Shown piece after piece: positions 1-64,000 of a stretch of 64,000 bases of DNA. The stretch covers positions 124,001 through 188,000 of the forward strand of contig NZ_JAAQPI010000013.1 in assembly GCF_011683955.1 (NCBI RefSeq), in the 5' to 3' direction. A program made the position numbers and the translations under genes. The first letter of the stretch is position 1. The number at the start of each line of letters is the position of its first letter. The DNA is from Pseudomaricurvus alkylphenolicus (GTDB lineage: Bacteria; Pseudomonadota; Gammaproteobacteria; Pseudomonadales; Cellvibrionaceae). The notes beneath the pieces were generated by a model. The model saw only the letters and a program-made list of their open reading frames with translations. It made no database searches and was not told the DNA's origin.

Positions 1-965
1 TCAGCAAACTGCAGGGCCGTCACCGCCTGGTTAACGTCTCTCTGCACACCGCTGTTCATTTCTGCGATCCGCTCCACCCCTCGGGAAACGTCAGAATTCA
101 CTTCCTCAAGTTCCTTCAACATGCCATCGAGGTGGCCTTTGGCGTCGATCGCAATATTCATGTCCATGGAGGCGATCTCACCCACCACCTTCTCCACACG
201 GGTAATCGTGGATTTTGCCACTTCAGCCTTTTCACGTATTTGATCGTTGAGCGTGCTGGAGCTTTGGGATAATTTACGGACTTCATCGGCCACCACAGCA
301 AACCCGCGTCCCGCTTCCCCGGCTCTTGCGGCCTCAATGGCGGCGTTCAGCGCAAGCAGGTTGGTCTGTTCGGCAATGCCGCGGATATCATTGATCAAAA
401 GGAACATGCCGTCGAAGTGCTGCACCATGTCCTGAATGTTGTGAACGGCGCTGACGCTCTTGTCGCTGACATCCACAAATAATTTGACGTAATCGTCCAG
501 AATTCGCCCCACCTCGCCGGCAAAATCACCGATAGTGACATGCTCATCTTCCACGGCATCGGCATTGCCTCCGGAAATTCGGTTGAGCAACTCCAGCATC
601 ATTTCCTGTTGTCGGTGCGCATTTTCCGTCATGGTCTGGAAGCTCTGGGACAGTGAACCCACGCTGTCATTAACCACATCGTTAATACGGCTGCTGGTCT
701 GGTCCACTGCCTGACAGAAGGGCTCACCGCTGCTGGCCAAAGTATGTCCGAGCCCGCGGATATCCTCCGCATCTATCTTTTCTTGAGCGTCGGCCTGCAT
801 TTGTTCATCCGTGGGAGCCAAAAATTGCACTATGACAACCGATACAACCCCGAGTATCAGCAGAACGATTGTGCGTATCAACACATCGTCCAGCAAGGAC
901 GCCGCCAATATGGCAAATAGCCAGATCACGACGGCTGATATTAAAAGCTTGCCCTTGGTCCCCAT
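1..965 (-). CDS. Methyl-accepting chemotaxis protein, C-terminus cut by window edge
   Basis: Chemotaxis signal transducer. The frame opens with ATG at 963-965 ([10 protein letters not shown]) and runs off base 1, giving about 321 residues. Two hydrophobic segments at about residues 6-48 form a hairpin with only a few residues between them, so there is no large periplasmic ligand-binding domain. The cytoplasmic part holds the diagnostic signalling hairpin ([16 protein letters not shown] followed by [15 protein letters not shown], encoded near 270-390), which in this family contacts CheA/CheW. The missing end should carry the rest of the coiled coil. A cytoplasmic or membrane-embedded signal is inferred. 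The family is certain; the stimulus is unknown. Confidence 0.9.
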
Positions 966-1163
966 CAATTGACCACCTTTGCTACTGTTGTTTGTGTCAG
1001 TGGAATGCCTGATGACGTTATCGGCGGTAACACAGGAAAATTAAGTGCCAACCAGCGTCTCACGACATTCTGACTTTTGACCATAGCCTAGCGGCTGTAG
1101 GCCATATTGCCAACCGCTAAAGGCATCGCCAGAAACAGGGGGGAGGGGTTTGAAGAAGGCTTG

Positions 1164-1190
1164 TGGCCTGGCAACAACGTGGCCAGGCCA
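1164..1190 (-). terminator. Hairpin downstream of trpS, weak terminator candidate
   Basis: A perfect 9-bp inverted repeat (TGGCCTGGC / GCCAGGCCA, 9-nt loop) lies just after the trpS stop codon. On the minus strand it is followed by a CTTCTTC-type pyrimidine stretch rather than a clean T run, so termination efficiency is uncertain. Confidence 0.4.
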
Positions 1191-1199
1191 GGGGAAACG

Positions 1200-2207
1200 T
1201 TAATTCAAGGGGCGGATGCCGACGGCGCTACGACATTTCTCCAGCAGGGGCTGGCTGTAAGTACGGGCCTTTTCGGCGCCCTGCTGCAACTTCTCTTCAA
1301 TGGCGGTGGGACTGGCCAGCAACTCATTGTAGCGCTCGCGCGCCTCCATGAGCTCCTCATTCACCAATTCAAACAACTGTTTTTTAGCCTCACCCCAGGC
1401 AATACCATCGGCAAAGGCCTGGCGCATATCCGCGGTTTGCTGCTCCGTCGCAAACGCCTGCCACAACTGGAACACTGTCGAGGTATCCGGGTCTTTTGGC
1501 TCCCCCGGCTCCAACAGATTGGTCTTGATTTTGTTGATGTGTTTTTTGAGCTGCTTTTCACCCAGAAACAGAGGGATGGTGTTGCCGTAGCTCTTGCTCA
1601 TTTTGCGGCCATCGAGCCCCTGAAGTACGGCGACTTTGTCGTCGACCACGGCTTCAGGCAGCACAAAGTGCTCGCCATAGTGATGGTTAAAACGCGCGGC
1701 GATATCCCGGGCCATTTCCACATGCTGGATCTGATCCTTGCCGACGGGCACCTGATTGGCATTAAACATCAGAATGTCAGCTGCCATCAGTACGGGGTAA
1801 CTGTAGAGTCCCATGGTCACGCCGAAATCCGGATCTTCTCCGGCTTCCTGATTCGCCGCAACAGCCGCTTTGTAGGCGTGTGCACGATTCATTAGCCCCT
1901 TGGCGGCCATACAGTTCAACAACCAGCACAGCTCCGGAATCTCAGGAATATCAGACTGGCGATAAAACACGACGTTGTCGGTATTTAGCCCACAGGCCAG
2001 CCAGGTGGCCGCAATTTCCCGGGTCGACTGATGAACCTGGCCCGGGTCCTGACACTTGATCAGCGCATGAAAGTCCGCCAGGAAATAGAATGACAGGTTA
2101 TCCTGATGTTGACTGGCCTCAATGGCCGGGCGAATGGCACCAACGTAATTGCCCAAATGGGGTGTGCCCGTGGTGGTAATACCGGTAAGAATTCGTGATT
2201 TTGACAT
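1200..2207 (-). CDS. trpS: Tryptophan--tRNA ligase
   Basis: Charges tRNA-Trp with tryptophan in the cytoplasm. The 335-residue length is normal for bacterial TrpRS. The class I signatures are present: TGTPHLGNY near residue 14 (HIGH-type motif) and [10 protein letters not shown] near residue 200 (KMSKS loop). The Rossmann core is intact, and [17 protein letters not shown] matches the conserved tRNA-synthetase segment. The ATG at 2207 gives the expected N-terminus [13 protein letters not shown]3524 glycosyltransferase gene lies 34 bp upstream on the same strand and could be cotranscribed with it. Confidence 0.97.
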
Positions 2208-2241
2208 CTGCTGATAAAGCCGCTGCGGTGAAACAAGCGCG

Positions 2242-3399
2242 CTATGATACTAGTTCCTCGAACAATTGACGATAGGGCCGACGCTGGTTGGCCCAGGCGA
2301 AGCGGCAGACATCCGGCGCACTGCCCTCCTCCGCGAGCGCCTGTATTCTCTCCATCGCCGCCGATGCCTGGCTGGCCAGATCCCCGGCAACGCCGTAAAG
2401 ATAATGAGAGTCCACCAACTCCGGATAAGCCAGCGTATCGGGCAACACAGGGAGGCAGCCCGCGGCAATCGCTTCCAGAACGGCCAACCCCTGGAATTCG
2501 TGGCGCGCCGTGGACAGGACCACATCGGCAGACCGCAACCAGCGACGATAACGCGCACCGGATGTCTCATAGCCATACTGCACCAGCTCATGGCTGAATT
2601 GTTTCTCAATTGTCTCAAATTCCCGGGGGATGGTCCGGAATTTCTGCCCCATCAGACATAACTGAAACGGGATTTCACGCTCACGTAACTGCCTCAGGGT
2701 GAGCAAGAGCAAATCAGGACCCTTGTCATACTCCCAGCGGGCTGCCCAAAGCAGTCTTAACGGACGTTCGGCGGAATCGAACGGCCACAATTCCTCTCCC
2801 TGCTTGTGCTCTACTGCCGGTTCCTTTCCTTTGGCAGCAACAAACAAGTCGTCCTCAAGAGGCACGGGCAGGACCCTGGATCGCTGCCGTAAACGCTCAA
2901 CCAGCCCCAGGGGCAATTTATCCGGCAATCTCCTGAGCAATTCTTCCACTCCCTGGAGAAAGGTGCGTCTGTTGTAGTTGGAATTGAAGGCCACCACATC
3001 TGCGCAAAGTGCTGTGTAGAGGTTCAGAATTTGTGGTTCAACACTGGGATGAGCATTATCAGTCACGGGGTAGGCAAACTGGTTTTCGTGGAAATACACC
3101 AGCGTCGGAATCTGCCCAAGTGCCGGAACAAACCCCCGCAGCGCTGATAAATCCACCATAGAGGTGGCAATCACCAGATCGTAGGAGCGCTCCAGATGCT
3201 GCCTTTCGGAAAATGCCCAACTCAGACTGTTGCCCCTTACCCGCCAGCTGAAATAGCGAGGAGGCAAATCCAGGAGTGTCCATTGATGCTCGGGCATTGC
3301 CTTGATCATGCCGTCGCACCAACGTTGATGACTGTCGGCATGATAGGCAGACAGTAAAAGGATCTTCAATGATGAATCACTGATGGTGTTTATCCGCAC
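2242..3399 (-). CDS. DUF3524 family glycosyltransferase, tRNA-queuosine mannosyltransferase-like
   Basis: A 385-residue protein. Its N-terminal part (about 12-170, starting [18 protein letters not shown] and including [13 protein letters not shown]) matches what I know of the DUF3524/GTDC1 family. The C-terminal half looks like a GT-B glycosyltransferase, with [14 protein letters not shown] and a nucleotide-sugar-binding stretch ending [16 protein letters not shown], whose Glu contacts the sugar donor in family 4 enzymes. The animal family member mannosylates queuosine in tRNA-Asp; the activity of bacterial members is an inference. The start overlaps the end of the upstream gene by 23 bp, suggesting translational coupling. 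No signal peptide is seen, so it is cytoplasmic. Confidence 0.75.
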
Positions 3400-4459
3400 C
3401 CTGCAGAATGCAAGCCTCGAATCCTGCCTGGCACATCAGGTAGGCGGCCACTTGGCTGCGGCGACCGGCATCGTCTGTAACGGCATAGGCAACGCCGTTT
3501 TCCAGCTCTCCCATGCGTTCACGTAGACGCGCCAACGGCAAATTGCGGCTACCCGACACATGGTTGATGCGATATTCCAGGGGCATGCGCACATCTATCA
3601 GTTGGTATTTGTCCGCTTCGGCCTGATATTGCTCCATTGAAATGGTGGCCTGGGCTGGCTCGTGCATCAGGGTGGTGAAATCCTCTTTACCCAGTCGCAT
3701 CAAGAGCCCGTCCGTTTCCATAGTTACCGTGGCGTTGCGCGGGGAATCGGCCACCAGCGCCTCCTCACCGAAATAGCTGCCGGCTTCCAGGGTAACGTCG
3801 ACCCCGGAAATACTACTCACCTTGGCACGCCCGCGATCTATCACGTAGAAATAGTCCCCGCTCCCCCCTTCTTTTACGATCACATCTCCAGACTTGACCA
3901 CACGCGCCTCAAAGCGGGAAAAAAGCTGCTGAATATGAGCAGGGGGTACCCGGGTGAACATCGACGAAGACAGCAGGCTGGACATCCAATCGCCCCCGCT
4001 CTCTTCAACTTCCACCTGCATCTGGGAGAGATTGCCCGCGTCAAAGTCGATTTCCTCTACCGCCGCCAGAGCATCCGGGCCGGTATCCATGGGAATATCA
4101 CCGCCGGACTGACTCCAGGCCATGGCCAAATCGAGAAAATCCGCTTCTACCTTAAGCAACTGCAACGGACTCTTGGCCACCGCCGACACCTGGGTCGGGG
4201 AGGTATCGGTCAAGGTCGTCCTGGCACGATCATCGCTGGCATCGACCGTCAGTGTTTCAAAGTTGGCATCCACCAGATCCACTCGCCCCTCAAGAAGGTA
4301 GTAGCGATGATGGGCGGGTTTGCCGCGCCGAAACAACAGTTCGCCCTTTTCCGCCGTGGTCAATTCCGCATGTTCGGCAACCTGCTGCAGATATTGCTCC
4401 GTAAAGGTATCGAAGGGACTGAAGCGGGTCAGTTGGGGTATCAGTTCAGAATCACTCAT
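3377..4459 (-). CDS. Cyclic nucleotide-binding domain protein with degenerate rhodanese domain
   Basis: About 360 residues. There are three parts: a diverged cNMP-binding fold near the N-terminus (about 10-110), a canonical cNMP-binding domain (about 170-275, cassette SYFGEEALVADSPRNATV), and a C-terminal rhodanese-like domain (about 280-355, LIDVRMPLEYRINHVSGSRN). In the rhodanese loop the catalytic Cys position is Asp (DDAGRRS where CxxGxRS is usual), so sulfurtransferase activity is unlikely. There is no DNA-binding domain, which suggests a sensor or scaffold role. Start is uncertain: ATG at 4459 gives MSDSELIPQL, with in-frame ATGs at 4477 and 4501. It overlaps the downstream glycosyltransferase gene. 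Confidence 0.85.
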   Translation of the reverse strand: MSDSELIPQLTRFSPFDTFTEQYLQQVAEHAELTTAEKGELLFRRGKPAHHRYYLLEGRVDLVDANFETLTVDASDDRARTTLTDTSPTQVSAVAKSPLQLLKVEADFLDLAMAWSQSGGDIPMDTGPDALAAVEEIDFDAGNLSQMQVEVEESGGDWMSSLLSSSMFTRVPPAHIQQLFSRFEARVVKSGDVIVKEGGSGDYFYVIDRGRAKVSSISGVDVTLEAGSYFGEEALVADSPRNATVTMETDGLLMRLGKEDFTTLMHEPAQATISMEQYQAEADKYQLIDVRMPLEYRINHVSGSRNLPLARLRERMGELENGVAYAVTDDAGRRSQVAAYLMCQAGFEACILQGADKHHQ

Positions 4460-4555
4460 TTTACTATCTTTTACCATCGGGCCAGCAGGCCAATTGCCCA
4501 TTGCGACTTACTTAATGAATAAGAGTATACACGGCCTGACCGAGAACGACCGACC

Positions 4556-5851
4556 TTAATGCACTTCGGACTGGTCAAAAAACACCCGCAGGACCCGACA
4601 CAGCCCCGCAGCGTCTTCGACCCCTCCCAGCTCTCGGATCGAATGCATGGCAAACGTAGGCATACCCACATCAATGGTTTTAACCCCCACCTCGGCTGCA
4701 GTGATTGGCCCTATGGTACTGCCACACCCCATATCCGTGCGGGTAACGAAAGCCTGCACAGGTACTTTCGCCATCTCGCACCAATGGCGGAAATAGGCCG
4801 AGGTTTCACTGTTGGTAGCGTAGCTCTGGTTAGCGTTTACCTTGATTACGGGCCCCTGATTGAGTTTTGGTCCGTGGTTGCCGTCATGCTTGGCGGAATA
4901 ATTGGGGTGTATACCATGGGCATTATCGGCCGAGATCATCATTGAACGACTGATACAGCGCATGCGCAGCTCGGTATCGGGCAATAATCGGGTCAAGAAA
5001 TCATCCAACATGGGACCCTGTGCACCGCAGGCCGAGCGACTGCCTACCTCCTCGTGGTCGTTGCAGACCAATAGCTGCGACTGGGTTGCGTCTGATGACA
5101 ACATCGCCTGCAGCCCCACATAACAGCTCAATAAGTTATCCAGTCGCGCGCTGGCGATAAATTCCTGTTTCAGCCCCACCAATGCGGGCCTTTGTGTGTC
5201 GTAAAAACTTAATTCATAGTCGAGTACCTGATCGACGCCTTCGACACCCCGCTCTGATAACGCTCCAGCCAACAACTCGCGAAAATCAATTTTATCGTCA
5301 GCTTGCATCAGGATGGGAGGAATATCAGTTTGCGGATTCACAGTCCGGTTTTTGTTGGCTTCACGATCCAGATGAATAGCCAGGCTTGGAATAACCGCAA
5401 TGGGACGTTCAAAATCCAGCAGCGTCGAACAGATCTTTCCATCACCGTTGCGATAGCTGACTCGCCCCGCCAGGGATAAATCGCGATCGAACCAAGGATT
5501 TAGCAGGACCCCTCCGTAAGTCTCGACGCCCAACTGGAAGTAACCCTGGGTGTTTTTTTCCGGATGGGGTTTCACCCGCAGACAGGGGCTGTCAGTGTGC
5601 GCCCCAACCATACGAATCCCCTGGGTTTCCAGATCCGCTGTGCCATAAACGAACGCGATAATGGAGGAATCATTGCGGGTCACATAGTAACGACCGCCCG
5701 CTTTCAGCTCCCAAGGGGCGGATTCCGGTAGATGGGTAAATCCTGCATTTTCTAACCGCAGCGCCATACTCTGCACCGCATGAAACGGCGTGGGAGATGC
5801 CGCAAGAAAATCCAGCAGGTCTTGGTTAAAAGTTTGGGTATCCACAAGCAC
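4556..5851 (-). CDS. apeB: M18 family aminopeptidase
   Basis: Cytosolic dizinc aminopeptidase, 431 residues, typical of bacterial M18 (ApeB-like) enzymes that prefer acidic N-terminal residues. The N-terminus [15 protein letters not shown] is characteristic. Metal-ligand segments are present in order: [14 protein letters not shown] (His), [16 protein letters not shown] (catalytic and metal Glu), and [12 protein letters not shown] (Asp/His). The C-terminal [12 protein letters not shown] and [11 protein letters not shown] are also family-specific. It stands alone, with no operon partner closer than about 100 bp. Confidence 0.93.
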
Positions 5852-5949
5852 CTCTCAACATCTGTAATTTGACTCGCCTTGGCGAAGAGTAATGCTGACT
5901 CTGATCGCCAACGGTTGATTGCCAGCTACTCACTGCCAGCAAATGCGGA

Positions 5950-6834
5950 TTATTGGTCCGACGTTTTCCCTTGCAAACGGGCCAGCAGGCTGGAGGTATC
6001 CCACCGTCCACCGCCCATTTCCTGAACGTCAGCGTAAAACTGGTCCACCAGCGCTGTAACAGGCAATTTGGATGCATTACGGCGTGCTTCATCCAATACG
6101 ATACCCAAGTCTTTGCGCATCCAATCCACGGCGAATCCATGTTCAAATTCCCCTGCCAACATCGTCTGATAACGATTTTCCATTTGCCAGGATTGAGCCG
6201 CTCCTTTGGAAATCACTTCCACTACCTGGTGGGGATCGAGTCCGGCCTGAGTTGCGAAATGCAGGCCTTCTGACAATCCCTGCACCAGTCCGGCAATGCA
6301 GATCTGGTTGACCATTTTACACAGCTGACCACTGCCTGCTGGCCCCAATCGTTGTACGGAACGGGAATATACATCGATATGGCTCTGCACTCGATTAAAC
6401 GCGTCCTCGTCACCGCCAACCATCACCGTCAGCGCTCCATTTTCTGCTCCCTGCTGTCCACCAGAAACCGGCGCATCCAGAAACTGGCATTGTTGCCGTG
6501 CAAATTGCTCAGCAAGCTCGCGGGCAACGGATGCGGACGCGGTCGTATGGTCAACAAAAATGCTACCGGCGTTCATGCCCTGTATCGCGCCCTGTTCGCC
6601 AACGGCAATTGATCTGAGATCGTCATCATTACCGACACAGGCGAACACAACCTCTGCACCTGCCGCCGCTTCAGCAGGAGTGGCTGCCACCGCCCCACCA
6701 AATTGATCCGCCCACTGGCGTGCTTTGGCCGCAGTGCGATTGTAGACGGTGACTTGATAACCGGCAGTTTGTAAATGCCCTGCCATCGGGTAACCCATCA
6801 CTCCGAGTCCAATAAAGGCGACCTGTTTACTCAT
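5950..6834 (-). CDS. NAD(P)-dependent beta-hydroxyacid dehydrogenase
   Basis: 294 residues, in the 3-hydroxyisobutyrate/tartronate-semialdehyde dehydrogenase family. The N-terminal Rossmann motif is GLGVMGYPMAGHL. The substrate-binding signature is DAPVSGGQQGAENGALTVM. The catalytic Lys lies in GSGQLCKMVNQI. The C-terminal all-helical domain (about 165-290) is complete. Substrate specificity (3-hydroxyisobutyrate, tartronate semialdehyde, glyoxylate or succinate semialdehyde) cannot be decided from the sequence, and no catabolic neighbour helps. The ATG at 6834 is preceded by GGAGAA at 6838-6843 (read on the minus strand). Confidence 0.88.
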   Translation of the reverse strand: MSKQVAFIGLGVMGYPMAGHLQTAGYQVTVYNRTAAKARQWADQFGGAVAATPAEAAAGAEVVFACVGNDDDLRSIAVGEQGAIQGMNAGSIFVDHTTASASVARELAEQFARQQCQFLDAPVSGGQQGAENGALTVMVGGDEDAFNRVQSHIDVYSRSVQRLGPAGSGQLCKMVNQICIAGLVQGLSEGLHFATQAGLDPHQVVEVISKGAAQSWQMENRYQTMLAGEFEHGFAVDWMRKDLGIVLDEARRNASKLPVTALVDQFYADVQEMGGGRWDTSSLLARLQGKTSDQ

Positions 6835-6933
6835 TGAATTCTCCTCATTGGAAGCCCCAACACATGCGCGTGTAGTGTATTAAATAGATAGTAGATGTCG
6901 GCAAGTCACTGTGGAGCCACCGCAACGGTAATC

Positions 6934-7725
6934 CTAGGCGAAAAACATCAAAAGAACCGCCGCTAAAGCCAGTCGGTAGAGCACAAACGGCCACATCCCC
7001 AGATTATCGATCCATTTCAGGAACCAATGAATGCACAATGTGGCACTCATGGCTGACAAAATCACCCCAAGCAGGATATCCATCCAGAAAATGGAAGATT
7101 CTCCGATTAACCCCACCGCCTTGTATCCACCGCTCAACGCAATCAGTGGAATCGACAGCAGAAAAGAAAAACGGGCTGCGTCCTGTCGTTTGAGCCCCAC
7201 CGCCAGCCCCATGGTCATGGTGATACCGGAACGCGACGTACCGGGAATCAACGCGAGCGCTTGGGCACAGCCAATCAACATTGCTTGAGATAGCGTCAAT
7301 TGATCTAACGTCTGACGTCTTGCGCCCTTTATATCCGCCCACCCCAAGACCAATCCAAACAAAGCGGTGGCCGAGGCAATAACGACCACTGAACGCAGGT
7401 GATTTTCAATAACGTCATTGAACAGTAATCCAGCCAAACCCGCAGGCGCCGTTGCCCAAATAACAAACCAAGCCAATTTGGAATCTGTAGATGTCTGTCC
7501 TCTCAGACTGCCAATCCAGGCAAGAAACAGTTTGGAAATATCCTTCCGAAAGTACCCAACCACCGCCAACAGCGAACCTACGTGAACGGCGACATCAAAT
7601 GCCAACCCCTGATCACTCCATCCCAGCAGCTGGCTGGGCAAAATCAGGTGGCCGGAACTGGAAATGGGCAGAAATTCCGTCACACCCTGAATCAAAGCGA
7701 GCGCAATCAGTTGCAGAGCATCCAT
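6934..7725 (-). CDS. uppP: Undecaprenyl-diphosphatase
   Basis: Integral membrane phosphatase (UppP/BacA) that dephosphorylates undecaprenyl pyrophosphate to recycle the carrier lipid for peptidoglycan and other envelope polymers. The 263-residue length and multiple hydrophobic helices fit. The family motifs are present: GVTEFLPISSSGHLIL near residue 14 and IPGTSRSGITMT near residue 160, which form the active site. It lies 39 bp downstream of tsaB on the same strand. Confidence 0.95.
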   Translation of the reverse strand: MDALQLIALALIQGVTEFLPISSSGHLILPSQLLGWSDQGLAFDVAVHVGSLLAVVGYFRKDISKLFLAWIGSLRGQTSTDSKLAWFVIWATAPAGLAGLLFNDVIENHLRSVVVIASATALFGLVLGWADIKGARRQTLDQLTLSQAMLIGCAQALALIPGTSRSGITMTMGLAVGLKRQDAARFSFLLSIPLIALSGGYKAVGLIGESSIFWMDILLGVILSAMSATLCIHWFLKWIDNLGMWPFVLYRLALAAVLLMFFA

Positions 7726-7764
7726 ATCGGCAGTCTTAGCTACGAAAAAGTGAATGACAGTATC

Positions 7765-8472
7765 TTATTGACGAATGCGTTGACGTTTTTGCCAAGCCAC
7801 GGAATCTCTCAGATACACTGGTTGCGCTTCTTCCGCCTTGATGGCGGACTCGATCAAGCTTTGCTTAAACACCAGTGACAATATATCCCGGGCATCCGGA
7901 ACAACATCCAAACAGCGATCCCTCACTTCTAAAGCACTGAGTTCAGGATAATGATGGCCCGGACCAACCGCCAACAAGGTTGCGGGATTCAGGTTTTGGG
8001 ATTGAGCGTTGATGGCTGCCTGCTGAGGAGAACTGACATATTCCTCGCCCTGCGCAATCGCCAATCCTTCCACTACCTTATAAAGACAGCCGTAGACTTC
8101 CTGCATTCGTGCATCCAGCGCAACCAACACGTGATCCTGGTCGCCTGCTCGGCCCTGGTTTACAGCCCCCTGGGCAAGAACATCCAGTGTCGACACCGGA
8201 ATAACCGGAATATCCGAACCAAACGCCAGACCTTGCACAACACCGAGGCAAATTCTAAGCCCGGTGAAGGACCCGGGGCCTCGCCCATAGGCAATTGCAT
8301 CCAAATTTGTCAGCGACAATCCGGTTTCCGCCAGAAGTTCATCAATCAGGGGTAACAGGCGTTGCGTATGTTGCCGAGGCGCTTGGATATGACGCGCAAA
8401 CTCCTGACCTGAGTGATGCACGGCGACGGAACAGGCATCGCAAGAAGTGTCGACGGCCAGAATGGTGGACAT
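7765..8472 (-). CDS. tsaB: tRNA threonylcarbamoyladenosine biosynthesis protein TsaB
   Basis: Partner of TsaD in formation of t6A37 in tRNAs that read ANN codons. The start is placed at ATG 8470-8472 (MSTILAVDTSCDACSVAV) because it is preceded by GGAG on the minus strand and matches the family N-terminus; an in-frame ATG at 8535 would add an atypical 21-residue extension running into a terminator. The product is 235 residues, the usual TsaB length. ASKHA-fold motifs LAVDTS and AYGRGPGSFTGLRI are present. It has no t6A-metal site, as expected for TsaB rather than TsaD. Confidence 0.94.
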   Translation of the reverse strand: MSTILAVDTSCDACSVAVHHSGQEFARHIQAPRQHTQRLLPLIDELLAETGLSLTNLDAIAYGRGPGSFTGLRICLGVVQGLAFGSDIPVIPVSTLDVLAQGAVNQGRAGDQDHVLVALDARMQEVYGCLYKVVEGLAIAQGEEYVSSPQQAAINAQSQNLNPATLLAVGPGHHYPELSALEVRDRCLDVVPDARDILSLVFKQSLIESAIKAEEAQPVYLRDSVAWQKRQRIRQ

Positions 8473-8533
8473 TGTTTGCAAGTCTCCAGATAAAACCTGG
8501 GCGGCATTTTCGCAGATTTTGGGCTGGAGGGGC

Positions 8534-8568
8534 AAAAAAAATCCCCGAGCTGGTAAAGCCCGGGGATT
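8534..8568 (-). terminator. Rho-independent terminator of the AlgP-like gene
   Basis: The 8-bp inverted repeat AATCCCCG / CGGGGATT (8540-8547 with 8561-8568) is followed on the minus strand by a run of seven to eight T residues. It lies 40 bp after the stop codon of the Lys/Ala-rich gene and upstream of tsaB. Confidence 0.85.
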
Positions 8569-8607
8569 TCAGGGGAGTTTTAAGGCTCCCAACCGTTTAA
8601 GAAGCGA

Positions 8608-9540
8608 TTACTTCTTGGCGGCGCGCTTCTTGGCAGCTGGCTTACGCTTGGCTGCAGTCTTACGCTTAGCGGCTGGCTTCTTGGCCACGGCTTTTTTTGC
8701 TACTTTGCGAGCTGCGGGCTTAGCGGCAGCCTTACGACCGGCAGGCTTCTTGCGTGCAGGCTTCTTGGCAGCAGCTTTGGCCTTGGCGGCGGCTTTCTTC
8801 TCAGCGGCCTTAGCCTTGGCAGCAGCTTTCTTCTCTGCAGCTTTAGCTTTGGCGGCAGCGCGTTTCTCAGCAGCCTTGGCGCGAACAGCAGCTTTCTTGG
8901 CAGCTACTTTAGCCTTGGCAGCAGCCTTTTTCTCTGCAGCTTTAGCTTTGGCAGCAGCCTTCTTCTCTGCAGCCTTAGCCTTGTCGATGGCCTTCTTGGC
9001 GGCAGCTTTAGCTTTAGCCATGACCTTCTTCTTGGCAGCAGCGACTTTCTTCTTGTCAGCTGCAGAACGCTGCTTCTTCCACTTGGTTTCAAACGCCTTC
9101 ACGGCTTTCGCCAGATCGGCATCTGCCTTGGTGGCCAGACTATCAACCAGACCATCAACCTTGGCAACGGCAGCAGCTTCAGCAGCTTTTGCGGCCGCAG
9201 TGCTCTTGGCGGTAGTCAGAGCCAGTTTGGCACCGGCGGACTTGGCGCGCAGCGCTTTTACCTTGGCACCCAATTTGGCAGCGGCATTGGCAGCAGCCTT
9301 GGCACTGCGCTTGTCACCTGCTTTCTTGGATTTCGCTGCTTTGGCTTTGGCAGCAGCGGCTTTTTTACGAGCAGCGGCTTGGGCCTGAGCCTGGGCGGTG
9401 ATATCTTTTTGCAACTTACTCAGAGCATCCTGAGCTTTGGCAACAGCAGGAGCGACTGCTTTTGCTGCTGCGGGTTTCTTAGCCGGCGAGCGACGCTTTG
9501 CCGGAGCCTTCTTTGCTTTCGCTTTTGCTACTCTAGCCAT
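8608..9540 (-). CDS. AlgP-like histone H1-type Lys/Ala/Pro-rich protein
   Basis: 310 residues made almost entirely of Ala and Lys, with Pro in PAKK-type motifs at both ends. The middle carries tandem AAEKKAAAKAK-type repeats (about residues 170-260). A slightly more normal segment (about 25-165) predicts long helices. Composition and repeats match AlgP/AlgR3 and other bacterial histone H1-like proteins, which bind DNA non-specifically; a nucleoid role is inferred. A good ribosome-binding site (GAGGAG) precedes ATG 9540. The repeats make the complementary strand spuriously open and make length variation between strains likely. Confidence 0.85.
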   Translation of the reverse strand: MARVAKAKAKKAPAKRRSPAKKPAAAKAVAPAVAKAQDALSKLQKDITAQAQAQAAARKKAAAAKAKAAKSKKAGDKRSAKAAANAAAKLGAKVKALRAKSAGAKLALTTAKSTAAAKAAEAAAVAKVDGLVDSLATKADADLAKAVKAFETKWKKQRSAADKKKVAAAKKKVMAKAKAAAKKAIDKAKAAEKKAAAKAKAAEKKAAAKAKVAAKKAAVRAKAAEKRAAAKAKAAEKKAAAKAKAAEKKAAAKAKAAAKKPARKKPAGRKAAAKPAARKVAKKAVAKKPAAKRKTAAKRKPAAKKRAAKK

Positions 9541-9659
9541 CTTTTTGTTCTCCTCAACGTTAAAGATGCTGAACCACTAACACATAGAACCATAGCACAA
9601 ATAATGAACGCCTAAGACGTCGACGAGAATATTATTTAAAAAAATGGGGATTTGCACGC

Positions 9660-9720
9660 TTAAAGCATGATTTTTTTGTAAATTTCCATGTTTTTTTTGT
9701 TTTTTTTTGGTTTTTTTGTC
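9660..9720. other. Helically phased A/T tracts, predicted bent DNA
   Basis: T tracts of 7, 8, 9 and 7 bases occupy 9671-9677, 9691-9698, 9700-9708 and 9711-9717. Their centres are about 20, 10 and 10 bp apart, which is helical phasing expected to curve DNA. The tracts lie in the 303-bp space between the AlgP-like gene start (9540) and the hemH end (9844). That space otherwise holds only the promoter region of the AlgP-like gene and the hemH terminator. Confidence 0.6.
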
Positions 9721-9758
9721 TGCCAGACACCAATTCGGGTCTTTTGCAGAAAAAAATC

Positions 9759-9796
9759 AAAAAAAACCGCGCTCAGTGAATCATCTGAACGCGGCC
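9759..9796 (-). terminator. Rho-independent terminator of hemH
   Basis: The hairpin CCGCG-c-TCAG / CTGA-a-CGCGG (9767-9776 with 9785-9794) is followed on the minus strand by a long T run. It lies about 50 bp after the hemH stop. The plus-strand side also has a T run (CCTTTTTT), so it could act in both directions. Confidence 0.85.
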
Positions 9797-9843
9797 TTTT
9801 TTCTGAATTGTTTTGAACAATCACCACCCCGTTTTCAGAGCAA

Positions 9844-10821
9844 TCACAGGTGTTCCCGGACAATATTTTCCATCATATCGATGTGTTCAGGTTGTGCATT
9901 GAGGCAGGGAACAAATTCAAACCGATCTCCCCCCGCCTCAAGAAACAACTCCCGGTTTTCCTCATTTATTTCCTCAAGTGTTTCCAGACAATCAGCCGCA
10001 AAAGCGGGGCAAATCACATCTACACTTTTTACACCTTGTTGAGCCCAGTTTTGCAGCTGCTTGTCGGTATAAGGTTGTAGCCACTCCGCCTTACCCAATC
10101 TGGACTGAAAACTGACGCTCCATTGGTGAGATTCCAGGTTCAATCGCTTTGTGACAGCATCGGCGGTGGCCAAACACTGCTTTTGGTAGGGATCACCCAG
10201 ATCCACGCAACGCTTTGGAATACCGTGGAAAGAAAAAAGCAGCTTCTCTGCAGGCTCATGTTGAGACCAATGTTGGGACAAAGAAGCCGCCAGCGCTTCA
10301 ATATAGTCACTGCGATGGTAGTAACTCTTATAAAAAGTCACATCACTGACATTGCGCTGCTCCAATAGCATCTTTGCATACTGGTCATAAAGAGCGGCTG
10401 TAGTCGTGGCCGAATACTGGGGATAAAGAGGCAATACCAGAATCCGTTCACATCCCTGCTGTTCCAGCTCAGCAATCCGATCTTTGAGCTTGGGGCTGCC
10501 GTAGGTCATCGCGTAACAGATTCTGACCTGATGCTTATCGAAGCGTTTGGCGAGTTCACTCGCCTGCTGTTCGGTAATTGCCTTCAAGGGCGAGCCGTTT
10601 TCCGTCCAGATGCCTTGATAATTTTTGGCAACCCTGGGAGCACGCAACGGCAGAATAACGCCATAAAGGAGAGGCAACCAAAGCAGGCGTGGTAACTCAA
10701 CAACACGCTGATCAGAAAGAAATTCGGCGAGAAAACTTCTCACTGCACTCGCGGAGGGTTCAGTGGGTGTTCCAAGGTTGGCAATGACAACACCCAGAGG
10801 TGTGGATTGATTCGATTCCAT
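9844..10821 (-). CDS. hemH: Ferrochelatase
   Basis: Inserts Fe2+ into protoporphyrin IX, the last step of haem synthesis. 325 residues, normal length. Family motifs: GVVIANLGTPTEPS at the N-terminus, the metal-binding His in LFSFHGIPKR near residue 195, and the acidic helix CLETLEEINEENRELFLEAGG near residue 270. No Fe-S-cluster C-terminal extension is present. It is monocistronic, with its own terminator and a 556-bp upstream spacer. Confidence 0.96.
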   Translation of the reverse strand: MESNQSTPLGVVIANLGTPTEPSASAVRSFLAEFLSDQRVVELPRLLWLPLLYGVILPLRAPRVAKNYQGIWTENGSPLKAITEQQASELAKRFDKHQVRICYAMTYGSPKLKDRIAELEQQGCERILVLPLYPQYSATTTAALYDQYAKMLLEQRNVSDVTFYKSYYHRSDYIEALAASLSQHWSQHEPAEKLLFSFHGIPKRCVDLGDPYQKQCLATADAVTKRLNLESHQWSVSFQSRLGKAEWLQPYTDKQLQNWAQQGVKSVDVICPAFAADCLETLEEINEENRELFLEAGGDRFEFVPCLNAQPEHIDMMENIVREHL

Positions 10822-11022
10822 AAGCTTTTATTGCATCCGATTTCCGGTAGAGAGTGCCTCATTTATTGTTAACGGACAAGAAATTGTGTCTTCATTAATA
10901 TTTGTGGTTTGTTTCAAGTCGCAAACTTGCTGCAAGGTTTCCTTGGTGCCATAAGCGGTCTTTCTTTTTCTAGATTCAGGGCGCGATGGGCTTTCGATGA
11001 TGTCCGCAACGACCGCACGAAT

Positions 11023-11064
11023 GTAGGCCGGATTAGAAGCGCTTTGCGCTTCGTAATCCGGCGA
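11023..11064 (+). repeat. REP-like palindrome, copy 1
   Basis: A palindrome starting GTAGGCCGGATTAGAAGCGC with the mirror arm GCGCTTCGTAATCCGGC. The core CGGATTA...TAATCCG is typical of intergenic REP families in gammaproteobacteria. It pairs in inverted orientation with a second copy about 110 bp away. Confidence 0.75.
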
Positions 11065-11170
11065 TCCGCCGAAGGTTTAAATTGGCGGCGGCCCTGTATA
11101 AACCGCCCGTTGCAGCAACATCCCAAAGTGTCAAAAACCGGGCCGCAGCCAACGAACAGCTCCAGCGGAA

Positions 11171-11212
11171 CCGTCGGATTACGCTCCGCAAAGCGGAGCT
11201 AATCCGACCTAC
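11171..11212 (-). repeat. REP-like palindrome, copy 2 (inverted)
   Basis: Read on the minus strand it starts GTAGGTCGGATTAGCTCCGC and closes GCGGAGCGTAATCCGAC. Head and arms match copy 1 except for compensatory changes in the stem (AAGCGC becoming CTCCGC on both sides), so the hairpin is conserved. The two copies form a REPIN-like inverted doublet. Confidence 0.75.
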
Positions 11213-11311
11213 GCGGGAAGAACATCCTGTTGTCTCGAACGGCAGCTATGGCACTTTACAGACGGCCAATTCATCTCCAGGTAACTCTTACCCAACCCTC
11301 ACTCGCAGCCC

Positions 11312-11342
11312 AAAAAAAAGGCTCCCTGGGGAGCCTTTTTTG
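11312..11342 (-). terminator. Rho-independent terminator of adk
   Basis: AAAAGGCTCC / GGAGCCTTTT with a 4-nt loop, and a run of eight A on the plus strand (T on the transcribed minus strand). It lies 35-65 bp beyond the adk stop. The flanking T run on the plus strand makes it symmetrical. Confidence 0.9.
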
Positions 11343-11377
11343 AGCGTCTTATCTCAAGCGTAATACTTGGAGAAAAC

Positions 11378-12394
<1,017 letters not shown>

Positions 12395-12598
12395 ATGACC
12401 ACCCCACATCTGGCAGAAAAGCTGAACCGGCCACAGTCACCAGGCAGCCAGCCAATCTGCAAAATCGCGCTGCCAATAGATGACGCCGCCAAACTGGCCG
12501 CGTTAAATCAAATCTATCCCGGCAGGGATACTCAAGCCCTGATTACCGAGCTGTTACACCACGCACTCAATACTCTGGAATCTGACCAAAAAACGTAA
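12395..12598 (+). CDS. Small protein related to the next gene; function unknown
   Basis: 67 residues, soluble, with no Cys pair or signal. The core (about 27-60, IALPIDDAAKLAALNQIYPG then two helices ending ELLHHALNTLE) aligns by eye with residues of the next protein (LPQDATTLQQLCERYP ... DLLGAALRDLE), so the two are paralogues. A beta strand followed by two helices suggests a ribbon-helix-helix-like or dimerisation fold, which is inference. TGGAGG precedes the ATG at a good distance. Confidence 0.7.
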   Translation: MTTPHLAEKLNRPQSPGSQPICKIALPIDDAAKLAALNQIYPGRDTQALITELLHHALNTLESDQKT

Positions 12599-12633
12599 TC
12601 TGGTCGAATACGGAATAGAAAATGAGGTCTTCC

Positions 12634-12984
12634 ATGAAACCATTTGCCGATATCACCACCAAGTGGAAACGATTTGGGGTGGGAACACTCACCGATCACC
12701 AATATCAGGTATCACTGCTCCCTCAGGATGCCACCACACTTCAGCAACTTTGCGAACGCTACCCCCGAATGACACAGGCAGAGATTATTCGGGATTTATT
12801 GGGCGCCGCGCTACGAGACCTGGAACAATCACTGCCCTACCAGCCGGGAAAAAAAGTCATTGCACTGGACGAAATGGGTGATGAAATCTACGCGGACGAC
12901 GGATTGACTCCCCGCTTTCTGGCCCTGACAAAACACTACCAACACCTGCTGCGTCTCGATTGTGACACCATCCCATCGGCGTGA
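12634..12984 (+). CDS. Conserved small protein, 'pilin assembly'-type of pseudomonads
   Basis: 116 residues from ATG 12634 (MKPFADITTKWKRFGVG), chosen because GAGG lies 6 nt upstream; an ATG at 12622 is also in frame. It has the same central motif as the preceding gene, followed by PYQPGKKVIALDEMGDEIY and LTPRFLALTKHY. This resembles from memory the small proteins named 'pilin assembly protein' or 'type 1 pili tip component' in Pseudomonas genomes; that name has weak experimental support and no pilus genes are nearby. It is likely cotranscribed with 12395-12598 (35-bp gap). Confidence 0.75.
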   Translation: MKPFADITTKWKRFGVGTLTDHQYQVSLLPQDATTLQQLCERYPRMTQAEIIRDLLGAALRDLEQSLPYQPGKKVIALDEMGDEIYADDGLTPRFLALTKHYQHLLRLDCDTIPSA

Positions 12985-13024
12985 GCGCAGTTATTGATCT
13001 TTAACCAGGAAAAGGAGGTAAAAA

Positions 13025-13690
13025 ATGAAACTGTTTGGCCTTGGTAATCGTCACCAGGAAGAACAGGAGGGAACCGGCCCGGACTCTGAACTGAGTGGAC
13101 AAAGGGATTTTGAAGATGATTTGAGCCACTTGCAGCTACCTGAGGGTACCGAATTGGATGAAAATTTTCTTACCGACGACGGGCTCCGCAACGATGCCCT
13201 CCAACAAAGGAGCCCGTACACTCCGACCCATCCGCTTTCTCCCCGGTTTGGCATCGAAAGAGCTACCGAGCTAATGGGTAAACTTCCCCAGGGGGATATA
13301 GAATTGATTGTGCAGGTTGTTGAAAAAACCCTTGCCTCCATGGACGTGGAGGTGGCAGACATTGTTATCGATGCCGAGTCCAAAGAACAGAGACTCAATG
13401 AAAAACACGAGCTGCTCAAGGAAGAAATTCAGGGGTTTGAACGCCAAATCGAGGACCGCAACCAACAGATCGAATCCCTGCTACAGGAACTCAGAGAAAC
13501 CACTGACGTTAAGCAAAAATTGCAGCTGTCGCTGAACCAGAAAAGCGCAGATTCTCCGATTCGAACCAAGGCCACTCCAGCCTCGCCCACAGAAGAGCTC
13601 AATCAGGAGGACAATGCCGTTGTCGTGTCGCAAAAACGCACGACTTCAGACGACGAACCCGCCGCCGATATGCCCGACCAGCTTCACTGA
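13025..13690 (+). CDS. Acidic coiled-coil protein of unknown function
   Basis: 221 residues. A near-perfect Shine-Dalgarno AAGGAGGT (13012-13019) precedes ATG 13025. The N-terminal 70 residues are acidic and low-complexity. Residues about 80-120 (GIERATELMGKLPQGDIELI and onward) look folded. Residues about 118-175 are a Glu/Gln/Lys heptad-rich coiled coil. The C-terminus is disordered. No family is recognised. It follows the two small paralogues by 40 bp and ends by overlapping the convergent mazG gene by 7 bp. A structural or scaffolding role is the most that can be guessed. Confidence 0.75.
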   Translation: MKLFGLGNRHQEEQEGTGPDSELSGQRDFEDDLSHLQLPEGTELDENFLTDDGLRNDALQQRSPYTPTHPLSPRFGIERATELMGKLPQGDIELIVQVVEKTLASMDVEVADIVIDAESKEQRLNEKHELLKEEIQGFERQIEDRNQQIESLLQELRETTDVKQKLQLSLNQKSADSPIRTKATPASPTEELNQEDNAVVVSQKRTTSDDEPAADMPDQLH

Positions 13691-14514
13691 GCCGGGCATT
13701 GCGCCAGCTGAATTTTTGCTTCGTCCCACAGCTGGTCCATCACTTCCAGAGACGCACTTTTCACATCAACCCCCTGCTCCTGCAGGCGCTGTTCGATATA
13801 GCGAAAACGGTCTTCAAACTTCTGATTGGCTGCCCGCAGCTGCGCTTCAGCGTCACCTTTGCAGTGTCGACTGAGATTCACTACCGCAAAGATCAAATCC
13901 CCCAACTCTTCACTCACCGCCTGGGAATCGCCTTGAGCTAACGCCTCCTTGACTTCCTGCAGCTCTTCCTCAATTTTACTCACCACCCCACCCGGATCAG
14001 GCCAGTCAAAGCCCACATTCGATGCCCGTTTTTGCAACTTGGCGGCGCGGCTGAGAGCCGGAAGATTGAGTGGAATATCATCCAGTACACCGCGCTGCCC
14101 TTTGGCTTGGCGCTCCTGTTCCTTGATCTCTTCCCAGCGCTTTTTAATCTGACGTTCATCGTCTTCGGTGCGTTCGCTGGTGAAACGACTTTCCAGTGTA
14201 TTGTCCGGAAACACATGGGGATGGCGGCGCACTAGTTTAGTCACCAGCTCTGAAACCACCCGATCGAAATCAAAACGCTCTTCTTCGGCGGCTATTTGGC
14301 TGTAAAAGATCACCTGAAACAATAAATCGCCCAACTCTTCCTGTAGATGGCCGTAGTTTTCCCGTTCAATGGCGTCCACCACCTCGTAGGCCTCTTCCAG
14401 GGTAGAGGGTGCAATGGTGCGGTAGGTTTGCTCCAGATCCCAAGGACAGCCGCTGCCGGGCTCTCGCAAACGCTGCATGAGGGTTTTGAGGTCATCTATG
14501 TTATAAGCAGTCAT
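13684..14514 (-). CDS. mazG: Nucleoside triphosphate pyrophosphohydrolase
   Basis: Hydrolyses NTPs to NMP + PPi and in E. coli modulates the stringent response. 276 residues with two MazG repeats. The first has LEEAYEVVDAIE and EELGDLLFQVIFYSQIA (metal-binding Glu/Asp); the second is around KIEEELQEVKEALAQGD with EELGDLIFAVVNLSR. The N-terminus CPWDLEQTYRTI is diagnostic. Its position directly downstream of relA (21-bp gap) is the usual gammaproteobacterial arrangement. Confidence 0.95.
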   Translation of the reverse strand: MTAYNIDDLKTLMQRLREPGSGCPWDLEQTYRTIAPSTLEEAYEVVDAIERENYGHLQEELGDLLFQVIFYSQIAAEEERFDFDRVVSELVTKLVRRHPHVFPDNTLESRFTSERTEDDERQIKKRWEEIKEQERQAKGQRGVLDDIPLNLPALSRAAKLQKRASNVGFDWPDPGGVVSKIEEELQEVKEALAQGDSQAVSEELGDLIFAVVNLSRHCKGDAEAQLRAANQKFEDRFRYIEQRLQEQGVDVKSASLEVMDQLWDEAKIQLAQCPAQ

Positions 14515-14535
14515 CGAGCCATTGGTTTCCGGGTA

Positions 14536-16782
14536 TCAGTTGTGACGGCGTCTTGCCGAGGCGACGTTGGTCAGCTGGTTCAAGCGACCGAGGATGCGAC
14601 TGAGTTCGTTGAAGCTGCCAATTTCAACCGTCAGTTGCATATCCACCGTATTCTTGCGTTTATCTGACAGGGTTTGCATAGCACTGATGTTGACCCTCTC
14701 GGTATCCAGCAACTCGGTGATATCGCGTAGTAATCCGTGTCGATCGAAGGCTTCGATCAGAACATCCACCGAGTAGGTACTCTGGGGGGCTTCTCCCCAG
14801 TCGACTTTGATAATACGTTCCGGCTCATCCGCCTGTAGCTGCAGAATGTTATGGCAATCCTGTCTGTGGATAGAAACACCTCGGCCAAGGGTGATGTAAC
14901 CGACAATGGCGTCACCCGGCACCGGGTGACAACAGCCCGCGATATGGGTCAGCAAATTACCCACACCGTCGATAAACAGATCGGAATCGCTGTGTTTCTG
15001 AGACGCTCTGCCGACTAAACCGATAGCGGGATCCACCGCCTCGCGGTCCACCATCAGCATTTTTTGAGCCGCGTTGACCACCCGATCCACACCAAGGTCA
15101 CTGGCACCCACGGCTGCGTAAAGATCGTCCAGACCGACAAGGTTCAGGCGCCGGGCCAGATCTTCGTAGTCCAATTCGTCCATAGCCAGACGGCGAAATT
15201 CTTTGTCCAGTACCGCGCGCCCTTCGGCAATATTCTGGTCCCTGGCCTGCAGCTTGAACCAATGTTGCACCTTGGCTCGGGCACGGCCGGTGCGAAGGTA
15301 ACCCAGCGCCGGAGACAACCAGTCACGACTGGGTGATTCGTGCTTGCCCGTCAGAATTTGCACCTGATCGGCGGTTTTCAATTCATAGTTCAGCGGAACA
15401 ATACGGTCGTTGACCTTGGCTCCCCGGCAGCGATGGCCGATTTCTGTGTGCACCCGATAGGCAAAATCCAGCGGTGTGGCCCCTTGCGGAAAATCGATGA
15501 TGTGCCCTTCGGGAGTAAAAACATAAACCCGATCCTGCTCGATGCCGGCGGCAAGATCGTCTTCCAGAGGATGCCCTCCCAACTCCTCATGCCACTCAAG
15601 CACCTGGCGCAGCCAGGCAATTTTCTGTTCGTAGCTGTCGGCAGTGTCATCTTCATCCGTGCCTTTGTAGCGCCAATGGGCACAGACACCGAATTCCGCT
15701 TCTTCATGCATCGCGCTGGTGCGAATTTGAACTTCCAGCACCTTTCGGTCCGGCCCGATTACCGCTGTATGCAAGGAGCGATAGCCATTTTCCTTCGGTG
15801 AGGCAATATAGTCATCAAACTCATTGGGGATATTCCGCCACAGACTGTGCACAATACCCAGCACCGCATAGCAATCGCGAACGGTGGGCACCAGAATACG
15901 CACGGCCCGGATATCGTAAACCTGGGAAAAACCGATATCCTTGCGGCGCATCTTACGCCAGATGCTGTAAATGTGTTTCGCGCGGCCGTTGATTTCCGCA
16001 TTAATATGGGCCTGCTCCATTTCCGCGTTGAGAATACCGATCACCTTGTCGATAAACTCCTGACGGTCCAGGCGTTTTTCATCCAGTAGACGCGCAATGG
16101 TCATGTAGTCATCGGGTTCGAGGTAGCGGAAGGACAAATCCTCCAGTTCCCACTTGATATGACCAATGCCCAGGCGGTGCGCCAGGGGGGCATAGACGTC
16201 CGCCACTTCACGCGCGACCTTGCGACGCTTGGCATCATCTATATTTTTGACCGCCCGAATGGCGCAGGTTCGCTCGGCCAGTTTGATGAGGGCGACCCGC
16301 ACGTCGTCCACCATGGCCACCAGCATTTTGCGCACGTTGTCCGATTGCTCTTGAGACGGGGAACCCAGAACACTTTCATTGGAATCGTTGCGCTGGGTAC
16401 TGATCGCGGCCATGCGAATAACGCCGCGAATCAGCTTCGCTACTGTCTCACCAAAATGATCCTGTACTTCGGCAAGCGGCAATTTATTCTCGCGAACGGC
16501 ACGATAAAGAATGGCGGCCTGCAGGGTTTCGAAATCCAGCTGCAGATCCGCCAGTATCTCCGCCATTTCCAGGCCCGTGCGAAAACTGCTGGTACCCTCG
16601 GCCCAGATGTTGTCGTTGGCAATGGCCCTCTCTTCGGCCGCCAGACTGCATTCGCAGGCGCTCTTTAGAGGGGCGTATTCCTCTGAATTGAGCGTGTGGA
16701 TGCCATTCAGCCGCTCCAGCCAGGCATCGATATCAACTTCACCGTCATCCTTAATGGGATGATCTTCTCTAACTTTAACCAT
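14536..16782 (-). CDS. relA: GTP pyrophosphokinase, stringent-response (p)ppGpp synthetase RelA
   Basis: Makes (p)ppGpp on starved ribosomes. 748 residues. Order: an inactive hydrolase domain lacking the HD pair (residues about 25-200), a synthetase domain with QVYDIRAVRILV and the RelA-type acidic motif EFDDYIASPKENGYRSLHT, a TGS domain (VYVFTPEGHIIDFPQGATPL), a zinc-finger/CC region (HIAGCCHPVPGD), and a C-terminal ACT domain (DVLIEAFDRHGLLRDITELL). The EFDD motif and missing HD identify RelA rather than SpoT. It lies between rlmD and mazG. Confidence 0.97.
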   Translation of the reverse strand: MVKVREDHPIKDDGEVDIDAWLERLNGIHTLNSEEYAPLKSACECSLAAEERAIANDNIWAEGTSSFRTGLEMAEILADLQLDFETLQAAILYRAVRENKLPLAEVQDHFGETVAKLIRGVIRMAAISTQRNDSNESVLGSPSQEQSDNVRKMLVAMVDDVRVALIKLAERTCAIRAVKNIDDAKRRKVAREVADVYAPLAHRLGIGHIKWELEDLSFRYLEPDDYMTIARLLDEKRLDRQEFIDKVIGILNAEMEQAHINAEINGRAKHIYSIWRKMRRKDIGFSQVYDIRAVRILVPTVRDCYAVLGIVHSLWRNIPNEFDDYIASPKENGYRSLHTAVIGPDRKVLEVQIRTSAMHEEAEFGVCAHWRYKGTDEDDTADSYEQKIAWLRQVLEWHEELGGHPLEDDLAAGIEQDRVYVFTPEGHIIDFPQGATPLDFAYRVHTEIGHRCRGAKVNDRIVPLNYELKTADQVQILTGKHESPSRDWLSPALGYLRTGRARAKVQHWFKLQARDQNIAEGRAVLDKEFRRLAMDELDYEDLARRLNLVGLDDLYAAVGASDLGVDRVVNAAQKMLMVDREAVDPAIGLVGRASQKHSDSDLFIDGVGNLLTHIAGCCHPVPGDAIVGYITLGRGVSIHRQDCHNILQLQADEPERIIKVDWGEAPQSTYSVDVLIEAFDRHGLLRDITELLDTERVNISAMQTLSDKRKNTVDMQLTVEIGSFNELSRILGRLNQLTNVASARRRHN

Positions 16783-16844
16783 ACTATTTCCGAGTGATTT
16801 CCATTCAGCGGGTCAATCCCCCTGTGTCAGCGTCGCCAACCCGC

Positions 16845-18176
16845 TCAAATTCCATTTGTACGCACAAATAATGCCATGGTTTCCACATGTGCCGTATGGG
16901 GAAACATGTCCAAGACCCTTAACTGCGACAGCTCAAACCCGCTGCGGACCAACGTACCTGCATCGCGGACAAAACTGGCCGGATTACAAGAGACATAAAT
17001 CAGCCTTTCGACAGCGGATTGGCCGATTTGTTCACACACCTTGGCAGCTCCGGCCCGCGGAGGATCCAAAAGCAGCTTGTTTATGGCCTTGGAACTCAAG
17101 CGTTTTCGCAAACTTTGCCCTTCGAGATCCAGAGCCAGAAATTCAGCATTTTCCAAACCATTGATATGGGCATTGTGGCGAGCACGGGTCACCATCGCTT
17201 CCACCGCTTCAACGCCGGTAACCTGACAACCGCTTCGTGCAATCGGCAGGGTAAAGTTGCCAATGCCGCAAAACAGATCCATAACCCGGTCATTGGGCTC
17301 CAAAGCCAACCATTGCAGTGCCTGAGCTACCATTTCGCCATTCACCGCTGGATTCACCTGGGTAAAATCTCCAGGCTCGAATGCCAGTGTCAGGCCATCC
17401 AGGGTATAGGCCAATAATGCTTCGACTGGCGCTCCCCTCAGATCCGTCAGTTTCCCATCGCGGTCGCCCTGCCAAAAACAATTCGCCTCTGCTATCTGCT
17501 CTTGCAAGCGCTCACGCAATTCACACGAAAGCGGACGAATATGGCGCACCACCACGGCTGGTGAAGGTTCCGCGCTCAGTAATTCAATATGAGTCACGCC
17601 ATGTTTTTGCGGAAGCGCCAACAGCCAGGCCTGAAGTTTTGGCAATAATGTGGATAACGAAGGACTGAGTACCGGACAGTGTTCAATATCGACCAAACGG
17701 TCACTGCCCTGCTCTCGGAAGGCGAGGTGATGATTGCGGTCTACGCCCAGGCGTACCCGAGCTCTGTAGCCCTGAGGAGTCGATACCACAGGCTCAAGTA
17801 TATTTGTCGGAGAGATCTTTTGCTGCCGTTGCAGTTGCGACAGAAGGGCCTGCTGTTTATACCCGGGCTGACACTCAGCCCGCATATGCTGCAGCTGGCA
17901 GCCACCGCATTTGCCGTAATGATGGCAGAATGGCTCTGCGCGATCGTCGGAAGCGTCCAGGACCCGCCTGACCTCACATTCGCTGAAACGCTTTTGACGG
18001 CGATAATGGCTGACTTCCACCGTTTCACCAGGAATTCCGCCGCGGATAAACACCGCTTTGCCCTCGTGTCGCGCCACCCCCCTGCCGTCCTGGGCAAAGT
18101 CTTCTACGCGCAAGGTATGCGGGGTGGATTCACTCGAAGGCCTACGGCCTGCGCCGGGTTTGAACAGACGAGCCAC
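16845..18176 (-). CDS. rlmD: 23S rRNA (uracil(1939)-C(5))-methyltransferase
   Basis: SAM-dependent methyltransferase that modifies U1939 of 23S rRNA. 443 residues. An N-terminal TRAM domain (about 18-80) is followed by the 4Fe-4S Cys cluster (CHHYGKCGGCQLQHM plus an upstream/downstream Cys), the SAM site MDLFCGIGNFTLPIA, the motif LLLDPPRAGA and the catalytic Cys in YVSCNPASFVRD. The rlmD-relA adjacency is conserved in gammaproteobacteria. It starts 6 bp after the cysM stop. Confidence 0.96.
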   Translation of the reverse strand: MARLFKPGAGRRPSSESTPHTLRVEDFAQDGRGVARHEGKAVFIRGGIPGETVEVSHYRRQKRFSECEVRRVLDASDDRAEPFCHHYGKCGGCQLQHMRAECQPGYKQQALLSQLQRQQKISPTNILEPVVSTPQGYRARVRLGVDRNHHLAFREQGSDRLVDIEHCPVLSPSLSTLLPKLQAWLLALPQKHGVTHIELLSAEPSPAVVVRHIRPLSCELRERLQEQIAEANCFWQGDRDGKLTDLRGAPVEALLAYTLDGLTLAFEPGDFTQVNPAVNGEMVAQALQWLALEPNDRVMDLFCGIGNFTLPIARSGCQVTGVEAVEAMVTRARHNAHINGLENAEFLALDLEGQSLRKRLSSKAINKLLLDPPRAGAAKVCEQIGQSAVERLIYVSCNPASFVRDAGTLVRSGFELSQLRVLDMFPHTAHVETMALFVRTNGI

Positions 18177-18181
18177 GGAGA

Positions 18182-19087
18182 TCAGTTAAACAGACCGGAA
18201 GAGAGGTAACGGTCACCGCGGTCACATATAATCGCCACAATTACCGAGTTTTCAATCTCTGCGCTAAGACGCAGCGCGCCTGCAACGGCTCCACCACTCG
18301 AAACGCCGCAGAAGATCCCTTCTTTTTGGGCGAGCTCGCGCATGGTGTGCTCGGCTTCAGCCTGACTCATATTCATAACGCGATCTACCCGTGTATCGTC
18401 AAAAATACTGGGCAGGTATTCCTGCGGCCAGCGGCGAATGCCGGGAATGCTGGCACCGTCTTCGGGCTGCAGACCGACAATCTCGACGTCCGGATTCTGC
18501 TCTTTGAGGTATTGAGAACAGCCCATGATGGTACCTGTGGTGCCCATGGAACTGACAAAATGAGTGATTTGACCACCTGTCTGTCGCCAGATCTCTGGCC
18601 CAGTACCATAGTAATGAGCCAGTGGATTGTCACCGTTGGCAAATTGGTCAAGAACGATACCCTCACCCTGGGCTTCCATGGTTTTGGCCAGGTCGCGAGC
18701 GCCTTCCATGCCCTGTTCCTGGGTGACCAGGATCAGTTCTGCACCATAGGCGGTCATGGCAGCTTTGCGCTCGTCCGTGGCGTTGTCCGGCATGATGAGA
18801 ATCATTCGATAACCTTTGATCGCCGCCGCCATAGCAAGGGCAATGCCAGTATTACCGCTGGTGGCCTCTATTAGTGTATCGCCTGATTTAATGTCCCCTC
18901 TTTGCTCGGCCCGGTTGATCATCGACAGCGCTGGTCGATCTTTGACCGATCCGGCCGGATTATTGCCCTCAAGCTTGACCAACAAGGTGTTACTGGTGTC
19001 GCCCGGCAACCGCTGCAGACGCACCAGGGGTGTTTCACCAATGCAGGTCTGAATGGTGGGAAAATCCAGCTCATTTGTACTTCTCAA
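18182..19087 (-). CDS. cysM: Cysteine synthase B
   Basis: PLP enzyme making cysteine (or S-sulfocysteine) from O-acetylserine. 301 residues, the shorter CysM type. The PLP Lys lies in NNPAGSVKDRPALSMI. The substrate loop is EATSGNTGIALAMAAAIKGY and the phosphate-binding Gly loop is SSMGTTGTIMG. First gene of the cysM-rlmD-relA-mazG run, divergent from the Gac sensor kinase. Confidence 0.95.
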   Translation of the reverse strand: MRSTNELDFPTIQTCIGETPLVRLQRLPGDTSNTLLVKLEGNNPAGSVKDRPALSMINRAEQRGDIKSGDTLIEATSGNTGIALAMAAAIKGYRMILIMPDNATDERKAAMTAYGAELILVTQEQGMEGARDLAKTMEAQGEGIVLDQFANGDNPLAHYYGTGPEIWRQTGGQITHFVSSMGTTGTIMGCSQYLKEQNPDVEIVGLQPEDGASIPGIRRWPQEYLPSIFDDTRVDRVMNMSQAEAEHTMRELAQKEGIFCGVSSGGAVAGALRLSAEIENSVIVAIICDRGDRYLSSGLFN

Positions 19088-19201
19088 AGCGTAAATACCT
19101 CGCGCAGCAGTAAAGGTTATGCCAACGGACTATTTTAGCGGAATAGGATATGGTAAAACAGGCTGATAAGATGGAATTTGGGAGCAAGTTGAGGAACCCC
19201 A

Positions 19202-21961
19202 TTGCACCTGCCAACCCACGTTCGAAGCCTGGCATACCGTATTCAGCAGCTCAGCGTCCTGCCTGCGCTGGTGTTTATTTCCCTGCTGGGTGCCACTCTG
19301 GGGGGCATCTTCAGCCTGGAGATGGCCGATCAAGAGCGTCGCCATGGGCTGGTGGCCAGCCGCTGGCTGGCGAGCCTGGCCCACCATGAGCTGTTCAGCG
19401 AGAAGCCCGACGCGTTATTAGCGCAATTTGATACCCTGTTGGATCATAGCGACGTTGCCGGGGTCTACCTGTATGACGCCGGCTTTCAACTAAAATTACA
19501 ACGGGGCCTGCGGGCGTCTCAAGACATTTCCAAACATATCAGTACCGGTAAACGCCACTGGCATTCGGGCGGTATGGCGTTTTTCGCCAGTCCGGTCCTC
19601 CCGTCCAACAGCGTACCTTTTAACAGTATCTCAATCGACAATTCTGCTTCCCTCGAACACAGTTGGATAATCGTCAGCACCGCGTCCGAACATCTGACCC
19701 TCGTTCAGTACCGCGGTATTGTGGCCGTACTTGCTGCCGCTATCATCGGATTTGGTTTGTTGATGGCTCTGGCCTGGCGCCTTACACGCAACATTGAGCA
19801 ACCGCTACAAAACATTGAGGATACGCTGCAGGACTACAGTCAGGGGAGTTACAACGCCAAGGCGCGGATTCCGGACCAGCGGGAGTTGGCCAGCCTGGCG
19901 CAAACCGCCAACACCCTGGGTGCACGCCTCAAGAATGCGAATGACGAAGTCCAGCAGCAGATCACCCAGGCAACCTCCGACCTGCAGGAAACACTGGACA
20001 CCATTGAAATCCAAAGCATCGAGCTTGACATCGCCCGCAAAAGGGCGGTCGAAGCCAGTCGCATCAAATCACAATTCCTGGCCAACACCAGCCATGAAAT
20101 CCGAACCCCGATTAACGGTATTCTCGGCTTTACCAATTTGCTGTTGAAAACCCCCATCAATGCCCAGCAGCGAGAACACCTGCGCACGATCGCGTTGAGC
20201 TCACAAGGGCTTCTAACCATTATCAACGATATTCTCGATTTTTCGCGTCTGGAGGAGAACCGTCTCTCTCTAGACCGCGTGCCTTTTGAGTTACGTCAGG
20301 TCGTCGAAGAAACCCTGCAGATACTGGCACCCGGTGCCAATGAAAAAGAATTACAGCTGATCCACATCACCCATGGTGAAAAACTGCCAACCCTGATGGG
20401 CGATCCTCTGCGCATCAAACAAGTGCTGACCAACCTGGTCAACAATTCCATCAAGTTTTCTGACCGGGGAAATATTGTAGTCACCACGGCGCTGACGAGC
20501 CGTGACAACAGCACGATCTCTTTGAAGGTGTCAGTCAACGACGAAGGCATTGGCATTAACAATGAACACCGTGAGCTGATGTTCGATGCCTTCACCCAGG
20601 CGGATTCTTCAAACAGTCGCCAACGCGGTGGCACAGGACTGGGACTGGCCATCTCCAAAAAGCTGATCGAGAAAATGGGCGGCACCATCGCACTGGAAAA
20701 CCGCAGTGGTGGTGGCACTTGCGCTTGGTTCAAGCTGAGCCTGTCCCCGCAGGAAAACCCGATGCAAAACCAGTATGGTCGATTACAAGGTAAAAAAGCG
20801 GTGATCTTTGCCGGTAGCCCCTTGTTTGCCCAGCAGCTTCAGCAATACGCCAATGAATGGGAATTGGATGTCGAATTTGTGCTGAGTCTGGAAGACGTAC
20901 TGCCTACTCTCGCAGCCGCACGACAACTGAACCGCCCGGTGGATATCGTGCTGCTGGCCGCACCCGGCAAGGTCAAGTTTGACGGCCTGAGCCAGATGGC
21001 ATCTGAGATTCAGGTCCGCTACGGCAGCCCTGTGCTGGCCGCCATAAACGCCGACGAATCATCCTCACTGCAAGGGCAAGCATTCCAGGTACTCTATCTG
21101 CCGTTCACTCACGATCATCTGTACCAGATTATCGACGAGGCGCTGCAGCAGGATAACAACAAGCCCGCACAGCCCAAGCCATCGCAAAATGGCCGCATTT
21201 TGGTCGTGGATGACAACCCCGCCAATCTACAACTGGTATGCACCTTTCTCCAAGACCTGGGATTTGACCCGCTGGCAGCCAGCAGTGGCTTAAGTGCCCT
21301 GCAGTTATTCCACAATGAATCTGTCGATCTGGTCTTTATGGACGTGCAAATGCCGGAAATGGATGGCCTGGAAACAACAAGGCGTCTGAGGACAATGGAG
21401 AGCGGCGATCGACGCACACCGGTTATCGCCCTCACCGCGCACGATCTCAGCGACCAGAAGTATTCTCTGCTGGAAGCCGGCATGGATGACTTTACCAGCA
21501 AGCCCGTCAGCGAGACCCAACTCGCCCATCTGGTGCAGCGCTGGTTGCATCAGTCCACGGAGCCGAAACGCACCGTTCCCCGAGGGACTCCCGTAAAGCA
21601 ACAGGCCATTATGGATCTTCAGGAAGCGCTGAGACTGACAAACAACAAATCGGATCTGGCCAGAGACATGCTCTACAAACTGAATGAGGGATTGGCTGAA
21701 GACGCTGAAGCAATCGTCAGACTGTACAGAGAGCAACAATGGATGCCGTTACAGGAACTGGTCCATCGCCTTTATGGCGGCTGTTGCTATTGTGGCGTAC
21801 CGGAGCTGCGTCGGGTCAGTGAGTCCATGGATAAGAAACTGCTGGCCGGCAATCACGTTTCGCTGGATGATGATCTTAATGATTTATTGAAAGCGATCCA
21901 GCGTCTGCGTCAATGGGTTGATGAACACGATCTCGACATCCTGTTTGATGTCGAACATTAG
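19202..21961 (+). CDS. gacS: Hybrid sensor histidine kinase, GacS/BarA type
   Basis: Sensor of the Gac/Rsm global regulatory pathway; phosphorylates a GacA/UvrY response regulator. 919 residues with a TTG start at 19202 (GAGG at 19191-19194); the next Met would delete the first membrane helix. Order: TM1 (about 15-38), periplasmic domain, TM2 (about 165-190), HAMP, HisKA with H298 in NTSHEIRTPING, HATPase (GTGLGLAISKKL), a degenerate receiver, a receiver with D714 in FMDVQMPEMDGLE, and an HPt with H855 in ELVHRLYGGCCYCGVPEL, the GacS hallmark. Placement opposite cysM matches pseudomonads. Confidence 0.93.
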   Translation: MHLPTHVRSLAYRIQQLSVLPALVFISLLGATLGGIFSLEMADQERRHGLVASRWLASLAHHELFSEKPDALLAQFDTLLDHSDVAGVYLYDAGFQLKLQRGLRASQDISKHISTGKRHWHSGGMAFFASPVLPSNSVPFNSISIDNSASLEHSWIIVSTASEHLTLVQYRGIVAVLAAAIIGFGLLMALAWRLTRNIEQPLQNIEDTLQDYSQGSYNAKARIPDQRELASLAQTANTLGARLKNANDEVQQQITQATSDLQETLDTIEIQSIELDIARKRAVEASRIKSQFLANTSHEIRTPINGILGFTNLLLKTPINAQQREHLRTIALSSQGLLTIINDILDFSRLEENRLSLDRVPFELRQVVEETLQILAPGANEKELQLIHITHGEKLPTLMGDPLRIKQVLTNLVNNSIKFSDRGNIVVTTALTSRDNSTISLKVSVNDEGIGINNEHRELMFDAFTQADSSNSRQRGGTGLGLAISKKLIEKMGGTIALENRSGGGTCAWFKLSLSPQENPMQNQYGRLQGKKAVIFAGSPLFAQQLQQYANEWELDVEFVLSLEDVLPTLAAARQLNRPVDIVLLAAPGKVKFDGLSQMASEIQVRYGSPVLAAINADESSSLQGQAFQVLYLPFTHDHLYQIIDEALQQDNNKPAQPKPSQNGRILVVDDNPANLQLVCTFLQDLGFDPLAASSGLSALQLFHNESVDLVFMDVQMPEMDGLETTRRLRTMESGDRRTPVIALTAHDLSDQKYSLLEAGMDDFTSKPVSETQLAHLVQRWLHQSTEPKRTVPRGTPVKQQAIMDLQEALRLTNNKSDLARDMLYKLNEGLAEDAEAIVRLYREQQWMPLQELVHRLYGGCCYCGVPELRRVSESMDKKLLAGNHVSLDDDLNDLLKAIQRLRQWVDEHDLDILFDVEH

Positions 21962-21976
21962 ACTTTCACTAATAAC

Positions 21977-22360
21977 CTAAAAAGCGGCTTCCAAAATCAC
22001 CGTTGCGGTTGCATAGGCCTGCTCGTCAGAAACACTCACCTGAACCCGATTGCCCTTTAGCTCTGTCAAGCGCTCCAGCGCACCTCCAGTCATGCGCAAC
22101 ACCGGAGCGCCCTCTTCCGTATGTTCCACCCACATATGCTGCCAGGAAATTCCTCGACCAATGCCTGTCCCCAGCGCTTTGGCAGCCGCCTCTTTGATAC
22201 AAAACCGTTTGGCGAGATAGGCGACAGAACGGGAGCTGGACTGATACTCGGCGAATTCCAGTGGGGTGAGAATACGCTTGGCAAAACTGTCGCCAAGTCG
22301 ATCCAGCGTGCTTTCAACGCGCGCTATCTCCACGATATCCGTACCCAACCCCACAATCAT
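21977..22360 (-). CDS. acpS: Holo-[acyl-carrier-protein] synthase
   Basis: Transfers 4'-phosphopantetheine from CoA to acyl carrier protein. 127 residues. The N-terminal GLGTDIVEIARVE carries the magnesium Asp, and RFCIKEAAAKALGTGIG is the CoA/phosphopantetheine motif. It lies 24 bp after recO on the same strand. In E. coli and pseudomonads pdxJ follows recO; it is missing here. Confidence 0.95.
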   Translation of the reverse strand: MIVGLGTDIVEIARVESTLDRLGDSFAKRILTPLEFAEYQSSSRSVAYLAKRFCIKEAAAKALGTGIGRGISWQHMWVEHTEEGAPVLRMTGGALERLTELKGNRVQVSVSDEQAYATATVILEAAF

Positions 22361-22383
22361 GCATCTTTCCTAAATTATTGTTG

Positions 22384-23094
22384 TTACTGTGTTTTAGCAA
22401 ACAGCTTGCGGCTTTCCAACGGTTTGTGCCCCAACAGTGGCCCCAATAACTGCCGCGAAAGCCGTTTGGCAGCGCGCAATACTTCCGGCGACGACAGATC
22501 CCGCCTTCCAATCGCCAGTAGATGACCACCCAAATAAGCGGATCTTTCTAACCGCGCCTGAGCATCCGAAAGACGCTCGAAGCCGTTCTCCGCGCGCCAT
22601 TGATAGTAACAGTCTGGCTCAATGCGTGCACCCGCGCCAGCTTCCCACTCCAGATCCACGGCATAACCCATCTCTTCCAACAGCGCCAACTCAAACTGAC
22701 GCAGTGTCGATTCCAGCGGTAATTGCCGCCCGAGTTGCTCCAGAGCGACAACATAGTGCCCATAGAGCCTCTCACAGGCATCGTGTTCGGGTAATAATCG
22801 GGTCAGCAGCTCGTTCAGGTAAAGACCGCTATAGAGATAGTTTTCAGACAACATGACCGGCAATCCGGTGCTTTCCGCCGAAACCAGTGTTTTGAGTGAA
22901 TGGCGGCCCTGCCAGGAGAGCAACAGCGGACAAAATGGCTGGCACATCTGCCGCCAGCGAGACTTGGCACTGCGAGCGCCCTTGGCGATTACAGACAAGC
23001 GACCATGATTTTCGGTAAGACAGTCGAGAATCAGACTGGAGTCCTTGAACGGGCGCCGGTGTAGCACAAATCCCTGCTGCAGCTCTACCCGCAT
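22384..23094 (-). CDS. recO: DNA repair protein RecO
   Basis: Mediator of RecFOR recombination that anneals ssDNA and loads RecA. 236 residues. The N-terminal OB fold begins QQGFVLHRRPFKDSSLILD, which is family-specific, with YLNELLTRLLPEHDACERLY in the helical domain. It is located directly downstream of era (9-bp gap), as is standard. No complete zinc Cys cluster is seen, as in other gammaproteobacterial RecO. Confidence 0.94.
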   Translation of the reverse strand: MRVELQQGFVLHRRPFKDSSLILDCLTENHGRLSVIAKGARSAKSRWRQMCQPFCPLLLSWQGRHSLKTLVSAESTGLPVMLSENYLYSGLYLNELLTRLLPEHDACERLYGHYVVALEQLGRQLPLESTLRQFELALLEEMGYAVDLEWEAGAGARIEPDCYYQWRAENGFERLSDAQARLERSAYLGGHLLAIGRRDLSSPEVLRAAKRLSRQLLGPLLGHKPLESRKLFAKTQ

Positions 23095-23103
23095 GACTAC
23101 GGC

Positions 23104-24012
23104 CTAGAGGTCGTCGTATCCGAGACTGCGCAATGCCCGCTCGTCGTCGGACCAGCCGGATTTCACTTTCACCCAAGTCTTGAGCATGACCTTGCAATCA
23201 AACAGTGTTTCCATATCAACTCTGGCCTCGCGGCCAATCTGTTTGATCTTAGCGCCTTTATCGCCGATCAATATGCGCTTTTGTCCATCCCGCTCAACCA
23301 GAATCAATGCGCCAATATGAATAATATTGCCTTCGTGGGAAAACTCTTCGATTTCCACGGTCATCTGGTAAGGCAGCTCATCACCCAGCTGACGGGTAAT
23401 CTTTTCACGCACGATTTCGGCTGCCAGAAAACGAGAGCTGCGATCGGTGATCTGGTCTTCCGGAAAAAAGTGTTCGGCTTCGGGCAATCGTTCAATCACC
23501 TGCTGTTCGAGGCGATCGAGATTTACCCCCCGCAGCGCCGAGATGGGCACAATTTCATCAACTTTGATTTTGTCAGACAGCGTCTGCAGGTGAGGCAGAA
23601 GTACCTCCTTATCCTCAATCTGGTCGACTTTATTGATGGCCAGGATAATGGGACAGTCGAGGTTTTGCAGGCGCTTGACCACCATGTCGTCTTCATCAGT
23701 CCAGGCCAGGCGATCCACCAGAAACACCACCACGTCCACGTCTCTGAGAGCGGTGGTTGCCGCTCGATTCATATAGCGGTTGATGGCTTTACTGTGTTGC
23801 AGATGCAGGCCGGGCGTGTCGACATAAATGGCTTGTACGGCGCCTTCCGTTTTGATGCCCAACACATTGTGACGGGTGGTCTGAGGCTTACGGGAGGTAA
23901 TACTGATTTTTTGTTGTAACAGGTGATTCAGCAATGTGGACTTACCGACGTTAGGTCGCCCCACAATGGCGACATAGCCACAACGGTTTAGCTCGTGCTC
24001 CCTGTCGCTCAT
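23104..24012 (-). CDS. era: GTPase Era
   Basis: Essential GTPase that binds the 3' end of 16S rRNA during 30S maturation. 302 residues. G1 [15 protein letters not shown]3 DTPGLH, G4 NKVD (VDQIED) and a C-terminal KH domain (about 205-295, [19 protein letters not shown]). The start codon overlaps the rnc stop by 4 bp (translational coupling), the normal rnc-era arrangement. Confidence 0.97.
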
Positions 24013-24707
24013 CCGCGACCTCCGGGATTGGAGAGAGACAACTGCTGCAATGCCGCTGCAGCGGCCATCTTTTCCGCACTGCGGCGGCTGCTGGCACTGG
24101 CCTCAGTGGCCTCTGGCAACAACTCGCAACGGCAGGCCACCGTAAATTGTTGCGCATGGGCCTCGCCGCCAACGTCAATCACTTCGTAAACCGGCAGTGC
24201 GGCCTTCCTCGCCTGCAGATATTCCTGCAATTCGGTTTTGGGGTCCTTGCGATTGGTATCCAATTGCAGCGCATCCAGACGCGACTGGTACCAGACCCGC
24301 ACGCGATCCCTGGCGGCCTGCATGCCACCGTCTCGATAGATGGCGCCAATCAAGCCCTCAACCGCATCGGCCAAAATAGAATCACGACGGAAACCACCGC
24401 TCTTAAGCTCCCCTTCACCCAAATTCAGGTTCGGGCCCAGATCAAATTCTCTGGCGATTTCCGCGAGGGTTTCACCTTTTACCATCTGCGCACGCAAACG
24501 GCTGAGTTGCCCCTCTTTGGCTTCATCGAAACGCTCAAACAGTGCTTCACCGATAATAAAATTCAAAATGGAATCGCCCAAGAATTCCAGGCGTTCATTA
24601 TTGCGGGCACCGCAACTGCGATGAGTAAGTGCCAGATCGAAAAGATCCGGGTCCTTGAATTCATAGCCCAATCGATTGAGAAGGCGCTGGCGACTGATAG
24701 TGTTCAC
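24009..24707 (-). CDS. rnc: Ribonuclease III
   Basis: Double-strand-specific endonuclease that processes rRNA and regulatory RNAs. 232 residues. The signature [20 protein letters not shown] is near residue 38 and the second metal-site helix is [17 protein letters not shown]-terminal dsRNA-binding domain (about 155-225) ends with [18 protein letters not shown]-like residues. It overlaps era by 4 bp. Confidence 0.97.
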
Positions 24708-24744
24708 TAATTACTTCACTTTGTGTGCTTTATTGAGCACAGAT

Positions 24745-25158
24745 CTATTTTTCGGGCTTGGTTATTGGCCGGCAACAAAAATCAGCATTGGAGCTGTCGA
24801 GTACACTGTGGAAGGACATCACCACATCCACATTGAGAAGCAGAGGCAACCTCACCTCGTATTCGAAACTCACCAGCGTTTTGCCCCGCTGACGCTCAAT
24901 TTTGGCTGACTTGGCCGATATCGAGCGCAAATTATTAATCCGAAAAAAACCATCGAGGTTTTTGTAAATTTCTCGCTCGGTCATTTCGTTAATCTGGGTT
25001 CCACTCTCCCCAAGGCCTCTCAAGGCTTCCTGAAGATAGCGATTATCGGCATAGGCCGGCGCCATTATGAAGATACAGCGCAGAAAAAAGCCAGCCACCA
25101 GCACGGCGACCAACCACCCCAGGGTAGACAATCCCTGCTGTCTTTTTAACGATCGCAC
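24745..25158 (-). CDS. DUF4845 domain membrane protein
   Basis: 137 residues, in the position between lepB and rnc where a DUF4845 protein is common in gammaproteobacteria. It has one N-terminal membrane helix (about 10-32, GWLVAVLVAGFFLRCIFIMA) preceded by basic residues, then an extracytoplasmic domain of about 100 residues ending FSYEV/LLLNVDVVMSFHS. The type-IV-pilin-like N-terminus (QQGLSTLGWLV) lacks the canonical Phe/Glu pair. Function unknown. Confidence 0.88.
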   Translation of the reverse strand: MRSLKRQQGLSTLGWLVAVLVAGFFLRCIFIMAPAYADNRYLQEALRGLGESGTQINEMTEREIYKNLDGFFRINNLRSISAKSAKIERQRGKTLVSFEYEVRLPLLLNVDVVMSFHSVLDSSNADFCCRPITKPEK

Positions 25159-25250
25159 ACGTCTTCTCCTATTCCGGTCACGGTTGTTCTACTGCTGATT
25201 TTAGTCTATTTGATTCAGCCGCAACTGCTGACCAGCTCACAATGTCACCC

Positions 25251-26096
25251 TTATTGGATGCTGCCCACGCGACTAAAGCTGGGCAGGCTGAAGAAAGAGT
25301 CCCAGTGCATCCAGACAGCAAAGGCTTTCCCCACGATGGCGTCCTCGGAGACGGGACCCCATTCGCGGCTGTCAGAGCTGTTGTCGCGGTTATCTCCCAT
25401 CATAAAATAGTGTCCTTCAGGCACCACCCAGGAGCCATTCTGGCTGAGGCGCCCGGGCACCACGTGCTTACGCATGTCGTGCTCGACACCATCGATGCTT
25501 TCCTTCATCAGATGAAACTGGGGATTGGCCGGCGGCAGAGCGGCTACCAGCTTCTGGGGCTGCTTTTCGCCGTTGATGTAGAGCACATTATTGATATAGC
25601 GAATCTCGTCACCAGGAAGGCCCACCACCCGCTTGATAAAGTAGGTTTTGGGGCGATGGGGTGGGAAAAACACCATGACGTCACCGCGCTGGGGTTCGTT
25701 CAAATCCAGCACTTTGGTTCTAACCACCGGCAAACGGATTCCGTAGGTGTATTTGTTCACCAGAATAAAATCGCCGATTTTAAGGGTGGGCACCATAGAG
25801 GCCGACGGGATCTGGAAGGGTTCCGCCAGAAACGAGCGCAAAATCAACACGATAAACAGTACCGGAAAGAACGATTTCGCATACTCCACCGCCACCGGCT
25901 CCTGGGCAGCGGCAGCCTTGGCTTCTTCGTAAACCGCCTGCTGCTGGCCGGCGTCTATCTGCACATTGGCAAACTGGGTATCCACGGCCGCAACGGCCTG
26001 CTGTCGGCGCTTTGCCAGAAACAGCCAGTCCGCCAGCCAGATTGCACCGCTGACGAACACCAAAACAACCAGAATCAGAGGAAAATTGATATCCAT
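25251..26096 (-). CDS. lepB: Signal peptidase I
   Basis: Cleaves signal peptides of exported proteins on the periplasmic side of the inner membrane. 281 residues. Two membrane segments lie at about 5-26 and 75-92. Catalytic Ser100 is in IPSASMVPTL. The Lys of the dyad is in TYFIKRVVGLPGDEI, and box E is GDNRDNSSDSREWG. It sits directly downstream of lepA (26-bp gap), forming the classical lepA-lepB pair. Confidence 0.97.
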   Translation of the reverse strand: MDINFPLILVVLVFVSGAIWLADWLFLAKRRQQAVAAVDTQFANVQIDAGQQQAVYEEAKAAAAQEPVAVEYAKSFFPVLFIVLILRSFLAEPFQIPSASMVPTLKIGDFILVNKYTYGIRLPVVRTKVLDLNEPQRGDVMVFFPPHRPKTYFIKRVVGLPGDEIRYINNVLYINGEKQPQKLVAALPPANPQFHLMKESIDGVEHDMRKHVVPGRLSQNGSWVVPEGHYFMMGDNRDNSSDSREWGPVSEDAIVGKAFAVWMHWDSFFSLPSFSRVGSIQ

Positions 26097-26122
26097 ATAG
26101 CTTTAACGCTTCCTGTAAGAAA

Positions 26123-27922
26123 TTAGTCTTCGACCTTGAGCACCGCCAGGAAGGCCTCCTGGGGAATCTCAACGCGGCCGACTTGCTTCATACGTTTCTT
26201 ACCCGCTTTCTGCTTCTCCAGCAGTTTCTTTTTACGGGTGATATCGCCACCGTAACACTTGGCGGTGACATTCTTACGCAAGGCCTTGACCGTGGTCCGA
26301 GCGACGATCTGTCCGCCAATGGCCGCCTGAATCGCCACATCGAACATCTGACGGGGTATCAATTCTTTCATTTTCTCAGCCAGGGCACGCCCCTTGTATT
26401 GGGCGTTATCGCGGTGCACGATCAGTGCCAGCGCATCCACTTTCTCGCCATTAATCAGTACATCCAGACGAACCAGTTTAGCGGCCTCGAAGCGGTCGAA
26501 ATTGTAATCCAGCGAAGCGAAACCGCGACTGACCGACTTAAGGCGATCAAAGAAATCCAACACTACCTCGTTCATCGGCAGCTCGTAGGTCAGCGACACC
26601 TGGGTTCCGGTGTACTGAAGGTCCTTCTGGATGCCGCGCTTTTCCACGCAGAGTGTTATCACCGCACCCAGATGTTCCTGGGGAACCAGGATATTCGCCT
26701 CGACGATGGGTTCGCGCATTTCTTCGATCAGGCCGGGGTCTGGCAGCTTCGACGGATTGTCCACGTAGATCACTTCACCGTCAGTCTGCTCGACTTCATA
26801 GACCACGGTCGGGGCGGTGGTGATCAGATCGAGGTTGTATTCCCGTTCAAGCCGCTCCTGGATGATTTCCATATGCAGCATCCCCAGGAAGCCGCAACGG
26901 AACCCAAAACCCAGTGCATCGGAACTCTCTGGTTCATAAAACAGAGAAGCGTCATTGAGCGTCAGCTTCGCCAATGCCTCACGGAACGCCTCATAATCAT
27001 CTGAACTTACCGGGAACAAGCCGGCATAGACCTGAGGTTTGACCTTCTGAAATCCCGGAACTGCCTCCACTTCGGGGGTTTTCTGATGGGTCAGCGTATC
27101 ACCCACGGGAGCGCCGTGAATATCCTTGATCCCGGCCACCACAAAGCCCACCTCACCGGCGCGCAGAACGCCGGTTTCTTTACGCTTGGGCGTGAACACC
27201 CCGACGTTATCCACCACATGGGCTTTGCCGATAGATTTGGTGATGATTTTGTCTTTGGCCTTGAGAGTGCCCTGTTTGACCCGAACGAGAGAAACCACGC
27301 CCAGATAGTTGTCAAACCAGGAATCAATGATCAGTGCCTGCAAGGGCGCATCAACGTTCCCCTCCGGCGGCGGCACCATGCTTACCAGCTCTTCCAGCAC
27401 ATCCTCAACACCGAGACCGGTCTTGGCACTGCATTGCACCGCCTCGGTAGCGTCGATGCCGATAATTTCCTCGATCTCTTGGGCAACACGGTCTGGCTCA
27501 GCCTGAGGCAAGTCAATCTTGTTGAGAACCGGAATAACCTCCAGCCCCTCTTCGATCGCGGTGTAACAGTTGGCTACAGACTGCGCCTCCACGCCCTGGG
27601 CGGCGTCAACAATCAACAGCGCTCCTTCACAGGCTGACAGCGAGCGGGATACCTCGTAGGAGAAATCCACGTGTCCGGGAGTATCAATAAAGTTCAGTTG
27701 ATAGGTTTTGCCGTCGCGGGCGTTGTAGTCCAGGGTAACGCTCTGCGCCTTGATCGTAATCCCGCGCTCGCGCTCAATATCCATGGAATCGAGAACCTGA
27801 GCTTCCATCTCCCGTTCGGACAAGCCGCCACACACCTGGATAAACCGGTCGGCAATGGTGGATTTGCCGTGGTCAATATGGGCAATAATGGAAAAATTAC
27901 GGATATGGCTGAGATCGGTCAC
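26123..27922 (-). CDS. lepA: Elongation factor 4 (LepA)
   Basis: Translational GTPase that back-translocates or remodels ribosomes. 599 residues. The G1 motif is [14 protein letters not shown]; the switch regions are [12 protein letters not shown] and [12 protein letters not shown], and the G4 motif is NKIDLP. The C-terminal domain ends with the LepA-specific [20 protein letters not shown]. The 127 bp separating it from mucD contain a hairpin that may end mucD transcripts. Confidence 0.98.
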
Positions 27923-27960
27923 AGTAAGAACAACTACCTGTCATTGAGTTTTGGTCAAAT

Positions 27961-27999
27961 CCGGCCAAACGCAAACTCTTCAAGAAGGCGTCTGGCCGG
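27961..27999 (-). terminator. Hairpin between mucD and lepA
   Basis: The arms CCGGCCA-a-ACGC and GCGT-c-TGGCCGG form an 11-bp stem with one mismatch. It lies 50-90 bp after the mucD stop and upstream of lepA. There is no strong T run on the minus strand, so it could be an attenuator or mRNA-stabilising structure. Confidence 0.4.
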
Positions 28000-28049
28000 T
28001 TTTCGAGGCTGCGAAGTCTACCGTATTTGGGCCATAAGAGAAATTGCGA

Positions 28050-29450
28050 TCAATCCTTGATCGACAGGGATCGGAACAACGCACGCCCCTGTCGGTAAAA
28101 TCGAACCGGCAACAAGCTGTCAGCAGGCAGATCGGCCACGGTGTCTTCGAACCCCTGCAGTGATTCTATTTTCTCGAAGCCCAGCTGCACGATGACATCG
28201 CCCGGACGCAGGCCGGCACCGGCCGCAGGACTACCGGGAAATACCCGTTTTACCATCACACCGCCGCTGACCTGCCAGGAATTGCGCAGTCGTGGGTCAA
28301 CTTCACCCACCAGGACCCCCAGCCGGCCACCGGATTCCGGTTCTGGTGCAGTTCCACGTGCTAATTTGGGAGATCCACCCAGCGTACCCACTTCCACCTC
28401 CAGCACCTTCTTCCTGCCCTCTCGCATGACGGTTATGGCCACTTCAGTGCCTGGTGCGACAGCACCCACGGCATGGGGCAAATCACTGGAAGACTCGATG
28501 CGGGTTTTACCAAAGCGAATAATAACGTCCCCGACTTTGAGCCCCCCCTTGTCGGCCGGGCTGCCGGGCTCCATCTGTGCAATCAGGGCTCCAACCGGCT
28601 TCGATAGTCCGAAAGAGGCGGCCAGATCCTTATCCACTTCCTGAATCACCACGCCGAGCCAGCCGCGGTCCACCCGGCCTTTCTCCTTGAGCTGATTCAT
28701 CACCTCCCGCGCCACGCTTACCGGAATGGCAAAGGAGAGGCCAATGGATCCGCCGGATCGGGTATAAATCTGGGAATTGATGCCCACCACCTCTCCGTCG
28801 AGGTTAAACAGGGGCCCACCCGAATTGCCCGGATTAATAGCGACGTCCGTCTGAATAAACGGTACGTAGTTCTCGTTCTTGTCACTGGGAATACTGCGCC
28901 CGATCGCGCTGACAATACCGGCGCTGGCTGAAAAATCGAGCCCAAATGGGGAACCGATCGCCAGAACCCACTGCCCGACCTTGAGCTCGTCATCATCGGC
29001 AAATTCAAGGGTCGGCAGATTGTCTTCCTCAATTTTTAGCAGCGCGATATCGGAACGTTCGTCCGTGCCGATCACCTCGGCCTGATACTCTCTTCGGTCC
29101 AACAGCCGTACATGGATTTCATCCGCACCATCAATCACATGATTATTGGTCAGAATGTAACCGTCTTCAGAAACGATAAAGCCGGAACCCAGGGATTGGG
29201 CCTGGCGCTCAGGCATTCGGCGGGGTTCAAACAGGTGGCGGAAGATATCCGGAATATCCTGATTGCCCTGCGGAAACTGCCGGCGACCGCTGCGGCGTTC
29301 AATTGTGTTGATCTTGACCACCGCCGGCGACGCCTGCTCAATCAGATCCGTGAATTCAGGTAAACTACCCCTGGCGCTGGCCGAGGTTGCCAACAGCGCC
29401 ATTGCCGCCAAGCAGAACCATTTCTGCCAATGCAGTGAAATCGCCGTCAT
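28050..29450 (-). CDS. mucD: Periplasmic serine protease, MucD/DegQ family
   Basis: HtrA-type protease/chaperone for misfolded envelope proteins. 466 residues. The signal peptide (about 1-27) ends ...LATSASA. The catalytic triad segments are NNHVIDGADE (His), DERSDIALLKI (Asp) and NPGNSGGPLF (Ser). There are two C-terminal PDZ domains (about 265-360 and 375-465). In Pseudomonas MucD restrains AlgU activation; it is last in the rpoE-mucA-mucB-rseC-mucD order here. Confidence 0.95.
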   Translation of the reverse strand: MTAISLHWQKWFCLAAMALLATSASARGSLPEFTDLIEQASPAVVKINTIERRSGRRQFPQGNQDIPDIFRHLFEPRRMPERQAQSLGSGFIVSEDGYILTNNHVIDGADEIHVRLLDRREYQAEVIGTDERSDIALLKIEEDNLPTLEFADDDELKVGQWVLAIGSPFGLDFSASAGIVSAIGRSIPSDKNENYVPFIQTDVAINPGNSGGPLFNLDGEVVGINSQIYTRSGGSIGLSFAIPVSVAREVMNQLKEKGRVDRGWLGVVIQEVDKDLAASFGLSKPVGALIAQMEPGSPADKGGLKVGDVIIRFGKTRIESSSDLPHAVGAVAPGTEVAITVMREGRKKVLEVEVGTLGGSPKLARGTAPEPESGGRLGVLVGEVDPRLRNSWQVSGGVMVKRVFPGSPAAGAGLRPGDVIVQLGFEKIESLQGFEDTVADLPADSLLPVRFYRQGRALFRSLSIKD

Positions 29451-29482
29451 TCTGATAAGTCTCCCTAGTCAATTAGATAGCT

Positions 29483-29941
29483 TCAGGATTGCCAGCGCAC
29501 CGCCTCGGTGCCATCGAGCAATACCGGCTGCATACGCTCATCATCGCGATGAACAAAACTGTGCCACCGCACCAGCCCGCCGCCAAGCGCCAATCCCAAT
29601 ACAGCCAAAAAGATCACACCCGGCTCTGCCAGCCCTAGCCAGTGGCCACAACCGGCCCCCAACAGCAGGGTTAATAAGGGGGTCAGATAAACCAATATAG
29701 AGCCGGCTGCCACCACGTCTTCGGGAATTCCTACGGTAACCTCATCGTGCAGGGCATAGTGGCTGCAGTCGCGCCCCTGGAGCAAGACACGGATAAAGCT
29801 GGTACGCCCACCCCACTTGCTGACCAGGCTCTGTCCGCAGCCCTTTTCGGCCGCACAGGACTCACAGGTGGAGCGTTGAATGGTCTCCACCCAAAGGCAA
29901 TCATTCTCGATGGCAACGATGCGGCCGGATTCGGTAATCAT
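29483..29941 (-). CDS. rseC: SoxR-reducing system protein RseC (MucC)
   Basis: Inner membrane protein of 152 residues. The N-terminal cytoplasmic domain has the Cys cluster CESCAAEKGCGQS (about 22-34) typical of RseC/MucC. Two membrane helices (about 78-98 and 104-124) follow. The family is linked to sigma-E control and SoxR reduction; its biochemical role is poorly defined. Gene order mucB-rseC-mucD matches Pseudomonas. Confidence 0.92.
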   Translation of the reverse strand: MITESGRIVAIENDCLWVETIQRSTCESCAAEKGCGQSLVSKWGGRTSFIRVLLQGRDCSHYALHDEVTVGIPEDVVAAGSILVYLTPLLTLLLGAGCGHWLGLAEPGVIFLAVLGLALGGGLVRWHSFVHRDDERMQPVLLDGTEAVRWQS

Positions 29942-29990
29942 AGGTTCTCCCGTACATTGCTGCTAACTTGTACAGCTCTGTGCCGGCATT

Positions 29991-31061
29991 CTATTCGACT
30001 TGCCCGGTTTGAGCCTCTGGAGCCGCGCCGGCGGCCGGTATTGTGGTACCAGAGCTCTCCTCGGCTGCCGCAGGTTCGGGCACCGTTGGTGGTGTGGGCT
30101 TCAAAGCCCTGACAGAAGCAGCAATTCTCTGGGCGGTGCGAGCCGGTATTTCACCCACCACCGTTATGGTGTGGGGAACGGCATCAAACATCTGCTGCTG
30201 CATATAGGCGACGGTCGCTCCCCGCTGTGCTTTGCCCTGGGCAGCCACCGCTTTCTCCAATGGTCGCACAAACACGGAAAATGCAGACAAGCCATCTGTA
30301 TAAAGCATAACATCCCCTACCCGCTCAAAGGATGCACTGCCGGCCGGCAGGAAACCGCTTGGCACCCAGCTGACACTCCAGGGGCCGAGGCCTGCCATTG
30401 TGCCCTCAAGAGGCTGGCATGCCGGCCATTCCGCCCGCTTTACCAGCGTACTGGAATCCACGATTCCTACCCAGCTGTCGTCGGCCTCCAACTCAATATT
30501 GGCAAATTGCAGACGCTCCAACACCCGGCGACTGCTGCTGATGGTCATGACCGCCAAAGGCAACGCCGTTTCTTTGTCGATCGACAGGCTGTATCCGTAT
30601 CGATACTCGTCCCGCGGCACAATCTGGACGACGGAGGCCAGACGCCCGGCTATACGTTCGTCGTCACGAAAGTAGAAGTGATAATGCTGGGTCAGGCCAT
30701 GAAAACTGCTGTCCAGCCCCGGCAGCAATCCCCGCAATACCTGATCGGCTGGTGACAGGCAGGACACGTGGGTCCCATTGCGCTCAATTCGGCGCGAGGG
30801 GCCATTGAGGTATTCAAGATGTTCATATTCGGCGCCGTCTTCGACCCGGTGAGTAATACGCAGCGTCTGTAAAGCGCCGCCGAATTCGTAGGTAAACAAC
30901 CCCCGATAGTCTCGTTCACGCAACGCCGTGGACATTTGGCCCAGCAAACGAGCCACCTTTTCGGGTGCTTCGGTGGCTTGAACCGACAAGGGAAAAACAG
31001 CACTCCAAAGGAGTACAAATAGAACGGCACAAGGCCGACGAGCACAGGGCTTTAACTGCAC
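29991..31061 (-). CDS. mucB: Sigma-E factor regulatory protein MucB/RseB
   Basis: Periplasmic regulator that binds the anti-sigma factor MucA/RseA and shields it from proteolysis until lipid or LPS signals bind. 356 residues. The signal peptide (about 1-29) ends SVQATEA. The large lipoprotein-like domain (RDYRGLFTYEFGGALQTLRI) and smaller C-terminal domain (GAYSVSWVPSGF-type stretch) are complete. A Pro/Ala-rich tail of about 30 residues follows. Confidence 0.93.
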   Translation of the reverse strand: MQLKPCARRPCAVLFVLLWSAVFPLSVQATEAPEKVARLLGQMSTALRERDYRGLFTYEFGGALQTLRITHRVEDGAEYEHLEYLNGPSRRIERNGTHVSCLSPADQVLRGLLPGLDSSFHGLTQHYHFYFRDDERIAGRLASVVQIVPRDEYRYGYSLSIDKETALPLAVMTISSSRRVLERLQFANIELEADDSWVGIVDSSTLVKRAEWPACQPLEGTMAGLGPWSVSWVPSGFLPAGSASFERVGDVMLYTDGLSAFSVFVRPLEKAVAAQGKAQRGATVAYMQQQMFDAVPHTITVVGEIPARTAQRIAASVRALKPTPPTVPEPAAAEESSGTTIPAAGAAPEAQTGQVE

Positions 31062-31175
31062 GCCTCTTCCTTCCTGTAGGCATCCATGAAAAATCGCGTT
31101 ACAGACGAGGTGCCGAAGAGAAAGTCTGCCTCGATCCTGGCCGAAATTGACGATTTGTGAAAGTCGCCAACCCTA

Positions 31176-31886
31176 TCAGGGCTCGGTCGTCGGGGCAACG
31201 GGTACGCGCGCATAGGGCATCAATCCCCGCCCGCTGTTGAGCGCTGAGTTGCCGGCGTGTATCTCCATCACTTCGCGAAGATAAGCCTGTACCTCTGGTG
31301 AAGGCGGCTGACTGGATGAAGCGGATTTGGCTTTCGTGACTACCGGATAGTAGCGATTCTGGGGCTTAGCCTCACTGACTGGCATGCGCGAGTGACTGCT
31401 AACCGTGCGTGCAGGAACAATTGGAGCCTGGAACTGGGACGGTAAAGAAACCACAGGCGCCGGTGCGGTGCTGGGCTGTTGCGCCGATTGCTCTGGAATG
31501 GCTGCCAGTTGAGCCTCAGAGTCTGAGGAGTCCAAGCTGACGAATTGTGTGGTCACAACCATCACCGCTGCAACGGAGGCTGCTACAGCCATTTTGGCAG
31601 CAGATTGCATCCAGCCGGGCTTTGCGGGTGCGTGGTTTTCTTCAGAGTCGATGGCGCTGCGAATGGCCATGGACAGATCGATCTGGGGTTGAGCGGGAGT
31701 TTCCTGGCGCATCGCCGCGCTGGCTATGTGATAGCGGGACCAAGTGGAGCGAACCTCAGAGTCCGTCTCGCTGGCCTTTAGTACCCGGTGTACATCCATC
31801 TCAGTGGCTTGGCTGTCCATCAGAGCTGATAAAGATTCTTTGACAGCGTCTGTGGAGCTTTGCGGAGATTGTTTGGACATAGTCAC
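31176..31886 (-). CDS. mucA: Anti-sigma factor MucA/RseA
   Basis: Single-pass inner membrane protein that sequesters RpoE/AlgU. 236 residues. The cytoplasmic N-terminal domain (about 14-75) has ESLSALMDSQATEMDVHRVL and RSTWSRYHIASAAMR, the sigma-binding signature. The membrane helix is at about 98-115 (MAVAASVAAVMVVTTQFV). The periplasmic part is Pro/Ser-rich, then a short folded tail. The first ATG is used; a second Met two codons later is equally possible. Unlike Pseudomonas, 309 bp separate it from rpoE. Confidence 0.93.
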   Translation of the reverse strand: MTMSKQSPQSSTDAVKESLSALMDSQATEMDVHRVLKASETDSEVRSTWSRYHIASAAMRQETPAQPQIDLSMAIRSAIDSEENHAPAKPGWMQSAAKMAVAASVAAVMVVTTQFVSLDSSDSEAQLAAIPEQSAQQPSTAPAPVVSLPSQFQAPIVPARTVSSHSRMPVSEAKPQNRYYPVVTKAKSASSSQPPSPEVQAYLREVMEIHAGNSALNSGRGLMPYARVPVAPTTEP

Positions 31887-31978
31887 TAATTTCGCTCTTA
31901 TTAATATGTTCGTTACATTGACTTGGCCCGAAGACCACCTGCATCCCCCGTCCCCCGGGGGGTTCCGCGACTTTTATT

Positions 31979-32006
31979 GTTGCTGGTCAAGCACTTGCCC
32001 AACAAC
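31979..32006 (-). promoter_or_regulatory. Imperfect palindrome in the mucA leader
   Basis: On the minus strand GTTGTTGGGCAAG and CTTGACCAGCAAC form a 13-position stem with one wobble and one mismatch. It would fall at the very 5' end of a transcript started from the adjacent sigma-E-like promoter, so it may be an mRNA 5' hairpin or an operator. Confidence 0.4.
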
Positions 32007-32026
32007 CGCCGCCTTAACGATAACAC

Positions 32027-32053
32027 TCTGACTGGTGAAGTGTGAGAAAGTTC
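32027..32053 (-). promoter_or_regulatory. Sigma-E-type promoter in front of mucA
   Basis: Minus strand: GAACTT (32048-32053), 16-nt spacer, TCAGA (32027-32031). This fits the ECF sigma-E/AlgU consensus GAACTT-N16-TCtgA apart from one -10 base. It lies in the 309-bp space between the rpoE stop and mucA, and would give mucA a leader of about 130 nt. The rest of that space has no gene that I can recognise. Confidence 0.55.
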
Positions 32054-32195
32054 ACAAGTCATTCAAATTTTTTCTGTCATTTTTTGTACTTCCCTGTGAC
32101 AGCGCCATTATTCCGACCCTTAGGCAATTTCCTGACCGTCTTTATCAGTCATTTACGGCCAGGACATCTGCTTCCCGGAGAACCCGACCCGATCG

Positions 32196-32789
32196 TCATT
32201 CAGCCCGATCCAACAGCGGCGCGATGCGCTTGTCAATCGCGTCCCGAGCCCGGAATATCCGCGAGCGGACAGTACCCACAGGACAGGCCATCACCTCGGC
32301 AATATCCTCGTAGCTCAGCCCCTCCATTTCCCGCAGTGTCACCGCCGTGCGCAGATCCTCGGGCAGCTCCCGAATGGCATTGTGCACCTCTTCCTGCAAC
32401 TCATCCCGAAACAGGTTGTTCTCGGGCGTATCCACATCCTTGAGCAGATCACTGCCGGAATAAAACTCGGCGTCGTCGACATCCACATCGCTGGCCGGCG
32501 GACGACGCCCCCTGGACACCAGGTAATTCTTGGCGGTATTAATAGCAATACGGTACAGCCACGTATAGAACTGGCTGTCACCGCGAAAATTCTTCAGCGC
32601 CCGGTAGGCCTTGATAAAGGCTTCCTGGACGACATCGTGTACCTCATGGGTGTCGTGGACGTACCGTCCTACCACCGAAATCATTTTGTGTTGGTATTTA
32701 AGCACCAACAGATCAAAGGCCCTTTTATCGCCTTTTTGTACCCTTTCTACTAACTGCTGATCAGTCTCAGGCGCACGCTGCGCGGTCAT
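32196..32789 (-). CDS. rpoE: RNA polymerase sigma factor RpoE/AlgU
   Basis: ECF sigma factor for envelope stress. 197 residues. Region 2 (about 20-95) includes DVVQEAFIKAYRALKNFRGDSQFYTWLYRIA. Region 4 (about 130-185) ends LREMEGLSYEDIAEVMACPVGTVRSRIFRARDA in substance, the standard helix-turn-helix. GGGAGAGCAGG precedes the ATG. It is divergent from nadB, as in pseudomonads. An autoregulatory promoter is visible upstream. Confidence 0.97.
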   Translation of the reverse strand: MTAQRAPETDQQLVERVQKGDKRAFDLLVLKYQHKMISVVGRYVHDTHEVHDVVQEAFIKAYRALKNFRGDSQFYTWLYRIAINTAKNYLVSRGRRPPASDVDVDDAEFYSGSDLLKDVDTPENNLFRDELQEEVHNAIRELPEDLRTAVTLREMEGLSYEDIAEVMACPVGTVRSRIFRARDAIDKRIAPLLDRAE

Positions 32790-32880
32790 CCTGCTCTCCC
32801 AAGCTTCTTTTTAGATTGCCGATTGTCCCGCCCGGCCGTGAACACACGATGAACGGGATCGCCACCGACAAGAGCAACAC

Positions 32881-32907
32881 CTAGACTTCGGGCTATCACA
32901 GAAGTTC
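32881..32907 (-). promoter_or_regulatory. Autoregulatory sigma-E promoter of rpoE
   Basis: Minus strand: GAACTT (32902-32907), 16-nt spacer, TCTAG (32881-32885). It is nearly identical in form to the known AlgU-dependent algU promoter type. The predicted start lies about 85 nt upstream of rpoE. The remaining rpoE-nadB space (32790-33107) should also hold the nadB promoter, which I cannot place with confidence. Confidence 0.75.
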
Positions 32908-33107
32908 AATTCAGTGGCAGCATTCCAGGCGCCAAGCTCACCGATTACACAAATTGCTTGGAAACCGGACAAACGCTCCTGTATTTTGTCATTTTAGGTC
33001 CTATGGGAGCCTGAAATGGGCAATACCCCGTCGGACAAAGCATGTATATACTACCGGCCCCCGGTCAGCAAGGCTGCCGACGAGTTATTCGCAACACAGG
33101 CTAAAGT

Positions 33108-34727
33108 ATGAGCAGTTATCACCAGCACGACGTATTGATCATCGGCAGCGGTGCGGCCGGCCTGACGCTGGCTTTGAGCCTGGCAGGCAAAGCCAGGGTT
33201 GCTGTACTGAGCAAGGGCTCGGTAAACGAAGGCTCCACCTGGTTTGCCCAGGGGGGAATCGCCGCTGTACTCGATGACAACGACTCCACCGAAGCTCACG
33301 TGACCGACACCCTCAATGCCGGTGCGGGCCTGTGCCACGAAGACGCCGTTCGTTTTACGGTAGAAAGCGGCAAAGCTGCGATCGACTGGTTGATCAATCA
33401 GGGGGTCAGCTTTACCAAGTTGCAGGACAACAGCGATTACCATTTGACCAAAGAGGGCGGACACTCCCATCGACGCATCATCCACAGCGCCGATGCGACT
33501 GGAAAAGCCGTCCACAGCACGCTGATCGACAATATCCAGCATTCAGAGAATCTGGATGTATTTGAACACCATATTGCCGTGGATCTGATCACCCAGCCGG
33601 ATACGGGAACCGGAAAAGTGCGCTGTACCGGTGCCTATGTGTATAACCGGAACGAGGACCGGGTGGATGTGTTCCAGGCCCGGGCAGTGATTCTCGCCTG
33701 CGGCGGGGCCAGTAAGGTCTACCTCTATTCCAGCAACCCCGACAGTGCCAGCGGCGACGGCATTGCGATGGCCTGGCGGGCGGGATGTCGTATTGCCAAT
33801 ATGGAGTTCAACCAGTTTCACCCCACCTGTCTCTATCACCCCAAGGCGGGCTCCTCGCTGGTGACCGAAGCCCTTCGAGGCGAGGGCGCGCACCTGAAGC
33901 TGCCCAACGGCGAACGTTTTATGGAGCGATTTGACCCAAGGGCTGAACTCGCTCCACGAGACATTGTCGCACGCGCTATCGACCATGAAATGAAACGACT
34001 CGGTAGCGATTGCCTCTATCTCGACATCAGCCACAAACCGGCGGAATTTATCAGCGAACACTTCCCTACGGTAAAAGCCCGCTGCCTGGAATTTGGCATC
34101 GACATCACCAAACAGGCTATTCCGGTGGTGCCCGCGGCGCACTACACATGCGGCGGCATTGTCGTCAATCGCCATGGCCAGACCGATCTTGATCAGCTCT
34201 ATGCCATTGGAGAGACCTCATTCACCGGCCTGCACGGCGCCAATCGTATGGCCAGCAACTCTCTGCTGGAATGTATCGTCTACGCGCAGTCTGCAGCCGA
34301 ACACATCAGCGCCAATCTGAGTGATGTGCCCTCCCCTGATCGCAACAAGCCCTGGGACGAATCACGGGTAACCAACTCGGATGAAGACGTGGTAATTTCG
34401 CACAACTGGGACGAACTGCGCCGGTTTATGTGGGACTACGTTGGTATCGTGCGCACGCGCAAGCGACTGGAGCGGGCCACTCACCGCATCAAGCTGCTGC
34501 AGAAAGAGATTCAGGAGTATTACAGTAACTACAAAGTGGGTAATGACCTGATCGAACTGAGGAACCTGGCCATGGTGGCGGAGCTGATTATCCGTTCAGC
34601 CATGCAACGCAAAGAGAGTCGGGGCCTTCACTACTCGCTCGATAACCCAAGTACCTCGGACATTGCCCGGGATACCATCCTGGTGCCCACCAACTTCGCC
34701 GCTCAGGAAATCTTTGTGAAGCCTTGA
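33108..34727 (+). CDS. nadB: L-aspartate oxidase
   Basis: FAD enzyme oxidising aspartate to iminoaspartate, first step of de novo NAD synthesis. 539 residues. The N-terminal FAD motif is [34 protein letters not shown] and the [23 protein letters not shown] stretch (shown in part) are typical. The C-terminal helical domain has [13 protein letters not shown]. Conserved divergence from rpoE supports the call. It overlaps the convergent ygfX gene by 25 bp. Confidence 0.97.
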
Positions 34728-35167
34728 TGTCGCGTTGTGAGCACTCGCAGGCGACGCAGGGATTCGGGATCCATGCTGTCGGGCCAAACTCGAATGCACT
34801 CGCACGATTCTGCGCCGCGAAAATAGAAAACCAGCAGAGGTAGAGGGCGACGCCAGCCCGTCACCGGCAACAGCGGACCCTGAGGCCCTTGCGGTGCCAG
34901 CGCCAGACTGCCGTTGACGTGGTCGAGCAAGAGCTCCTGAGACGACTCCCTGCACAAATTCACCGCTCCGACGATCACCAATGGCAAAGCCAGCAGGATT
35001 AGCGTCAAGGTGACTAGTGCCGGAAGATCAGCCCGATAAAGACCGACGAGTGCCAGCAGCGCCGCGACCAAATGGGCGCACAGCGCGTAGCGTGAAGGCC
35101 TTAGTTTGATCCATCGAACCGGGGAATCAGCCCTTTTCGACCTGCATGCCGGTGTTGTCGCGGACAA
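34703..35167 (-). CDS. YgfX-like membrane protein, partner of SdhE
   Basis: About 154 residues from a TTG at 35167 preceded by AGAGGA; the true start is uncertain because the frame is open further upstream inside sdhE, and no ATG fits. Two membrane helices ([12 protein letters not shown] and [16 protein letters not shown]) are followed by a soluble domain with [17 protein letters not shown]. Size, topology and overlap with sdhE fit the YgfX/CptA family, which in E. coli associates with SdhE and has been described as a toxin; that role is debated. Sequence in the family diverges fast, so confidence is moderate. Confidence 0.7.
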
Positions 35168-35381
35168 TATCCACAATCCTCTTGAGTTCAGGATCGTCCG
35201 GATCCTGGCGATGCAGGAACCAGGCGAACATGTCCTGATCCTCACAATCCATGAGCGCCCAGTAACGCTCTTTATCTTCCTGCGGCAAGCTGTCATAGAC
35301 ATTTTCCAGAAACGGCAGCAGCACCAGATCCAACTCCAGCATGCCGCGGCGACTGGCCCAAAACAGACGGTTTTTATCCAT
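35127..35381 (-). CDS. sdhE: FAD assembly factor SdhE
   Basis: Small protein that promotes covalent flavinylation of succinate dehydrogenase SdhA. 84 residues from ATG 35379-35381; the longer open frame up to 35546 has no family resemblance and runs into the divergent ygfZ leader. It contains the family hallmark RRGMLELDLVLLPFLE (RGxxE motif), then LMDCEDQDMFAWFL. It overlaps the ygfX frame, as usual. Confidence 0.93.
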   Translation of the reverse strand: MDKNRLFWASRRGMLELDLVLLPFLENVYDSLPQEDKERYWALMDCEDQDMFAWFLHRQDPDDPELKRIVDIVRDNTGMQVEKG

Positions 35382-35527
35382 GAACAGATTCCAATTCAAT
35401 AACTTCAAGACATCGAGGCGCGACAGTATACCGATACGGCGGATGGCTCGCCACGACTCGCTACCCTGCCGACGACCAATGAGCTGTGGTAAGCTTGCGC
35501 GTCTGCACGGATAGAGAAACCATCCCC

Positions 35528-36454
35528 ATGACTCAAGCCTTACCACAGCGGGTTCCGCTACGTGATTTTGACCTGCTGGAAGTCCGCGGACCGGACAGCC
35601 TGAAGTTTCTGCAGGGTCAGCTCACCTGCGACACCCGACGATTCAGTGCCGACGCGCTGACCCATGGTGCGCACTGCACCCCAAAGGGCCGCATGATTGC
35701 CAACTTTGATGCCCTCGCCCCCAGTGAAGAGCTGGTTTTGCTGAGGCTTCGCCGCGACGCCCTGCCACTGTTAAGCACCTCCCTGGGCAAATACATCGTG
35801 TTTTCAAAAGCTGAGTTGTCGGCACCTGGGGGTGAAGCGCCGGTGGGACTGTTGGGTGAACATCTGCTCGACTGGCTGCAACAGCACCTTGACCTGGACT
35901 TTTCTCAACAGACCGTCCAACAGCAAGGCGGCCTCCTTTACATCAAACGAGACCAGCAACGGGTCGAATGCTGGCCGGTCGATGAGGCCAATTTACCGGA
36001 TGTCGTGGCTGAGCTGCCTCAGGCTGATAACGAGACCGCCTGGCTGGCAGCAGAGATAGCGCTTGGCCGCGGATGGATCGGCGCCGCCACCAGCGACACG
36101 CTGTTGCCACAGCAGTTACATTTGCAGGTTGAAGCCATTGATGGCGTCAGTTTTACCAAAGGCTGTTACACCGGTCAGGAAATTATCGCCCGCACCCACT
36201 ACAAGGGCAAAGTCAAACGCGCCCTGCACCGCCTGCAGGCAGATTCCGAAATCTCGCTAGCAGAAGGCACCGATCTCCACAATGGAGCAGGATCTATCGT
36301 CGGCAGTATCGTCAACGCCGTCTCCTATGCAAATTGCACTCAATGCCTCGCGATTCTGAGCGAGGATGTGGCGCAAGCCGATGACGTGTTTGTCGACAAA
36401 AACGCCACGCAAAAGCTCACGCCTTTGCCCCTACCCTATGCTATAAATACGTAA
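35528..36454 (+). CDS. ygfZ: tRNA-modifying/Fe-S repair protein YgfZ
   Basis: Folate-binding protein of the GcvT-like fold needed for maintenance of some Fe-S enzymes such as MiaB. 308 residues from ATG 35528 (MTQALPQRVPLRDFDLLEV); an upstream ATG at 35486 adds 14 atypical residues. The diagnostic motif KGCYTGQEIIART, with the conserved Cys, lies near residue 215. FLQGQLTCDTRR is near the N-terminus. It is divergent from sdhE, a common arrangement. Confidence 0.93.
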   Translation: MTQALPQRVPLRDFDLLEVRGPDSLKFLQGQLTCDTRRFSADALTHGAHCTPKGRMIANFDALAPSEELVLLRLRRDALPLLSTSLGKYIVFSKAELSAPGGEAPVGLLGEHLLDWLQQHLDLDFSQQTVQQQGGLLYIKRDQQRVECWPVDEANLPDVVAELPQADNETAWLAAEIALGRGWIGAATSDTLLPQQLHLQVEAIDGVSFTKGCYTGQEIIARTHYKGKVKRALHRLQADSEISLAEGTDLHNGAGSIVGSIVNAVSYANCTQCLAILSEDVAQADDVFVDKNATQKLTPLPLPYAINT

Positions 36455-36475
36455 CAGAATATCTAGGAAGTTGTT

Positions 36476-37306
36476 ATGAACCAGGTCGTTGACACCGTTC
36501 GCCAGGAAATTATTCACGCCATCAAGAACGACCAGTTGGTGTTGCCAACCCTGCCCGAGGTCGCTCTCAGAGTTCGGGAAATTGCGGAGGATCCAGAGGC
36601 CAGCATTGACCAACTGGCGACCTGCATCGGTAATGATGCCGCCCTGACCGCACGTATTATCAAGGTTTCCAACAGTCCTCTGCTACGGGGTTCGCAGGAA
36701 ATCGAAGACTTGAAAATGGCACTCATGCGCCTGGGTATGGAATATACGTGCAATATCGCCACCGGACTGGCGATGGAGCAAATGTTCCAGGCCACCTCGG
36801 ATATGGTGGACAAACGCTTGCGCGATGTTTGGTCCCGCTCCAGTGAGATTGCCGGCATTTGTCACGTATTGTGCAAACATCGTACAAACCTGCGCCCTGA
36901 TCAGGCGACCCTTGCGGGACTGATTCACAAGATTGGCGTTTTACCCATTCTCACCTACGCCGAAGAAAGTCCGGCTTTGCTTAAAGACGCCATTACCCTG
37001 GATCGTGTGATCGACACACTGCAGTCCGCTATTGGTGATCTGATTCTGAAAACCTGGGATTTCCCTGAAGAATTGCGCCGGGTACCCAGCCTGCATATGA
37101 AGTTTACCCGCGAAGCCGATGAGCCCGACTACGCCGATATCGTGACCGTGGCCATGTTGCAGAGTTACATGGGCAGCGACCACATGCTGGCCAAGATCGA
37201 TTACTCAAAGGTGACGGCATTTGCCCGTCTTGGCCTGGATGCCAGCGGTGAGGAAGAGGAAGACCTGAGCGAAGAAATGGAAGCCGCGATGCAGCTTCTC
37301 TCCTGA
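36476..37306 (+). CDS. HDOD domain signalling protein
   Basis: 276 residues with a single HDOD domain (about 15-235): LPTLPEVALRVREIAEDPEAS, DAALTARIIKVSNSPL and LIHKIGVLPIL are characteristic. HDOD domains are HD-related regulatory modules that usually lack hydrolase residues. No receiver, GGDEF or EAL domain is attached. The C-terminus is highly acidic (EEEEDLSEEMEA). It follows ygfZ by 21 bp, so the two are probably cotranscribed. Confidence 0.88.
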   Translation: MNQVVDTVRQEIIHAIKNDQLVLPTLPEVALRVREIAEDPEASIDQLATCIGNDAALTARIIKVSNSPLLRGSQEIEDLKMALMRLGMEYTCNIATGLAMEQMFQATSDMVDKRLRDVWSRSSEIAGICHVLCKHRTNLRPDQATLAGLIHKIGVLPILTYAEESPALLKDAITLDRVIDTLQSAIGDLILKTWDFPEELRRVPSLHMKFTREADEPDYADIVTVAMLQSYMGSDHMLAKIDYSKVTAFARLGLDASGEEEEDLSEEMEAAMQLLS

Positions 37307-37328
37307 TCCCCAGCGCTCCTGCGGCTCT

Positions 37329-38042
37329 TTAAACGAGAGCCACCTCGGGCACGGACCAGTCAATGGGTGCTTGCCCGCGCTGCTGCAGCCACTCGTTGGC
37401 CTTGGAAAAGTGCCCATTACCCAAAAATCCGCGATGAGCGGACAAGGGAGATGGGTGCGGCGATTTCAGCACGCAGTGCCGCCCTGTGTCGATCATCTTA
37501 CCCTTCTTTTGTGCATAGCTGCCCCACAGCAAAAACACCAGGCCTTCCCGCTCACGGCTCAAGACATCAACAATTCGATCGGTAAATGTCTCCCAGCCCT
37601 GCCCCTGGTGAGCGCCGGCGTTGCCCTGCTCAACCGTCAAGGTGGCGTTAAGCAATAAAACCCCTTGCTCTGCCCAACTCTGCAAACACCCATGGCTGGG
37701 AATGGGAATGCCAAGGTCACGCTCAATTTCCTTGTAGATGTTCGCCAGGCTCGGGGGTGTTCGCACACCGGGAAGCACGGAGAAGCACAATCCATGAGCC
37801 TGTCCCGGCCCGTGGTAGGGATCCTGTCCCAGAATGACCACTTTGACATCTTCAAACGGTGTCGAATCGAGAGCATTAAAGATTTGACCACCGGGCGGGT
37901 ATATTACCGCGCCTTCGCTTTTGCGCTGCTGCAGAAACTGCTTCAGCGAGTGCATGTAGGGCTGCTGGAATTCCGGCTCCAACCGGTTCAACCACGAAGG
38001 ATGCAGGCGGATAATGGGTGCATTCATGGGAATCACATTCAC
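37329..38042 (-). CDS. ung: Uracil-DNA glycosylase
   Basis: Removes uracil from DNA, starting base excision repair. 237 residues (232 from the alternative Met at 38027). The active site [18 protein letters not shown] includes the catalytic Asp. The second motif [13 protein letters not shown] contains the catalytic His and the Leu intercalation loop. Convergent with the HDOD gene, 22 bp apart. Confidence 0.97.
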
Positions 38043-38182
38043 TCAAAAATTTTGCGACAGTCTACTTAGTGTCGTCGATGCTGTCCAAGCACCCTTGTTT
38101 TGCGTTGCCGCGATCAACCCCATGACTCCCGGGCCAAGCTCAGGTAGAATGCGCGGCTTTGGATAGCCTTCAGCCAGCGCCT

Positions 38183-39016
38183 ATGCACCTGTTTGTCGAT
38201 AATTTAATCAACATTGACTTCAGCTTTCTTCATCCCGAAAGGGGATTGCTGGGGGAAACCTGGCTGGCCAGTACCGAACTCATCGGCGATCTGGACGACC
38301 AGGGCATGGTGTGCGACTTCGGTATCGTTAAAAAAACACTGCGTGAGTGGTTGGATGACGAGATTGACCACCGCCTGCTGGTACCGACTCAATCGCCCCT
38401 TCTGGAGCTGCATCGCAATGGCGATCGCATCAGCCTGGCATGGACGTTTGGCGACCACAAACTACAGTGCAGCGGCCCGGCCGACGCGTTTGCATTGGTA
38501 GAGGCTGAGGAAATCACCCCTGCCCAGGTGGCGGATTGGTGCAAGCAGCAATTGCAGACACTGCTGCCAGCCACACTGGATTCGCTGCAGCTGGGCTTCG
38601 ATACGGAATTTATAGCCGGCGACTACTACCACTACAGCCATGGACTGAAGAAGCACGATGGCAATTGCCAACGTATCGCCCACGGCCACAGGTCCCAGAT
38701 CCATATCTGGCGTAACGATATCCCGGCACCCGAGCTGGAAGCCCAATGGGCACAGCAATTTTGCGACATCTACATCGGCACCCGTGAAGACGTCGTTCAA
38801 CACGACGATAATCAACTGCGCTTTGCCTATACTACTTCCCAGGGCGCCTTTGAACTGTGCCTGCCCGAACACTGCTGCTATCTGATCGACAGCGACTCCA
38901 CGGTGGAGCTTATTGCCACCCATATCGCCGACCAGCTGAAACAGCAATTCCCCGCCGACCGGCTGAAGGTCAAGGCATTTGAAGGCATGGGTAAGGGCGC
39001 ATTGGTGTTGCGCTAA
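38183..39016 (+). CDS. Duplicated 6-pyruvoyltetrahydropterin synthase/QueD-family protein
   Basis: 277 residues from ATG 38183 (MHLFVDNLINIDFSFLHP); a TTG at 38159 is the only longer alternative. It looks like two PTPS-fold halves. The first (about 1-120) has the central segment MVCDFGIVKKTLREWL...IDHRLL but no HGH zinc motif. The second (about 130-277) has YSHGLKK and NCQRIAHGH, with the zinc His residues and the Cys, and ends with a T-fold strand KVKAFEGMGKGALV. Single-domain QueD proteins are about 120-140 residues. Whether it makes 6-carboxytetrahydropterin is unknown; no queC/queE is nearby. Confidence 0.75.
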   Translation: MHLFVDNLINIDFSFLHPERGLLGETWLASTELIGDLDDQGMVCDFGIVKKTLREWLDDEIDHRLLVPTQSPLLELHRNGDRISLAWTFGDHKLQCSGPADAFALVEAEEITPAQVADWCKQQLQTLLPATLDSLQLGFDTEFIAGDYYHYSHGLKKHDGNCQRIAHGHRSQIHIWRNDIPAPELEAQWAQQFCDIYIGTREDVVQHDDNQLRFAYTTSQGAFELCLPEHCCYLIDSDSTVELIATHIADQLKQQFPADRLKVKAFEGMGKGALVLR

Positions 39017-39066
39017 ACCCGACTCAATCGCCGCCCCTCTTTTTGTGACAACCAGAGGTTTATCCT

Positions 39067-41907
39067 TTGTCAGATTCTATTTCAGGACAATTTGTTCTCG
39101 GCCAGCGCTGGATCAGCAACACCGAAGCTGAGCTGGGCCTGGGTATCGTCAGCGATACCGATCACCGCTTTGTCAATATCACTTTCCCCGCTGCCGGTGA
39201 GCAACGGGTTTACGCCAAGAACAACGCCCCGTTAACAAGGGTTCAGTACCGCATCGGTGAACAGGTGCAAAATATCGAAGGCGAAACCCTGCGCATTGAA
39301 TCCGTGGAGGAAGAGCACGGCTATCTGACCTATTTCGGCCGCGGCGCTGATGACGGCGACCTGAGCTGGGGCGAGATAGAACTCGATTGCTTTGTCCAGT
39401 TCAGCAAACCACAGGACCGGTTATTTGCCGGGCAGATCGACAAGATCAGAGACTTTCGCTTACGCCACTCAACGCTGCTGCAACAGCAGCGTCTGGCGCA
39501 GATGAACGCTACCGGCCTGATCGGCCCACGGGTACAGCTCCTGCATCACCAGCTGTATATTGCTCACGAAGTGGGCGGACGATTTGCGCCCAGGGTATTG
39601 CTGGCGGATGAAGTCGGTCTCGGCAAAACCATTGAGGCCGGTCTGATCATTCACCAGCAGTTGGTTAAAGGACTGAGCCAGCGTGTACTGATCGCTGTGC
39701 CCGAAAACCTTACCCACCAGTGGCTGGTGGAAATGCTGAGGCGCTTTAACCTGTCCTTCACGTTACTGGATGAAGCACGATGCCAGGCCCTGGAGCAGAT
39801 TGACGAATTTGAAGAGAGCGGAGACAGCGAAGACATTCCCGGCAACGGAGACAATCCGTTTGAAAGCGCCCAGTTGATTCTCTGCAGCCTGCCGCTACTG
39901 ACGGAAAATGGCGAACGTCTGCAGCAGGCGTTGGCCTGCGATTGGGACCTGCTGATTGTCGACGAAGCTCATCACCTGCAGTGGCACGAAAATGAGCAGT
40001 GCCCCGCCTACGACTGCGTCGAGCAACTGGCCCGCATTGCCCGCGGCCTGCTGTTGTTAACCGCCACACCGGAACAGCTCGGCCTCGACAGCCACTTCGC
40101 CCGCCTGCGTTTGCTGGATCCTGATCGCTATTTCGATTTCGACACCTTCAAACAGGAACAGAGCCAGTTCCAGAGTGTGAATCACCTGGTGCAGCGCCTT
40201 CTGTCGAGCGATGACAGCGCCAGCCTGCTTCAGGACGACGCCTCCATGCAGGCCCTGGAAGAGCGCCTGGGTGCAACCGCACTGGACCAGTTGCGAGATC
40301 AGGATAATGAAGATTGCCGCGACAACTTGGTCAATCAACTGCTGGACCGCCATGGCACGGGCCGGGTTTTGTTCCGCAACACCCGCAGCGGTGTGCTCGG
40401 ATTCCCCCAGCGCCAGCTGATACCTCACGAACTGGCGCCCACGACGCCTGACGCCAGCTTTGCTGATACTGCAAGAGTCCAGTGGTTAACCCAATGGCTA
40501 AAGGCCAACCGCAAAGAAAAGGTGTTAATCATCTGTTCCAGCGCAGATATGGCGCAGGATCTGGAAACCCACCTCAATCTCCGCTGTGGTGTTCGCAGCG
40601 CGGTGTTCTTTGAAGGGCTGAGCCTGCTGGAGCGCGATCGCGCTGCCGCCTATTTTGCCGACGAAGAAGACGGTGCCCAAGTATTGGTGTGTTCAGAGAT
40701 TGGTAGCGAGGGACGTAACTTTCAGTTCGCTCACCAACTGGTGATGTTTGATCTGCCCCAAAACCCCGATCTTATCGAGCAGCGTATCGGCCGTTTGGAC
40801 CGCATCGGCCAGACTCAAACCGTGCAGATCCATGTGCCCTTTGAGTCCGATAGCGCCGACGCAAGATTGCTACAATTTCTGCACCTGGGCCTGAATTGCT
40901 TTGAGCAGGTTTGCCCGGCAGGACAGGCGCTGTTTGATGAATTTTGCGAGCAATTGCAGCCGCTTCTGGATGTGGATGCCAACCAATCCCTCAATGCGCT
41001 GATCGAACGCGCCCGCAGCCGCACAGACGACCTGTTGGCCGAACTGAAAAATGGCCGCGATCGCCTGCTGGAACTCAACAGCTGCAAGACACCGGTGGCC
41101 GAGGCTCTGGTGGAGGAGCTCAGCCAGCTGGATCAAAGCGACGCACTCAAAGACTATATGGACAACGCCTTTGACATCTATGGGGTTGATCATGAACGCC
41201 ACAGTGAGGATGCATTTGTCGCCCACCCCTCTGACCATATGCAGACCCATCATTTCCCCGGTCTGCCCGATGAAGGCATCACAGCGACCTATCATCGCGA
41301 ACAGGCATTGAGCCGCGAGGATATGCACTACCTTACCTGGGAGCACCCCATGGTTGCCGGTGTCATGGACATGGTGCTGAACAGTGAGCGGGGCAACACG
41401 GCGGTATGCACCATGAAGCTGCCGCCACTGAAGCCCGGCAGCCTGTTAATAGAATCCCTGTTCCAATTCAGCTGCCCGGGTCCGCGTTCATTGCAGCTGC
41501 AACGCTTCTTCAGTGCCGGCTGCGTGCGATTGGTGGCGGATAACAATCTGAAGTCGCTCGGAGAGATCATTAGTAGCGAGCATTACAATAAGCTGGGCAA
41601 GACGGTAAAAATGGCCACGGCCAAACAGCTTGTTCAGCATGCGCGCACGGATATCGATCGCATTGTGACGCACCTGGAAGATCAGGCTAAGACTATGCAG
41701 ACTGGCCTGGTTGAGGACGCCTGCCAGGCACTCAGCCGCCATTACGATCAGGAGTTGTCACGCCTGCGCGCCCTGGCCGAGATCAATCCTAATATTCGTG
41801 CCGAAGAGATCGAGCACCTGGAAACGCAGAAACAGGCGGGGCTGGAATATTTGCAGTCCGCCAAGCTGCGCCTGGATGCCATTCGGGTGGCGGTGATTAC
41901 AGACTGA
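39067..41907 (+). CDS. rapA: RNA polymerase-associated ATPase RapA
   Basis: Swi2/Snf2 ATPase that recycles RNA polymerase after termination. 946 residues, close to the family's usual 950-970. The start is TTG 39067 (AGAGG upstream), giving FVLGQRWISNTEAELGLGIV as in other RapA. Walker A is ADEVGLGKTIEAGL, the DEAH box DEAHHLQW, and helicase motifs V/VI are SEIGSEGRNFQFAHQLVMFD and QRIGRLDRIGQTQ. The C-terminal RapA-specific domain (about 620-946) is complete. Confidence 0.96.
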   Translation: MSDSISGQFVLGQRWISNTEAELGLGIVSDTDHRFVNITFPAAGEQRVYAKNNAPLTRVQYRIGEQVQNIEGETLRIESVEEEHGYLTYFGRGADDGDLSWGEIELDCFVQFSKPQDRLFAGQIDKIRDFRLRHSTLLQQQRLAQMNATGLIGPRVQLLHHQLYIAHEVGGRFAPRVLLADEVGLGKTIEAGLIIHQQLVKGLSQRVLIAVPENLTHQWLVEMLRRFNLSFTLLDEARCQALEQIDEFEESGDSEDIPGNGDNPFESAQLILCSLPLLTENGERLQQALACDWDLLIVDEAHHLQWHENEQCPAYDCVEQLARIARGLLLLTATPEQLGLDSHFARLRLLDPDRYFDFDTFKQEQSQFQSVNHLVQRLLSSDDSASLLQDDASMQALEERLGATALDQLRDQDNEDCRDNLVNQLLDRHGTGRVLFRNTRSGVLGFPQRQLIPHELAPTTPDASFADTARVQWLTQWLKANRKEKVLIICSSADMAQDLETHLNLRCGVRSAVFFEGLSLLERDRAAAYFADEEDGAQVLVCSEIGSEGRNFQFAHQLVMFDLPQNPDLIEQRIGRLDRIGQTQTVQIHVPFESDSADARLLQFLHLGLNCFEQVCPAGQALFDEFCEQLQPLLDVDANQSLNALIERARSRTDDLLAELKNGRDRLLELNSCKTPVAEALVEELSQLDQSDALKDYMDNAFDIYGVDHERHSEDAFVAHPSDHMQTHHFPGLPDEGITATYHREQALSREDMHYLTWEHPMVAGVMDMVLNSERGNTAVCTMKLPPLKPGSLLIESLFQFSCPGPRSLQLQRFFSAGCVRLVADNNLKSLGEIISSEHYNKLGKTVKMATAKQLVQHARTDIDRIVTHLEDQAKTMQTGLVEDACQALSRHYDQELSRLRALAEINPNIRAEEIEHLETQKQAGLEYLQSAKLRLDAIRVAVITD

Positions 41908-41925
41908 CAGGGCCTCCGGGGCGAT

Positions 41926-42348
41926 CTAAGCGCATTCGAGCCAGACGTCCCGCACCCAGTACCAGACGTTTTCCCAAACATCCGGGTCGTAGTCGCCCCC
42001 GTATTGCCAGAGGCGAACTTCGCCGTCCTGGGCAACGCAATAATAGCCCTCACGGCATTCGCACAGCGCTACCATTTCCCGCGGCATTCCCTGTGACCAG
42101 GCCATGGCGGTCACTTCAGGCAGGTAAGTGTGGGACAGGGGGTCGGCCACGGTTACGGGCTCCAGGGTCCCGTAAACCACATCACTGGCCTCCATCAGGA
42201 ATTCGCGAAACTCGGTGGGCAGAGGCATCAGAATCTGCTCCTGCGCCACGACCACCTGATCGTGCTCCGGCAACTCCAGCGGGACGGGCACAGACTCGGC
42301 AACCTCGTGCAGTTCGTCAATCAGATCCTGCATGCCTATCTCCTCCAA
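41926..42348 (-). CDS. SMI1/KNR4-like protein
   Basis: 140 residues. LPTEFREFLMEASDVVYGTLEPVTV matches the SMI1/KNR4 (SUKH) fold core, in which LPxxYxxFL is followed by a G-rich strand. The C-terminus is Trp-rich (VWENVWYWVRDVWLECA). SUKH proteins include immunity proteins of toxin systems, but no toxin gene is nearby and single-domain chromosomal copies are common in gammaproteobacteria. Convergent with rapA; 54 bp from the next minus-strand gene. Confidence 0.75.
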   Translation of the reverse strand: MEEIGMQDLIDELHEVAESVPVPLELPEHDQVVVAQEQILMPLPTEFREFLMEASDVVYGTLEPVTVADPLSHTYLPEVTAMAWSQGMPREMVALCECREGYYCVAQDGEVRLWQYGGDYDPDVWENVWYWVRDVWLECA

Positions 42349-42402
42349 TGCATCTTATTTTGAAGCTACTTTTTGACCCTTCATAATTGGTTCTTCAGGG
42401 CC

Positions 42403-42792
42403 CTATTGGTTTCCGAGCAGGCCATCCTGCAACCGTACGATTTGCTCACCGTTGCTATCTATCCGGAAGAAATCATCCTGATTGCTGTACTCCGGTCCGG
42501 GATCACACTGTACGGGCAATCCAAAGGCCTCAAAAGCCGCGCGGGCACAGTCTACATCCGAGTTCCAGGGTGTATGGGGGGAATTGAACCAGATACCCAC
42601 GTAGGGTCCACCCTCTATCCCGGTCTGGACAATAATCGGGATCTCTACCTCGTGTTCCAGCGTGCGGAACATACGCACCCCAGGCTGCGACTTGTCCACG
42701 GGCATTTCCTCAACAGGCCCCAGTAGACTCTTGATCCAGCCCAGCACCCGCTTGAGCACGGGCTCACGAATATAGATTTCGATGTCGTTCAT
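42403..42792 (-). CDS. Conserved hypothetical protein
   Basis: 129 residues from ATG 42792 (MNDIEIYIREPVLKRVLGWI). A longer start at 42816 overlaps the promoter of the divergent gene and is less likely. Soluble, acidic, with no signal or membrane segment. Visible blocks are TLEHEVEIPIIVQTGIEGG and FNSPHTPWNSDVDCARAA. I do not recognise a domain. It is probably cotranscribed with the SMI1/KNR4-like gene. Confidence 0.7.
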   Translation of the reverse strand: MNDIEIYIREPVLKRVLGWIKSLLGPVEEMPVDKSQPGVRMFRTLEHEVEIPIIVQTGIEGGPYVGIWFNSPHTPWNSDVDCARAAFEAFGLPVQCDPGPEYSNQDDFFRIDSNGEQIVRLQDGLLGNQ

Positions 42793-42930
42793 GTCAGTTT
42801 GAAAGAGAACCGCCAAAAGCGTGCACTATACGCCAATTGGCGGCCTTTCCTAAGCACTTTGGGCTATTTGTTTTGGCTCTGCCCTGCTAGAATCGCGACC
42901 GACCAAAAGCGGCAGGTTTGTGACAGTTTT

Positions 42931-43635
42931 ATGCAGCTCGACAGATTCTTTTCCCAAGCGGGTGACCGTTTCCAGTTTACCCGTGACCAGGCCAGCAGTT
43001 TCGCCAAGCAGATTGCCGACGATTTCAACCCGATTCACGATCCGGATGCCAAACGTTTCTGCGTGCCAGGCGATCTTTTGTTCGCTGTGGCCCTGTCCAA
43101 GTTGGGCCTCCATCAGAAGTTGCACGTACGCTTCAGTGACATGGTGACTGATGGGGTAGAACTGGCCTTTGCCGCCGGTGACGGCAGTGTGACCAACATC
43201 CAGGATGACAACGGCAAGATCTACCTGTCCGTGGATGCCGCTGGAGAAAAGACCGATAGCGCCGACACGATTGAACATCTGACCCGCGAATACGTGGCCT
43301 TTTCAGGCAAAACCTTCCCCCATGTGCTGGTGCCACTCTGGAAACAACAATCGGTGATGGTTAACCCCGCCCGCCCGCTGGTCATCTACGAATCCATGAG
43401 CATTGATCTGGATGATCTGGCATTTACCGAACCAACGCTGGAATTCTCGGGCTCCAGCCTGGAAGTGACTGGCAAACGTGGCACCGTAACCCTGGAATAC
43501 CTTTTCAAGGAAGGAACTCGGGTGCTGGGACGCGGACAAAAACGCATGCTGCTGAGCGGGCTCAAACCCTACGATCAGGCCGCTATTGACGATCTGATTC
43601 GCTTCTACGAGGATCGCAAGACAACCCTGGGCTGA
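42931..43635 (+). CDS. DUF3581 family protein
   Basis: 234 residues from ATG 42931 (MQLDRFFSQAGDRFQFTRDQ), which is preceded by a stretch without coding character in the longer frame. The N-terminal QASSFAKQIADDFNPIHDPD resembles a hot-dog/MaoC-type hydratase motif (DxNPIH), followed by RFCVPGDLLFAVAL. The family DUF3581 is found in gammaproteobacteria and its function is not known. It stands alone between two minus-strand genes. Confidence 0.8.
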   Translation: MQLDRFFSQAGDRFQFTRDQASSFAKQIADDFNPIHDPDAKRFCVPGDLLFAVALSKLGLHQKLHVRFSDMVTDGVELAFAAGDGSVTNIQDDNGKIYLSVDAAGEKTDSADTIEHLTREYVAFSGKTFPHVLVPLWKQQSVMVNPARPLVIYESMSIDLDDLAFTEPTLEFSGSSLEVTGKRGTVTLEYLFKEGTRVLGRGQKRMLLSGLKPYDQAAIDDLIRFYEDRKTTLG

Positions 43636-43656
43636 TACCCCCGCGCCTTCAAGTGG

Positions 43657-44556
43657 TCAGTCCGAAGGGGCATTGAGATGGTAGGCTTCACACAGCTGCA
43701 GCCAGCTCTGAATGCCTGGCCCGCGATACTTCTGCTTGTGCAGAATGATATAAAAGCGCCGATGCCAATCCCGCTGAGGCACGCGCAAATGCACCAGGCT
43801 CCCACGGCGAAAGGCGTCCCGCAAGGCAATGTCCGAGAGGCAGCCAATCCCCAGGCCCGCCTCCACCGCCCGCTTGATAGCCTCAGTATGCTGCAGTTCA
43901 TGGCGCAGATTCAGATCCCCTAACAGACCGTGCATCGCACGATCGAAAGCCTGACGCGTCCCCGAGCCCGATTCTCGCACCACCCATTGGGCCTGAAGCA
44001 GATCCTCATCGCTGAGCTCACTTTTACTGGCCAGCGGGTGTTCGGGGGCACAAAAAACCATCAGGTCATCTTCTCGCCACGGCAGCACCTCCAGGTCCGA
44101 GTGCTGCAGTTCCCCTTCAATCAAGCCCACGTCCAACTCGTAGTTTTCAACCATTCGTGCAATGGTTTCCGTGTTCGCCACTTTCAATTGCACGTCGGCC
44201 CCATCGTGGCGGTTCATATAATCCGCCATCATCTGTACGGCCAGATAGTTGCCAATGGTCAGAGTTGCCCCAACCTTAAGCAACCCCAGATCCTGCTGCT
44301 GGGACAGATCCCGTTCAAACCCCTGGGCCTGCGCCAACAAAGACTCGGCTTTGGGTCTGAGCACCCTGCCCAATTCATTGAGCTGCAGGCGTTTGCCAAC
44401 CCGGTCGAACAGCTGAATATCAAACTGTTGCTCCAGATCCCGCAAAGAGCTGCTGGCGGCGGATTGAGACATTGCCAGGCTCTCTGCGGCCCGGGTGATA
44501 TTCTCGAAGTGAGCTGCCGCCAGGAATACTTCCAGTTGTCGCAACGAATAGCGCAT
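43657..44556 (-). CDS. LysR-family transcriptional regulator, FinR-like
   Basis: 299 residues. The N-terminal winged HTH (about 1-60) is MRYSLRQLEVFLAAAHFENI with SLAMSQSAASSSLRDLEQQF. The effector-binding domain follows (about 90-290). It is divergent from fpr with a 155-bp shared promoter region; in pseudomonads a LysR regulator in this position (FinR) activates fpr under superoxide stress, so the same role is inferred. In the shared region CCAATA (44649-44654) and TATTGG (44674-44679) form a possible operator. Confidence 0.85.
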   Translation of the reverse strand: MRYSLRQLEVFLAAAHFENITRAAESLAMSQSAASSSLRDLEQQFDIQLFDRVGKRLQLNELGRVLRPKAESLLAQAQGFERDLSQQQDLGLLKVGATLTIGNYLAVQMMADYMNRHDGADVQLKVANTETIARMVENYELDVGLIEGELQHSDLEVLPWREDDLMVFCAPEHPLASKSELSDEDLLQAQWVVRESGSGTRQAFDRAMHGLLGDLNLRHELQHTEAIKRAVEAGLGIGCLSDIALRDAFRRGSLVHLRVPQRDWHRRFYIILHKQKYRGPGIQSWLQLCEAYHLNAPSD

Positions 44557-44711
44557 AGATGCTCCGGAGTGGGATTGCTAATTGGCAGATACCTGCAAAG
44601 GCAGCATATCCAAAAAACCGATTAGAAAAATATAATTTACTCGTTTTACCAATATGCTAGCTCGGGCGTACAGTATTGGCAACAGGAACGATACAAACCG
44701 AGGAAATTTAG

Positions 44712-45485
44712 ATGGCCAGCCTGACCACCGAACACGTAACCAGCATTCACCACTGGAACGATGACCTGTTCAGTTTCAAAACCAGCCGCAACCCCGGCCT
44801 GCGTTTTGAGAATGGCCACTTCGTAATGATGGGCTTGGAAGTGGAAGGCCGGCCACTGATGCGTGCTTACAGCATCGCCAGCGCCAACTATGACGACGAA
44901 CTGGAGTTTTTCAGTATCAAGGTGCCCGACGGCCCTTTGACCTCCAGACTGCAGAACATCCGGGTTGGTGACCCTGTTCTGGTGAGCAGTAAACCCACCG
45001 GTACCTTGGTGGCCGACCACCTGTTACCCGGAAAGCATCTGTATCTGATCAGCACCGGCACAGGATTGGCACCATTTATGAGTATCATCCGTGATCCGGA
45101 CATTTATGATCGCTACGACAAAGTGATTCTTACACATGGTGTGCGCACCACCTCCGAACTGGCCTATCAGGAGGTGATACTCGACCAATTGCCCAATGAT
45201 GAGTTCATAGGCGATGTGGTCAAGGAAAAGTTGATCTACTACCCCACTGTCACGCGAGAAGATTTTGGCACCCAGGGTAGAATCACCGATCACATCCGAA
45301 CTGGAAAATTGTTTTCGGATCTCGGCTTGCCGACACTCGATCCCGAACAGGATCGGTTTATGATCTGTGGCAGCCCTTCTATGCTCAAGGACACCTGCTC
45401 GATTTTGGATGCTGCCGGACTAAAGGAATCGCGTCATGGCCATCAAGGTCACTACGTGATTGAGCGGGCTTTTGTAGAGAAATAG
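44712..45485 (+). CDS. fpr: Ferredoxin--NADP(+) reductase
   Basis: FAD enzyme exchanging electrons between NADPH and ferredoxin/flavodoxin. 257 residues, bacterial subclass. The FAD motif is RPLMRAYSIASANYDD. The NADP-binding Gly-rich segment is LISTGTGLAPFMSIIRDP. The C-terminal stretch is FMICGSPSMLKDTCSIL, ending YVIERAFVEK, as in Pseudomonas/Azotobacter Fpr. Expression is probably set by the divergent LysR regulator. Confidence 0.95.
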   Translation: MASLTTEHVTSIHHWNDDLFSFKTSRNPGLRFENGHFVMMGLEVEGRPLMRAYSIASANYDDELEFFSIKVPDGPLTSRLQNIRVGDPVLVSSKPTGTLVADHLLPGKHLYLISTGTGLAPFMSIIRDPDIYDRYDKVILTHGVRTTSELAYQEVILDQLPNDEFIGDVVKEKLIYYPTVTREDFGTQGRITDHIRTGKLFSDLGLPTLDPEQDRFMICGSPSMLKDTCSILDAAGLKESRHGHQGHYVIERAFVEK

Positions 45486-45500
45486 CCCCACCATCGACAC

Positions 45501-46160
45501 TCAGGGCTGGCGCCCTTTCTTGCGGCGGACAATCTCTGCGGGAGAGAGGCGCTCACCAGAGGGCGCTGGCTGGGGATTACTTTCGCCATGGCGCGCCAGA
45601 TATTCCTGCGCCACTTGTTCAGCGCGATCTGCGCGCTCCCAAGGCTGGCTGAACTCCCTGAATCGACGCAGCTTGCGCTCTAGCATGGAGTACACCTGAT
45701 CCGCCAGAATCGCATCTTCACGGCGCAGATGGCCCAGATCCAGGGTAAACAGCTGCAGGCAGACCACGTCCGTCATATAGTGCAGCCCCTTGAGGCTGGC
45801 CAACTTCACAACCGGAAACTGCTCCTGCAAGCGCTCAGCTGCCAGGCTGTCTTGCAAGTCACTGTCGCGGGTGAGAAAACAATGTCTTTGGGGACAAAAA
45901 TAGGCGAGCTTGGGGATTTCGCCTTTTTTGGCGGGATCGTAGTACAGGTAGAGCTCACTGGGTTTTAGAGTCGACTCCGCAATGCGAAAACTGACGCCGG
46001 GCTTGGGGTGAATACGGGGCAGATAGCGGTCTTGGCCTGAATCCCCGAGGCGATAGCGAACCACCAGCCTCCCCGATGGCCCGGTGTGAACAGCGAATCC
46101 TCTCTCTAACACCAGGCTAAAGAGATCAAAATGCTCCTGCTGGGTTTTGGTGGGCCCCAA
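45501..46160 (-). CDS. Conserved hypothetical protein, 219 aa
   Basis: A soluble protein with no signal peptide. The first part (about 1-130) is beta-rich (FAVHTGPSGRLVVRYRLG, SELYLYYDPAKKGEIPKLAY) and contains an FCPQRHCF Cys pair. The C-terminal part (about 150-219) is helical and strongly basic with an RRKKGR end, suggesting nucleic-acid contact. I do not recognise a family. The PEIVRRKK-like tail and codon use look like a real chromosomal gene. It lies between fpr (convergent) and the lysS terminator. Confidence 0.65.
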   Translation of the reverse strand: MGPTKTQQEHFDLFSLVLERGFAVHTGPSGRLVVRYRLGDSGQDRYLPRIHPKPGVSFRIAESTLKPSELYLYYDPAKKGEIPKLAYFCPQRHCFLTRDSDLQDSLAAERLQEQFPVVKLASLKGLHYMTDVVCLQLFTLDLGHLRREDAILADQVYSMLERKLRRFREFSQPWERADRAEQVAQEYLARHGESNPQPAPSGERLSPAEIVRRKKGRQP

Positions 46161-46284
46161 TGGATTCCTCCCGACACTTGCCCGTTAACGGCCGCGCTGC
46201 CTGTTCACTCCGTGAACCACAGCACTTTCCATCATCTTCTATCAAGATCCCTCAATATAAAGAATAGGACTCCCCATTAGAAAC

Positions 46285-46312
46285 AAAAATCCCCGCCATG
46301 GCGGGGATTTTT
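46285..46312 (-). terminator. Rho-independent terminator of lysS
   Basis: AAAAATCCCCGCC / GGCGGGGATTTTT around a very short loop (12-bp stem with A/T flanks). It lies about 25 bp after the lysS stop codon. Symmetrical A and T runs make it bidirectional in principle. Confidence 0.92.
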
Positions 46313-46334
46313 GCGGTTGGCGTGAAAAGCGTCT

Positions 46335-47855
46335 TTACTCGGGACGCATAGCCGGGAACAGCAGCACGTCTCGAATGGACGGTGAGTCGGTGAGCAACAT
46401 CACCAACCGGTCAATCCCAATGCCCTGACCGGCTGTCGGCGGCAGACCATATTCCAGAGCCCTGACATAGTCGGCATCAAAGTGCATGGCTTCGTCGTCA
46501 CCGGCATCTTTCTCGGCCACCTGGGCCTGAAAGCGCTCTGCCTGGTCTTCCGCGTCATTGAGCTCCGAGAAGCCATTGGCGATTTCCCGACCACCCACAA
46601 AGAACTCGAAGCGGTCGGTGACAAAAGGATTGTCATCGTTGCGGCGAGCCAGCGGCGATACTTCCGTGGGGTACTGGGTAATAAAAGTCGGATCGTCGAG
46701 ACGGTGCTCCACCGTTTTCTCAAAGATCTCAATCTGTACTTTGCCCAATCCCCAGCTGTCCTTCAGTGGGATATCCAGATGTTCGGCGATCTGACGTGCG
46801 CCCTGCTCATCGGCCAGCGCCTCGGCCTTGATGTCGGGGTTAAAGTGCAGGATGGAATCAAACACACTCATACGGCGGAACGGCTTGGTGAAATCGTAAA
46901 CCGTTTCCTGCATGACCTCACCATCGGCGTTTTTCACAGTGCTCTTGATCTGGGTGGTGCCGATCACTTCTTCGCACAGTTTGCGCAGCATGTCTTCGGT
47001 CAGGTCCATCAGGTCATTGTAATCGGCGTAGGCCTGGTAGAACTCCAGCATGGTAAATTCGGGGTTATGTCGGGTGGAAAGCCCCTCGTTACGGAAGTTG
47101 CGATTGATCTCGTAAACGCGATCGAATCCGCCCACCACCAGTCGCTTCAGGTACAACTCCGGTGCGATACGCAGGTACATATCGATGTCCAGAGCATTAT
47201 GGTGAGTAATAAAGGGCTTGGCCGAGGCACCGCCGGGAATCGCCTGCAACATGGGCGTTTCCACTTCCAGGAAGTCGTTGCCGTTAAGGTAGTTGCGAAT
47301 GAACTGCACCACCCGCGTGCGGGTCACAAATGTGTCACGCACTTCCGGGTTGGCGATCAGATCCACATAGCGCTGGCGATAACGCATTTCCTGATCCGCC
47401 AGACCGTGGTATTTGTCAGGCAGCGGGCGCAGAGCTTTCGTCAGCAACTGGTACTGATCCATCTGCACATACAGATCACCCTTGCCGGATTTATGCAGCA
47501 CACCACGGCAACCGACAATGTCGCCCAGATCAAGAGTCTTGGCAAAGGGGCGCGCTTCCTTGGTGATGTAGAGCTGAATGCGATCGACGCTGTCCTGCAC
47601 CACCACCCAGGGGCCACGCATGGCAACGATACGGCCGGCCACGCTGACGACGTTGCCCAGTTCCTCGAGCTCTTCTTTGCTCTTATCCCCATAGGCCTGT
47701 TTCAGTTCCAGACTTTTATGCTCGGGGCGAAAGTCGTTGGGAAAGGTGGGGCCATCCTGCTCTCGCAGAGCCTGGAGCTTTTCGCGGCGAACCGCAATCA
47801 GCTTGTTGTCGTCTTGTGGCTGCTTGTCCTGAGACTGATGATTGTCGTTGCTCAT
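46335..47855 (-). CDS. lysS: Lysine--tRNA ligase, class II
   Basis: Charges tRNA-Lys. 506 residues. The N-terminal anticodon-binding OB fold (about 60-150) includes [19 protein letters not shown]. Class II motif 2 is [20 protein letters not shown] and motif 3 ends [20 protein letters not shown]. It lies just downstream of prfB (46 bp), the classical prfB-lysS operon. Confidence 0.97.
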
Positions 47856-47901
47856 GATGTTGAAATCCTAATGCTTCGTAACCCCGGCGTGCGGGGGCGA
47901 A

Positions 47902-48997
47902 TCAGAGTCCGGCCTTAAGGCTGGCTTCAATAAACTGGTCCAGATCGCCGTCCAGTACCGCCTGGCAATTGCTGGTCTGTACACTGGTGCGCAGGTCCTT
48001 GATGCGCTGGTCGTCCAGCACATAGGAGCGGATCTGGCTGCCCCAACCGATGTCGGACTTGGTGTCCTCCATCGCCTGCTTTTCTTCGTTGCGCTTCTGC
48101 ATCTCCATCTCATAGAGCTTTGCACGCAGCATCTTCCAGGCCTGGTCGCGGTTTTTGTGCTGGGATCGCTGACTCTGACACTCGGCCACAATACCCGTGG
48201 GTTCGTGGGTCAATCGTACCGCAGAGTCAGTCTTGTTCACGTGCTGACCACCGGCGCCCGAAGCACGGTAGGTATCAGTGCGCACATCAGCGGGATTGAT
48301 GTCGATTTCGATATTGTCATCGATCTCCGGAGATACGAACACGGACGTGAACGAGGTGTGGCGACGACCGCCCGAATCAAACGGCGACTTACGCACCAGA
48401 CGATGCACCCCCGTCTCCGTGCGCAGCCAGCCAAATACATATTCGCCCTCAAAGCGAATGGTGGCACTCTTGATACCCGCCACGTCGCCGGCAGAGCATT
48501 CTTCCAGCGTGGTTTTGAAGCCCTTGGCCTCACCCCAACGCAGGTACATGCGCAGCAGCATTTCACCCCAATCCTGAGCCTCGGTGCCACCAGAGCCAGC
48601 CTGAATAGTCAGGAAGCAGTTGTTGGGGTCCATTTCGCCGGAGAACATGCGGCGGAATTCCAGCTTGGCGAGGTGTTCATTCAAACCCTCGATCTCGGCC
48701 TCCACCTCAGCGACGGAGTCCTCATCGTCCTCTTCTACCGCCATCTCCAACAACTCGCGGCTATCGGCCACGCCGCTGTCCAGATCATCAATGGTTTTTA
48801 CCACTTGCTCCAGGCTGGAGCGCTCACGACCCAGCTCCTGGGCGCGGTCGGGCTCATCCCAGACGCTGGGCTCAGCCAGCTCCAGTTCGACCTCTGTCAG
48901 GCGCTCTTTCTTGTGAGCATAGTCAAAGATACCCCCTAAGAACGTCAGTGCGTTCTTGCAGGTCTTTCAAGGCATTCAATAATGGGGCGATTTCCAT
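47902..48997 (-). CDS. prfB: Peptide chain release factor 2 (programmed +1 frameshift)
   Basis: Releases peptides at UAA/UGA. The gene is in two frames: ATG 48997 encodes [20 protein letters not shown] and RGYL, then an in-frame TGA at 48923-48925; after a +1 shift translation continues from GAC 48924 ([11 protein letters not shown]...) to 47902. Together they give 364 residues, the normal RF2 length. The GGQ motif ([17 protein letters not shown]) and the family segment [17 protein letters not shown] are present. Calling only the downstream frame (from 48804) would lose the N-terminus. Confidence 0.96.
48921..48940 (-). promoter_or_regulatory. prfB +1 frameshift site
   Basis: Minus strand: AGGGGG, TAT, then CTT TGA C. 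The internal Shine-Dalgarno-like AGGGGG three bases before the slippery CTT and the UGA-C stop context are the standard RF2 autoregulatory signal: low RF2 slows termination and lets the ribosome shift. Confidence 0.95.
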
Positions 48998-49204
48998 GGA
49001 AACCCTTTTGTTTTCAGTACCATCGGGAAAAATTCAAGGCGCGAATTGTACAGGAGAGCCGAGTCGAACTCTAGAGCACCTCCTCGCGGCTTTCCGTAAC
49101 AGGCTTAAATGACAAGAAAAGTGACGTTTACAGCCAATCACTTGCTCCTGGGAAAAGAGTATAGTCGCCCTGCCACCCTCTGAGCCAAGGAGCTGTAACT
49201 CAAC

Positions 49205-49867
49205 ATGAATGTCCAGGACGCCGTCAATGCCCGCGTTTCCACCCGCGCCTTTCTCGACAAACCGGTCCCCGCAGACACTCTGCAAAACATCTTTAGAGCT
49301 GCGCAACAATCCCCGTCCAACTGCAATGTGCAACCCTGGCAAACCTACGTGGTTTCCGGAGCAAAGAAGGATCAGCTCAAAGAAAAGCTGTTTGAAGAGC
49401 TGATGAAGGGCCAGCTGCCCAATCCCGATTTTGACTGGAAAGTGTACTATGAGGGTATTCACAAGGATCGCCAGTATGGCTCCGCCTATGCCTTGTACAA
49501 CGCCCTGGGCATTGAGCGCGGTGACAAGCAGGCCCGCCAGGTGGCCATGTCGCGCAATTGGGGATTCTTTGATGCGCCCCACGTTGCTTTTTTCACTATG
49601 GAAAAATACCTCAACATTATGGGCGCAGTGGACATCGGCATCTACGCACAGACGCTGGCGCTTTTAATGACCGAACAGGGCATCGCCTGCTGTATGCAGG
49701 GAGCACTGGGACAATACCCGGACCCGGTCAAGGAGTTTCTCGATCTGCCGGAAAGCCGCGGAATTCTGTTTGGAATGTCGTTTGGCTACGCGGACGACTC
49801 CGCCGATGCAAACAGTGCCCGCACCGATCGCGAACAACTGGATACCGCCGTAAGCTTTATTTCGTAA
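49205..49867 (+). CDS. Nitroreductase family protein
   Basis: FMN-dependent NAD(P)H oxidoreductase, 220 residues. The N-terminal FMN-phosphate motif is ARVSTRAFLDKPVP, followed by FRAAQQSPSNCNVQPWQTYV. The C-terminal half includes YAQTLALLMTEQGIACCMQGALGQYP and LFGMSFGYAD. The subfamily reduces nitroaromatics, quinones or enones; the substrate is unknown. It is adjacent to the catabolic island but separated from it by the minus-strand HxlR gene, so membership is uncertain. Confidence 0.9.
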   Translation: MNVQDAVNARVSTRAFLDKPVPADTLQNIFRAAQQSPSNCNVQPWQTYVVSGAKKDQLKEKLFEELMKGQLPNPDFDWKVYYEGIHKDRQYGSAYALYNALGIERGDKQARQVAMSRNWGFFDAPHVAFFTMEKYLNIMGAVDIGIYAQTLALLMTEQGIACCMQGALGQYPDPVKEFLDLPESRGILFGMSFGYADDSADANSARTDREQLDTAVSFIS

Positions 49868-49909
49868 ACGGCCTTCAAACCCCGGGCCCCAGAAGCAGCG
49901 GGCTGGTAA

Positions 49910-50869
49910 TTACAGCGCCTGCTCCAGGGTTTCGGGATCGCGCTCAAACTGCACTTCACCCAACTGCGGTGTCTGCTTGCACTCCCCACACACCACATCC
50001 ACTGCCAGATCCTCGCCGCAGCTGGCATGCACCAGGCGGAACGGATGTGCTACCGGCGGCAAATTATCCAGCACCCACTGGCGCAGGGCCATGGTCTGCC
50101 CGTACAGGGATTTACCTTTTTCCGTCAGACGGTACTCAAACCGCGGCGGGCTTGACTGATATTCGCTGCGCGCCAACACCTCACTGTCCACCAGAGACTT
50201 GAGTCGGTCTGCGAGAATATTGGTGGCGATACCCAGTTGCTGTTGAATGTCATCGTAGCGGTGCAGACCGATAAACATGGCGGCCAGAATCAAGGTGGTC
50301 CAGCGATCACCCAAAATGCCGACAACGTGTGACAGAGCCTGGTCAGAGCCGGAATGGGTCTGTTGGCGACTGCGCCGCTGGCTGCCCAATCCCTTACTGA
50401 TTTCACTGGCGGGAACCGGTTCCGCATCCGGAGAGATCACACGTTTGACGTCGTCATAACGCAACTCCTGGCGGCAATGCCGGCAGATGCATTGCGGCTT
50501 CAAACCATGCTCCTGGCCCAAGTGATGCTGCAGTGGTACCGGGCCACCTCCACCACCGCTGCCCCAGCGAGACTCCCACTCCCACAACAACAAGGTCCAG
50601 GGATATAACGCCAGCCCCTTCTCGGTCAGCCAGTAGCCGTAACGCTCAGGGCTCTGACAGTAGAGCTGCTTGAACAGAATCCCATCTTCCACCAGCCCTT
50701 CCAGCCGATTGGCCAGAGTACCCCGGGCCGCGCCTGTGTGTTCACGAAACTCATTAAAGCGGTGACGTCCCAGGAAGGCGTCCCGCAAGATCAACATCGT
50801 CCATCGGTCACCGATGATATTGAGCCCCCGCGCTACGGGGTTGGTCACAATCTGATTGGCAATTTGCAT
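49910..50869 (-). CDS. Tandem HxlR-type transcriptional regulator
   Basis: 319 residues from ATG 50869 (MQIANQIVTNPVARGLNIIG); an ATG at 50923 would add 18 residues. Two complete HxlR winged-helix domains are fused: about 1-105 (GDRWTMLILRDAFLGRHRFNEF) and about 178-275 (GDRWTTLILAAMFIGLHRYDDI). Each is followed by a Cys cluster: CICRHC near 152, and SCGEDLAVDVVCGEC near 294. HxlR proteins usually have a single domain of about 110-150 residues and act as dimers; here the dimer may be built into one chain. It is divergent from the aldehyde dehydrogenase operon, so it is the probable regulator of the island. Confidence 0.88.
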   Translation of the reverse strand: MQIANQIVTNPVARGLNIIGDRWTMLILRDAFLGRHRFNEFREHTGAARGTLANRLEGLVEDGILFKQLYCQSPERYGYWLTEKGLALYPWTLLLWEWESRWGSGGGGGPVPLQHHLGQEHGLKPQCICRHCRQELRYDDVKRVISPDAEPVPASEISKGLGSQRRSRQQTHSGSDQALSHVVGILGDRWTTLILAAMFIGLHRYDDIQQQLGIATNILADRLKSLVDSEVLARSEYQSSPPRFEYRLTEKGKSLYGQTMALRQWVLDNLPPVAHPFRLVHASCGEDLAVDVVCGECKQTPQLGEVQFERDPETLEQAL

Positions 50870-50967
50870 AGCGCAAAGTCTAGCGAAAATCCCCCACACA
50901 TGAAACGCGGACATGATGCTCAAAGTTGATCAGCATCAACCCTTCTGTTAGTCTCATATCAAAAGCT

Positions 50968-50984
50968 ACTTGCATTAATGAACC
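50968..50984 (+). promoter_or_regulatory. Repeat motif A, upstream of the paaN-like operon
   Basis: ACTTGCATTAATGAACC, one of four near-identical 17-mers in the island. It is followed at 50988-51000 by AAAGAACCCATAA, which also occurs attached to motif B. It lies between the HxlR gene and the first gene of operon 1, so it is a candidate operator or activator site. Confidence 0.65.
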
Positions 50985-51031
50985 ATCAAAGAACCCATAA
51001 AGAAAACCAGCCAGATTGGGAGACCGCCACT

Positions 51032-52705
51032 ATGCATCACTGGTTTGAGCAGCATTCGGACACGCTTGACCGCGCCCTCGACGCCTGTCAAAAACGCTAC
51101 GCCTGGAGCGCCTATACAGAAAGTCCCAGCAGCAAAATTCACGGCAAGGAAAGACCCGCAGCAGGTAAAGCCAACTTTCAAAATATGCTGGGTAACGCCT
51201 TTCCCCTGGAGCAGCCCGGCCAGATCGGCGTGACCGGCGAAGAGATCTCCCCCTATACCCGCGAGCCTCTCGAGGTGACCTACCCCAAAATTGATATCAA
51301 TGTGCTTTACCAGGCCATTGAAGAGGCGCTGCCCGGCTGGCGAGATGCCGGCATCGAAACCCGCGTGGGTATATGTCTGGAGATGTTGCACCGCTGCTCA
51401 GAACAGCTGTTTGAAAATGCCCACGCCACCATGCACACCTCTGGGCAAAGTTACATCATGGCGTTCGCCGGCAGTGGCGCCAATGCCCTGGACCGAGGCC
51501 TCGAAGCCCTGGCCTACGCCTACAAAGCCATGAAAGATGTACCGGCCACAGCTGACTGGCGGCGCAGTTTTGGCGGCGACGGCGCCGCACATCTACAGAA
51601 AACCTATAAAATCATGCCCAGGGGTATCAGCGTCGCTGTGTGCTGCGCCACCTTTCCTCTGTGGAATGGCTATCCTGCGTTGATGGCGAGCCTGGCGACC
51701 GGCAATCCCGTTGTCATGAAACCCCATCCCAGCGCCATCCTGCCAGTCGCATTGATGGTAAAAACCTGCCGCGAGGCACTCCTTGATGCTGGCTTCGATC
51801 CTAACCTGGTCACCCTCGTCGCCGACACCCGCGCCCAACCGGCAACGCTGGATTTACTGCAACACCCACGAACCGCGATTGTTGATTTCACCGGCAGCCC
51901 GACCTTTGGCCGGTGGATAGAAACAAACTGCACTCGCGCTCAGGTTTACACAGAAACCGCCGGTTGCAATTCCGTGGTTCTGGAATCCTGCAATGACCTG
52001 CAGGCTGTCGCCGGCGCCATCGCTCACTCGCTATGCCAGGCATCTGCACAGATGTGCACCAGCGTACAAAATATTCATGTGCCCGCCGAAGGTATTCTTG
52101 TGCAGGATGAAAAAGTCAGCTTCGAAGGTGTTTGCGAAGCCCTGGTATCTGCCGTTGAAGATCACCTGAAGGACCCCGCCAAAGCCGCCTTTCTGTGCGG
52201 CACTCTGGTCACGGAAGATATCTACCAGACCATTGAGGGCATTCGCCGTGAAGGCAGAGAGCGAGGCAGGCTGCTCAGAGATTCCGGTCCCTACGATCAT
52301 CCTGAATTCACCAATGCCCGAACAGCCACGCCACTTATGCTGGCGGTTACGCAAAAGGAAAGGGATCTGTATAGCCAGGAGCTGTTCGGTCCCATTTCGT
52401 TTGTTATCAAAGGAGGCGATGCCGACGATTGCTTGAAGGCGGCAACCCGCGATGCCTGTGAACACGGAGCCATTACCTCCCATGTATACTCTGCAAACAC
52501 TGAATTTCTGCAACGCGCCCAGGATGCCTACAACCTGGCCGGCGCCTCCGTCGCCTGCAACCTGGTCGGCATGCCAATCAATTTCGCGGCGGCCTACAGC
52601 GACTTTCATGTGAGCGGCCTCAACCCCGCGGGCAATGCCTGTCTGACCGACCTGGCGTTTGTCGCCAACCGCTTTCGAATTGTGCAGCGCAAGGTGATGG
52701 TGTGA
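51032..52705 (+). CDS. PaaN-like aldehyde dehydrogenase
   Basis: 557 residues from ATG 51032 (MHHWFEQHSDTLDRALDACQ), chosen because GGGAGA lies 9 nt upstream and the earlier ATG at 50978 falls inside the conserved repeat motif. It resembles the phenylacetate-pathway protein PaaN: an aldehyde-dehydrogenase fold with PRGISVAVCCATFPLWNGYP, GNPVVMKPHPSA (NAD site), VDFTGSPTFGRWIE, catalytic Glu in YTETAGCNS and catalytic Cys in SAQMCTSVQN. PaaN-type enzymes oxidise ring-opened CoA semialdehydes; the substrate here is inferred to be an aldehyde or CoA-semialdehyde. First gene of operon 1. Confidence 0.85.
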   Translation: MHHWFEQHSDTLDRALDACQKRYAWSAYTESPSSKIHGKERPAAGKANFQNMLGNAFPLEQPGQIGVTGEEISPYTREPLEVTYPKIDINVLYQAIEEALPGWRDAGIETRVGICLEMLHRCSEQLFENAHATMHTSGQSYIMAFAGSGANALDRGLEALAYAYKAMKDVPATADWRRSFGGDGAAHLQKTYKIMPRGISVAVCCATFPLWNGYPALMASLATGNPVVMKPHPSAILPVALMVKTCREALLDAGFDPNLVTLVADTRAQPATLDLLQHPRTAIVDFTGSPTFGRWIETNCTRAQVYTETAGCNSVVLESCNDLQAVAGAIAHSLCQASAQMCTSVQNIHVPAEGILVQDEKVSFEGVCEALVSAVEDHLKDPAKAAFLCGTLVTEDIYQTIEGIRREGRERGRLLRDSGPYDHPEFTNARTATPLMLAVTQKERDLYSQELFGPISFVIKGGDADDCLKAATRDACEHGAITSHVYSANTEFLQRAQDAYNLAGASVACNLVGMPINFAAAYSDFHVSGLNPAGNACLTDLAFVANRFRIVQRKVMV

Positions 52706-53949
52706 ACGATGTTTTTATTGCCGGCGTCGGCATGACGGCGCTGGGTCGGTTTGTGGATCGCAGCGTGAAAAACCTGACCCGAGAAGCAGTATGGCGTTGC
52801 CTGGAAGACGCCAATGCCCAGATTTCCGACGTGGAAGCAGCTTGGTTCTCCAATTCGCGCCAGGGTCTGCTCGAAGGCCAGAATGGCATCCGCGGTCAAT
52901 GCGCGCTGCGCCCGCTGGGCTTGCAAAACATCCCCATCACCAACGTCGAAAATGCCTGTGCCTCAGGCAGCACGGCATTGTCCCAGGCATATGCACACAT
53001 TGGCGCGGGCCTGTGTGAAACCGCTCTGGTTGTCGGTGCGGAAAAAATGTTTTTCCCGGATCAACGGGAAGCCATGTTCAAAGCGTTTTTGGGAGGCACC
53101 GACATCGAGCAACTGGAGAGTTTTCGTGACCACACCCAGAGCATGGCTGCTCATTTAATCCCTCCGGACCTGCCCGAAGGCGGCCAACGCAGCTTCTTTA
53201 TGGACAGTTATGCCGGTCAGGCGCGTTTGCACATGGACCACTACGGCACCACCCGAGAACAGCTCGCCGAAGTCGCCGTCAAGAATCGGTGGCATGCAAC
53301 CTTTAATCATCATGCACAATTTCAAAAGACATTAACCGTAGACCAGGTTCTCGCTGAACGATTGATCAGCTGGCCATTTACGCTACCCATGTGCGCACCG
53401 ATTTCCGATGGCGCCTGTGCGATAGTGATCTGTGCCTCTTCCGCTCTGCCCCGTCTGCAGCCAGATCGCGCCGTGAAAATACGAGCGATTGAACTGGCCA
53501 GTGGCAGTGATCGTGACGACAGAGATTTTGCCAATCATATTGGTCGCCGAGCGGCGCTGGCAGCCTACGAACAGGCGCACATTGACCCCGGCGACACGGA
53601 CCTGGTCGAAGTGCACGACGCCACTGCCTACTCGGAAATCCAACAAATCGAAAACCTGGGTTTATGCCCGTTGGGAGAAGGCGGCAGCTTTAGCGCCGCC
53701 GGTCACACTCGCCTGGGCGGCAAGATACCGGTAAACCCGTCTGGAGGATTAATTTCCAAAGGACACCCGGTGGGAGCCACAGGCCTGATGCAATTGCACG
53801 AACTCACCACCCAGCTGCGCGGCGAAGCCGGCAAGCGACAGGTCTCCGGTGCCCGCCTTGCGGTGGCAGAAAACGGTGGCGGTTTTTACCGTAACGAAGA
53901 AGCCGTGACAGCGGTCACCGTGTTGGAAAAAATGGGAGCAACACCATGA
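52702..53949 (+). CDS. Thiolase family protein, SCP2/lipid-transfer type
   Basis: 415 residues, GTG start at 52702 overlapping the aldehyde dehydrogenase stop by 4 bp. The N-terminus VFIAGVGMTALGRF and the nucleophile Cys in VENACASGSTALSQAY are thiolase-like. The His motif is GGLISKGHPVGATGLMQLHE. In place of the second Cys of classical thiolases (CxG) it has AENGGGFYRN, as in SCP-x-type and steroid/aromatic-side-chain thiolases. Likely cleaves a 3-ketoacyl-CoA or carries out a retro-aldol-type step on a bulky substrate. Confidence 0.85.
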   Translation: MNDVFIAGVGMTALGRFVDRSVKNLTREAVWRCLEDANAQISDVEAAWFSNSRQGLLEGQNGIRGQCALRPLGLQNIPITNVENACASGSTALSQAYAHIGAGLCETALVVGAEKMFFPDQREAMFKAFLGGTDIEQLESFRDHTQSMAAHLIPPDLPEGGQRSFFMDSYAGQARLHMDHYGTTREQLAEVAVKNRWHATFNHHAQFQKTLTVDQVLAERLISWPFTLPMCAPISDGACAIVICASSALPRLQPDRAVKIRAIELASGSDRDDRDFANHIGRRAALAAYEQAHIDPGDTDLVEVHDATAYSEIQQIENLGLCPLGEGGSFSAAGHTRLGGKIPVNPSGGLISKGHPVGATGLMQLHELTTQLRGEAGKRQVSGARLAVAENGGGFYRNEEAVTAVTVLEKMGATP

Positions 53950-55505
53950 CTGAGTCTATTAAGTTTTTACCCATTGACTGTCTCTACCAGGGCGTCGCTA
54001 TTAATCCCGGTGCGACCGCAATTGAGGATCACCAAACCTCACTAAGCTACCACGATCTGGTTATTCAAGTTGAGGCTCTGGCGCTGGCGCTGGCCCAACA
54101 ACTGCCGCCGCAAAGTCGCGTGGCACTGTGCGCTCAAAACCACGCACCTCATATTATCGCCTTCTTGGCCATTCTGGCAGCGGGTATGATCTGGATACCC
54201 GTCAACCCCAAAAACGGCGCCCAACTGAATCGTAAATTATTACAGCGCGTTGATCCTGACCTGTTGATGATTGACCGGAACAGTGCTGACGCACTGGCGT
54301 TTGATCCAGGCTCAACATTGAAGACAGCACACACTCTGTTTCTCGACGGAGACCAGAGTCCACATATTGACGACTGGATTCGACCTAATTCGGGCAAACC
54401 GTTTTCACCTGCACGTCCGGCCGTCGATAGTATTATGGCCATTAAGTTTACCGGCGGTTCTACCGGTGAACCCAAGGGCGTAATGCAAAGCCATCTCAAT
54501 GTCGCCACTGTGGTGGACAACCTTCAGGCCAGCTACCAATTTACTCGCGAAGATTGCAACCTCACTGTCGCACCTCTGACCCATGGCGCCTCTCACCTTA
54601 TTCTGCCCATTCTCGCCGCAGGCGCAAGACATCTTATTCTGCCAGACAGCAACACAGACACCATTCTGGATGCGTTCACTCGGCGCGGTGCCAGCGTGTG
54701 TTTTATGCCACCCACACTGATCTATAAACTACTGGAACACCCAGACGCGTGCCCTGAAAACCTTCCACACTTGAGACACTTGATTTACAGCGCCGCTCCC
54801 ATGCCCCCTGCACGCATTCAACAAACATTGGATCGACTGGGCCCGGTACTGTCAACGCTCTATGGACAAACCGAAGCCCCGATGACCATCACCACACTCG
54901 ACAACAACGAGATGCGGAAACCCGAACTGCAATCCTCCGTCGGCCGTGCCTGTAAACACAGTGACCTTGCGATTCTCGATGACAAGGGCAGATCCCTCCC
55001 TGCCGGCCAAATTGGAGAAGTGGCCATTGCGGGCCCGCTGGTCATGAACGGCTACTATCGGGAAGATGACAAAACCGGCGCCACCATGAGCGGCCAGTGG
55101 CTGCGCACGGGGGACCTGGGATGCTTGGACAAACAAGGTTATCTGTTTTTGCAGGGGCGCTCCAGCGACGTCATTATCAGCGGCGGTTTCAATGTCTACC
55201 CCAGCGAAGTGGAGAACCTGCTGATCGATATGCAGGGAATTACAGAATGCGTTGTCTTCGGAAAACCCGATGACTACTGGGGAGAATGCGTTGAAGCTGT
55301 GGTCTGTCTTCAGAACGACGCTTGTTTCGACGAAAAACAACTGCGACAAACCATCAAAGAACGGCTGGGCCCCATCAAAACCCCAAAACGAATCCATCAG
55401 CTGGAACAACTGCCTCGCAATCCGGTAGGAAAAGTGGTACGACGTGATGTCGCCACCCTGATCCAAACCCAACAGCTTGCCCGACATTCGGAGATGACAA
55501 AATGA
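53946..55505 (+). CDS. AMP-dependent acyl-CoA synthetase (operon 1)
   Basis: 519 residues, ANL superfamily. It overlaps the thiolase stop by ATGA. The P-loop-like AMP motif is IKFTGGSTGEPKGVMQSH. The A5 motif is LYGQTEAPMT, A7/A8 is WLRTGDLGCLDKQGYLFLQG and SSDVIISGGFNVYPSEVE, and the C-terminal catalytic Lys is in RNPVGKVVR. No signal peptide. Activates a carboxylic acid to its CoA thioester. The acid is unknown; aromatic or medium-chain acids would fit. Confidence 0.9.
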   Translation: MTESIKFLPIDCLYQGVAINPGATAIEDHQTSLSYHDLVIQVEALALALAQQLPPQSRVALCAQNHAPHIIAFLAILAAGMIWIPVNPKNGAQLNRKLLQRVDPDLLMIDRNSADALAFDPGSTLKTAHTLFLDGDQSPHIDDWIRPNSGKPFSPARPAVDSIMAIKFTGGSTGEPKGVMQSHLNVATVVDNLQASYQFTREDCNLTVAPLTHGASHLILPILAAGARHLILPDSNTDTILDAFTRRGASVCFMPPTLIYKLLEHPDACPENLPHLRHLIYSAAPMPPARIQQTLDRLGPVLSTLYGQTEAPMTITTLDNNEMRKPELQSSVGRACKHSDLAILDDKGRSLPAGQIGEVAIAGPLVMNGYYREDDKTGATMSGQWLRTGDLGCLDKQGYLFLQGRSSDVIISGGFNVYPSEVENLLIDMQGITECVVFGKPDDYWGECVEAVVCLQNDACFDEKQLRQTIKERLGPIKTPKRIHQLEQLPRNPVGKVVRRDVATLIQTQQLARHSEMTK

Positions 55506-55951
55506 CGAATACCAATTTTAATCAGCAGTCCGAACACATGACCGGACTGGAACGCCTGCGGACATTCGAGCAACAACCAGAACGTCGAGGTATGGCGGAA
55601 AATCTCGGATATCAATTGGAAAGTGTTGAAGCGGATCAAGTGATAATGAGTTATCGCCCTAAAGAACGCCATATGAACCTGCTGGGCTCGTTACATGGAG
55701 GCATTCTCGCTTCTCTACTGGACACCGCAATGGGATGTGCCGTAATGACAAGACTGGACGCCGGCGAGGGGCATACCATGACGGATCTGAACACCAAGTT
55801 TTTGCGCGCGGTAATGGACCCTGATGAGGTGCTGACGATTAAAGCCTGGGTGGATCACAATGGACGGCGTTTGCTGTCCGCAGCCGGAACGATTGTTGAC
55901 AGTCAATCGCGATTGGTGGCACGTGCTATGGCAACAGCGGTTCGGTTGTAG
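55502..55951 (+). CDS. PaaI-type hot-dog thioesterase
   Basis: 149 residues, overlapping the ligase stop by ATGA. The hot-dog core contains LLGSLHGGILASLLDTAMGCAV with the HGG motif and the catalytic acidic residue, then MTDLNTKFLRA. PaaI-family enzymes hydrolyse aromatic or acyl-CoA esters and can release CoA trapped in dead-end intermediates. Last gene of operon 1. Confidence 0.9.
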   Translation: MTNTNFNQQSEHMTGLERLRTFEQQPERRGMAENLGYQLESVEADQVIMSYRPKERHMNLLGSLHGGILASLLDTAMGCAVMTRLDAGEGHTMTDLNTKFLRAVMDPDEVLTIKAWVDHNGRRLLSAAGTIVDSQSRLVARAMATAVRL

Positions 55952-56025
55952 TTTTTGGCTCTGTGACTCGGAGTGGGTACCAGAAATTAACTATGAGGCA
56001 GGTAACTTTGTGAACTGAGGTGTCG

Positions 56026-56171
56026 GAGGTGGCCGGGGTGTTGTTTTCAAAGCATTAAAGAGGGCGCCGAAGGAGTCAATGAGACCGGCGTTTTTTTGCC
56101 GGGCTCATTTGGGACTGAGGGCAGCCCGGAGGGCCGCCCGACCGCTTTGAAAACAACACCCCGGCCGCCTC
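56026..56171. repeat. 146-bp nested palindromic element of unknown type
   Basis: The outer arms are 28 nt (56026-56053 and 56144-56171), complementary except for one position; each contains GTGTTGTTTTCAAAGC or its complement. Inside is a second hairpin, AATGAG-a-CCGGC, a loop with seven T, GCCGG-g-CTCATT (56078-56109), then a smaller GC-rich hairpin near 56119-56139. There is no open frame of note. It could be a MITE, a REP/REPIN-class repeat, a structured RNA or an elaborate terminator after operon 1. The whole 55952-56417 space has no gene. Confidence 0.75.
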
Positions 56172-56287
56172 ATGAGGCACCCAACCCCTAGCATCCGTTT
56201 GCAAAATCCAACAACCCTCTAATTTCCCCAACAAAAACAAGCACTTAAAAAACCAACAAAAATACTGTCACCAAAATCCAACCAAAG

Positions 56288-56304
56288 ACTTGCATTAAAG
56301 AACC
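56288..56304 (+). promoter_or_regulatory. Repeat motif B, upstream of operon 2
   Basis: ACTTGCATTAAAGAACC. It differs from motif A at a single base in the 17-mer. The overlapping AAAGAACCCATAA (56297-56309) is identical to a 13-mer next to motif A. Confidence 0.65.
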
Positions 56305-56323
56305 CATAAGCTAAACTAAATCT

Positions 56324-56340
56324 ACTTGCATTAGAGAACT
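56324..56340 (+). promoter_or_regulatory. Repeat motif C, upstream of operon 2
   Basis: ACTTGCATTAGAGAACT, 36 bp downstream of motif B in the same orientation. Confidence 0.6.
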
Positions 56341-56351
56341 CACGCCCAATA

Positions 56352-56368
56352 ACTTGCATTAAAAGACC
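56352..56368 (+). promoter_or_regulatory. Repeat motif D, upstream of operon 2
   Basis: ACTTGCATTAAAAGACC, 28 bp downstream of motif C in the same orientation and 50 bp before the first start codon of operon 2. The array ends at a likely promoter-proximal position. Confidence 0.6.
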
Positions 56369-56417
56369 ATACATATTAAATGGAAATATCATTGGATACA
56401 CCAGAGAACACCAACCC

Positions 56418-57350
56418 ATGACCAAACCCACAGATCTACCCACACAACTGCGACTGCCCGCTATGCAGGCCCCCATGTTTCTGATCAGCGGCCCCGACAT
56501 GGTCATCAACGCCTGCCGCGCGGGCATCATCGGCTGCTTTCCCACACCCAACGCCCGCACCACGGAGACCCTGGATGAATGGATGGGACAAATCACCGAG
56601 GCACTGAAACCGCAGGATGCCCCCTGGGCCGTCAACCTCATCGTGCACCCCTCCTACCCCCGCAGAGATGCCGACCTGGAACTTATCCTCAAACACAAAC
56701 CCCCGGTTGTCGTCACCGCACTGGGAAGCCCCCGACACGTCGTCGAACAAATCCACAACTATGGCGGCCTGGTGCTCGCCGATGTCATCAACCCCACCTT
56801 CGCCCGCAAAGCCGCATCCGCCGGTGTTGACGGCTTGGTCCTGGTAAGCACCGGCGCCGGAGGCCATACCGGCTACCTCTCCCCCTTCGTGTTTATCAAC
56901 GAAATTCGCCAATGGTGGGACGGACTCATTGTATTGGGCGGCGGCATCAGCACCGGCCGTGACATTCACGCTGTCCAAACCATGGGCGCAGACATCGCCT
57001 ACATCGGCACCCGCTTTATCGCCACCGACGAAGGCCTCTGCAAGACCGAATACAAACAGATGGTGGTCGACTCCGGCGCCGACGACATCGTCACCTCCGA
57101 CGCCATCACCGGCGTCAAAGCCAACTGGATGCGCCAATCCCTGATCAAAGGCGGCTACGACCCCGACAACATGCCCGCCAAAGGCAGCGTCGACTTCGCC
57201 AGCAACGGTGCCGACAACAAACGCTGGAAAGACATCTGGGCTGCCGGTCAAGGCGTCGGTGCAACCCGTGCGATTGAAAAAATCGCCAACATCGTCGACC
57301 AACTCGATCTCGAATACCGCGCCTCCAAAGAACGCATGCAACAACTCTGA
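56418..57350 (+). CDS. Nitronate monooxygenase-family flavoprotein
   Basis: 310 residues, TIM-barrel FMN protein. The N-terminal PAMQAPMFLISGPDMV, the central LVSTGAGGHTGYLSPFVFI (the GGHTG motif holds the family's active-site His) and IVLGGGISTGRDIHAV with GADIAYIGTRFIA for FMN phosphate are visible. Family members oxidise alkyl nitronates or act as enoyl reductases, and many in catabolic clusters have no known role. First gene of operon 2; C-rich third codon positions differ somewhat from operon 1. Confidence 0.88.
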   Translation: MTKPTDLPTQLRLPAMQAPMFLISGPDMVINACRAGIIGCFPTPNARTTETLDEWMGQITEALKPQDAPWAVNLIVHPSYPRRDADLELILKHKPPVVVTALGSPRHVVEQIHNYGGLVLADVINPTFARKAASAGVDGLVLVSTGAGGHTGYLSPFVFINEIRQWWDGLIVLGGGISTGRDIHAVQTMGADIAYIGTRFIATDEGLCKTEYKQMVVDSGADDIVTSDAITGVKANWMRQSLIKGGYDPDNMPAKGSVDFASNGADNKRWKDIWAAGQGVGATRAIEKIANIVDQLDLEYRASKERMQQL

Positions 57351-57369
57351 AGCCTCAAGGACCAGACAC

Positions 57370-58914
57370 ATGAGCCAATTGCCACTGACAGAACGCACCG
57401 TAATTACCCGCAGCCGCGACGGCCAACTGCCCACCGACGCACCGGAATGGGTCTACGATATTGATAACCCCTATCTGCATGGTGTCTACGCCCCAACCAC
57501 GGTTGAAACTCAAAGCGACCACCTGGAAATCATTAGCGGTGAGATACCCAAGGACCTTAACGGCGCCTATTTAAGAAACGGCCCCAACCCCGTTTATCAA
57601 CCCAAACACAATCACCACCCCTTCGATGGCGACGGCATGCTCTACGGCATTTATTTTCGCGACGGTAAAGCCAGCTATCGCAACCGCTGGATTCACACGG
57701 AAGCCTTCGAAAAAGAAGCCGAGGCCGGCGAAGCGATTTGGCCCGGGGTGATGGGTCCTTTTGACTTCAACCTGCCCGGCTTTCCAATCAAGGACACCTC
57801 CAATACCGACGTAATGTTCTTTAATAATCACATCATGTCGCTCTGGTACAACGCCGGTATTCCCTATCAACTGGACCCTCGCACACTGGAAACCACCGGC
57901 CGCGAAAATCTCAACGGTCAACTCAAACGTGCGCTCTCGGCTCATTCAAAAGTGGACTGGGAAAAAGAAGAGCTTATCTACTTCGATTACTTCGATGAAT
58001 TCCCCTACATGAGTTATGGCATTGCCGATCGCAACGGCAAGGTGATTCACGAACAGCCCATCGAACTGCCGGGACCTCGCCTGCCTCACGATATTGGCGT
58101 GACACCCAATTTCGTCATCCTGCACGACTGCCCGTTCTTTCACGATGTGGACTTATTGGAACGGACCAATAAACGGATCAACACCTTCCATCGCGACATG
58201 CCCACACGCTTCGGTGTACAGCCCCGTTACGGCAAAGGTGACGAAGTACAGTGGTTCGAGTGCGAACCCTGTTACATCCTGCACGTGGTCAACTGCTGGG
58301 AGGAAGGCGACTGGGTGATTCAGGTGGGCTGTCGCTCCACCAATCCCATGCCCAAAGCCGACGCCGAGGACGGCGACCTTTCCCATATGCTGGCCTATAT
58401 GCGCCTCGAAGCCAATATGTACATCTGGAAATTCAACCTCAAAACGGGCGAAGTGGTGGAAGGCGACATTGATACATTGAACACTGAATTCTGCCGCTCC
58501 AACCCTTTGTACATGGGCTACAAAAGCCGCTACAGCTACAACCAGTACATCATGACCAAGGCCGACGATAATGTGGGTACCCTCGCCTTCGGCGCATTGC
58601 TCAAGTACGACATCGAAGCCGGAACCCTGCAACGTTACGACTATGGTAAAGGCGTCTTTGGCAGCGAAGCCCCCTTCTGCCCTCGCCAGGGTGCCACCCG
58701 CGACAATGCTGAAGATGACGGCTATCTGGTTAACTTTGTCACGGACACCAACGACTGGCAGTCCTACTGCCTGATCTTTGATGCCCACAACATAACACCC
58801 GGTCCCATTTGCAAACTTCGACTGCCCCACCGACTGCCTTATGGCTTTCACGCCAATTGGGTTCGGGGGGACGACATCTATAAGCCAACTGCAAACACGG
58901 GCTTGCCTTCATGA
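57370..58914 (+). CDS. Carotenoid oxygenase / lignostilbene dioxygenase-family protein
   Basis: 514 residues from ATG 57370 (MSQLPLTERTVITRSRDGQL) with AAGGA 8 nt upstream; the frame is open further upstream, out of frame with the preceding gene. Seven-bladed propeller iron enzyme. The N-terminal motif is YLRNGPNPVYQPKHNHHPFD with GDGMLYGIYF. The four iron His are probably in SAHSKVDWE, VILHDCPFF, CYILHVVNCW and GFHANWV. Members cleave C=C bonds of carotenoids, stilbenes or phenylpropenes such as isoeugenol. No signal peptide. The neighbours favour a catabolic role. Confidence 0.9.
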   Translation: MSQLPLTERTVITRSRDGQLPTDAPEWVYDIDNPYLHGVYAPTTVETQSDHLEIISGEIPKDLNGAYLRNGPNPVYQPKHNHHPFDGDGMLYGIYFRDGKASYRNRWIHTEAFEKEAEAGEAIWPGVMGPFDFNLPGFPIKDTSNTDVMFFNNHIMSLWYNAGIPYQLDPRTLETTGRENLNGQLKRALSAHSKVDWEKEELIYFDYFDEFPYMSYGIADRNGKVIHEQPIELPGPRLPHDIGVTPNFVILHDCPFFHDVDLLERTNKRINTFHRDMPTRFGVQPRYGKGDEVQWFECEPCYILHVVNCWEEGDWVIQVGCRSTNPMPKADAEDGDLSHMLAYMRLEANMYIWKFNLKTGEVVEGDIDTLNTEFCRSNPLYMGYKSRYSYNQYIMTKADDNVGTLAFGALLKYDIEAGTLQRYDYGKGVFGSEAPFCPRQGATRDNAEDDGYLVNFVTDTNDWQSYCLIFDAHNITPGPICKLRLPHRLPYGFHANWVRGDDIYKPTANTGLPS

Positions 58915-60578
58915 TCTTGACGTCGGAGGACAACAGACAGCGCTACCGGGAACAGGGGCACTGGGGTGAGCAGCGTTTACACGATCCGCTCTTCGTCACC
59001 GCGGAGAAACATCCCGATCGCATCGCGTTGGTCGACCCGGCCAACAAGTCGGAACTCTGCGGTCTTGCTCCTCAACGTTGGACCTATGGGGAACTGACAC
59101 AACGGGTAAACCAGCTGGCTTGCGTTCTTTTGCAACAGGGCATTGCCAAAGACGATATTCTGTTGGTACAGATGCCCAATATTGTCGAGCTGGTTCTCGT
59201 GTACCTGGCCGCTTCTAAATTGGGTGCCGTTGTCAGCCCGGTACCGGTACAGTACCAGGCTCGCGAACTTTCCAATATTACGCAAGTGCTGAACCCCAAA
59301 GCGGCCATCAGCGTTGCCGAGTTCAAGGACAGAACCTTCGGAACACATCTACGTGCCGCCCTGGAACAGTTCGACAGCATTCCGCTGTGGTTGTGGGGCA
59401 GCAGCAATGACGATGACTTGCAGACTCTAAGTGATCAGATTAACAGCTTCGAACCTCTTCAGGAGTACACAGAGCGTACGCCGGTCACTGCCGATGATGT
59501 GGTTACCATCTGCTGGACTTCTGGAACCGAGGGCATCCCCAAAGGTATCCCCCGCTCTCACAACCAGTGGTTCTGCGTCGGTAAAGCAACCTACGAAGGC
59601 AATGCCATGCAAGAAGGGGAAGTGCTGTTAAATCCCTTCCCGTTTATCAATATGGCCTCCATTGGGGGCCTATTTTTGAGCTGGCTATACAGCGGCGGAA
59701 AACTGGTTTTGCATCACCCAATGAACCTGCCTGTTTTTCTACAACAGATTGTCGAAGAACAGGTGACCTACACCCTCGCCCCCCCTGCCCTGCTTAACAG
59801 CTTATTAAAGGATGAGCGACTGATAAGCGCCTGTGATCAGGCCTTCTCCTCAAGCCGAGTGCGCGCCATCGGCTCCGGTTCCGCGCCGCTCGACGATTGG
59901 ATGGTGGCCGGTTTCAAACAACGCTACGGCATTGAGGTGGTCAACCACTTTGGTTCCAACGAAGGTGTCAGTCTGGTTTGTGGACCCGAGGACACTCACA
60001 ACCCAGAGAAGCGCGCTCGACTCTTTGCTCGTGAAAGCAAGATTATGCAATCACGCTTGGTAGATCCGGAAAGCGGCACAGAAGTGACCGAATCGGGCGT
60101 CTGCGCTGAGCTGCAAATCCGAGGACCCGGTGTATTCGATGGCTATTTTAAAGACCCCGAAAAAACATCGGCATCCTTCACCGACGATGGCTATTTTAAA
60201 ACCGGTGACCTGTTCGAGGTATTACCTCAAGACTCTCGTTTTTACCGTTTTGTCGGTCGCTGCAAGGACCTGATCATTCGCGGCGGTATGAATATCGCGC
60301 CGGCCGAACTGGACAACTTGATCAGCGCGCACCATGACGTATTGGAAGCCGCCGTAGCGGGCTACCCCTGCGATCTATTGGGCGAGCGTGTCGCCGCATT
60401 TGTCGTCAGCAAGTCGGGGCAGTCTCTGAGCTTGGACGCCATTGTGACGTTTCTGAAATCACAACAACTGGCCAATTTTAAATTGCCGGAAAAACTGGTG
60501 ATGGTGCAAACCATTCCCCGCAATCCCCTTGGCAAAGTGCTGCGCCAAAAACTCAGCGACTCTCTGATTGCCCGGTAA
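58911..60578 (+). CDS. AMP-dependent acyl-CoA synthetase (operon 2)
   Basis: 555 residues, overlapping the oxygenase stop by ATGA. The AMP motif is ICWTSGTEGIPKGIPRSH; A5 is NHFGSNEGVSL, A7 is YFKTGDLFEV, then KDLIIRGGMNIAPAEL, and the C-terminal Lys is in RNPLGKVLRQ. General layout resembles cyclohexanecarboxylate/benzoate- or DHB-type ligases. It is only distantly similar to the operon 1 ligase by eye, so the two likely activate different acids of the pathway. Confidence 0.9.
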   Translation: MILTSEDNRQRYREQGHWGEQRLHDPLFVTAEKHPDRIALVDPANKSELCGLAPQRWTYGELTQRVNQLACVLLQQGIAKDDILLVQMPNIVELVLVYLAASKLGAVVSPVPVQYQARELSNITQVLNPKAAISVAEFKDRTFGTHLRAALEQFDSIPLWLWGSSNDDDLQTLSDQINSFEPLQEYTERTPVTADDVVTICWTSGTEGIPKGIPRSHNQWFCVGKATYEGNAMQEGEVLLNPFPFINMASIGGLFLSWLYSGGKLVLHHPMNLPVFLQQIVEEQVTYTLAPPALLNSLLKDERLISACDQAFSSSRVRAIGSGSAPLDDWMVAGFKQRYGIEVVNHFGSNEGVSLVCGPEDTHNPEKRARLFARESKIMQSRLVDPESGTEVTESGVCAELQIRGPGVFDGYFKDPEKTSASFTDDGYFKTGDLFEVLPQDSRFYRFVGRCKDLIIRGGMNIAPAELDNLISAHHDVLEAAVAGYPCDLLGERVAAFVVSKSGQSLSLDAIVTFLKSQQLANFKLPEKLVMVQTIPRNPLGKVLRQKLSDSLIAR

Positions 60579-60594
60579 TGCCCAGGAGCCCACT

Positions 60595-62151
60595 ATGACA
60601 CCACAACAATTTACAGGCTTGGCACTCGCGCTCATGACCCCGCCCCTGTTGGCGTCGGCAAATTCCACTGCCACGCAACCCTGTGAACAGCTGACGCCAC
60701 CGGCAAATGTCATTTTCGAAAAGACGCCAGGCTGGCAACAGCCTGACGACTTACCGCGTTTTTGCCAGGTACGCGGTCAGATCGAAGGCCGCACCCGCTT
60801 TGAACTGCGCCTGCCGGAAGACTGGAACGGGCGTTTTGTGATGGCCGGCTGCGGCGGTTTTTGCGGCTCTCTGCAACCGGATAAAAAAGGCCACTCCAAC
60901 AGCATTAACGAAGCCCTGAAAAAAGGCTACGCCGCAATAAGCCATGACGGCGGTCACACAAGCAAGAGCTGGGAAACCGATTGGGCCTATGAGGATCCCA
61001 CCGCGCTGGAACTCTATGCCCATCGTATTTTGCCCCAAGTAACCGGTGCAGGCACAGAACTCACCACTCAACTTTATGGTCAACCGCCCGAGTATCGTTA
61101 TTTTTCCGGCTGTTCCAATGGCGGTCGCCTGGGCATGATGGCGGCGCAGCGTTATCCGGGTTTGTTTGACGGTATCGCCGCCGGCGGCGGTATCTTCAGC
61201 ATCAGCCAGATCGCCGGGCTCTGGGGCAATTGGATGATCCAGCAGACGGGAGCAGAATCCGAGCCGGTTTTTAACCCGCAGAAAAACCCGTTGATCAAAC
61301 AAGCGATCCTGAAACAATGCGACACCCTGGACGGACTCGCGGACGGGGTTATTACTGACCCTCGTCAGTGCCAGTTTGACTTTAAAACGCTGCAATGTGA
61401 CAACAACGAAGATACAGAACATTGTCTGACCCCAGACGAATCGGCGATGCTCAGTCGGTTATATGGCGGCGTGCTGGACAAACGGGGGCAACTGGTGAGC
61501 CCGGCGCTGTCATTCGGCTCAGAACACTATACCGACATCTGGCTGTTTGGAAGTCTCGACAAACCGGCCTGGGGCAGCGCTGCATCGCGAGGTTATCGCC
61601 AACTGTTGTCACACAACTTATTCAGCAGCGACAGCCATCAGCCTGTCTCTACGGATACCATGCAGCAGTGGATCGGGCAGTCGACCCTGCCCGCCCTCAC
61701 CGATGCTGACAATCCGGATCTCACCTCGTTGGCTCGACATAAAACGAAACTGATGATCTATCACGGCTGGTCCGATCCACTCATTATTCCGCAACCGATG
61801 GTGGACTACTACGAACAAGCCTCGGAGCATTCCGGTGGCCTGGAGAAACTCAAGGAAAACGCGCGACTGTATATGGTCCCGGGCTGGGGTCACTGCTGGG
61901 AGCGTCCTGCAGAAACTCCGGCGGAATTTGATCCACTGGAGATCGTCGCCAATTGGGTGGAACAAGGTAAAGCTCCAGAAAGCTTTATCGCCAGTCAACG
62001 CAGCCCGCTGGGAGAACTGCTTCGGCAAAGACCCATCTGCGCCTACCCACAAGTCGCCAATCTTGTTAATAGAGAACTCCCCAACCGGGCAGACAGCTAC
62101 CGCTGTGGTCCACCTGTAGCACCCGCAATAGCACCACCTGAAACACGATAG
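60595..62151 (+). CDS. Exported tannase/feruloyl esterase-family hydrolase
   Basis: 518 residues from ATG 60595 (AGGAG upstream) giving the signal peptide MTPQQFTGLALALMTPPLL, cut near ASA. A longer ATG at 60568 overlaps the ligase gene and lacks a ribosome-binding site. The family's Cys-Ser ... Asp ... His-Cys catalytic arrangement is seen: SGCSNGGRLGMM (Ser174), HGWSDPLIIP (Asp) and PGWGHCWERP (His-Cys). Family members hydrolyse gallate, ferulate, chlorogenate or MHET esters. Periplasmic or secreted action is inferred. It precedes the TonB receptor by 42 bp. Confidence 0.9.
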   Translation: MTPQQFTGLALALMTPPLLASANSTATQPCEQLTPPANVIFEKTPGWQQPDDLPRFCQVRGQIEGRTRFELRLPEDWNGRFVMAGCGGFCGSLQPDKKGHSNSINEALKKGYAAISHDGGHTSKSWETDWAYEDPTALELYAHRILPQVTGAGTELTTQLYGQPPEYRYFSGCSNGGRLGMMAAQRYPGLFDGIAAGGGIFSISQIAGLWGNWMIQQTGAESEPVFNPQKNPLIKQAILKQCDTLDGLADGVITDPRQCQFDFKTLQCDNNEDTEHCLTPDESAMLSRLYGGVLDKRGQLVSPALSFGSEHYTDIWLFGSLDKPAWGSAASRGYRQLLSHNLFSSDSHQPVSTDTMQQWIGQSTLPALTDADNPDLTSLARHKTKLMIYHGWSDPLIIPQPMVDYYEQASEHSGGLEKLKENARLYMVPGWGHCWERPAETPAEFDPLEIVANWVEQGKAPESFIASQRSPLGELLRQRPICAYPQVANLVNRELPNRADSYRCGPPVAPAIAPPETR

Positions 62152-62193
62152 CCAACACAACCATTACAGTAATAATAAGTAAGGAGCGTCAAA

Positions 62194-64000
62194 ATGAGCA
62201 TAGCAAACAAGCACCTCATCCCACTGTCACTGCTGGCCAGTGCCGCAGCGGCTTCCACTCAGGCCTTCCAGATTGAAGAAATAGTCGTTACCGCCGAAAA
62301 ACGCGAACAGAGTATTCAGGATGTGCCTATGTCTGTGGCCGCCATCTCCGGCGATGATATTGGCATTGGCAAGGTGACGGGTATGGACGATATCGCCATG
62401 AAAACCCCCGGTGTAGGTTTTAACCAATTTAACCTGGGCGAACCCCGTATCTATATCCGCGGTATCGGCAATAGCTCCGACTCCGCCGCCAGCGATCCGG
62501 CGGTGGGTATTTTTATCGATGAAGTCTATATTGGTCGCACCGGCGGCAGTGGTTTTGATCTGTTCGACCTGGAACGGGTGGAAATCCTGCGCGGCCCCCA
62601 GGGCACACTCTACGGCAAAAACACCAATGGTGGCGCTATCAACTTTATCACCACCCGCCCCAGCCAGGAAAATTCCGCCAAGGTCAGTTTTACCGCCGGC
62701 AGCGATGGTCTTTTGCACGCCCAGGCATTGATTAATGGCGGCCTCACCGAGCAAGTCTCCGGTAAACTCAGCGTCTCCACCAAAACCCGCGACGGCGTCT
62801 ACAGAAATGTGATCAGCGCCGACGAAATCACCATGGAAACCAATCTCAGCAACAGTCCCATCATCGGTAATTCCGTGGGCGCCTCTGGTAGCGGAGACGA
62901 ACTGGGTGATAGCGACAGTCTCAACATTCGCGGGCAACTGTTGTTTGAACCCGGTGATAACACCAGCATTCTGCTCAGCGCCGACTACGCCAAAGACAAA
63001 ACCAATGGCAGTTGCCGTCATCTCGCCAATCTCGACCAGGGTATCTTCGGTACCGGCCCCTTGTGGGAACTGGCCATGTCCGACGCCTATCGATCTGATA
63101 TTCGTCACTGTGCCTCTCAGTTCGACACCGGCCAGGAACGCACCATCAAGGGCACCATGGCACGAGTGGAGCATGACTTTGGCTGGGCCAACCTGTTGTC
63201 CATTAGCGCCTGGCGCTCCAGCGATTACAATACGGTTGACGACTTGACCGGTATCCCGCTCAATCAACCCGACCAGATCTTCACCGCACCGGAGAACGTT
63301 ATCGACGGTGTGGAAGAAGAAGCCTCGCAGTTCTCCCAGGAGTTTCGACTCTCCGGCAGCAGCAACCGCCTGGACTGGATCGCCGGTTTCTTTTATATGC
63401 GTGAAGAGGTAGAACGGGACGAGGAGTTCTACACCCAGTACAGTGTACCCCTGCAGGGATTGGGATTGGCCCCAATTGGCGATGTGTTGTTTCTCCAGGA
63501 TAACACCACCACCAGCTACGCTGTATACAGCCAGGTGGACTGGCATCTGACCGACCAGTGGACCTTGACCTATGGTATTCGCTGGAGCCGCGATGAAAAA
63601 GAAATCACGCAGGATGCCAAAGACCTGCTGGGCAGTGGTTTCCCCACCGGGGTGCCGCTGATCCTGCCGGAATTTCCGGCTGAGGTGAACGCCGAAGACG
63701 ATTGGTCAGAAGTCACTCATAAGGCCTCCGTCAATTATCGTTTTGGCGAAGACGCCATGGTCTACCTGACCTACTCGGAAGGCTTTAAAAGCGGTGCCTT
63801 TCCTTCCCAGACCAATGTCCCTGCCAATGCCGCGCAAACCGTGGACCCGGAAATCGTGGAAAATATTGAACTGGGTTTGAAGTCCACCTGGTTCGACAAC
63901 CGCCTGCAATTCAACATTGCCTACTACGATATTGACTACGACAACCTGCAGGTCTTTGAACTGACCCCGACACTGCTGTTGGTGCTCAATAATGCCCAGG
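62194..64000 (+). CDS. TonB-dependent outer membrane receptor, C-terminus cut by window end
   Basis: 602 residues visible from ATG 62194 (AAGGAG 62181-62186). The signal peptide ends about STQA. EEIVVTAEKREQ is the TonB-box-like start, then the plug domain (IYIRGIGNSSDSAASDPAVG, RVEILRGPQGTLYGKNTNGG). Beta-barrel strands follow, e.g. TYGIRWSRDEKE, AMVYLTYSEGFKSGAF and ENIELGLKSTWFDNRLQFN. The typical total is about 750-800 residues, so roughly 150-200 are outside. Family members in such loci import catabolic substrates; it probably takes up the substrate or product of the adjacent esterase. Confidence 0.93.
   Translation, partial: MSIANKHLIPLSLLASAAAASTQAFQIEEIVVTAEKREQSIQDVPMSVAAISGDDIGIGKVTGMDDIAMKTPGVGFNQFNLGEPRIYIRGIGNSSDSAASDPAVGIFIDEVYIGRTGGSGFDLFDLERVEILRGPQGTLYGKNTNGGAINFITTRPSQENSAKVSFTAGSDGLLHAQALINGGLTEQVSGKLSVSTKTRDGVYRNVISADEITMETNLSNSPIIGNSVGASGSGDELGDSDSLNIRGQLLFEPGDNTSILLSADYAKDKTNGSCRHLANLDQGIFGTGPLWELAMSDAYRSDIRHCASQFDTGQERTIKGTMARVEHDFGWANLLSISAWRSSDYNTVDDLTGIPLNQPDQIFTAPENVIDGVEEEASQFSQEFRLSGSSNRLDWIAGFFYMREEVERDEEFYTQYSVPLQGLGLAPIGDVLFLQDNTTTSYAVYSQVDWHLTDQWTLTYGIRWSRDEKEITQDAKDLLGSGFPTGVPLILPEFPAEVNAEDDWSEVTHKASVNYRFGEDAMVYLTYSEGFKSGAFPSQTNVPANAAQTVDPEIVENIELGLKSTWFDNRLQFNIAYYDIDYDNLQVFELTPTLLLVLNNAQ

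Follow-up and report, generated by a model that had tools for sequence, protein, structure and literature searches.

Results

Repeats before two operons are predicted operators of the adjacent tandem HxlR protein

The near-identical 17-nt repeats ahead of two neighbouring operons in the 64-kb stretch of DNA analysed here (the window) are very probably (about 85%) operators of the adjacent regulator HxlR2, which would control the two operons as parts of one catabolic pathway. In many marine bacteria a predicted operator of ~22 bp turns up again next to a gene for this regulator and comparable degradation genes, which makes control of both operons by a single regulator very probable. The proposal that both operons answer to a single DNA-binding protein, for which the tandem HxlR protein is the candidate, gains support from three sides: the operator is conserved beside HxlR2 orthologs, sites lie upstream of relatives of both operons' genes, and operator and regulator co-occur across genomes. 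The genes are as follows.

49910..50869, minus strand: hxlR2, 319 aa, ATG at 50869; two HxlR winged-helix domains, a Cys-containing segment after each
51032..52705, plus strand: operon 1 gene 1, PaaN-type aldehyde dehydrogenase (TIGR02288, 612.7 bits, cut-off 578.75)
52702..53949, plus strand: operon 1 gene 2, thiolase/SCP2-like, 4-bp overlap with gene 1
53946..55505, plus strand: operon 1 gene 3, AMP-forming acyl-CoA ligase
55502..55951, plus strand: operon 1 gene 4, hotdog (4HBT) thioesterase
56418..57350, plus strand: operon 2 gene 1, nitronate-monooxygenase-like flavoprotein (PF03060)
57370..58914, plus strand: operon 2 gene 2, RPE65/carotenoid-cleavage-type oxygenase (PF03055, 403 bits)
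58911..60578, plus strand: operon 2 gene 3, AMP-forming acyl-CoA ligase
60595..62151, plus strand: operon 2 gene 4 (probable), tannase/feruloyl-esterase family (PF07519, 320 bits)

HxlR2 matched the Pfam family PF01638 in 2 stretches (139.8 bits, cut-off 20.8). Its AlphaFold model (pLDDT 79.6, pTM 0.78) matched, domain by domain, the HxlR-fold structures 2f2e, 4gcv, 4a5n, 5hs7 and 7bzg. The solved members compared carry one HxlR domain per chain, whereas HxlR2 carries two in 319 aa; we treat it as a variant inside the HxlR domain family. The first gene of operon 1 likely starts at ATG 51032, after GGGAGA; an upstream ATG at 50978 falls within repeat copy A. Its product passes the PaaN cut-off, but the thioesterase scored 31.2 as PaaI against a cut-off of 118.9, and for this reason operon 1 was not filed as a paa operon. 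The oxygenase of operon 2 stayed under all three cut-offs of the NCBIfam equivalogs for lignostilbene/apocarotenoid dioxygenases (260.5/675, 231.1/800 and 186.8/650) and satisfied the broad RPE65 family alone. The gene content suggests alkene-cleaving (carotenoid/stilbene-type) catabolism.

The predicted operator is a lopsided 22-bp unit with five sites in the window

Re-reading the plus strand returned the four 17-mers of the original prediction at exactly 50968-50984 (copy A), 56288-56304 (B), 56324-56340 (C) and 56352-56368 (D), and the copy spacings of 36 and 28 bp were correct. All four begin with ACTTGCATTA, a 10-mer that occurs exactly four times on both strands of the window, compared with ~0.09 expected under a dinucleotide model; allowing one mismatch still gave just the four matches, a count that is not unusual against a shuffle mean of 3.3. 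The whole 8.88-Mb genome holds eight exact copies: the four in the window, one unrelated and three near the ends of two contigs, which have an identical 127-base end in common, probably an IS end. A genome scan with ACTTGCATTANANRAC gave three perfect matches in all, namely B, C and D, with A among three one-mismatch matches. Abundance of the motif at unrelated sites, named beforehand as the outcome that would speak against a regulon, was seen in none of the genome-wide scans with ACTTGCATTA, ACTTGCATTANANRAC and R1, a model built from 39 relatives' sites and zero from the window.

Blind motif discovery beside 25 related regulator genes, with the window left out, found a motif that matches the window operator. 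The conserved 22-bp unit is TAGTCTCATAATGCAAGTTACT. Its reverse complement contains the 17-mer, namely the operator's most conserved part within this genome read on the other strand; as the full unit the 17-mer is ruled out by this ~22-bp motif. The operator ends are TAGT...ACTA, and the conserved core is lopsided (ATAATGCAAGTT). Whole-matrix tests detected no palindrome, self-complementarity being negative at every shift tried, and only the ends mirror each other. The sites and neighbouring elements are listed below.

50926..50931, plus strand: TTGATC, candidate -35 hexamer lying 17 bp ahead of operator A'
50949..50970, plus strand: operator A', TAGTCTCATATCAAAAGCTACT, 22.7-22.8 bits with matrices built without the window
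50964..50985, minus strand: operator A, contains copy A; 12.1 bits; fifth by R1, E 1.9
50988-51000, plus strand: 13-mer AAAGAACCCATAA, which we read as resembling a further operator half, 11 bp past that of A itself
56284..56305, minus strand: operator B, contains copy B; 9.6 bits; fourth by R1, E 1.5
56320..56341, minus strand: operator C, contains copy C; 9.8 bits; third by R1, E 0.84
56348..56369, minus strand: operator D, contains copy D; 24.7 bits, p 3.3e-9; E 0.0012 by R1 in the window

A' had been missed by the original prediction, which saw no other copy in the window: it lies on the opposite strand and overlaps the 22-bp site A by 7 bp. The triple array B-C-D ahead of operon 2 stands, and the single site assigned to operon 1 becomes two overlapping ones, A'/A. 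With window-free matrices A' ranks first or second in the 64 kb (p 1.3e-8); in the weight matrices it scores far above A, B and C and is one of the two best sites. R1 placed D, A', C, B and A, in this order, as its top five in the window, with D alone individually significant, A' second at E 0.46 and the others at up to E 1.9. Genome-wide, D was the top R1 match (E 0.16), and this search did not return A', A, B or C. As whole sites A, B and C are weak (9.6-12.1 bits, scores of which 106-331 are expected by chance genome-wide), and B fell under the reporting limit of the first blind matrix. The 13-mer that had been described beside both A and B is present near both, but at B (56297-56309) it overlaps the repeat; near A it sits ~11 bp further on, as though A's flank were duplicated.

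Two further candidates were rejected. The two key sites do not both lie exactly 66 bp before start codons; with ATG 51032 as the start of operon 1, one lies 64 bp and the other 66 bp away. A genomic match of 20.7 bits at C66, situated between AraC-type and MCP-type genes, is at chance level as a further site (0.95 expected).

The predicted operator recurs at promoters of regulator and pathway genes in relatives

A contig search with the single HxlR2 protein found no loci, and an alignment-based search found 31, from which a weak actinobacterial one (L140) was dropped. The blind motif reached a log-likelihood of 220 on the 25 upstream regions, compared with 71-75 in 4 shuffled sets run with half the seeds and iterations. 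In a leave-one-cluster-out test, promoter windows were defined upstream of homologs of 11 query genes (7.8% of the DNA); the best site fell in such a window, ahead of a gene for a regulator, a pathway protein or a TonB receptor, in 41/42 loci and 25/26 clusters. The exception, L119, has its best site outside the windows and its second-best inside. The TonB-receptor query was added post hoc, after a site had been seen there in L061; without it the windows cover 6.9% of the DNA, the counts are 38/42 loci and 22/26 clusters, and L110, L111 and L109 also miss. One hundred column-permuted matrices placed a mean of 5.2 and a maximum of 17 of the 42 loci.

Four sites outside the R1 training set were found just upstream of genes: one precedes an ortholog of the second AMP-ligase (57% identical), and the other three precede a thiolase gene, a member of the RPE65 family and a gene for an acyl-CoA dehydrogenase. 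Both class-level genomes that had not been used before (G769 and G864, of the same genus as L137) have sites between HxlR2 and RPE65; G657, very probably the same record as L137, was not counted. Sites occur in either orientation relative to the genes, and the operator pair 36 bp apart recurs in L061 and L095. Comparison among genomes thus shows that the predicted operator is conserved, goes with HxlR2 and sits at the promoters of pathway genes.

Direction of control and identity of the binding protein

Among 27 forward sites, -35-like hexamers are enriched at starts 21-25 bp upstream of the operator starts (0/500 shuffles as good), this range being the best of nine offset windows and the statistic ignoring the relatedness of the sites. 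At single offsets the same 27 sites gave no -35 signal (743/1000 shuffles as good), and a strict sigma-70 scan found a promoter in neither the A'/A nor the B-C-D region. The gap between operator and start codon is 1 nt in L127, 15 nt in L137 and 28 nt in L073. Because of these short gaps and the upstream -35-like boxes, repression is favoured, and HxlR2 is probably a repressor. It may instead work from the same operators as an activator in the manner of B. subtilis HxlR, recruiting polymerase in the presence of its ligand; excerpts of PMC7835342 describe the B. subtilis protein as a positive regulator that formaldehyde activates. Operators D, C and B end 48, 76 and 112 nt ahead of their start codon, and a promoter could fit downstream. 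We regard activation as unlikely, as the gaps in L127, L137 and L073 are too short for a downstream promoter and the -35-like hexamers occupy a fixed range upstream of the operator.

Sites (E<=0.1) were present in 8/13 family genomes having HxlR2 (E<=1e-60) versus 1/131 lacking it. Much of this co-occurrence rests on genomes that also gave training sites; from just the three genomes with untrained sites, Fisher p is 0.002. Such a distribution makes it improbable that some other, widespread regulator uses the sites and that the HxlR2 gene is a mere neighbour, and a half-site agrees with the HxlR co-crystal DNA as excerpted from PMC7835342. The HxlR2-less genome G012 nevertheless has a good site, counted here as a false positive, and other regulator genes lie near some matches, AraC-type at C66 and LysR-type beside the L162 site. 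That B-D are just promoter pieces, or AT-rich DNA that was duplicated and serves no regulator, is very improbable: TTGCAT could act as -35, the region is 36% GC versus 55% for the window and B and C score weakly, but column-permuted matrices of the same composition fail to reproduce the pattern, and the operator occurs in other genera, paired again at the same spacing. The two-operon regulon is well supported by these comparisons, with the tandem HxlR protein as the likely binder.

Discussion

The best matches of HxlR2 by sequence and fold are PA1607 (2f2e) and PA1374 (4gcv) of P. aeruginosa. Their chains have 146 and 168 residues and the HxlR match ends at 121, so that each probably consists of one HxlR domain and an extension. 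These proteins are single units, whereas HxlR2 has two and looks like two such units fused. S. aureus SarS holds two winged-helix units in a single chain. Its fold match to HxlR2 is weak (1p4x, rank 47, E 0.056), and SarS is of the MarR/SarA type, unlike HxlR2. YodB, CatR and HypR of B. subtilis sense redox state or quinones through Cys and have symmetric boxes. They belong to the same HxlR/DUF24 domain family as HxlR2 (5hs7, 4a5n) and differ from it in their single-domain PDB chains; YodB and CatR repress catDE, according to excerpts of PMC6212828.

B. subtilis HxlR, the hxlAB activator (PDB 7BZG), has the winged-helix domain in common with HxlR2, but is a single-domain protein on a symmetric 20-base oligonucleotide, whereas HxlR2 has two domains and a lopsided 22-bp predicted site. 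The B. subtilis HxlR gene adjoins its target operon. In the excerpted source the protein is a formaldehyde-responsive activator, in contrast to the probable repressor HxlR2, and the crystallised oligonucleotide contains AGTATC/GATACT (PMC7835342). AGTATC is also the left end of several operators in this set, and the conserved operator ends AGTMTC/GTTACT resemble the 7BZG oligonucleotide, a likeness of sequence alone.

In the mechanism that we propose, the two unlike winged-helix domains of HxlR2 would probably grip the two unlike halves of the operator, and regulation would depend on the segments ATGCAAGT and AGTCT. The operator would cover the -10/start region, where HxlR2 would act as a repressor and let go on binding a compound of the pathway, for which a product of alkene cleavage such as an aldehyde or acyl-CoA is a candidate. 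Control would become tighter or cooperative through the array B-C-D and through the overlapping pair A'/A. More tentatively, HxlR2 could be a covalent, lopsided HxlR dimer that reads one 22-bp site as a single polypeptide, so that the site is directional, allows both stacking in arrays and head-to-head overlap, and fits within the -10 region of the promoter. Across marine Gammaproteobacteria, HxlR2 would then control a regulon for uptake and cleavage that has not been described (TonB receptor, alkene-cleaving oxygenase, ligases and thiolases).

The result lists of our literature searches showed neither a description of a tandem HxlR protein nor an operator for such a protein; the predicted site, backed by genome comparison, would supply one. 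It joins a scattered TonB receptor, RPE65-type oxygenase, PaaN dehydrogenase, ligases and thiolases in one predicted pathway, the substrate of which can therefore be searched for by inducer screening of a single reporter, and it opens to experiment the way in which a fused dimer may recognise a lopsided site.

Predicted operator sites in front of both operons

The original prediction held that a 17-nt repeat before two operons marks one regulon, with the HxlR regulator as candidate. Its four positions proved exact, and sequence comparison lends good support to the predicted operator and regulon. The features are:

49910-50869, minus strand: hxlR2, left of copy A and on the opposite strand, encoding HxlR2 (319 aa, two HxlR domains)
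50949-50970, plus strand: operator A'
50968-50984: copy A
51032-55951, plus strand: operon 1, right of copy A; PaaN-type dehydrogenase, thiolase, AMP ligase and hotdog thioesterase, with 4-bp overlaps
56288-56304, 56324-56340, 56352-56368: copies B, C and D
56418-62151, plus strand: operon 2, behind copies B-D; NMO-like flavoprotein, RPE65-type oxygenase, second AMP ligase and, probably, tannase-family protein

The 350 bp upstream of HxlR2 in 42 loci were grouped into 26 clusters, or 25 with the window omitted. An EM search of these 25 regions yielded TAGTCTCATAATGAAAGTTACT (23 bits), with a log-likelihood of 220 vs 71-75 in four shuffled sets run with half the seeds and iterations. In the window, the highest score from this window-blind matrix went to A' (22.7 bits), followed by D (21.0) and A (10.3); an unrelated site came next, ahead of C in fifth place (6.4), and B scored under the 5-bit limit. 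A matrix of 39 sites from relatives gave D 24.7, A' 22.8, A 12.1, C 9.8 and B 9.6 bits, the next match having 5.6. The top five window matches of a covariance-program model of the same sites were D, A', C, B and A, of which only D was individually significant (E 0.0012; the others E 0.46-1.9). Genome-wide, with 150 of 964 candidates scored, that model placed D first (E 0.16) together with one chance-level match and did not return A', A, B or C. These window rankings show the 17-mer to be a piece of a conserved operator in reverse complement, and give operon 1 two sites, A' and A, which overlap and point in opposite directions, instead of the single one proposed. The repeat is real but is not the whole unit.

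ACTTGCATTA has eight exact copies in the 8.88-Mb genome. Four are the window's repeats, three lie near two contig ends sharing an identical 127-base end, probably that of an IS, and one lies elsewhere. Since the sequence is this rare, the abundance at unrelated sites that would speak against a regulon was not found.

Gene finders could begin the dehydrogenase 18 codons too soon, at an in-frame ATG (50978) within copy A; GGGAGA, a plausible ribosome site, precedes the start at 51032. Between the operons, an element of ~150 bp at 56026-56171 is bounded by terminal inverted repeats of 28 nt that are 96% complementary; its folding energy is -104.8 kcal/mol (z -8.5). It has 39 other, diverged copies across the genome (78-89% identical; 40 of 71 candidates scored). 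Weaker partial matches occurred in four Pseudoteredinibacter-group genomes, and none in the five other genomes of the window's genus (five candidates scored in each); Rfam returned microRNA families only, all sub-threshold.

Placement of the operator in relatives

Of 144 genomes in the family, 13 carry an HxlR2 ortholog (E<=1e-60), and of 390 sampled across the order, 17 do; the window's genome is in both counts. Named carriers belong to Cellvibrionaceae, Microbulbifer, Pseudoteredinibacter, Spongiibacter, Zhongshania, Parahaliea, Arenicella, Thalassotalea and others, from a set of 31 loci of which one, a weak actinobacterial match, was excluded. An RPE65-family or PaaN-type homolog lay within the fetched stretch at 40 of 42 non-duplicate loci (33 RPE65, 13 PaaN), and neither at L111 and L109.

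In a leave-one-cluster-out control, a cluster's own sites were removed from the matrix and the top-scoring site anywhere in the locus was taken. In 41 of 42 loci and 25 of 26 clusters it lay at most 300 bp upstream of a gene homologous to any of 11 queries (HxlR2, eight operon genes, a nitroreductase and a TonB receptor); such windows cover 7.8% of the DNA. The TonB receptor joined the queries only once a site had been noticed there; dropping it gives 38/42, 22/26 and 6.9%. Because promoters are AT-rich, matrix columns were permuted: 100 such matrices gave a mean of 5.2 and a maximum of 17, vs 41 for the real matrix (TonB windows included both ways). A site at E<=0.1 was present in 8 of 13 HxlR2-bearing genomes of the family and in 1 of the other 131 (Fisher 3e-9); several of the eight had contributed training sites, and taking the three genomes with untrained sites alone gives p 0.002. 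The window's own genome falls below this cut.

Four sites were untrained. Two are in Pseudoteredinibacter: one precedes an ortholog (57% identical) of the window's second AMP ligase by ~55 bp, the other a thiolase by ~53 bp. In G115, of the window's genus, a third stands ~53 bp before an RPE65-family gene; the fourth, in G119, lies between a LysR-type and an acyl-CoA dehydrogenase gene. G115 also carries an operator pair, 36 bp apart, before a TonB-receptor gene; behind this come NMO, RPE65, AMP ligase 2 and thiolase, a run that is the counterpart of operon 2. Sites at TonB-receptor homologs recur in L111, L068 and, weakly, L109. Two previously unused class-level genomes (G769 and G864, of the genus from which L137 comes) have sites between HxlR2 and RPE65.

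Elsewhere in the own genome, L075 (contig C11, 1010000-1023000) holds two more tandem-HxlR genes, convergent and ~34% identical to HxlR2; no operator-like site >4 bits was found in this 13-kb stretch. At 7719-7740 of L145 (contig C6) is a weak operator-like site (13.8 bits, 46 such expected genome-wide), a short way before the gene of a single-domain HxlR paralog. With TAGT...ACTA and GTT/AAC it looks more symmetric by eye, and it may be a form of the operator for a homodimer.

Mechanism and pathway

Binding, the direction of control and the inducer are matters that we infer. YodB-type boxes are symmetric. The ends of the operator here are mirror images (TAGT...ACTA) around a lopsided core, and the whole matrix had no self-complementarity at any shift tried. 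Such a site might be bound by one HxlR2 molecule, whose chain holds two unlike HxlR domains. A C-x2-C segment is conserved behind each domain and may be a zinc site or redox sensor. According to PMC7835342, the oligonucleotide co-crystallised with B. subtilis HxlR bears AGTATC/GATACT, and its AGTATC matches the left end of several operator sites here. The 36-bp copy spacing recurs in L061 and L095, and 18, 23 and other spacings also occur; the arrays therefore have no common helical phase.

Repression by HxlR2 is the favoured reading. Ahead of 27 forward sites, hexamers resembling TTGACA are overrepresented at start positions 21-25 bp upstream (3.56 matches vs 2.95, 0/500 shuffles; the range was the best of nine windows tried, and kinship among sites was ignored), an arrangement that would put the operator over the -10; no single offset was significantly enriched. 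The short distances from predicted operator to start codon (1 nt in L127, 15 in L137, 28 in L073) would also favour repression. Against repression count B. subtilis HxlR, which is an activator (PMC7835342), and a strict sigma-70 scan of the two window regions, which gave no match.

The gene content suggests that a conjugated alkene is taken up and cleaved oxidatively, followed by breakdown of CoA esters. The dehydrogenase scores above the PaaN cut-off; the oxygenase passed only the broad RPE65 family and none of the equivalog cut-offs. Family cut-offs ruled out the thioesterase as PaaI. The system would be a variant of the HxlR type, its regulator carrying both domains in a single chain and its operator being lopsided.
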